This document shows positions 1 to 23,122 of a stretch of 23,122 bases of DNA, piece by piece. The notes under the pieces are model-generated. The model was not told the DNA's origin. It made no database searches and was given only the letters and a program-made list of their open reading frames with translations. Both the position numbers and the translations under genes were made by a program. Source of the stretch: a virus. The first letter of the stretch is position 1, and every line of letters starts with the position of its first letter. The stretch is from IMG/VR virus record IMGVR_UViG_3300021378_000173, positions 1-23,122 of that record, one strand, 5' to 3'.

Positions 1-1834
1 TATCGCCAATGATGCGTGTGGCAGACCCAGTTACTGAGGTCACAATATTGTTTGCAGTTGTGTCTGACCAGACGCCGCCTGTCGCATAGAACGTCATTGA
101 GCCTCGCGAACCATCCGCACCATCCGAACCATCCGCACCATCCGCACCATCCGAACCATCCGCACCATCCGCACCATCCGAACCATCCGCACCGTCCGCA
201 CCGTCCGCACCGTCCGCACCACCCGCGCCATCACTGCCCTGCGGCCCTTGCGCCCCAGTCCTGGATTTGCTGAAAGACTGAATCTTGGTGACGGAGAACG
301 AGCTGCCGCCAGCAGTTCGACCAGATATAGAGTAGGTGATTGTGGCGGTATTCGCTGCGGTCAGGAAGTTTGCGTGGCTGTTGACCGTGGCAAACAAGCC
401 TGAGTCAGTGATAGATCCTGGAGTAATGCCTGAGCCTGCAGCCGACACAGTCCATGTGCCGTTGCTTGTTCCTGATCCGTTGTATGAAAGCTCGGCCGCC
501 CCCTCGTAAACTCGAATCTGTGTGCCAGATCCTGTATAACTGATCACGTTACCAGATGCGTCAGCCGATACCGAGTGCGCATCATTACTAAGGATGGCGG
601 TAATGGCGTTTGATCCATCGGACAATCTGGCAATTGTGAAGTCGTCGCTGTAGTTAAAGCCATCCTGCGTGGCTGTGGCGCTAAACACCACAACATCAGT
701 GTTCATGGATGTGCGGGACACTGATAGCGCGTTACCGCTTGGCAATGATCCGCCGTAGGATCCGCTCAACACCGACCAAGCGGGTATTGCTGTTAGCCCG
801 CCCAGTTTATTGGCGGTGATCGTAATGCTAGTACCGTCCCATGACCCGGAGGAGTCCTGTTTAAAAACATTGGTTGGCGCTGTCAAAGATAGGGAGCGAG
901 AAACCTGCTGCAACTCTAAGCCAGTGGCATTGATCCTAACCTGGCCATTGATGTATACACCAGAAGCATCTACACCAAAAGGAATGTTGTTTAGATTCGG
1001 ACTAGTGGTCAGTCCACCGGAATAGTTTGGCGCAACAATCGCAAATTTATCGGCCGAGATTAAGAATGCGGACGAAGGGACGCCATTGACTTCCTCTGCC
1101 GCCACCCCGAATCCTGCGAGCGCGCCACCAGCTTGAACCTTGAGTGTGTATTGGCTGCGCAAACCATCAACGAAGCTAACCTGCGTCGTGAGTTCTTCTT
1201 CCAGCAAGGCGCGACCAGGTGTCCCATCTTGGTAGTAATTGCCCAAACTTGACTCAAGCTGAGTGACTTGCGTCGCTGTGGCCTGGGTGCTATTGACGTA
1301 TGCAGCCTGTACCTCACGGATGCCGGCCTGGTTCACTCCAAGAGCCGCAGTAACCTCCTCAACCTTAATGGCCACAGATCGGTTTGCGTCCTGAATCTTG
1401 GTTTCGAGGCGCTGAATATCTGCGCCACGCTGGGCAGCTTCTTCGGCGATGCTCTTCAGAAGTATGTTGCGTATCTCGCTCGGGAACGTATTGAATCTAT
1501 TGGGGTCATCCAAGCGCGTCAGAAGATCTCGGTACAGCCGAGTTTGGCGAATAGCATCAGCAAATTGCTGCACAGAAATCGTGGCGTTCATGCCGCCAAT
1601 CTTGATCTTTAAGTCGCCGTTGCTTTGGACAACCGTGTCGCCTTCTGCCGTCAGGTTTCGTAGCGCAGTCTCTAGATCGCGCACGGTCACGGAGCGCTCA
1701 TACAAGTTGCCACGACTGCCTTCTCGTACCTCCAGCCTCTCAGTCACCGACTGTATCCAACGCTGCAATCCGGCGTCGTCAACCGTGACCGGGGGGAGCG
1801 CTGGGAGTTTTGCTTTGCCAGTATCAACGCTCAT
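1..1834 (-). CDS. J-like central tail fibre / host-specificity protein, 3' part missing
   Basis: This virion fibre is probably at the tail tip and involved in host recognition. About 611 codons are open to the window edge, so the C-terminus is missing. The ATG at 1832-1834 overlaps the stop of the upstream gene in an ATGA junction, which fixes the start. The N-terminus (residues 9-55, with LPPVTVDDAGLQRW and VTVRDL) is of a type common at the front of phage tail proteins. Residues about 125-205 look like a coiled coil (AEEAAQRGADIQRLETKIQD). Residues about 195-300 (SSLGNYYQDGTPGRALLEEE, then FLISADKFAIV) resemble the DUF1983 region of lambda J-type proteins. Serine/threonine/glycine-rich beta segments follow to about 525, then a collagen-like Gly-X-Y tract at 530-578. 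The family assignment is from remembered patterns. Receptor binding is inferred. Confidence 0.75.
   Translation of the reverse strand, partial: MSVDTGKAKLPALPPVTVDDAGLQRWIQSVTERLEVREGSRGNLYERSVTVRDLETALRNLTAEGDTVVQSNGDLKIKIGGMNATISVQQFADAIRQTRLYRDLLTRLDDPNRFNTFPSEIRNILLKSIAEEAAQRGADIQRLETKIQDANRSVAIKVEEVTAALGVNQAGIREVQAAYVNSTQATATQVTQLESSLGNYYQDGTPGRALLEEELTTQVSFVDGLRSQYTLKVQAGGALAGFGVAAEEVNGVPSSAFLISADKFAIVAPNYSGGLTTSPNLNNIPFGVDASGVYINGQVRINATGLELQQVSRSLSLTAPTNVFKQDSSGSWDGTSITITANKLGGLTAIPAWSVLSGSYGGSLPSGNALSVSRTSMNTDVVVFSATATQDGFNYSDDFTIARLSDGSNAITAILSNDAHSVSADASGNVISYTGSGTQIRVYEGAAELSYNGSGTSNGTWTVSAAGSGITPGSITDSGLFATVNSHANFLTAANTATITYSISGRTAGGSSFSVTKIQSFSKSRTGAQGPQGSDGAGGADGADGADGADGSDGADGADGSDGADGADGSDGADGSRGSMTFYATGGVWSDTTANNIVTSVTGSATRIIGD
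101..247 (-). repeat. Collagen-like Gly-X-Asp repeat tract inside the J-like fibre
   Basis: About sixteen Gly-X-Y triplets, mostly Gly-Ala-Asp and Gly-Ser-Asp, are encoded by near-identical 9-base units (GGTGCGGAT, GGTTCGGAT, GGTGCGGAC). Ala and Ser units recur in a 27-base higher-order pattern. Collagen-like segments in phage fibres form rigid trimeric stalks. The exact DNA repetition suggests recent slippage or expansion. Confidence 0.9.
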
Positions 1835-4389
1835 GCCGCTTTCAACTCCTGTGTGTTGCTACAGATGAAGACTTGTGTGACACGAGACTTAGATGAAATT
1901 TCCAGCTCATGCTCTAGGTAACGCCCGGCCGGCAAGCGAACCGGATTGATGCTAGTGAGGTTTACTGTGTGACGCAACACACCGTCGCCGTACCACTTTA
2001 CTGTGACCGGCTCCGACTCGCTCTGCTCTCCTAAGACCCGAAGCCAAGCCATTGGTTGCTGGTCTGGCAGAGTAAACTTAATAGACTTCCAGTTTCCTGT
2101 GCGATGGTCGGCGCCACTAAACAAGGCGTTGATGGACGTAGCGTTTACCAAATAAAGCGTATCAGTCATGCGATCCACATACGCGGCGTCAGCTTGCAGA
2201 TCCGCCCGGCCGAGCTTTTGATTGTTCAGGTCAAACGTCAGACAGCCTTTTGCCCCGTTGTTAAAGAACAGGTAGTAGATATTCTCGTGTTCAATCGCGA
2301 ACATTGATGACGGGTTGAGTGCACTCCAGTCCTCGCGGGTATATAGCGAATCCGTGACCAGCTTGACGCCACGCTGATCTGCCACGCAGAGACCGTCCGG
2401 TGAAGCGTACAAAACTCCACCCTGGACAGATGCTATGGAGTCCGAAGACGCACAAGACTGATTGCTGTCCAGTTTCTGCGCACTCATCGAAGCAGAGTCT
2501 GCTCCACTTATGAAGTAAGGATTTGCTGTGGTTCCCACAAACAATGTTTGACCGAATACGCCAAGCCCAACAACAGGGAATTCAGTAACGACCTGGTACT
2601 CAATTGGCCATGCGTATGGCTGGTAAGGCTCACTAAATGCAACCGTGTTATCGATGAACCCAGCCATAATGCCGTTGGGCATACCGATCATGCCGCGAAG
2701 GTATGGGTTACTACCCACGACAGGCTTTGGCCAAACCTCTGATTGCTCATCGCTGCGATACGGCGGCTCGTTCCAACTAACAGACGGAATGACCTCGCCA
2801 AGCTCCTCGTCGTTCTTTTCGTCGATGTAAGTGGCGGTGCCAATATCAAACTCTTCCACGAACTGGAAGGTCGTCAACTGAGATCCGGTTGATGTTCTAT
2901 ACAGGCGCCACTTAACAATGTTGCGAGTAGCAAAAGCCTCACCAGTGGAGGAGGTGGGTCTTGCGATGTTGACTGTGTCGTTCTGGTCAACCTCTAATAA
3001 CTCGGTTGGCTCGCTTGGTTGCGACTCCTCGCCCCAGTCTGTCACGAACGTAGCAACATAAAACCTACTCGTGATAATCCGGTCGACTGTGTCTGGCAAC
3101 AACTGACTGCGGCCACCTTGAGAGTCTATTAAGGCAGTAGACCACGATTCACTGTCGGCGGCTTCTTGCCAAGCAGAGACAACCTGGGACTCAACAGCCT
3201 GCACTAGACTGAGAGCTCGCGCTTGAATTGTCACGAGGCGGCTGTTTAATGAGTCGGCTTGGTTATTGCGGTTACTGACTGAGGTGTTGTATGCCTCAAG
3301 GGCGGTTTGATAGGCTGATACCGCAGCATCATAATTAATCCACGCCTGGTCTCGAAACAGGTTCTCGTCTAAATCGTAGTAATACTCAGGCACTGTCGGC
3401 TTGTTTGGCGCAGTCGGTCTGGTTGGTTCCGCAGCCACTTCACCGGTGTCCAGCAGCTGCTTAAATTCTTTGGCCAGTTTATCAAGCTCATCCCGCTCGG
3501 ATTTGACATATTTATTGGGGTCGATCTTTTGATTGATTTGTTCAATGAAAGTCCCAATGATTTCGTCCGAGAATGTGCGCGGAGAATCTGACGTCGGCGC
3601 TACAACAGCAGACAGCGCGGTCGTGAGCCCAGACCCATCCAGGACTACCGTATAGGGTAGGGCGTGGATTGGCACGTACACGTTACCGCCAATCGAGGAG
3701 CCGTTTACCCTAGAGACATCCAGCTTTATCTCGTTTGCTCTGGCATCAGTGATCACACCCCAAAGCATCCAATGCTGGCCGGTAATCGCGGATGGAATGC
3801 TAGCGTCGTCAGGGAACAGTAAGCCGTGACCGCTGTATACCCCCGCAAGAATCGTGGATCCTGTAAACCGCCCAGCTGGCTCGGCCGGTACAGAAACGGA
3901 AGTGTTCACGGCCTGCCGTAAAGCTGTCGCGGCTTCACCGTACAAAAACGAATCAGCTTCTTCTGATGTAAACTCATCTACCGTATTGGCAGAGATGACG
4001 GGCGTCACCGGGCGCGGAACACCAAGTACGCGATTGGCGCCATTGACGTCTATAGCTCGTGGCCTAGCCGATCCGTCTTCAATGGTGTAGTACGTGCGCT
4101 CTGTGCGCTCGTCGTTGATCTGACCCTTAACATAACAGCGCTTCTCTGTGGTTGCAATCCAGCCGGCCGTATGATCGTAGTTGAACGTTCCGTCTGCCTT
4201 TCGAGCGAAGCGGTACAGAGTCTTTGTTCCTGACGGCGCGGAAGCCACGGCGATATCTGTTCTGAGCGGGCGGAACTCGCGGATGCCAAGGAACAGATTA
4301 TTATTGATCTGGGCTGACTCTGGTGGCAACGCCCTGGGAGATGCGGATGGGACCTCACCTCCAAAGTTCTCAATCTTAGTTGCGCTCAT
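1831..4389 (-). CDS. Large tail protein, nozzle/beta-propeller type (852 residues)
   Basis: This is probably a tail-tube or nozzle component of the virion. The N-terminus (MSATKIENFGGEVP, then LPPESAQINNNLFLGIREF) and the core around residues 590-720 (FSEPYQPYAWP, PYFISGAD, GVLYASPDGLCVAD, LYTREDW) match the pattern of short-tailed phage tail proteins that fold as beta-propellers. Residues about 275-410 are helical and charged (KYVKSERDELDKLAKEFKQL), probably a coiled-coil insertion. Residues about 436-466 (YVATFVTDWGEESQPSEP) look like a fibronectin-type strand pair. The C-terminus (RVTQVFICSNTQEL) is a beta-sandwich-like ending often seen in such proteins. The ATG lies immediately beside the stop of the phosphoesterase gene, and the stop overlaps the next start by four bases, so translation is probably coupled. 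Distant homology only; an alternative is a siphovirus-type tail-tip protein. Confidence 0.65.
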   Translation of the reverse strand: MSATKIENFGGEVPSASPRALPPESAQINNNLFLGIREFRPLRTDIAVASAPSGTKTLYRFARKADGTFNYDHTAGWIATTEKRCYVKGQINDERTERTYYTIEDGSARPRAIDVNGANRVLGVPRPVTPVISANTVDEFTSEEADSFLYGEAATALRQAVNTSVSVPAEPAGRFTGSTILAGVYSGHGLLFPDDASIPSAITGQHWMLWGVITDARANEIKLDVSRVNGSSIGGNVYVPIHALPYTVVLDGSGLTTALSAVVAPTSDSPRTFSDEIIGTFIEQINQKIDPNKYVKSERDELDKLAKEFKQLLDTGEVAAEPTRPTAPNKPTVPEYYYDLDENLFRDQAWINYDAAVSAYQTALEAYNTSVSNRNNQADSLNSRLVTIQARALSLVQAVESQVVSAWQEAADSESWSTALIDSQGGRSQLLPDTVDRIITSRFYVATFVTDWGEESQPSEPTELLEVDQNDTVNIARPTSSTGEAFATRNIVKWRLYRTSTGSQLTTFQFVEEFDIGTATYIDEKNDEELGEVIPSVSWNEPPYRSDEQSEVWPKPVVGSNPYLRGMIGMPNGIMAGFIDNTVAFSEPYQPYAWPIEYQVVTEFPVVGLGVFGQTLFVGTTANPYFISGADSASMSAQKLDSNQSCASSDSIASVQGGVLYASPDGLCVADQRGVKLVTDSLYTREDWSALNPSSMFAIEHENIYYLFFNNGAKGCLTFDLNNQKLGRADLQADAAYVDRMTDTLYLVNATSINALFSGADHRTGNWKSIKFTLPDQQPMAWLRVLGEQSESEPVTVKWYGDGVLRHTVNLTSINPVRLPAGRYLEHELEISSKSRVTQVFICSNTQELKAA

Positions 4390-5331
4390 TCAAATCACTC
4401 GTTGTCCTCTGAAGTAGGCGTGCTCACCTACAACGGAACAGAATTCTGGATGCAGTAGGTTGCCGTCAATCAACGTGAGAACAGCAAAACCACTGCAATG
4501 ATTCATAGGATTGTCTTCGCCGTAATGCATGTGATCGCCGTCTATTGGCGCCAACGTTCCGCAGTCAATACCCCAGCGGTTACCGTTATAGTCACTAAAG
4601 ATCGTGGCTTGTAGGCGATGTAGGTGGCCTGTGCACATAGAGACACCAGACTTTAGTGTGTTGTTAAACGTGGCGTGCACGCCATTGTGGTACCGATGCT
4701 TAATCATTAGGTGTTGATTGACAAAGAAACTCATTGTCATCAGGGCTTCAGGGAAATGATCTTGCAAGGCAAAGCCCGGCACTCCTTCGTACTCAGGTAC
4801 TGAATTGGCGAGCTTCGACTCAAACCGCATGTCGTGATTGCCCATGCACCAGATCAACTTTGCGCCTCCGGCTGCCTGCTTAATTTCACAAAAGCGGTCG
4901 GAAACGGCCTGAAGCTCTTCTTTTACCGTAGGCATTGCAGACCAATCAGACCGAGGGTGCCTGCTAATTCTGGCGCCATCAAATAGATCTCCGTTCAATA
5001 CCACGACCTCAGGTTTCAAATCCTTAATCAGCTGAACAAATGCTTGATGAGCTGGGCTGATAACACCAGGCCAATAATGAGCGTCAGATCCAACAATAAT
5101 CACTCCGCTCTGCATCTCACACGTCATTCGAGGAGAGTGAAGTCTGCGGACAAATGACGGTGATCGGGAGTCTGGGCTAGGCAGCTTGATGCGGTGTGCA
5201 GCTTCGATCCTGCTTCTGCGCTTGTGTAGACTGCGCTCATTCATGCCAGTCTGCTGAGCGATGGCCGCTACACTAGGCGTCTTCTGCCACATCTCAATAA
5301 AATCTTTGTCACTTATTTTTTTTATGCCCAT
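4390..5331 (-). CDS. Calcineurin-like metallophosphoesterase with N-terminal helix-turn-helix-like segment
   Basis: A 313-residue protein with all the two-metal phosphoesterase motifs in order: D83-x-H85 (GSDAHYWPG), GDLFD with D115 and D118, GNHD with N165 and H166, H212, and TGHLHR with H236 and H238. Such enzymes cleave phosphomonoesters or phosphodiesters; the substrate cannot be read from sequence. Residues 8-45 (FIEMWQKTPSVAAIAQQTGM, then NERSLHKRRSRIE) look like a helix-turn-helix of the kind used in small DNA-binding or recombinase-like modules. The fusion is unusual. The gene overlaps the upstream 93-residue gene by 23 bases and abuts the tail gene, so it is expressed late with structural genes. 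A plausible role is DNA end or nucleotide processing, or host nucleic acid degradation, but this is a guess. The catalytic family call is firm. Confidence 0.85.
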   Translation of the reverse strand: MGIKKISDKDFIEMWQKTPSVAAIAQQTGMNERSLHKRRSRIEAAHRIKLPSPDSRSPSFVRRLHSPRMTCEMQSGVIIVGSDAHYWPGVISPAHQAFVQLIKDLKPEVVVLNGDLFDGARISRHPRSDWSAMPTVKEELQAVSDRFCEIKQAAGGAKLIWCMGNHDMRFESKLANSVPEYEGVPGFALQDHFPEALMTMSFFVNQHLMIKHRYHNGVHATFNNTLKSGVSMCTGHLHRLQATIFSDYNGNRWGIDCGTLAPIDGDHMHYGEDNPMNHCSGFAVLTLIDGNLLHPEFCSVVGEHAYFRGQRVI

Positions 5332-5590
5332 GCTTTAACAACCTCTGAATTGGCGGTTTTAATACCATCATTGAGACGATCATCCCGCGCGGAATTAATA
5401 GGGTCTGCGCGTGATTGGTGTGAGAAAAGGTTTGACAAACCTTGATGTGTGTCTTGGCGTCTTTTAATAGCCAGCCCACAGTGAAGCAATTCAAGACTGG
5501 CTCGTCATCCGTGAGCTCATTCCCGTCCTGCCATCCGAACTCGTGTTCGGCATCAAGCCATTCCACTAGTACAAGAGCTGGCGTGTTCAC
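5309..5590 (-). CDS. Conserved-type phage protein of unknown function (93 residues)
   Basis: I chose the GTG at 5588-5590, which overlaps the stop of the upstream coiled-coil gene as GTGA. A longer in-frame reading from 5680 would overlap that gene by about 94 bases and adds an unconvincing acidic leader. The protein begins MNTPALVLVEWLDAEHEFGW and contains FTVGWLLKDAKTHIKV and LLIPRGMIVSM. Small proteins with this pattern (a VEW-D start, a GWLL-KD middle, an IPRGMI strand) are common in phages and have no known function. It is probably a compact all-beta fold. The C-terminus is basic (KHGHKKNK) and overlaps the phosphoesterase start. The location at the end of the lysis block suggests late expression. 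Confidence 0.65.
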   Translation of the reverse strand: MNTPALVLVEWLDAEHEFGWQDGNELTDDEPVLNCFTVGWLLKDAKTHIKVCQTFSHTNHAQTLLIPRGMIVSMMVLKPPIQRLLKHGHKKNK

Positions 5591-5829
5591 TTCGGAAGGA
5601 TTTGCATCCACGTCATCACCTTCACCATGATTCCTCCAATTGCCGCTGACAATCCGCCGACCCACATCAACGTCTTCCATCCGCCTTTGGCCTCTGATAG
5701 CGTTTGATGTATTGAGGTCAACTGACCCATAACTTTCTGCATATCATTGTGCAGTCTGTTGACCTGTGCATTTAACGCCTCAATCTGTGCGTCATGTTTT
5801 CCGAGGTCGCGGTGGATTTCTTCGCTCAT
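5587..5829 (-). CDS. Coiled-coil plus transmembrane protein, holin/XhlA-like
   Basis: An 80-residue protein. Residues about 10-45 form heptad-like helix (DAQIEALNAQVNRLHNDMQ), and residues about 51-73 form one hydrophobic segment (TLMWVGGLSAAIGGIMVKVM) followed by a short tail. This layout matches XhlA-like and other small membrane proteins in phage lysis cassettes, which act with or as holins at the inner membrane. The gene sits 50 bases downstream of Rz, with a short hairpin between them, and overlaps the next start as GTGA. Because a separate two-helix holin lies upstream, this one may be a second holin, an antiholin or a membrane anchor for another lysis protein. The topology is visible in the sequence; the role is inferred. 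Confidence 0.65.
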   Translation of the reverse strand: MSEEIHRDLGKHDAQIEALNAQVNRLHNDMQKVMGQLTSIHQTLSEAKGGWKTLMWVGGLSAAIGGIMVKVMTWMQILPK

Positions 5830-5855
5830 TTGATGGCAGCCTAAATATCATATAT

Positions 5856-5875
5856 GTAAAGAGCATTTGCTTTAC
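5856..5875. other. Short inverted repeat between Rz and the coiled-coil gene
   Basis: GTAAA...TTTAC with an inner GCA/TGC pair and a two-base bulge forms a small hairpin in the only gap of the lysis cassette downstream of Rz. There is no clean U-run after it on the minus strand, so it may be an RNA processing or stability element rather than a terminator. Confidence 0.3.
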
Positions 5876-5880
5876 TTATG

Positions 5881-6342
5881 TTACTGGTGTTTGTTTGCGT
5901 CAATAACGCCATGTACGCTGTCGTACATTCGATAGCAGTACAGCAGTGCCGCTACGGCCTCGTCTGCTCTGGCAGCTTCCCTTGCAAGAAACTCCGCATC
6001 CTCTCTTGAAAGTTCTGCTCCGCTGGAGCCTTTTGGATCGGCGGAATTGTCGGGGTTACGGGATGGACGGTTGCGCAACTTGACAAGAGAGCCGTCAAGC
6101 TGACCGCGAATAGAACTGATCTCAGCATCTTTTCTCCTGGCTGATTCGCCGGCTAGAATATTGAGCTCAATCTCTTGGCGCCGCGCTTCCTTTTGAGCCC
6201 GAACCATTGCTTCCGCATACTCGCCTTGCAATGATTCGTAACGCGCCTCCCATCGCCAGCCATTGATAAACCAACCTGACAGGAAACTGACTGAGACAAT
6301 GCCAAGAAGAATAAAGACGCGCGGATCTATTGACCCATACAT
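5881..6342 (-). CDS. Rz: Rz-like i-spanin (inner-membrane spanin)
   Basis: A 153-residue protein starting at ATG 6340-6342, which overlaps the end of the lysozyme gene by 16 bases and has a GGAG ribosome-binding site about eight bases upstream. A longer in-frame reading from 6426 lies wholly inside the lysozyme gene and places a charged leader before the membrane anchor, so it was not used. Residues about 8-28 (VFILLGIVSVSFLSGWFING) form an N-terminal signal anchor. A long charged helix follows (YESLQGEYAEAMVRAQKEAR). This is the layout of Rz, whose periplasmic helix joins the outer-membrane lipoprotein Rz1 to fuse the two membranes in the last step of lysis. The identity is strongly supported by a complete Rz1 reading frame embedded within it. 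Confidence 0.85.
   Translation of the reverse strand: MYGSIDPRVFILLGIVSVSFLSGWFINGWRWEARYESLQGEYAEAMVRAQKEARRQEIELNILAGESARRKDAEISSIRGQLDGSLVKLRNRPSRNPDNSADPKGSSGAELSREDAEFLAREAARADEAVAALLYCYRMYDSVHGVIDANKHQ
5952..6128 (-). CDS. Rz1: Rz1-like outer-membrane lipoprotein (o-spanin), embedded in Rz
   Basis: A 58-residue reading frame lying wholly inside Rz in the +1 frame, with an AGGAG ribosome-binding site seven bases before its ATG at 6126-6128. The N-terminus is a classic lipoprotein signal (MLRSVLFAVSLTALLSSC): a positive residue, a hydrophobic core and a lipobox LSSC with the lipidated cysteine at residue 18. The mature part of about 41 residues is short and proline-rich (HPVTPTIPP, LPEQTRP; seven prolines), as in known Rz1 proteins. 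It pairs with the C-terminal end of Rz in the periplasm. It is easy to miss because of its size and nesting. The call is from direct translation and family layout. Confidence 0.88.
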   Translation of the reverse strand: MLRSVLFAVSLTALLSSCATVHPVTPTIPPIQKAPAEQNFQERMRSFLQGKLPEQTRP

Positions 6343-6788
6343 AAGCGGTACTCCTGCTGGCGACGCGTGACTAAGCCACGGAACTCTTTGCCACCCGCGT
6401 ACACCCAATTGAGCAACTGAGCACACGCACCCTCGTAGTCACCCGCATTGAGTTTCTTAACAAGCGTTGACCGGCAGAACGCACCGACCCCGACGTTATA
6501 CGTAAAGCTCAAGTAGGCATCGTACTCATACTGGTGCAGCGGAACGTTAATACATTTGACCATCCCTTGAGCGTGTGAGGTCGCGCTATCCAAGAGCTGA
6601 ACCATTGATCTGACCGGCGTTGTAGTCTGCCCGGGTTTTACCCCCAGGGTCTCACCAAATCCGATAGTCCAAATACCTACTGGGTCTTGGTAGGCCTGGC
6701 CAATATAGCCTTCATGCACGGCAATCCCAACCAGCGTTGAGGCACTGATGACAAGCCCCGCGACAGCAACCCGAGCGCGTTTAATCAT
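6327..6788 (-). CDS. Signal-anchor-release (SAR) endolysin, T4-type lysozyme (GH24)
   Basis: A 153-residue muralytic enzyme that cleaves the glycan strand of peptidoglycan. The catalytic triad of the T4 lysozyme family is present with exact spacing: E26 (HEGY), D35 (YQDPVG) and T41 (IWTIGFGE), that is Glu-9-Asp-6-Thr. The N-terminus (MIKRARVAVAGLVISASTLV) is basic and then weakly hydrophobic, rich in Ala/Gly/Ser. This is the mark of a SAR domain that is first exported as a membrane anchor and later released. I chose ATG 6786-6788 because it gives this N-terminus directly; a TTG-started reading from 6851 would add 21 residues and overlap the micro-ORF more deeply. The start overlaps the micro-ORF stop by eight bases and the end overlaps Rz by 16, so all are coupled. 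Cys residues (VKCIN, GAFCRS, RLCMG) may take part in activation; this is not shown. Confidence 0.88.
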   Translation of the reverse strand: MIKRARVAVAGLVISASTLVGIAVHEGYIGQAYQDPVGIWTIGFGETLGVKPGQTTTPVRSMVQLLDSATSHAQGMVKCINVPLHQYEYDAYLSFTYNVGVGAFCRSTLVKKLNAGDYEGACAQLLNWVYAGGKEFRGLVTRRQQEYRLCMGQ

Positions 6789-6870
6789 CCCTTGTCGCGA
6801 GACTGTTAACTTGTTCTGTAAGAGCGCCGTACTTAAAGGTGCCAATATCAATGATCACACCGTCATCCAT
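6781..6870 (-). CDS. 29-codon micro-ORF between holin and endolysin
   Basis: ATG at 6868-6870 to TAA at 6781-6783. It encodes MDDGVIIDIGTFKYGALTEQ followed by VNSLATRDD. It overlaps the holin stop by eight bases and the endolysin start by eight bases, so it exactly bridges the two genes. The ribosome-binding site AAGGA lies just upstream, in the last codons of the holin. The GALTEQVNSL stretch resembles the beginning of small phage coiled-coil membrane proteins of the kind encoded at 5587-5829, so it may be a truncated remnant of one. It may equally be a translational coupler for the endolysin. No function can be assigned. Confidence 0.5.
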   Translation of the reverse strand: MDDGVIIDIGTFKYGALTEQVNSLATRDD

Positions 6871-7078
6871 TTAAATCCTTTTGCATAATTACTCGGGCGA
6901 TCAGGGCCCCAGCAGCGGTAACGCCACTCAAAACAGCAAACACGTTCCGTGGGAGCTGTTCAAAGAACAGGGGTACTATGACTTCCGCTGCGGTAAACAG
7001 CGCAGAAATAATCAACAGCCTGACGCTCCAGGCTTTTCGCAATATCTGTTTCCAGTCGGGCGCTAGAGTGGGCTTCAT
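6863..7078 (-). CDS. Holin, two predicted transmembrane helices
   Basis: A 71-residue membrane protein placed directly before the endolysin. Residues about 20-39 (LLIISALFTAAEVIVPLF) and 45-64 (VFAVLSGVTAAGALIARVI) form two hydrophobic helices separated by a short turn (FEQLPRN), with basic residues before the first helix and at the end. The KAWSVRL start and the ARVIMQ end fit a small phage holin family I remember as DUF7940. Holins collect in the inner membrane and open it at a set time. With a SAR endolysin downstream, this one would be expected to act as a pinholin or as a classical holin that depolarises the membrane and frees the SAR enzyme. Topology is read from sequence; holin type is inferred. 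Confidence 0.8.
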   Translation of the reverse strand: MKPTLAPDWKQILRKAWSVRLLIISALFTAAEVIVPLFFEQLPRNVFAVLSGVTAAGALIARVIMQKDLNG

Positions 7079-7081
7079 ATA

Positions 7082-7261
7082 TTATGTGGCTGACGGGGGT
7101 ACAGGAGCTTCAACCGCGCCGTCTTCAGCAGGCATCTGGGCTTGTGCTTGTCTTTGGATATCCATAATCATACCCATCGAAACACGTGCAGGTAGTTCAC
7201 CAAGAGCAGTTAGAATCATGTTAATTTCTTCAGCGGACTTAAAAACAAGCTTGAATTCCAT
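7082..7261 (-). CDS. Small phage protein of unknown function (59 residues)
   Basis: A 59-residue frame with ATG at 7259-7261 and a clear GGAG ribosome-binding site nine bases upstream. It begins MEFKLVFKSAEEINMILTAL and continues GELPARVSMGMIMDIQRQAQ, then has an acidic, proline-rich tail ending PPSAT. The central pattern (a helix, a short LGELP turn, and a second helix ending in Q-rich sequence) is like small proteins found beside tail fibres and lysis genes in many phages, all of unknown function. The two-helix hairpin suggests an assembly partner or a small virion protein. The gene lies four bases before the holin start and after the fibre-associated gene at 7303. Confidence 0.65.
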   Translation of the reverse strand: MEFKLVFKSAEEINMILTALGELPARVSMGMIMDIQRQAQAQMPAEDGAVEAPVPPSAT

Positions 7262-7288
7262 TTAAATCTCCGATTGCAATATTGTGTA

Positions 7289-7297
7289 CTTATAACA
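7289..7297 (-). promoter_or_regulatory. Candidate extended -10 promoter before the lysis genes
   Basis: On the minus strand TGTTATAAG (TG-N-TATAAG, five of six bases of a sigma-70 -10 element plus the TG extension) lies in the 41-base gap before the 59-residue gene. There is no good -35 hexamer at the usual spacing. It could give the lysis genes their own transcript. Weak by itself. Confidence 0.3.
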
Positions 7298-7302
7298 AGC
7301 GC

Positions 7303-7629
7303 TTAGACTACAGGAGGTGCGGTCGGTGTTTCGCTTGGGCGCACCCAGGGCACACCGGATTCTTGGGTAGGATTTTTTAAAGCATTAATCTGAGCAGCAA
7401 GGTTAGCTTCGATCTCGTCTTTATCCACACCGTTAGCCCAGCACCAATCAAGGACTTCGGCCTGTGTTACATCAGCGTAAGGGATTGTTGGCGCACCTTC
7501 ACCAAAACCGCAAGTACCATATATCGAGGATGAGAACTCGCCGTCTGTGGCAATGCAACGCCAATGAGCCGTTTGGATAAGTCCGTCCGATGTACGGAAG
7601 TCTGTCTGTTCAATTTTCCAAGTAATCAT
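7303..7629 (-). CDS. Fibre-adjacent phage protein (108 residues, DUF7936-like)
   Basis: The sequence starts MITWKIEQTDFRTSDGLIQT, continues HWRCIATDGEFSSSIYGTCG, and has IPYADVTQAEVLDWCWANGV followed by DKDEIEANLAAQINALKNPT. The order beta-rich N-terminus, then a helix (VTQAEVLDW), then the EANLAAQI-KNP tail is a recognisable small phage family that I remember as DUF7936. Its members commonly sit right after tail-fibre genes, which suggests a fibre chaperone or a small virion part; this is inference. The ribosome-binding site AAGGA is formed by the last codons of the fibre gene. The C-terminus is proline-rich (PSETPTAPPVV). Confidence 0.7.
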   Translation of the reverse strand: MITWKIEQTDFRTSDGLIQTAHWRCIATDGEFSSSIYGTCGFGEGAPTIPYADVTQAEVLDWCWANGVDKDEIEANLAAQINALKNPTQESGVPWVRPSETPTAPPVV

Positions 7630-7630
7630 T

Positions 7631-10600
7631 TTAATTTCCTTTTGGAGTGCTAAGTTCGGCTTGTAGTGTGTCTACTTTAGCGGATAGTTCTTGAATGGCT
7701 TTAGCTAGAAACGGCACCATTTTCGAGTTATCCGTGCCCCAAGGTTTATCTATGGGTTGATTGTTATCTTCATCGCCTACGGTAACCACTTCTGGCAAAA
7801 TTTCATGTAACTCTTGAGCAACAAAACCATAATCGGTGTGGCCACCGTCTTTCCAATCAAATTGCCAGACCTGAATGTTTTTTATTTTTTCTAGAGCGTT
7901 TTCTGGTGAACTAAAATTTTCTTTTGCTCTTTTGTCAGATAGATTGCCATACGTTGTGCCTGAACCGTTAACCCCAATCCACCCCTTTTGTGAACCTTGC
8001 TTCCAAAACCTAAAGATGTCACCATCGTTGTTTCTGCTCAAACTCAAAATAGATGACGGAGTATTTACGGTGCCATAAGACTCAGCATCTTTTCTAAGTA
8101 CCCAACCATAATTGGTGTTACTGGCGCTGTCGCTGGTGGTACCAATTAAAAAATTACCTGCGCCGTTCCATCGGCCGAATTCGGTACCGCCCGAACCAAA
8201 ACTTGTACCAAAACTGTTCCCAGTACCATTAAACTGGATATACCCCATTGGAGTAGTGTCAATAACCTGTTGTATTTTATATGCTGATGTAGTCCAGTCA
8301 TTACCTGTCGAGGTTCTTTCTGATGTAAATTTTAGTTGACTGCTATTGGTAACATCGGTTATTAACCTAAACACATTGATTGAATTGCCCGCCGCTGTAC
8401 CAAGAGAACCACCGCGAATATCAAGTTTGTACGCCGGCGTAGTGTTATTAATACCGACGTTGCCTGAGGAGTCGATGCGCATCTTTTCAGAATCCGCAAC
8501 CAAAAAAGTGTGAACCGATGCGTTTATCTGTAGTGGGTATGTTGCCGTTATTGGGTCGTTGTAACTATCAATGCGGTTAGTACCGCTGATATTACGCAAG
8601 AACAGATTGCTTGTGCCTGCAACGTAAGCGCTGACAAGCGGTGAATAAACTGAACCACTTGCGCCTACCGTTAGCTGACCAGACAGGTTCATACCTCCTA
8701 CAACATCCAACTTTGCATTAGGCGCACTTGTTCCAATCCCGACGTTACTTGAACACTGCAAAACACCTGTCACGATGTTTAACGTCCCGTTGCCCTCAGT
8801 ACCATTCCCACCAGAAAAAAGAAGCCGTGTGTCAAAGTCAGTCGAGGTTGCGCCAGTGTGAACATCTAAAGCAGTGACAGCGGCAACGTTATCTGCGCGA
8901 CCCAGCTCAATCACAAGTGCCCCTGCCTGATCTTGCACATCGTACATAAGTGGGTTGCCAGCAATCGTAGAAGACTGCATCCCAAACGAGCCTCGAGTGA
9001 GCAGTGAACCAGTCAATATGCCGCCAGTTAATGGCAGTTTGGTGCTGTCAGCAACTGTGATGTTCGCAGACCCGTTAAACGAAACGCCGTTGATGGTACG
9101 AGCCGTCTGAAGCGTTGTAGCAGTTGTAGCATTACCAGTGACCGAAATGCCCCATGTACCGGAAGCATCGCCGCCAGTGCGAGTTGGGATATTAAGAGAC
9201 GCTCGCATTCCAGTTGCATTATTCTTTCTAATGTAATCATCACTAGAAGAATAGAACGTCGTATCAGTGGCACGATATACCACGCCATGCGACATATTGA
9301 AATATTGGGCGAACCCATACCGACGGTAGTCATCACCGGTTGCGTTTCGGGCAACAATCTTAGACCCTGTAGCCGCAGTTGTCGCGTCAACCGCCCATGT
9401 GGTGGCAGCAGAACCGTTAAAGTTAGCACCTGTTAAATAAGTTCCACGACTTAAAGTGTTCGGTGTTTGTGCAGAAATACCGATGTTTGCAGACCCGTTA
9501 AACGAAACCCCATTGATAGTACGAGCAGTTTGGAGCGTTGTGGCTGTAGCGGCGTTGCCTGTTGTGGACGAAGATGTAGTGGCGTTGCCGGATAAATTGC
9601 CGACAAATGTGGTAGCGTTGATGTTCCCATTAACCTCAAGCAAGTTAGCTGTCGGCGCTGTGGTGTCTGACTCGCCGTACCCGAGACGCATACCAGAAGC
9701 AACTGTCAAACGGCCATTTGTTGTCAACGCCATAGCGCCTTGGGCGTTTGTATGTGCTGAATCCCCCCACCAAAATCCACGAGTATTGGTATTACTCATC
9801 TGGAAGGACATGGCGTAGTCGTTTAAGCCGCCAAAAGTGTACGAGGTATTCATACCAATCGTGTATTCAGAGCTGTCCCATAACCTAATTTTGTCCCTAG
9901 TGCTAACGGCGGGGCCGTTAAGTAAGGTGTAGGTTAGAGCACCGGACATCGTGCCGCCAGTCAAAGGCAGAACACCGCTTAGTGTAGATGCGGTATGACT
10001 GTGGGAATCGTTTCCAACTGTTGCTGTGAGGGTGGCATTACCTAGGTTGGTAAACGTCGCTGACCCCGTTACGTCTCCAGAAAGCGTTAAAGTTGGATCT
10101 GATGTCGCAGTGGTGGCAATAGAAACGTTACCAGAACCATCAATTGTGGTGGATCCAGTAACCGCGCCGGCCAACGATATGGTTCTAGCTGTTGTCCATT
10201 TGTCAGCATTGCCTGCCCCGGCTTTTACCCAAGAGCCCCAAGTCCCACCTTCTTTTGATCTAAAAGACAGATAATTGTCTGACGTATACCTTGGTATCGC
10301 AAGCTGTAAAGCGTAACTTGCAATTGAGTACTCATTGCCTAGCCCTAATGTAAAGCCATAAAATTGCGGCGAGCCGGTACCGGGGCCATTGGTAGCACCT
10401 TGAACAAACCTGACACCAAAATTTGATATGGAGTTAAAGTCCGTCCATGTGGCATGACCGTCGCCCATATTATTGAACAGGCGATCCTCATCTGTAATTG
10501 TGTCAATACTATGATTGTGGCTATTGTCAACAACAGCGGCGGTTAATGTGACGTTTGCCGACCCGTTAATTGAAACTGATCCTTGAACATCGCCGTTTAA

Positions 10601-11389
10601 TGTTAGCGTTCTAGCTGTCGCCCATTGAGAGGCTGTTGTGGCGTTGCCTGTTGTACTTTGATTACCAGCCGTATTGACCCCGGGTAGGTTGATGTTCGCC
10701 GCGCCGTTAAAGCTAACACCGCCAATGGTACGTGCCGTCGCAAGTGCTGTTGCTGTTGCCGCGTTGCCTGTGATGCTTGCGCTCGCAGTGATATAGCCGC
10801 TAGGGTTGGTGCTGTTGTATGGTGTAAAGCCCAACCCGCTCGTTACTTGCGTCGAAGTGATCGTGCCAGTGTAGGTTGGTAGGTCAGCAGAAGCCAGCGC
10901 AGATCCAGCTGTAGCACGACCTTTTGCGTCCACCGTAATCTTGGCGTACGTGCCAGCGGTGACTCCTGAGTTCGCGAGTGTGGCGACACCAGTCACATTT
11001 GCTGATCCGTTAAAAGATCCGCTTGTGTAGGTCACGTCGCCGGTTAAGGCAATGGTGCGACCCGTCGTCAAGGTTGCAGAAGATCCCGAGGTGCTAATAC
11101 CCCAAGTCCCACTGGGGACAACTACTCCAGCCGAAGTTAAGCGACCCTGAGCATCCACCGAAAACACGGGGATAGAGTTGTTGCCACCGTAGCTACCAGC
11201 GACCACAGCCGTGTTAGCAAGCGCAAACGTACGATTGCCTGAAAGATTGCCGCCACCAGTCAACCCTACCCCAGCGCTGATGCTAACTGACTTCTCTGCC
11301 TTATCTGTGTTGAGGTTAGTGAAGTTGGCATCGACTTCAGCGCTCGTGAGCGCTGTGCCTTTACCTGATCTAGTGGTGATTACAGACAT
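7631..11389 (-). CDS. Long tail fibre with C-terminal S74 intramolecular chaperone domain
   Basis: A 1252-residue host-binding fibre. The N-terminus (MSVITTRSGKGTALTSAEVD) is the usual opening of fibres that attach to the virion. Residues about 40-840 carry many diverged copies of a module with TARTINGVSFNGSANI or TARTISLAG..., interspersed with T/G/N-rich beta segments (GNATTATTLQTA), as in triple-beta fibre shafts. The middle (about 320-400, 510-570) may be globular receptor-binding parts. The C-terminal 102 residues start SDKRAKENF at residue 1151 and include DYGFVAQELHEILPEVV. This is the Peptidase_S74 (endosialidase) chaperone, which folds the trimer and then cuts itself off just before the serine of SDKR. 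A final helix (FLAKAIQELSAKVDTLQAEL) is coiled coil. The ribosome-binding site is GGAG before ATG 11387-11389. Confidence 0.92.
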   Translation of the reverse strand: MSVITTRSGKGTALTSAEVDANFTNLNTDKAEKSVSISAGVGLTGGGNLSGNRTFALANTAVVAGSYGGNNSIPVFSVDAQGRLTSAGVVVPSGTWGISTSGSSATLTTGRTIALTGDVTYTSGSFNGSANVTGVATLANSGVTAGTYAKITVDAKGRATAGSALASADLPTYTGTITSTQVTSGLGFTPYNSTNPSGYITASASITGNAATATALATARTIGGVSFNGAANINLPGVNTAGNQSTTGNATTASQWATARTLTLNGDVQGSVSINGSANVTLTAAVVDNSHNHSIDTITDEDRLFNNMGDGHATWTDFNSISNFGVRFVQGATNGPGTGSPQFYGFTLGLGNEYSIASYALQLAIPRYTSDNYLSFRSKEGGTWGSWVKAGAGNADKWTTARTISLAGAVTGSTTIDGSGNVSIATTATSDPTLTLSGDVTGSATFTNLGNATLTATVGNDSHSHTASTLSGVLPLTGGTMSGALTYTLLNGPAVSTRDKIRLWDSSEYTIGMNTSYTFGGLNDYAMSFQMSNTNTRGFWWGDSAHTNAQGAMALTTNGRLTVASGMRLGYGESDTTAPTANLLEVNGNINATTFVGNLSGNATTSSSTTGNAATATTLQTARTINGVSFNGSANIGISAQTPNTLSRGTYLTGANFNGSAATTWAVDATTAATGSKIVARNATGDDYRRYGFAQYFNMSHGVVYRATDTTFYSSSDDYIRKNNATGMRASLNIPTRTGGDASGTWGISVTGNATTATTLQTARTINGVSFNGSANITVADSTKLPLTGGILTGSLLTRGSFGMQSSTIAGNPLMYDVQDQAGALVIELGRADNVAAVTALDVHTGATSTDFDTRLLFSGGNGTEGNGTLNIVTGVLQCSSNVGIGTSAPNAKLDVVGGMNLSGQLTVGASGSVYSPLVSAYVAGTSNLFLRNISGTNRIDSYNDPITATYPLQINASVHTFLVADSEKMRIDSSGNVGINNTTPAYKLDIRGGSLGTAAGNSINVFRLITDVTNSSQLKFTSERTSTGNDWTTSAYKIQQVIDTTPMGYIQFNGTGNSFGTSFGSGGTEFGRWNGAGNFLIGTTSDSASNTNYGWVLRKDAESYGTVNTPSSILSLSRNNDGDIFRFWKQGSQKGWIGVNGSGTTYGNLSDKRAKENFSSPENALEKIKNIQVWQFDWKDGGHTDYGFVAQELHEILPEVVTVGDEDNNQPIDKPWGTDNSKMVPFLAKAIQELSAKVDTLQAELSTPKGN
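9057..9552 (-). repeat. Near-identical module copies within the S74 fibre gene
   Basis: About 70 bases at 9061-9128 recur at 9484-9551, offset 423 bases (141 codons), with only scattered differences; both encode TARTINGVSFNGSANI. A third, more diverged copy lies near 10683-10755. Such copies allow fibre-domain gain or loss by recombination. Confidence 0.8.
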
Positions 11390-11401
11390 TGACTACTCCA
11401 A

Positions 11402-11839
11402 TCAGCTAACCGTGATTTGCCATGTAATGCTCATGGCGTCGTCTGCGCCCTTGTTAACAACTGCGAACACCGTGCGGCAAAGCATCGTACCGGCAGCAGC
11501 CGCGCTAAACACGCCAGCCTCAGTTACAGCGCCCGTGCCCGTGCCTGGGGGAAATGATGCCACGTAAGTAACCACCACACCCGACGAGCTATCCGAAGAC
11601 AAAGCAACACGACCAAGCTCTTGCCCAAGGGCAGTGTTAGCAGCAGCAGCGGCGATACTGCCAGCGCCGACAGCCATGTGGCTCATCTCACCAGGTGTGC
11701 CTACCATACGGGCAGCGATAAATTGCTTACCGACCGTCACAACGAGGTTTTTAATCTCGCGTTGATCTTTTACTGAACCATCTTTGTTGTATAAAGTAAT
11801 TGCCACATCACCAGTAACTTTAAGTTCGTCTTGAAACAT
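11402..11839 (-). CDS. Virion-associated beta-rich protein (145 residues)
   Basis: The sequence runs MFQDELKVTGDVAITLYNKD, then REIKNLVVTVGKQFIAARMV, then MSHMAVGAGSIAAAAANTAL, and ends FAVVNKGADDAMSITWQITV. The opening strand pair, the NLVV-VGK-FIA helix, the MA-G-G turn with Ala-rich loop and a C-terminal TWQI strand are common in a small protein found beside fibre genes in diverse phages, usually annotated only as a tail or structural protein. It may be a fibre collar or a capsid decoration protein. The ribosome-binding site AGGAG lies seven bases before ATG. It is flanked by the repeat protein upstream and the S74 fibre downstream, which supports a virion role. The exact role is unknown. 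Confidence 0.65.
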   Translation of the reverse strand: MFQDELKVTGDVAITLYNKDGSVKDQREIKNLVVTVGKQFIAARMVGTPGEMSHMAVGAGSIAAAAANTALGQELGRVALSSDSSSGVVVTYVASFPPGTGTGAVTEAGVFSAAAAGTMLCRTVFAVVNKGADDAMSITWQITVS

Positions 11840-11848
11840 TTCTAACTC

Positions 11849-13369
11849 CTAAAAAGATCGGGTAGCCCCGACGTAGTCTTCTGCAAAATACGATAGATCG
11901 CAGTACCCTTGTGACACGAGAGATCCCGTTTCCGTAACCAGTAGGGCGTCTTGTTTCAACAACTCTTGAATTTTCGTCTGTACATCGTTGAAAAACGCAA
12001 CGTTGTTAAAAGTTTTAATTGACTGGAAGGCGAGGCTGTCGCCAACACCCGTACTGTCGTCTACGGCGAAACCATCAGAAAAGTCACGCACATAGATCAA
12101 CAACCGGCCAACAATGTCAGTCATAACCGCACTGTCAGTAGCAAAATGCTTTTCTAACTGCTTGTCGACATCATCTGTTGCGTTTATTGCGTCTCGTGCT
12201 GACTTAGAAACCGTGAGATACGGACGGTCAGCAGACATCACCAGATCACTTAAGTTCTTACTTGTCGTGCGCGCAACGGCTAATCCAAGCGTAAACGCGT
12301 CAACCAGTAACTTTTCGACAGAGAACGTTTGGTTGTCCGCAAAAGCAAAATTATCAGTCAACGACTTATCGAGAACAAACGAGTGTTCTTCAGTCGCCTG
12401 CACAAGGTCGACCAATGCCTTCAGTAGCTCGTATACAGTGTTGTCCTGCGTTCCGAACGAGTGAGCCAAGCTTTTAGCTACTGTCAAGAACTGTTCATCT
12501 TGCGGTACTGAGCTGTCTCTCAACAGCCTGGACAAAGCAAACGCGGATGCATCCGCGAAATCAAAATCGTCACTTAAGGGCTTTTCGAAGACAAACGAAT
12601 GGGCTTCAGTCGCCTGCACAAGGTCGACCAGTGGCTTCAGTAGCTCGTATACGGTATTGTCCTGAGTGCCGAACAAGTTAGCCAAAGCCTTGGCCACAGA
12701 CAGCGCTTGGTCATCTTGAAGTTCTAAGTTGTCATCCAGCTGTTTAACCAAATCAAACGCGGATGCATCCTCAATGTTTTGCACATCCTCGCGTAGCTTG
12801 TTCATCGAGAACGCGTGCTGCTCCGCAGCGAATACAACGTTGGCAATACCCTTAACTACTTGGTAGACCAGTCCGTCTCCCGCGTCAAACGTATCGTTTA
12901 AGGCAAACCCGCTTTGCAGCAACTTGAACAGATGATTTTGGCTTGCGTCTTGGTTGTTAAACGCATCGGCTAGTGGGCGGGCAAACGCAATCGCGTGTAC
13001 ATCCGTAAACCCGTAGTTGTCTTGTATTGCTTTGGCAAACGCGTAGGCGAGCTGTTCCGTCGGGTTAACAGGATCGTTTAGCTCTTTGTTTGTTTGCTTG
13101 GTAACAAAGGTTGCTACTGGAACAGCATCATAAAATGGCTTAGCGAGCGTGAATCTCAAACCGTCCATCATCGTGACCGTTTCAAGCACAATTCGGAAGC
13201 GACCATTCGTGTCTAGTTCTGCACCAACCGACAACTGGACGTAGGCTATCGAAGCCGCGGGGATTAGCGCACTGACACCAGCAACGGGCGTAATAACTGC
13301 TACGCTTGCTCTTAGTTTGACCGTTGCAACACTTGCGGTCGAACTATTACCGGTGGCGCGCACGGCCAT
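11849..13369 (-). CDS. Repeat protein built from about twenty 18-20-residue units
   Basis: A 506-residue protein. The first 60 residues are beta-like (TVKLRASVAVITPVAG). From about residue 70 to 490 the sequence is a chain of units of the form F-x3-K-x-L-x-D-x-F-x3-D, for example FVFEKPLSDDFDFADASA, FLTVAKSLAHSFGTQDNT and VYELLKPLVDLVQATEAHS. Two four-unit blocks are almost the same with a 72-residue period. The C-terminus ends YFAEDYVGATRSF, a closing motif I associate with marine phage structural proteins. There is no enzyme motif and no membrane segment. The position between small virion proteins suggests a long, thin virion part such as a fibre or whisker. The fold (solenoid or helical bundle) cannot be decided from sequence. 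The start has a GAGGA ribosome-binding site six bases before ATG. Confidence 0.7.
   Translation of the reverse strand: MAVRATGNSSTASVATVKLRASVAVITPVAGVSALIPAASIAYVQLSVGAELDTNGRFRIVLETVTMMDGLRFTLAKPFYDAVPVATFVTKQTNKELNDPVNPTEQLAYAFAKAIQDNYGFTDVHAIAFARPLADAFNNQDASQNHLFKLLQSGFALNDTFDAGDGLVYQVVKGIANVVFAAEQHAFSMNKLREDVQNIEDASAFDLVKQLDDNLELQDDQALSVAKALANLFGTQDNTVYELLKPLVDLVQATEAHSFVFEKPLSDDFDFADASAFALSRLLRDSSVPQDEQFLTVAKSLAHSFGTQDNTVYELLKALVDLVQATEEHSFVLDKSLTDNFAFADNQTFSVEKLLVDAFTLGLAVARTTSKNLSDLVMSADRPYLTVSKSARDAINATDDVDKQLEKHFATDSAVMTDIVGRLLIYVRDFSDGFAVDDSTGVGDSLAFQSIKTFNNVAFFNDVQTKIQELLKQDALLVTETGSLVSQGYCDLSYFAEDYVGATRSF
12381..12704 (-). repeat. Near-identical 72-codon tandem duplication in the repeat gene
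   Basis: About 105 bases around 12381-12488 recur at 12597-12704, offset 216 bases, i.e. 72 codons or four 18-residue units. Stretches such as CAGTCGCCTGCACAAGGTCG are identical. The low divergence points to recent tandem duplication inside an older repeat array. Confidence 0.85.
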
Positions 13370-13702
13370 TTAGAAGTCCTCGCGAATCTTGAACTTCAGT
13401 AGGTCGTACACAGTCTGGGTCTGCCCATCAGAGAACGAGATCTCGATCTCCCCTTCGTAGTCGCCAGGTTCTCCTTGAAGCATCTCGGGGGCGCTCGCAG
13501 GGTAAAAAACACATTCACCACTAGCGCCGTTTGTAACGAAGCCGAGTACCGTGGCGGTCAAGTCCAATGCGCCAGCCGCACGAAATTTAAGACGCGGCGT
13601 GGCGCCAGTAATATTGATTGCTACGCCGGTCGTATCATCAGTAATCGTGCAAACCAAGGCTGGTCGAGTGTCGCCTTGTACCAATCGAATTTTTTCGGCC
13701 AT
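13370..13702 (-). CDS. Small beta-sandwich virion protein (110 residues), BppU N-terminal-like
   Basis: The sequence begins MAEKIRLVQGDTRPALVCTI, continues TDDTTGVAINITGATPRLKF, and closes with GDYEGEIEISFSDGQTQTVY and LLKFKIREDF. The pattern 'low-start, polar strand, INITGA, hydrophobic strand, then GDYEGEIEI' is like the N-terminal domain of phage baseplate upper proteins (BppU_N, PF10651), a beta sandwich used to attach fibres to the tail. Here the domain is alone. It is followed one base later by the long repeat protein, which would fit an attachment module for it. The ribosome-binding site is GAGGCG before ATG. Similarity is by pattern only. Confidence 0.55.
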   Translation of the reverse strand: MAEKIRLVQGDTRPALVCTITDDTTGVAINITGATPRLKFRAAGALDLTATVLGFVTNGASGECVFYPASAPEMLQGEPGDYEGEIEISFSDGQTQTVYDLLKFKIREDF

Positions 13703-14350
13703 TTAAATGCGCCTCATTTTGACGTGTCTGGATGCCCGGACGCTACCGTTGTTCGCGCGAGTGCGAGCTAGGTTCAGGCTGGCCTGATAAAGGCCGTTGC
13801 GAGCCACTGCTTGCTTCTCGTTGGAATAGGTCTTGCCCGGGGATAAAAGGATGCGGGTTAAAGCGCCGTGCGCAATAGTCTCGGCGTACTCTTCAAGAAA
13901 GATGTCGTCGAATGTTTGTGCCGCTCTTGTTGGCTTAAGCGCAACCCGCATGGTGATAGCCTGACGCGCTGTCTCTTCCGGAATCGGATAGAACGAGACT
14001 GTGCGTGGGTCTTTTTGAAGATAGAACCTGGGGTCGCCTCGGTTAACAAGGTAGCCTGAGTTTCTGTTGTATACGGAAGGGGTCTTGATTTCGTCCGGCG
14101 TTTCGCCATCCAGCTCCTGGCCCTGGTACCAAACCTTCATGATCTTGGTCACGAGGTGATCGCGGGGTGGCTCTAGGTCGTAGTCCTGGATATTGGCGAT
14201 CGCTGTGATTGGGTCGTGATCCTGCTGCAACACAAGCGACTTCTCTGCGAAATCAATAATTGTGCTGCGGATAGCGAGATCCATCGTTGGTTCTGGGCAC
14301 CCGATTACCTCCGCGGCAATCCAGGGATAAAAGTCTTCTATCGCTGCCAT
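13703..14350 (-). CDS. Head-tail connector / tail adaptor protein (215 residues)
   Basis: The sequence starts MAAIEDFYPWIAAEVIGCPE and continues PTMDLAIRSTIIDFAEKSLV, a helical opening, followed by beta strands (ITAIANIQDYDLEPPRDHLV) and YLQKDPRTVSFYPIPEE. It ends in a basic helix (SVRASRHVKMRRI). This order, of a first helix pair, a central 'DYDLEPP' strand, a 'P-P-E' segment and a C-terminal helix, is that of connector proteins placed after the capsid gene in many phages. It directly follows the DUF6682-like adaptor gene with a three-base gap, and probably forms a second ring at the portal exit to bind the tail. The call rests on position and general pattern. Confidence 0.65.
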   Translation of the reverse strand: MAAIEDFYPWIAAEVIGCPEPTMDLAIRSTIIDFAEKSLVLQQDHDPITAIANIQDYDLEPPRDHLVTKIMKVWYQGQELDGETPDEIKTPSVYNRNSGYLVNRGDPRFYLQKDPRTVSFYPIPEETARQAITMRVALKPTRAAQTFDDIFLEEYAETIAHGALTRILLSPGKTYSNEKQAVARNGLYQASLNLARTRANNGSVRASRHVKMRRI

Positions 14351-14353
14351 TTG

Positions 14354-15043
14354 TTAACCGCCCGCAGCAGCAAGGGCAGCGGCTCGTGGGAGCTGACCGC
14401 CAACGTTTGAAGTATTCGGAGAGACGGACATATTGAGCGATCCACCTACGCCCAGCAAACCACGGAACTGGGTGTAATGCGCCGCAGCACGCTCAAAGTT
14501 TCCGGCGTACTCAGCATCCTTGCTATATGCGCGATAGCATAAGTAGTCGGTTAGGGCGCCCGCATAGACGTCTTCGTTCACAAGTTCTGTTGAAGTATTG
14601 GTGATCTCTACTGGATTACTGGCGTACGCGATCTCTAACTTCTGACCAGACGTCGCCGGAGGATAAACATAAAAGATGCGTGGGCTACGCTCATCAAACA
14701 TAAAATGCCTGATAGCGCCTGGGGTAGATGCATGCCAGTCTGGTAATTGAGCATCTAACACCTCGCGCTCCACAATCCTCACCGCACGAGCGGGGCTGTC
14801 GTCCGCATTAATATTACGCACGGCATCCAGGAATCGATTGCCATCAGCAGGGATACTTTGCTTTGTGCCGGCCACCATTGCGTGAACAGTGTTCGATGCA
14901 TACAAATCAGGACGCATAATACAGACTTCTCGGCGCCCGTCGTTGAGGTAGCGCAACAGCTCCGCCTCCGGCCAACGAACACCCGTCGTATCCTGAATCA
15001 GGTCCTGTGCTCGAGTAATAACGTTTGCGGCTGTCAGCGCCAT
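14354..15043 (-). CDS. Phage head-tail adaptor (DUF6682-like, 229 residues)
   Basis: The N-terminus MALTAANVITRAQDLIQDTT followed by GVRWPEAELLRYLNDGRREV is the signature of the DUF6682 phage adaptor family: a helix, 'LQD-GVRW', then 'ELLRYLNDG-REV'. The middle is beta-rich with a 'FYVYPPATSG' strand, and a helix near the end (YAGNFERAAAHYTQFRGLLG) is followed by an Ala/Gly-rich tail (AALAAAGG). Such proteins bind the portal as an adaptor ring after DNA packaging and guide tail attachment. The gene lies between the small protein at 15052 and the connector at 13703, the expected place. The start has a GAGGT ribosome-binding site. Confidence 0.75.
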   Translation of the reverse strand: MALTAANVITRAQDLIQDTTGVRWPEAELLRYLNDGRREVCIMRPDLYASNTVHAMVAGTKQSIPADGNRFLDAVRNINADDSPARAVRIVEREVLDAQLPDWHASTPGAIRHFMFDERSPRIFYVYPPATSGQKLEIAYASNPVEITNTSTELVNEDVYAGALTDYLCYRAYSKDAEYAGNFERAAAHYTQFRGLLGVGGSLNMSVSPNTSNVGGQLPRAAALAAAGG

Positions 15044-15051
15044 TTAATACC

Positions 15052-15363
15052 TCACCAAAGTTCCCGGCGAGCCCAATAATTAGGGCTGAACTTATCGCTC
15101 TTCGTCGGGTTACCGTTCTTGTCTTTAATCCCGGCAGAGCGCTGCAAGTAATTCTTGCGGCGTTCCGGGTCTTTGTGCTGTGTAAAATCCTCGTAGCCTT
15201 TCTGGCCGAACTGCACGAGCTTTACTTCATCGCCTTTCTTGGCTAGCACAATCTTTTTTTTCTCGCTGCCTTTGGGCGCTGCTTTAGGTTTATTGAACCC
15301 ATCAAACTCGTGGCCGCGATAAATGATCTTGCCGCCCTCGCGCTTCACATCAGAAGCTTTCAT
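15052..15363 (-). CDS. Small basic protein, DUF5754/5872-like (103 residues)
   Basis: The sequence has a beta N-terminus (GGKIIYRGHEFDGF), a Lys-rich linker (KGSEKKKIVLAKKGDE), and a C-terminal signature VKLVQFGQKGYEDFTQHKD followed by PERRKNYLQRSAGI and a final SPNYWARRELW. The pattern 'FG-KGYEDFT-HKD-ERR-YL-R ... YWxRxxLW' is shared by small proteins of phages and large eukaryotic viruses, which I remember as a DUF5754 or DUF5872 family, of unknown function. The high charge suggests nucleic acid or capsid binding. The start ATG overlaps the end of an open but start-less frame upstream as ATGA (see findings), and GAGG lies seven bases before it. Confidence 0.65.
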   Translation of the reverse strand: MKASDVKREGGKIIYRGHEFDGFNKPKAAPKGSEKKKIVLAKKGDEVKLVQFGQKGYEDFTQHKDPERRKNYLQRSAGIKDKNGNPTKSDKFSPNYWARRELW

Positions 15364-15470
15364 CTGTGCCTCGCTGTCTTTTTAGCAATCGCCTTGGGTT
15401 GAGGAACAACTTGCTTCCCCTTTTTCGTTCCCTCTCGCCTACGCCTTACGTTTTGTTAGAACCGCGCGAG
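15361..15470 (-). other. Start-less +1-frame open stretch between two capsid-proximal genes
   Basis: After the 70-residue gene stops, the +1 frame stays open for about 30 codons (translating as QNVRRREGTKKGKQVVPQPK then AIAKKTARHR) and ends in TGA that overlaps the next ATG as ATGA. It has no ATG, GTG or TTG start. It could be a frameshifted C-terminal extension of the 70-residue protein, the end of a decayed gene, or chance. Confidence 0.35.
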
Positions 15471-15651
15471 CCATTGTCTTGGCGTCCGGCGCAGGTGCTG
15501 GTTCGGCCATGGGATCCATAACAGGAACCGGCTTTGGCTCAGCTTTGGGCGCTGCTTTCTTGTACTCAACAAAGTCAGGATCAGCAGCGAGAGACTCCGT
15601 GTAGTGGTACACGCAGCCAGATGATTTTTGTAGCAGTAGTTTTTGTGTCAT
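15439..15651 (-). CDS. Small capsid-proximal protein of unknown function (70 residues)
   Basis: The sequence MTQKLLLQKSSGCVYHYTES then LAADPDFVEYK forms a compact N-terminus. It is followed by an Ala/Pro/Lys/Glu linker (KAAPKAEPKPVPVMDPMAEP) and a basic end (ARAVLTKRKA). Proteins with this opening ('LL-K-SG-VY-YTE-LA--P-F--Y') followed by a proline-rich tail recur in phage structural modules, with no known function. The gene starts immediately after the hairpin-plus-T-run that ends the capsid gene, so its ATG lies in the last bases of a terminator-like element. A head-decoration or stabilising role is possible but not shown. Confidence 0.6.
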   Translation of the reverse strand: MTQKLLLQKSSGCVYHYTESLAADPDFVEYKKAAPKAEPKPVPVMDPMAEPAPAPDAKTMARAVLTKRKA

Positions 15652-15678
15652 ATAAAAGAGAGGGGGATTGCTCCCCCT
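15652..15678 (-). terminator. Rho-independent terminator-like hairpin after the capsid gene
   Basis: On the minus strand AGGGGG-AGCAAT-CCCCCT forms a six-pair G/C stem with a six-base loop, followed by CTCTTTTAT. It lies 12 bases after the capsid stop and directly before the next ATG. It would end or reduce readthrough of the capsid transcript, giving more capsid than downstream tail protein. Confidence 0.75.
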
Positions 15679-15689
15679 CCCCCTAGTGG

Positions 15690-16667
15690 TTAACCACGGG
15701 CAACGTAAACGTCAACCAAGGCTTCAGGCTTAACAACTTTGTAGCCATACACATTCAAGCCACGAACGATATTGCCGAACGTGGTCTGAGCGCGAAGGGT
15801 CTCAACGTTGGTGATCTGAGAAGCGAAGGAGATCGCGTCACGAGTACCGGCCAGGAAGTGCCATGCTGCCTTATCGGCTGCACCACCTGTACCGCCAGCA
15901 GCACCGTCAGAGCCGAGGTCAGTCAGCTTGTTGACGTTGTTGGAGACGTACAGAGTGAAGCGGTCGATCATGCCGAGCTTGCCATTACGCAGTGGAGAAG
16001 CATCGTCACCAGTCAGGTAAGCCTGGCGCAGATCTGACTTCTTGAGCATAGCAGCGAACCAAGGAGAAACCACCATCCAGCGGCCGTCTTCGGGAACGTT
16101 CTGCTCGTCAAGCACTTGACCTGCATCAAGGATCACATCAAGAACATCAGCAGATGTGACAGCGCGAGGAGCGCCAGCAGCACCGAGGTTGATGTCGCCA
16201 GAGATGGCGCCAGCCGTTGCGCCTTTGTTGGCAGCAGCAGCAGAAGACGGAACGGTGTTCAAAACATCGCTGTCGATGCTGATCTTCATTTGCTCTGCGG
16301 CGTCGTTTGTGAAGATGTCCATCAAGCGCACATCAGCTTGTACTTCATCAACGTCGTCAACGACCACAGAGAAATAGCGGCCTTTGTCGATCGTCAACTC
16401 GATTGGTGTGGACTCAGGGACTTCGTTCGTCAAGTTCAAGCCCTTGGTGTAATCACGGATCGTGATCGTTGGGATTGAACGGATGTGAACTTTGTCACTC
16501 TGGCCCTTGATCTCACCTTCCCAATCGTTGTTGGTGATCTCAGCCATAACGGTTGATTTGTAGAACTTGACCTGCAACTTGCCAGACCAAATCTCAGGGA
16601 TAAATTTCGCACCGCTCGAATTAGCAGTGCTGTACTGGGGGTACCCAGAGGTAGCGGCTACAGCCAT
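15690..16667 (-). CDS. Major capsid protein
   Basis: A 325-residue shell protein, expected to have the HK97 fold. The N-terminus (MAVAATSGYPQYSTANSSGA) is followed by IPEIWSGKLQVKFYKSTVMA and a beta/loop segment (IRSIPTITIRDYTKGLN), then YFSVVVDDVDEVQADVRLMD and a long helix (NDAAEQMKISIDSDVLN). The end has a strand with GLNVYGYKVVKPEALVDVYV. These are typical capsid-protein features of short-tailed phages (N-arm, E-loop, spine helix, A-domain). The gene lies directly after a scaffold-type gene and is flanked by hairpins, which fits high, isolated expression. The GGAG ribosome-binding site is well placed nine bases before ATG. The family call is by pattern and position. Confidence 0.85.
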   Translation of the reverse strand: MAVAATSGYPQYSTANSSGAKFIPEIWSGKLQVKFYKSTVMAEITNNDWEGEIKGQSDKVHIRSIPTITIRDYTKGLNLTNEVPESTPIELTIDKGRYFSVVVDDVDEVQADVRLMDIFTNDAAEQMKISIDSDVLNTVPSSAAAANKGATAGAISGDINLGAAGAPRAVTSADVLDVILDAGQVLDEQNVPEDGRWMVVSPWFAAMLKKSDLRQAYLTGDDASPLRNGKLGMIDRFTLYVSNNVNKLTDLGSDGAAGGTGGAADKAAWHFLAGTRDAISFASQITNVETLRAQTTFGNIVRGLNVYGYKVVKPEALVDVYVARG

Positions 16668-16690
16668 TTTAATTACTCCAATAAAATTTG

Positions 16691-16705
16691 ATTAGCCGCG
16701 CTAAT
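16691..16705 (-). other. Hairpin in the leader of the capsid gene
   Basis: ATTAGC-GCG-GCTAAT is a perfect six-pair stem with a three-base loop, followed by CAAATTTT, between the scaffold stop and the capsid ribosome-binding site. It may stabilise or process the capsid mRNA, or act as a weak terminator. Confidence 0.45.
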
Positions 16706-16714
16706 ACTCTAGGG

Positions 16715-17731
16715 CTAACGAATGCGCCCATCGAGTGTTGCGGCATGGATTTCTGCTTCCATCGCCACCATTTCTTTCGCACCAATCTCACCTCTTCGAG
16801 CTGCGGCATAAAAGTCCGCGATCTCTCTGCGTGAGAAGAACCTCTTGCCCGTGGGCGGCGCCACAACTCGGTTTGAGTCTGGTGCTACCTGAGCCTCAAG
16901 ATTGCGCTTAGATTGATTGGCGTTGGCTTCTTGGCTTTGTTTCCACTTCGAGAAGAACCTTGCGACGCGGTCTGCGTCTTTCGCTTGCTCAGCGTCCGAG
17001 AGGAGGTCTTGACGGGTCTTGCCTGTGAACTCATCGTATTCATCCAGCCACTTGAGGAAGTTCTCCTCGCCGTTAATCGAGACCCAGTCAGGGACAAGTT
17101 GTCCTAGGCGCTCGAAGAATCCAACCTCAGCCGTCCTGGCAGTGGTCGTGGTGACCATTTCCAATTGACGCTTGAGATCGGAAATCTCTCCTTCCTTGGC
17201 CGATACTTGATCTTGAGCTGCGCGTTTGATTACGTCGAGTAGATCGTCGCCATACTTCTCGCGATCCTCAGCACTGATGAGTGACGAAGGCTTGTTCTCG
17301 CCCTGACTCTTCAACTGCTCGATTTCAGTCTTCAGTGTGTCGAGTTGCTGTTTGAGAGCGCGGTTGTCCGCGCTTAACCGAGGCACCTCAGCCCGATACT
17401 TTCCTTCCAGCACCTTATATCGATGTTCCCATTGATCATCTTTCTTCTGATCGTCTGGCTGCTCAGTAGGTGGAGCGGAATCAGAAGCCGCTTCCGAAGC
17501 CTTGTCGGGCATCTCGCTTGGCGGGGGCGTATCAACAGGAGCCGACTCGGGCTCTGTCTGGGCGGTTTGAGGTTCTTCACTAGGGGTCTCATAAACCTGC
17601 TTGTGAAGGGCTTCGGCTCTTTCAGCCGCTTCTTGCACTTTACGTGGAATTGCCACAATATTTCTCCATGAGCCACCTGGTCGCACGTCAGCCTCGCGGT
17701 AATGACGCGACTCCCAATTAGTAGTCTTCAT
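16715..17731 (-). CDS. Scaffolding-type protein (338 residues)
   Basis: The sequence has the layout of a phage scaffold. Residues 1-45 are mixed, and 46-100 are an acidic, proline-rich, disordered stretch (PSEEPQTAQTEPESAPVDTP). Residues about 100-145 form a coiled coil (YKVLEGKYRAEVPRLSADNR, LKQQLDTLKTEIEQLKSQ), and 178-192 continue it (EGEISDLKRQLEMV). The C-terminal part is helical and charged (FSKWKQSQEANANQSKRNLE). Scaffold proteins drive correct assembly of the procapsid and leave before or during packaging. It lies immediately upstream of the major capsid gene, the normal position. The ribosome-binding site AGGA lies in the short gap after the 76-residue gene. No protease motif is seen. 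The call rests on composition and gene order. Confidence 0.75.
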   Translation of the reverse strand: MKTTNWESRHYREADVRPGGSWRNIVAIPRKVQEAAERAEALHKQVYETPSEEPQTAQTEPESAPVDTPPPSEMPDKASEAASDSAPPTEQPDDQKKDDQWEHRYKVLEGKYRAEVPRLSADNRALKQQLDTLKTEIEQLKSQGENKPSSLISAEDREKYGDDLLDVIKRAAQDQVSAKEGEISDLKRQLEMVTTTTARTAEVGFFERLGQLVPDWVSINGEENFLKWLDEYDEFTGKTRQDLLSDAEQAKDADRVARFFSKWKQSQEANANQSKRNLEAQVAPDSNRVVAPPTGKRFFSRREIADFYAAARRGEIGAKEMVAMEAEIHAATLDGRIR

Positions 17732-17774
17732 TTATTTCCTGCGATACCGGCAGGTACGGTTTCGATCCTATGGA

Positions 17775-18005
17775 TCAGAACTTTCGAACTGTCTCTCGAG
17801 CGTTACTTGATTTTTCGAGCAGCTCAGTTAAAGCCTGTCCGGCTCCTTGATGCCAGCGAGCTTGATGCTCGTCTTTGACATAGAAGCCGTCACGGGCAAT
17901 GGTCTGTACTGAATCCTGTAGCCAGGCCATCACTTCTTGAAAATCGGCATTGCCTTCAAGGGTGGCCAGCGCTTGCAGAACTCTTTTTGTTGGATGGGTC
18001 AGCAC
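17775..18005 (-). CDS. Small helical protein of unknown function (76 residues)
   Basis: Starts at GTG 18003-18005, six bases after the stop of the upstream small gene; no ATG gives a better start. The sequence MLTHPTKRVLQALATLEGNA then DFQEVMAWLQDSVQTIARDG and ARWHQGAGQALTELLEKSS predicts three helices. The 'W-QG-QAL-EL' ending is often seen in small proteins between the portal and scaffold genes of short-tailed phages, whose role is not known to me. It could be a portal- or scaffold-associated assembly factor. A GATCC/GGATC inverted repeat (17764-17776) overlaps its stop. Confidence 0.6.
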   Translation of the reverse strand: MLTHPTKRVLQALATLEGNADFQEVMAWLQDSVQTIARDGFYVKDEHQARWHQGAGQALTELLEKSSNARETVRKF

Positions 18006-18011
18006 TGATAT

Positions 18012-18179
18012 TTACTTGCGCTTACCATAATCCTGCGACGAACGATGACCACACGCTATTCCGCCGTCGGCCATTTTTTTGCCGTGCATCTTAGCCTCGT
18101 GTGTCATCACTTCTTTTTTGGCCACTTGCTTCATGCCTTTCTTGGCCATGCCGCCATCGCCATATTTACCTTTCATCAT
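18012..18179 (-). CDS. Small basic protein with MADGG motif (55 residues)
   Basis: A 55-residue frame from the first of two ATG codons at 18174-18179, starting two bases after the portal stop. It encodes MMKGKYGDGGMAKKGMKQVA, then KKEVMTHEAKMHGKKMADGG and IACGHRSSQDYGKRK. It is very rich in Lys, Met and Gly. Short proteins of this make-up occur after portal genes in many aquatic phages; function unknown. The KKMADGG motif also occurs as MMADGGQV near the end of the portal protein just upstream, which suggests that the two proteins share a binding partner or that one copied the other. A basic peptide of this type could bind DNA or the acidic scaffold. Confidence 0.7.
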   Translation of the reverse strand: MMKGKYGDGGMAKKGMKQVAKKEVMTHEAKMHGKKMADGGIACGHRSSQDYGKRK

Positions 18180-18181
18180 TT

Positions 18182-20275
18182 TTAAAATCCGTCTCTCATA
18201 GCCTTATTGGCCAAAAATTGATTAATCTTCTCGGGCGTCACGCCCTGGTTCATAACCTGCCCACCGTCTGCCATCATCTGCGGCTGCATCGTAGCCACTG
18301 GAGGAGCGGCGCTTGGCTGTGCGGGCTGAGCCTGTTGAGCCTGATCCGCAAACTGCTGGACCATCTGTTGCGCCATCGCTTGCGCCATCTGCTGGATCTG
18401 CATTTGCTGTATTGAGTTGTCGTCTGGGACTATCTTGTTCGTATCCATCTGCAGACCACGCGCTGTTTCACGCAAGATGTACGCACGTCCAGCCGGGCCA
18501 ACAATCTGTGAGTCAATCGGATTAGATGTGGCCATCAAAAATTCATTGCGGCGCATCTGCAGAGCCTCTTTGTGGATAAGGCCGATCGCACCTTTCGCAA
18601 CCACTTGATAATCCCCTTTGATATAGGGATCTGGGTCATACATCATATTGTGCATATATAGTCTCTGCACAATACCAGCTACTATTTTATCTATGTTTGC
18701 TACTGACTGTTTGATGCCTTTTGATGCATTGTCCATCAACATCGACAAGCCCGAGGCAGTGCGACCAGCTCCACCCACGGCACTCGATCCATAAACATAA
18801 TTCGGGATGCCGGTTACCTCGTCAGACTGGCGGGCAAACTGCTGGAACACCGAGAGCAATACATCAGCGTTCATGTTTGGCTGGAAAAACTTCACCGCTG
18901 GAGCGCCGCCACCTGTTCGGTCAGACGTCACCTGCCAGATCTTCCAAGGGTAGATGTCAGTCAGATCCTCTCCATCAGGCAGACGATCGATCGTCACTTC
19001 TACTTGAGGGCCAGATGCCACGCCCATGTTGTTCGCTAAGCTGCGGGCTGCGGCATTACACATAATCTGCGTGTCGCGCATAACCTCTGGCATAGCTACA
19101 CCCCAGAAGCTATGCGGGATCTCTTCCCAGCAGGCCACGTCATAAGGACGGCGCCCAAGTGGGTCTGGGTTGATAATGCATTTCCAGACAAGGCCATCTG
19201 TCCACCATAAATCAACCTCGTACTCTTGGTCTGGCTCAATGGTCTTATCCTGGATACCCCACTCGATCAGCCACTGGCCATTGACTGAACCCCAGAACTC
19301 CAAGGTTTCAATCTGATCTTCATTTAATGGAGTGCGAAATGGCTTACCCTCAAGAGTACGGCGCTCGGTATCTCCGGCCTGAAACGATCGGTAACCACTC
19401 TTGCCGTATCGATCCATGACTGTTTGTAAAGCATCTTGATCTACGCCTGGTGTGCCTTTGAGGGCATAGAGTGACGCACGAGAAAGACGCTGGCGGTGAA
19501 TAAAGTACCCATCATCAACTCCCGTGGAGGAGGGGGAGGGGTAGCAGTCGTAAGGCGACACACGCTCAATCTCGCGAACGAAGTCGGTTGTAATGACTGG
19601 CTGGAAGTCTGGGCCCCAGGTCATCTTCTTGCGCCGCTTGACGATTGGGCCCTTGATAATAGCCGAAGGAAACGTCACGAAGTCAGTAATGAACGCTTTG
19701 AGCGCCATCTCAAACTTGCCTTCATTGAGCTGATCTTCGATCTTATTGCCCATGCGACGGGCTGAGTCAGCCGCCTCTTCTTTAAAGCGATTCAAAATCA
19801 TCTCGTGAACTTCTTCCATGCGGGCACGGAATGTCTCTGGATGGAGCTCACCGCCGTCCTGATCGATGTACTGCATGGCCTCTGTCTTCACTAGGTCGAT
19901 GATCGCCTGCTGCATCTCGGGTGGCATCTGCGGCTCATTTGCCGGTACAAGATCAAAAACACGATCTTGCTGGCCAAACATCACGTCGCGTATCCAGGAC
20001 TCAGCAGCACGGCACTTCACATCGGTGAGCATCATAAAGATATCTGAGCCACCCATCTTGGCGATCTCAGCCGATTTGTCTGGGTCATACACACCACGAC
20101 GCTGACGCTCACAGCGCAGCAAGCGCTCGGCGATTTCCGCTCTCGCTACCTTGGCTTGCTCCCAGCACCGACGCACATACGCCGATAGGTTCGATTCAAA
20201 ACCCGCGTTCTCCTCTAGTGGAGTCGCGTCTGAGACCTCAGATTCAATCAGTGGTTGGTTATTCAGATAGCTCAT
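18182..20275 (-). CDS. Portal protein (697 residues)
   Basis: This is the dodecameric ring at the packaging vertex, through which DNA enters and leaves. The length and content fit the portals of short-tailed phages: N-terminal helices (NLSAYVRRCWEQAKVARAEI), an 'R-RRGVYDPDK' turn, 'DVKCRAAESWIRDVMFG' and the wing-domain stretch FITDFVTFPSAIIKGPIVKR. The core helix-rich region includes SLANNMGVASGPQVEV and the 'GRTASGLSMLMDNASKGIKQ' segment characteristic of portal crowns and stems. The last 90 residues are very Gln/Met/Ala-rich (QQMQIQQMAQAMAQQMVQQF), probably a barrel or disordered tail inside the capsid, and end MMADGGQVMNQGVTPEKINQ. The gene is four bases after the large terminase. Confidence 0.88.
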   Translation of the reverse strand: MSYLNNQPLIESEVSDATPLEENAGFESNLSAYVRRCWEQAKVARAEIAERLLRCERQRRGVYDPDKSAEIAKMGGSDIFMMLTDVKCRAAESWIRDVMFGQQDRVFDLVPANEPQMPPEMQQAIIDLVKTEAMQYIDQDGGELHPETFRARMEEVHEMILNRFKEEAADSARRMGNKIEDQLNEGKFEMALKAFITDFVTFPSAIIKGPIVKRRKKMTWGPDFQPVITTDFVREIERVSPYDCYPSPSSTGVDDGYFIHRQRLSRASLYALKGTPGVDQDALQTVMDRYGKSGYRSFQAGDTERRTLEGKPFRTPLNEDQIETLEFWGSVNGQWLIEWGIQDKTIEPDQEYEVDLWWTDGLVWKCIINPDPLGRRPYDVACWEEIPHSFWGVAMPEVMRDTQIMCNAAARSLANNMGVASGPQVEVTIDRLPDGEDLTDIYPWKIWQVTSDRTGGGAPAVKFFQPNMNADVLLSVFQQFARQSDEVTGIPNYVYGSSAVGGAGRTASGLSMLMDNASKGIKQSVANIDKIVAGIVQRLYMHNMMYDPDPYIKGDYQVVAKGAIGLIHKEALQMRRNEFLMATSNPIDSQIVGPAGRAYILRETARGLQMDTNKIVPDDNSIQQMQIQQMAQAMAQQMVQQFADQAQQAQPAQPSAAPPVATMQPQMMADGGQVMNQGVTPEKINQFLANKAMRDGF

Positions 20276-20278
20276 TTA

Positions 20279-21709
20279 TCACGTCCAGCCCTTTGCGGAT
20301 TTCTTACTCACAGACCGAGCCCGCGCTGGACTCAATCCACTACGCACCCGCAAGCACAAGTACTGCAGCGCATCCTGGATGTGCGAGTAGATGTCTTTAA
20401 CGGGGCGATCTCTGTATCTTGCGTTGCCTGTTGTCCTCAGGCGTTCAAACTTATATCTGCCGCCCAACCCCTTTCGGATAGTGGTGCAGCGTGGATTTAA
20501 TGCAAACGCTGGCTGGCCGTCAGCCATCTTCGTTAAGAAGAAAGCCACCGACTCGCGTCGAGGAAGAAAGTCATTAGTGGGGGCGGGCTCGGTCGGGATG
20601 CCGGACTCGAGCAGTTCTTGCAAACAAGTCTTCTCATCAGTCTGTGAGCGAATGTTGCCCGCTGGGTCGCCAACAGAGTGCATGGCGTAACCGCTGTACT
20701 TGTTCACCAAAAGCGGCTTGACCACTTCGTTTGAGAACTGGCGGATGCCCATGTCTTCAGACACCAGCTCATCCAATATAACAATCTTTCCTCTAGCTGT
20801 AACTTGAGCTATCACACAGGCTGGCGTCAAACCAAAGTCCCAACCAAGAATCAGGGGCAGTCCACGCTCGGCCTCAATGTTCTTCTCCAGGCAGTGGATC
20901 TTGTCGTTGTACTCTGGGTAGACGGGCTTGCCATCTTTGGTTGACCCGTAGTTCCCTAGGAGAAAGACGTTGATCCAGTCCTCTGGTTTCGAGGTGACCT
21001 GACGCAAGTAGTATTCGTAACCGTTAGGTAAATTAAATACGTTCTCAGCATCGGGGTTGGCGTGGTACTGACCTTCGGCGTCCCTGTACAAACCACCAGG
21101 CTGGCGGAAGAACTTCCAGGCCTCTGGTTGTTCCTCTTCAGCGACTTTGTAATACCAGTGGTCGTCGTCGCATGGGTTGGTGTCCAGAATAATCCCGGAC
21201 CAACTCGGGCCGCCCACCAACTTGGATGGGTAGCGCCCAACCCGCTGGGTGACCATATCAAAGATCTCTTTCGGAATCTCCGAGGCTTCGTTAATCCAGG
21301 CGCCAGTCAATTCAAGCGACCGTAGCTTGCCGGTCTCGGTTGGCCTGTCAAGCGCCATAAACATAACCTCGAGCTCCATCGACGTCCCGTCACCAATATC
21401 AGCGATCTTCATCGTAGAGGTAATTGGTGTGTCCCATTTGAAGGGCGCCACGTTTGACGGGAACCAGGTCTCCCAGGTTTTGATCGTGGTGGATTTTAAT
21501 TCTGGATAGGTGTTGCGCATAATCAGCCAGCGGCTGCGTCTCACTCCGTCCGAGGAGGGCGCTTGCCGCAAAGCCCGCGCCACGATTTCCACACAGCAAG
21601 TTGAACTTTTACCGGAGCCAACTGGGCCCATAAGGCCCCGCACGAAAGAGTCGTCTTGATGGAAGGCAGCCGCCATCGGCCCAGGGGGTTGATACGATAT
21701 GACATCCAC
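20279..21709 (-). CDS. terL: Terminase large subunit (packaging ATPase and nuclease)
   Basis: A 476-residue motor protein. The ATPase domain shows Walker A GPVGSGKSS at residues 28-36, a helix with arginine (IMRNTYPELK), Walker B ending in catalytic Glu (LTGAWINEASE, E141), and the coupling motif LDTNP (176-180). The RNase H-like nuclease domain shows the first aspartate in GWDFG (D291), GDPAGN (D348) and a late DIYSHIQDALQYL segment that supplies the remaining metal ligand. It drives genome packaging into the procapsid through the portal and cuts the concatemer. The GTG start shares one base with the stop of the small gene upstream (TAGTG). It is the firmest identity in the window apart from the fibre and lysozyme. 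Confidence 0.95.
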   Translation of the reverse strand: MDVISYQPPGPMAAAFHQDDSFVRGLMGPVGSGKSSTCCVEIVARALRQAPSSDGVRRSRWLIMRNTYPELKSTTIKTWETWFPSNVAPFKWDTPITSTMKIADIGDGTSMELEVMFMALDRPTETGKLRSLELTGAWINEASEIPKEIFDMVTQRVGRYPSKLVGGPSWSGIILDTNPCDDDHWYYKVAEEEQPEAWKFFRQPGGLYRDAEGQYHANPDAENVFNLPNGYEYYLRQVTSKPEDWINVFLLGNYGSTKDGKPVYPEYNDKIHCLEKNIEAERGLPLILGWDFGLTPACVIAQVTARGKIVILDELVSEDMGIRQFSNEVVKPLLVNKYSGYAMHSVGDPAGNIRSQTDEKTCLQELLESGIPTEPAPTNDFLPRRESVAFFLTKMADGQPAFALNPRCTTIRKGLGGRYKFERLRTTGNARYRDRPVKDIYSHIQDALQYLCLRVRSGLSPARARSVSKKSAKGWT

Positions 21710-21945
21710 TACTTCTTCCCGCCAAGATCTAATTGGAATGTGATGGGCTGAGCGTCAACTTCCATGCGCACGTCACTGAGATCTGGGAGCGTCTTACGCA
21801 AAAGCACCTCGATTGCCCGCACTTGTGTCGAGGTCAAGTCTACCTTTCCAGTCGCGTGATCCTGCAGACGATTAATCAGCTGAGCCGCTTGGATCTTTAG
21901 TCTGGTGTTCTCATCGTGTCGGATTCGGTGTGTACGTGCTGCCAT
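21709..21945 (-). CDS. Candidate terminase small subunit (78 residues)
   Basis: The sequence MAARTHRIRHDENTRLKIQA then AQLINRLQDHATGKVDLTST then QVRAIEVLLRKTLPDLSDVR is a helical DNA-binding-type layout. The central 'INRLQDHATG--DLTSTQVRA--VLLRKTLPDLS' pattern is common in short proteins placed directly before large terminases of phages and often annotated as terminase small subunit. It would recognise the packaging start site. The length is short for a classical small subunit. The gene overlaps the large terminase by one base and follows the 88-residue gene by one base. Position and pattern support the call; no direct evidence of DNA binding. Confidence 0.6.
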   Translation of the reverse strand: MAARTHRIRHDENTRLKIQAAQLINRLQDHATGKVDLTSTQVRAIEVLLRKTLPDLSDVRMEVDAQPITFQLDLGGKK

Positions 21946-21946
21946 T

Positions 21947-22213
21947 TCATTTTCCTAATTGCTCAACCCCCGCTCTATCGAAGGCTTTCAAAATTGACCC
22001 GGCCAAAAGCATCAGGTCCTCTCTGGCTCGAAACTCGTTCAAATTGATCTCTGACTCGAACAGATGAGGATCGCCCTTGATGTTGACCATTCCGGTAAGC
22101 AACACCACCTGAGGGGCAAGCGCCCGCTTGGTTTCTGATTCGTAAGTGACAGTGATGCCACGCAGCGCCTCAAATTGATTGAGGAACACCTGCAATTGAT
22201 CTGTGTTCAGCAC
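21947..22213 (-). CDS. Unknown 88-residue protein, first protein of the packaging operon
   Basis: Starts at GTG 22211-22213 with an AGGGT-type site nine bases upstream. The sequence MLNTDQLQVFLNQFEALRGI then TVTYESETKRALAPQVVLLT predicts an alpha/beta fold: a first helix, then beta strands (VVLLTGMVNIKGDP), and a C-terminal helix (LMLLAGSILKAFDRAGVEQL). I do not recognise the family. It is soluble and acidic overall. The position before the small terminase, one base away, suggests a packaging or regulatory role. It is the first protein gene after the tRNA. Confidence 0.6.
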   Translation of the reverse strand: MLNTDQLQVFLNQFEALRGITVTYESETKRALAPQVVLLTGMVNIKGDPHLFESEINLNEFRAREDLMLLAGSILKAFDRAGVEQLGK

Positions 22214-22248
22214 GGCTATTACCCTAGGACAGGCGAACGCGGTCCATA

Positions 22249-22262
22249 AAGCCAGCTGGCTT
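22249..22262. other. 14-base perfect palindrome after the tRNA
   Basis: AAGCCAGCTGGCTT, self-complementary over its full length, lies between the tRNA and the 88-residue gene. In RNA it would form a short hairpin (five pairs, four-base loop) followed by UUUAU-poor sequence, so it may define the tRNA 3' trailer or bind a dimeric protein. Confidence 0.45.
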
Positions 22263-22283
22263 CAGGATTTCTGTTTGTGTGAT

Positions 22284-22358
22284 TGGTTGCGGAGGAAGGA
22301 TTCGCACCTCCGACCCCCGGATTATGAGTCCGGTGCGCTACTGCTGCGCTACTCCGCC
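22284..22358 (-). tRNA. tRNA with CAU anticodon (Met-type), encoded CCA
   Basis: A 75-base cloverleaf. The acceptor is GGCGGAG against CTCCGCA, six pairs with a G1-A72 mismatch. The D stem is GCGC/GCGC with a seven-base AGCAGTA loop, and the anticodon arm is CCGGA-CTCATAA-TCCGG. The variable loop is GGGTC. The T arm is GGAGG/CCTTC with a TGCGAAT loop, then A and CCA. The CTCATAA loop is that of Met tRNAs, but a CAU anticodon is also used by a minor Ile tRNA after lysidine modification. The 1-72 mismatch recalls initiator tRNA, while the anticodon stem lacks the three G-C pairs of initiators. It is transcribed in the same direction as the packaging genes and may be cut from their long leader. 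Confidence 0.85.
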
Positions 22359-22402
22359 TATGTTTTCGCTAGATATTGACATTACTGTTCAATATTAGCA
22401 CC

Positions 22403-22411
22403 ATAATACCA
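22403..22411 (-). promoter_or_regulatory. Candidate extended -10 promoter for the tRNA and packaging operon
   Basis: TGGTATTAT on the minus strand is TG-N plus a five-of-six -10 hexamer. A start about seven bases on would give a leader of roughly 38 bases before the tRNA. There is no good -35, consistent with an extended -10 or an activator-dependent promoter; paired operator-like sites lie just upstream. Confidence 0.5.
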
Positions 22412-22440
22412 CACACCGTTCGGCTGGGTGCGGCCGCTGT

Positions 22441-22484
22441 CTATAAAAATAGGCGACAACGGGCGATGGACAATAAAAATTGTC
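22441..22484. promoter_or_regulatory. Pair of dyad-symmetric ATAAAAAT sites, 30 bases apart
   Basis: CTATAAAAATAG (22441-22452) and GACAATAAAAATTGTC (22469-22484) share the core ATAAAAAT at exactly 30-base spacing (about three helical turns). Each is flanked by inverted bases. An outer CGATGG/CCATCG inverted repeat (22464-22469 and 22493-22498) surrounds the second. This looks like a two-site operator upstream of the leftward promoter. Confidence 0.45.
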
Positions 22485-23040
22485 ATTAGGTACCATCGAC
22501 CCCGGGGGGCTTCACTGTATTGGTCCCGTGCCCCACCTTAGATTTACAGTCCAAAATAAAAAAAACGGCAGCAAGCGTGCAAACAGCCAGACAGCAGCTC
22601 GACAACTCTTCCGCTGCCACGCTTAATGAACACTGAAGTTTCTTTTATGGTGCGCAAACCGTCTTAATGACCCAAATATTGTCTGTTATGGATGGCAAGG
22701 GGAGGGTGAGCGTGAGAAGTGAGTCACGTGTGGGTGTAGGGGATACTGCTGGAGCCTCAGCCCCCGGTGTCTTTCCTTCATAGTCCCTATGGGGGGTGCC
22801 TATCCCTCTGAGTTCTGGGTCGTGCATGCATCATTCCGACTACAAATGCGTAGCTCAGCCAATAAACATGCGGGTCTTGCAGGATTGTGTACCAGATTCG
22901 TTGCAATTTCTGTCTGGGAACAAGCAATTCTGGCGTGATCTTGGTTAATTATTTCTCCAGAGTGACGCACGCGTCCGTCTTTGCCCTACCCTCACTTTGA
23001 TTTCATTCATCTTTTTCCCACTGACTCCCCCCTCCAGCAC

Positions 23041-23069
23041 CCACCCCTTTATTCCTTCGGAAGGGGTGG
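23041..23069 (+). promoter_or_regulatory. GC-rich leader hairpin before the plus-strand gene
   Basis: CCACCCCTT and AAGGGGTGG form a nine-pair perfect stem. Its 3' arm can also pair locally as CCTT-CGG-AAGG, giving a mutually exclusive small hairpin. It is followed on the plus strand by a T/C-rich run and lies about 45 bases before the ATG at 23113. It could be an attenuator, a terminator or an mRNA 5' stabiliser. Confidence 0.5.
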
Positions 23070-23112
23070 TTGCCTCTTCTTACTTCTAACCAATTCCATT
23101 CGGAGATACATC

Positions 23113-23122
23113 ATGAACACAA
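23113..23122 (+). CDS. Start of a rightward gene (cut by the window edge)
   Basis: ATGAACACAA follows a GGAG ribosome-binding site with seven bases between (GGAGATACATC, then ATG). It is the only plus-strand gene start supported in the window and marks the divergent arm, which in this kind of phage usually holds early or replication genes. Only three codons are visible, so nothing can be said about the product. Confidence 0.55.

Follow-up and report, generated by a model that had tools for sequence, protein, structure and literature searches.

Gene organization of the locus

The window analyzed here is an entire IMG/VR virus record (IMGVR_UViG_3300021378_000173; 23,122 bases). It is probably a fragment of a larger genome, because several relatives span 58-63 kb. 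The structural genes lie on the minus strand, in the order of a terminase-like gene, a portal-like gene, the capsid gene, two SU10-type neck adaptors, a 110-residue protein, a 506-residue repeat protein, a 145-residue protein, a 1252-residue S74 fibre, a DUF7936 protein, and lysis-like genes. The terminase, portal, and lysis labels come from inspection of the sequence. In all probability the phage is a podovirus; JC1, of the Bcep22-like group, has podovirus morphology (PMC9144972). The main features are listed in Table 1. The ORF, strand, and coordinates given for the repeat protein in the original prediction were all correct. Near the start of the window there is also a collagen-like Gly-x-x array (110-232; 9-bp unit, 13.7 copies, 90% matches), which sits in a minus-strand ORF (2-1834) for a tail-type protein running off the window start.

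Table 1. Features of the neck-to-fibre region, with window coordinates.
Feature	Coordinates	Strand	Basis or remark
Neck adaptor (SU10 type), first	14354..15043	-	43-45% identical to Bcep22-like podovirus proteins
Neck adaptor (SU10 type), second	13703..14350	-	
110-residue BppU_N-type protein	13370..13702	-	Homologue matches; likely collar/adaptor, putative role
506-residue repeat protein, whole ORF (506 aa + stop)	11849..13369	-	ORF call, self-alignment, position matrix
N-terminal module, residues 1-72	13154..13369	-	Some conservation across relatives (Y42, D52, G55, D68); probable role in virion attachment
Array, 21 units x 18 residues, residues 73-483	11921..13153	-	Self-alignment, position matrix
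Four-unit block, copy 1, residues 223-294	12488..12703	-	Self-comparison, Tandem Repeats Finder
Four-unit block, copy 2, residues 295-366	12272..12487	-	Self-comparison, Tandem Repeats Finder
C-terminal cap, residues 484-506, ending QGYCDLSYFAEDYVGATRSF	11852..11920	-	Almost unchanged across relatives and still discernible in other phage types; probably a docking peptide
145-residue fibre-linker protein, phrog_5417	11402..11839	-	Weakly like GP4 fibre-I gp80 and HFTV1 baseplate-hub domain
1252-residue tail fibre, C-terminal S74 chaperone	7631..11389	-	Likely receptor-binding payload

The two small neighbours of the repeat protein could be related to known families. The 110-residue protein had been called BppU-like, which is borne out by its homologues: 6 of 18 matched BppU_N (Pfam PF10651; best 1.5e-6), whereas the window copy itself gave no score. 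For the 145-residue protein, the window copy matched GP4 fibre-I gp80 (Pfam PF23140) with E 0.02 and 15.7 bits, below the cut-off of 27; the match to PDB entry 8jou_a had E 0.2. Among its homologues, 20 of 26 matched PF23140 below E 0.1 (best 2.6e-4), and the family profile matched the HFTV1 baseplate hub domain (9h4p) with 5.8e-5. In the 2026 paper on phage LSH1, the GP4 protein (8JOU_g) is described as a fibril that connects an adhesin with the nozzle collar; for LSH1 itself, the components proposed are a payload, a fibril resembling that of GP4, and an anchor with an Ig fold (PMC13243795).

The 18-residue repeat unit

Self-alignment of the 506-residue protein gave top-scoring lags of 72, 18, 36, 54, 90, and 108, which exceed all 200 shuffles. 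With a position matrix built from 40 non-redundant sequences, 21 units were found, with starts spanning residues 73 to 466; shuffled versions of the protein gave a mean of 0.22 units and a maximum of 2. The 18-residue repeat is therefore real, and the original observation holds with minor corrections. The unit length had been put at 18-20 residues, with a motif close to the consensus found here; the length is in fact 18, since 17 of the 20 steps are exactly 18 and the others are 24, 39, and 24. The +6 insertion occurs twice in the window array. The consensus is (L/F)-x-(F/V)-x-K-x-L-x-D-x-(V/F)-x-(L/V)-x-D-x-x-x. Across 461 units, the hydrophobic positions 1, 3, 7, 11, and 13 and the charged positions 5, 9, and 15 are kept. 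Position 5 is K in 72% and R in another 18%; position 9 is D in 75%, and position 15 is D in 81%.

A direct duplication (216 bp x 2.0, positions 12336-12774, 77% matches) was detected by Tandem Repeats Finder. A duplication of 72 residues, or four units, had been predicted and is real. However, the word "recent" used for it is too strong, because at the 72-residue offset only about three unit pairs are clearly similar (14, 16, and 9 identical of 18 residues), and in the best duplicated stretch 10 of 30 identical residues differ in their codons.

The array seems to match no described domain. Searches of Pfam and NCBIfam with the window protein and its relatives gave nothing significant for the array, and none above a curated cut-off. 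This agrees with the original prediction that no named domain has this unit; the sole unit-carrying family was PHROG 12240, of unknown function. Sequence searches of the PDB with the 506-residue protein, an array profile, and the related protein of phage BUCT-ZZ01 found no real match to solved structures. A literature search on 18-residue phage repeats found nothing relevant.

Relatives of the repeat protein

The tblastn search of phages with the 506-residue protein and an IMG/VR scan returned essentially no relatives. Relatives were reached through the neighbouring genes for this reason. Using the 145-residue protein, 80 of 262 IMG/VR loci were fetched. In all 80, the ORF directly upstream of the 145-residue gene ends in the C-terminal cap, with the consensus QGYCDxTYFAEDYVGxSRTF and a near-invariant core QxYxxxxYFxxDYVG. 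Most of these upstream array proteins also share a related N-terminus. An alignment of 28 relatives has invariant columns at Y42 and, in the C-terminal, at Q486, Y488, Y493, F494, D497, Y498, V499, and G500; they are confined to the two ends and lie outside the array. The N-terminal module is likely to serve in virion attachment, and the cap is likely to be a docking peptide.

The gene order is also fixed: neck adaptors, 110-residue protein, array, 145-residue fibre-linker, and fibre. A 110-residue homologue lies directly upstream of the array gene in 79 of the 79 loci where one was found. The number of units is variable, from 7 to 21 in complete members of the 145-gene set and from 6 to 28 in loci fetched with the adaptors, where the protein reaches 773 residues; one short relative (L074) has 233 residues. 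Among relatives whose first and last 60 residues are almost the same, lengths differ by 72 or 73 residues, which is four units, and the gap falls within the array. Many such pairs were found, but they come from few lineages and thus represent few independent events. The array proteins form a real and widespread family, unnamed and unannotated, which is common in environmental viruses.

One relative (L090, 3563-4555) has no array gene; there, a divergent linker gene comes immediately after the BppU-type gene. An arm of this kind would therefore be dispensable in some phages.

The unit and the cap in other phage types

The unit was also found joined to other domains. In the T4-like Synechococcus phage BUCT-ZZ01, the 607-residue protein UTS51997, whose gene adjoins gp6, resembles the window protein in having clean units of exactly 18 residues, seven in this case, and a cap, which here reads YFAENY. 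Unlike the window protein, its array is joined to an N-terminal T4-type baseplate-wedge domain (Pfam PF23786 1.9e-7, above the cut-off; phrog_17744 8e-44). BUCT-ZZ01 also has a linker homologue, as the window phage does, but it lies elsewhere in the genome and is non-adjacent.

The virion structural family PHROG 384 occurs in Achromobacter siphophages (SE2, JWX, ART) and in phage Simon, with its gene directly after the tape measure. These proteins share one or two related C-terminal units and a YFAEDYVG-type cap with the window protein, and the next gene encodes a 145-residue homologue, followed by a fibre or collar gene. Their array is very short, however, and their N-terminal two thirds are other domains; those domains (about profile positions 1-300) had no match in the window protein. 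The window protein matched the profile weakly in its C-terminal part (positions 303-391 of 393, E 0.14), and one relative (L086) matched it with 0.0012 (positions 343-388). The 95-kb record of Achromobacter phage ART (MH746817.1) carries two phrog_384-type genes (17814-18878 and 92322-93347), as if two tail modules were present in one record.

PHROG 12240, for example in Shewanella phage vB_SbaS_Y11 (WIF21959), has a looser unit in its N-terminal half. Several relatives of the window protein matched it with 3.4e-5 to 2.3e-15, while the window protein did not. In the relatives, the best-matching stretches stop around position 170-184 of the 387 in the profile; the C-terminal half is another domain, which is absent from the window family. 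The array period in Y11 is about 19-20, compared with 18 here.

The strongest indication that the unit is a virion constituent comes from the fusions to the baseplate-wedge and phrog_384 proteins. These fusions, the conserved ends, the whole-unit length changes, and the fixed place ahead of linker and fibre had gone unnoticed in the original prediction. By these comparisons, the window repeat protein would itself be a virion component.

Repeat proteins in the same genomic slot

The Bcep22/GP4-type podovirus cassette (JC1, GP4; PDB 8JOU) resembles the window in having adaptors, after which come a linker, a repeat protein, another adaptor, and fibres, although the gene order is different. JC1 gp53 is a true gp80 (Pfam 1.7e-43; 8jou_a 1e-57), whereas the window linker is only distantly similar, and JC1 gp55 is a gp77-type fibre-tail adaptor. 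Between them lies JC1 gp54 (L177, 10690-11565), a Gly/Ala-rich protein of 291 residues. It differs from the window array in its 20-22-residue period and its sequence; no 18-residue units and no solved counterpart were found for it, and it may be unrelated to the window array.

In Aeromonas phage phiA008 (UIS74279), self-comparison of the protein occupying the same slot scores highest at lag 18. For the corresponding protein of Achromobacter phage CF418P1, lag 18 ranks second and scores only as high as the top shuffle. No 18-residue units were found in Alishewanella phage Slicko01, which is related to the "extra structural module" of LSH1. In two other loci (L104, 4867-7263; L105, 8150-10546), the array is replaced, after a gp80-like gene, by a protein of 799 residues that repeats cleanly every 20 residues, and its unit reads like L-x-V-T-K-x-L-E-D. 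The slot between neck adaptor and fibre thus appears to tend to hold some repeat protein, with sequences that are unrelated or very distant. A linker-like domain with 34% identity was also seen in a contig of a Thermofilales MAG (L170, JAPWTS010000004.1, 5001-5381), which is possibly an archaeal virus or provirus; no array was found in this contig.

Fold of the array

The lines of evidence on the fold disagree, with alternating conservation on one side and helix-like hydrophobicity on the other. Within the unit, the odd positions 1-15 are conserved, and S, T, A, or G fill most of the even ones (p 0.0016). There is also a six-residue sub-period in conservation (z 2.85; p 0.015, uncorrected for the nine lags), which together with the recurrent +6 insertion fits three strands per turn. 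In contrast, the hydrophobic moment of the window array is greatest at 100 degrees per residue (z 5.5), and at 160-180 degrees it is lower than expected by chance; the moment at 100 degrees is raised in six relatives as well (z 2.0-5.6). This helix-like moment arises in part because the charged K and D occupy the conserved face, and a straight 18/5 helix fits it too. Chou-Fasman averages did not separate helix from strand. The array is rich in A, S, D, T, V, and F and poor in E, Q, and M, and proline is found at unit position 6 in 10% of units.

AlphaFold2 monomers were predicted in two runs, from the full protein with 28 alignment rows and from a six-unit stretch with 49 in-register rows, some of them of four units. 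The pLDDT values were 40.8 and 43.6, with scattered helices; the sole pieces of moderate confidence were helical. A confident single-chain β-solenoid was not obtained in either run, which is weak evidence, given the generally poor quality of both predictions. The six-unit model had no match in a Foldseek search, a result that carries no weight. A new solenoid or fibre architecture had been suggested for the array, with a monomer model as one check on it. The result speaks weakly against a self-standing monomeric solenoid, with an intertwined fibre, a helix, or a tether left as candidates, and falls short of the clean disorder that had been given as grounds for refutation.

The fold tentatively favoured here, although unproven, is an intertwined and probably trimeric β-fibre with three six-residue strands per unit. 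The T4 gp34 and gp12 fibres may serve as a works-like comparison only, being long, thin, intertwined stalks with a hydrophobic interior; their triple β-helix has no clear sequence motif (PMC5537660), whereas the motif of the window array is strict. A bolder form of this proposal, which is doubtful as a whole, is that the array might be a new fibrous fold: an intertwined trimeric β-fibre in which every chain completes a turn in 18 residues (three six-residue strands) and Lys/Asp/Asp form an inward ladder at regular spacing. Short-, long-, and contractile-tailed phages would use it as an exchangeable arm, some 6-28 turns long, to connect an anchor on the virion with the receptor-binding fibre.

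Two other structures were considered. The array might be an intrinsically disordered, flexible tether from anchor to fibre, with units that act as spacers or as motifs of weak stickiness and do not build a rigid stalk. The low pLDDT values (41 and 44), the richness in A, S, D, and T, and the fast change of the array between conserved ends would all agree with it. Yet a length of exactly 18 in most steps, and positions kept across 461 units, are rare in disordered tethers, and the prediction of obligate trimers as monomers is often poor. A disordered tether is considered unlikely. It is quite improbable that the array is an α-helical stalk, a straight coiled coil in which 18 residues, at 3.6 per turn (18/5), would correspond to exactly five helical turns. 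The hydrophobic moments and the helical pieces of the AlphaFold2 models point to such a helix, but the composition (few E, Q, and M; many S, T, V, F, and D), the prolines at position 6, and the i, i+2 alternation of conservation do not, and the common insertions of 2 and 6 residues would disrupt the helical phase.

Proposed function and significance

The repeat units, the conserved ends, the fixed gene order, the whole-unit length changes, and the fusion to a baseplate-wedge protein are consistent with the repeat protein being an extensible arm on the neck or tail of the virion, which bears the receptor-binding fibre (probability roughly 0.55). In this arm, the N-terminal module would attach to the neck, with the BppU_N-type collar protein as the probable intermediary, and the array of 18-residue units would form a long, thin stalk. 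The near-invariant C-terminal peptide might dock the 145-residue linker, which would carry the S74 tail fibre. The number of units would set the reach, and gain or loss of whole units could tune it over evolution. The anchoring domain would vary by phage type, with the array and cap retained.

The mass spectrometry of JC1 virions counts against the arm by analogy, since gp54, the positional counterpart, was not found, while its neighbours gp53 and gp55 were (PMC9144972). A non-virion assembly factor or fibre ruler acting in morphogenesis only would explain this, as well as the variable length and a gene placed just ahead of linker and fibre, but it is very unlikely given the fusion of unit and cap to a baseplate-wedge domain and to a virion structural protein, and the possible unrelatedness of gp54.

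Stalk and arm proteins set the reach of a phage to its receptor, and few of them carry a readable sequence code. The unit described here is strict and countable, and it changes by whole units in close relatives. The arm length may therefore be relatable to host range or to the surface layers crossed. Once solved, the unit could become a building block for protein fibres. Naming the family would cover many hypothetical proteins that always precede the fibre-linker gene.
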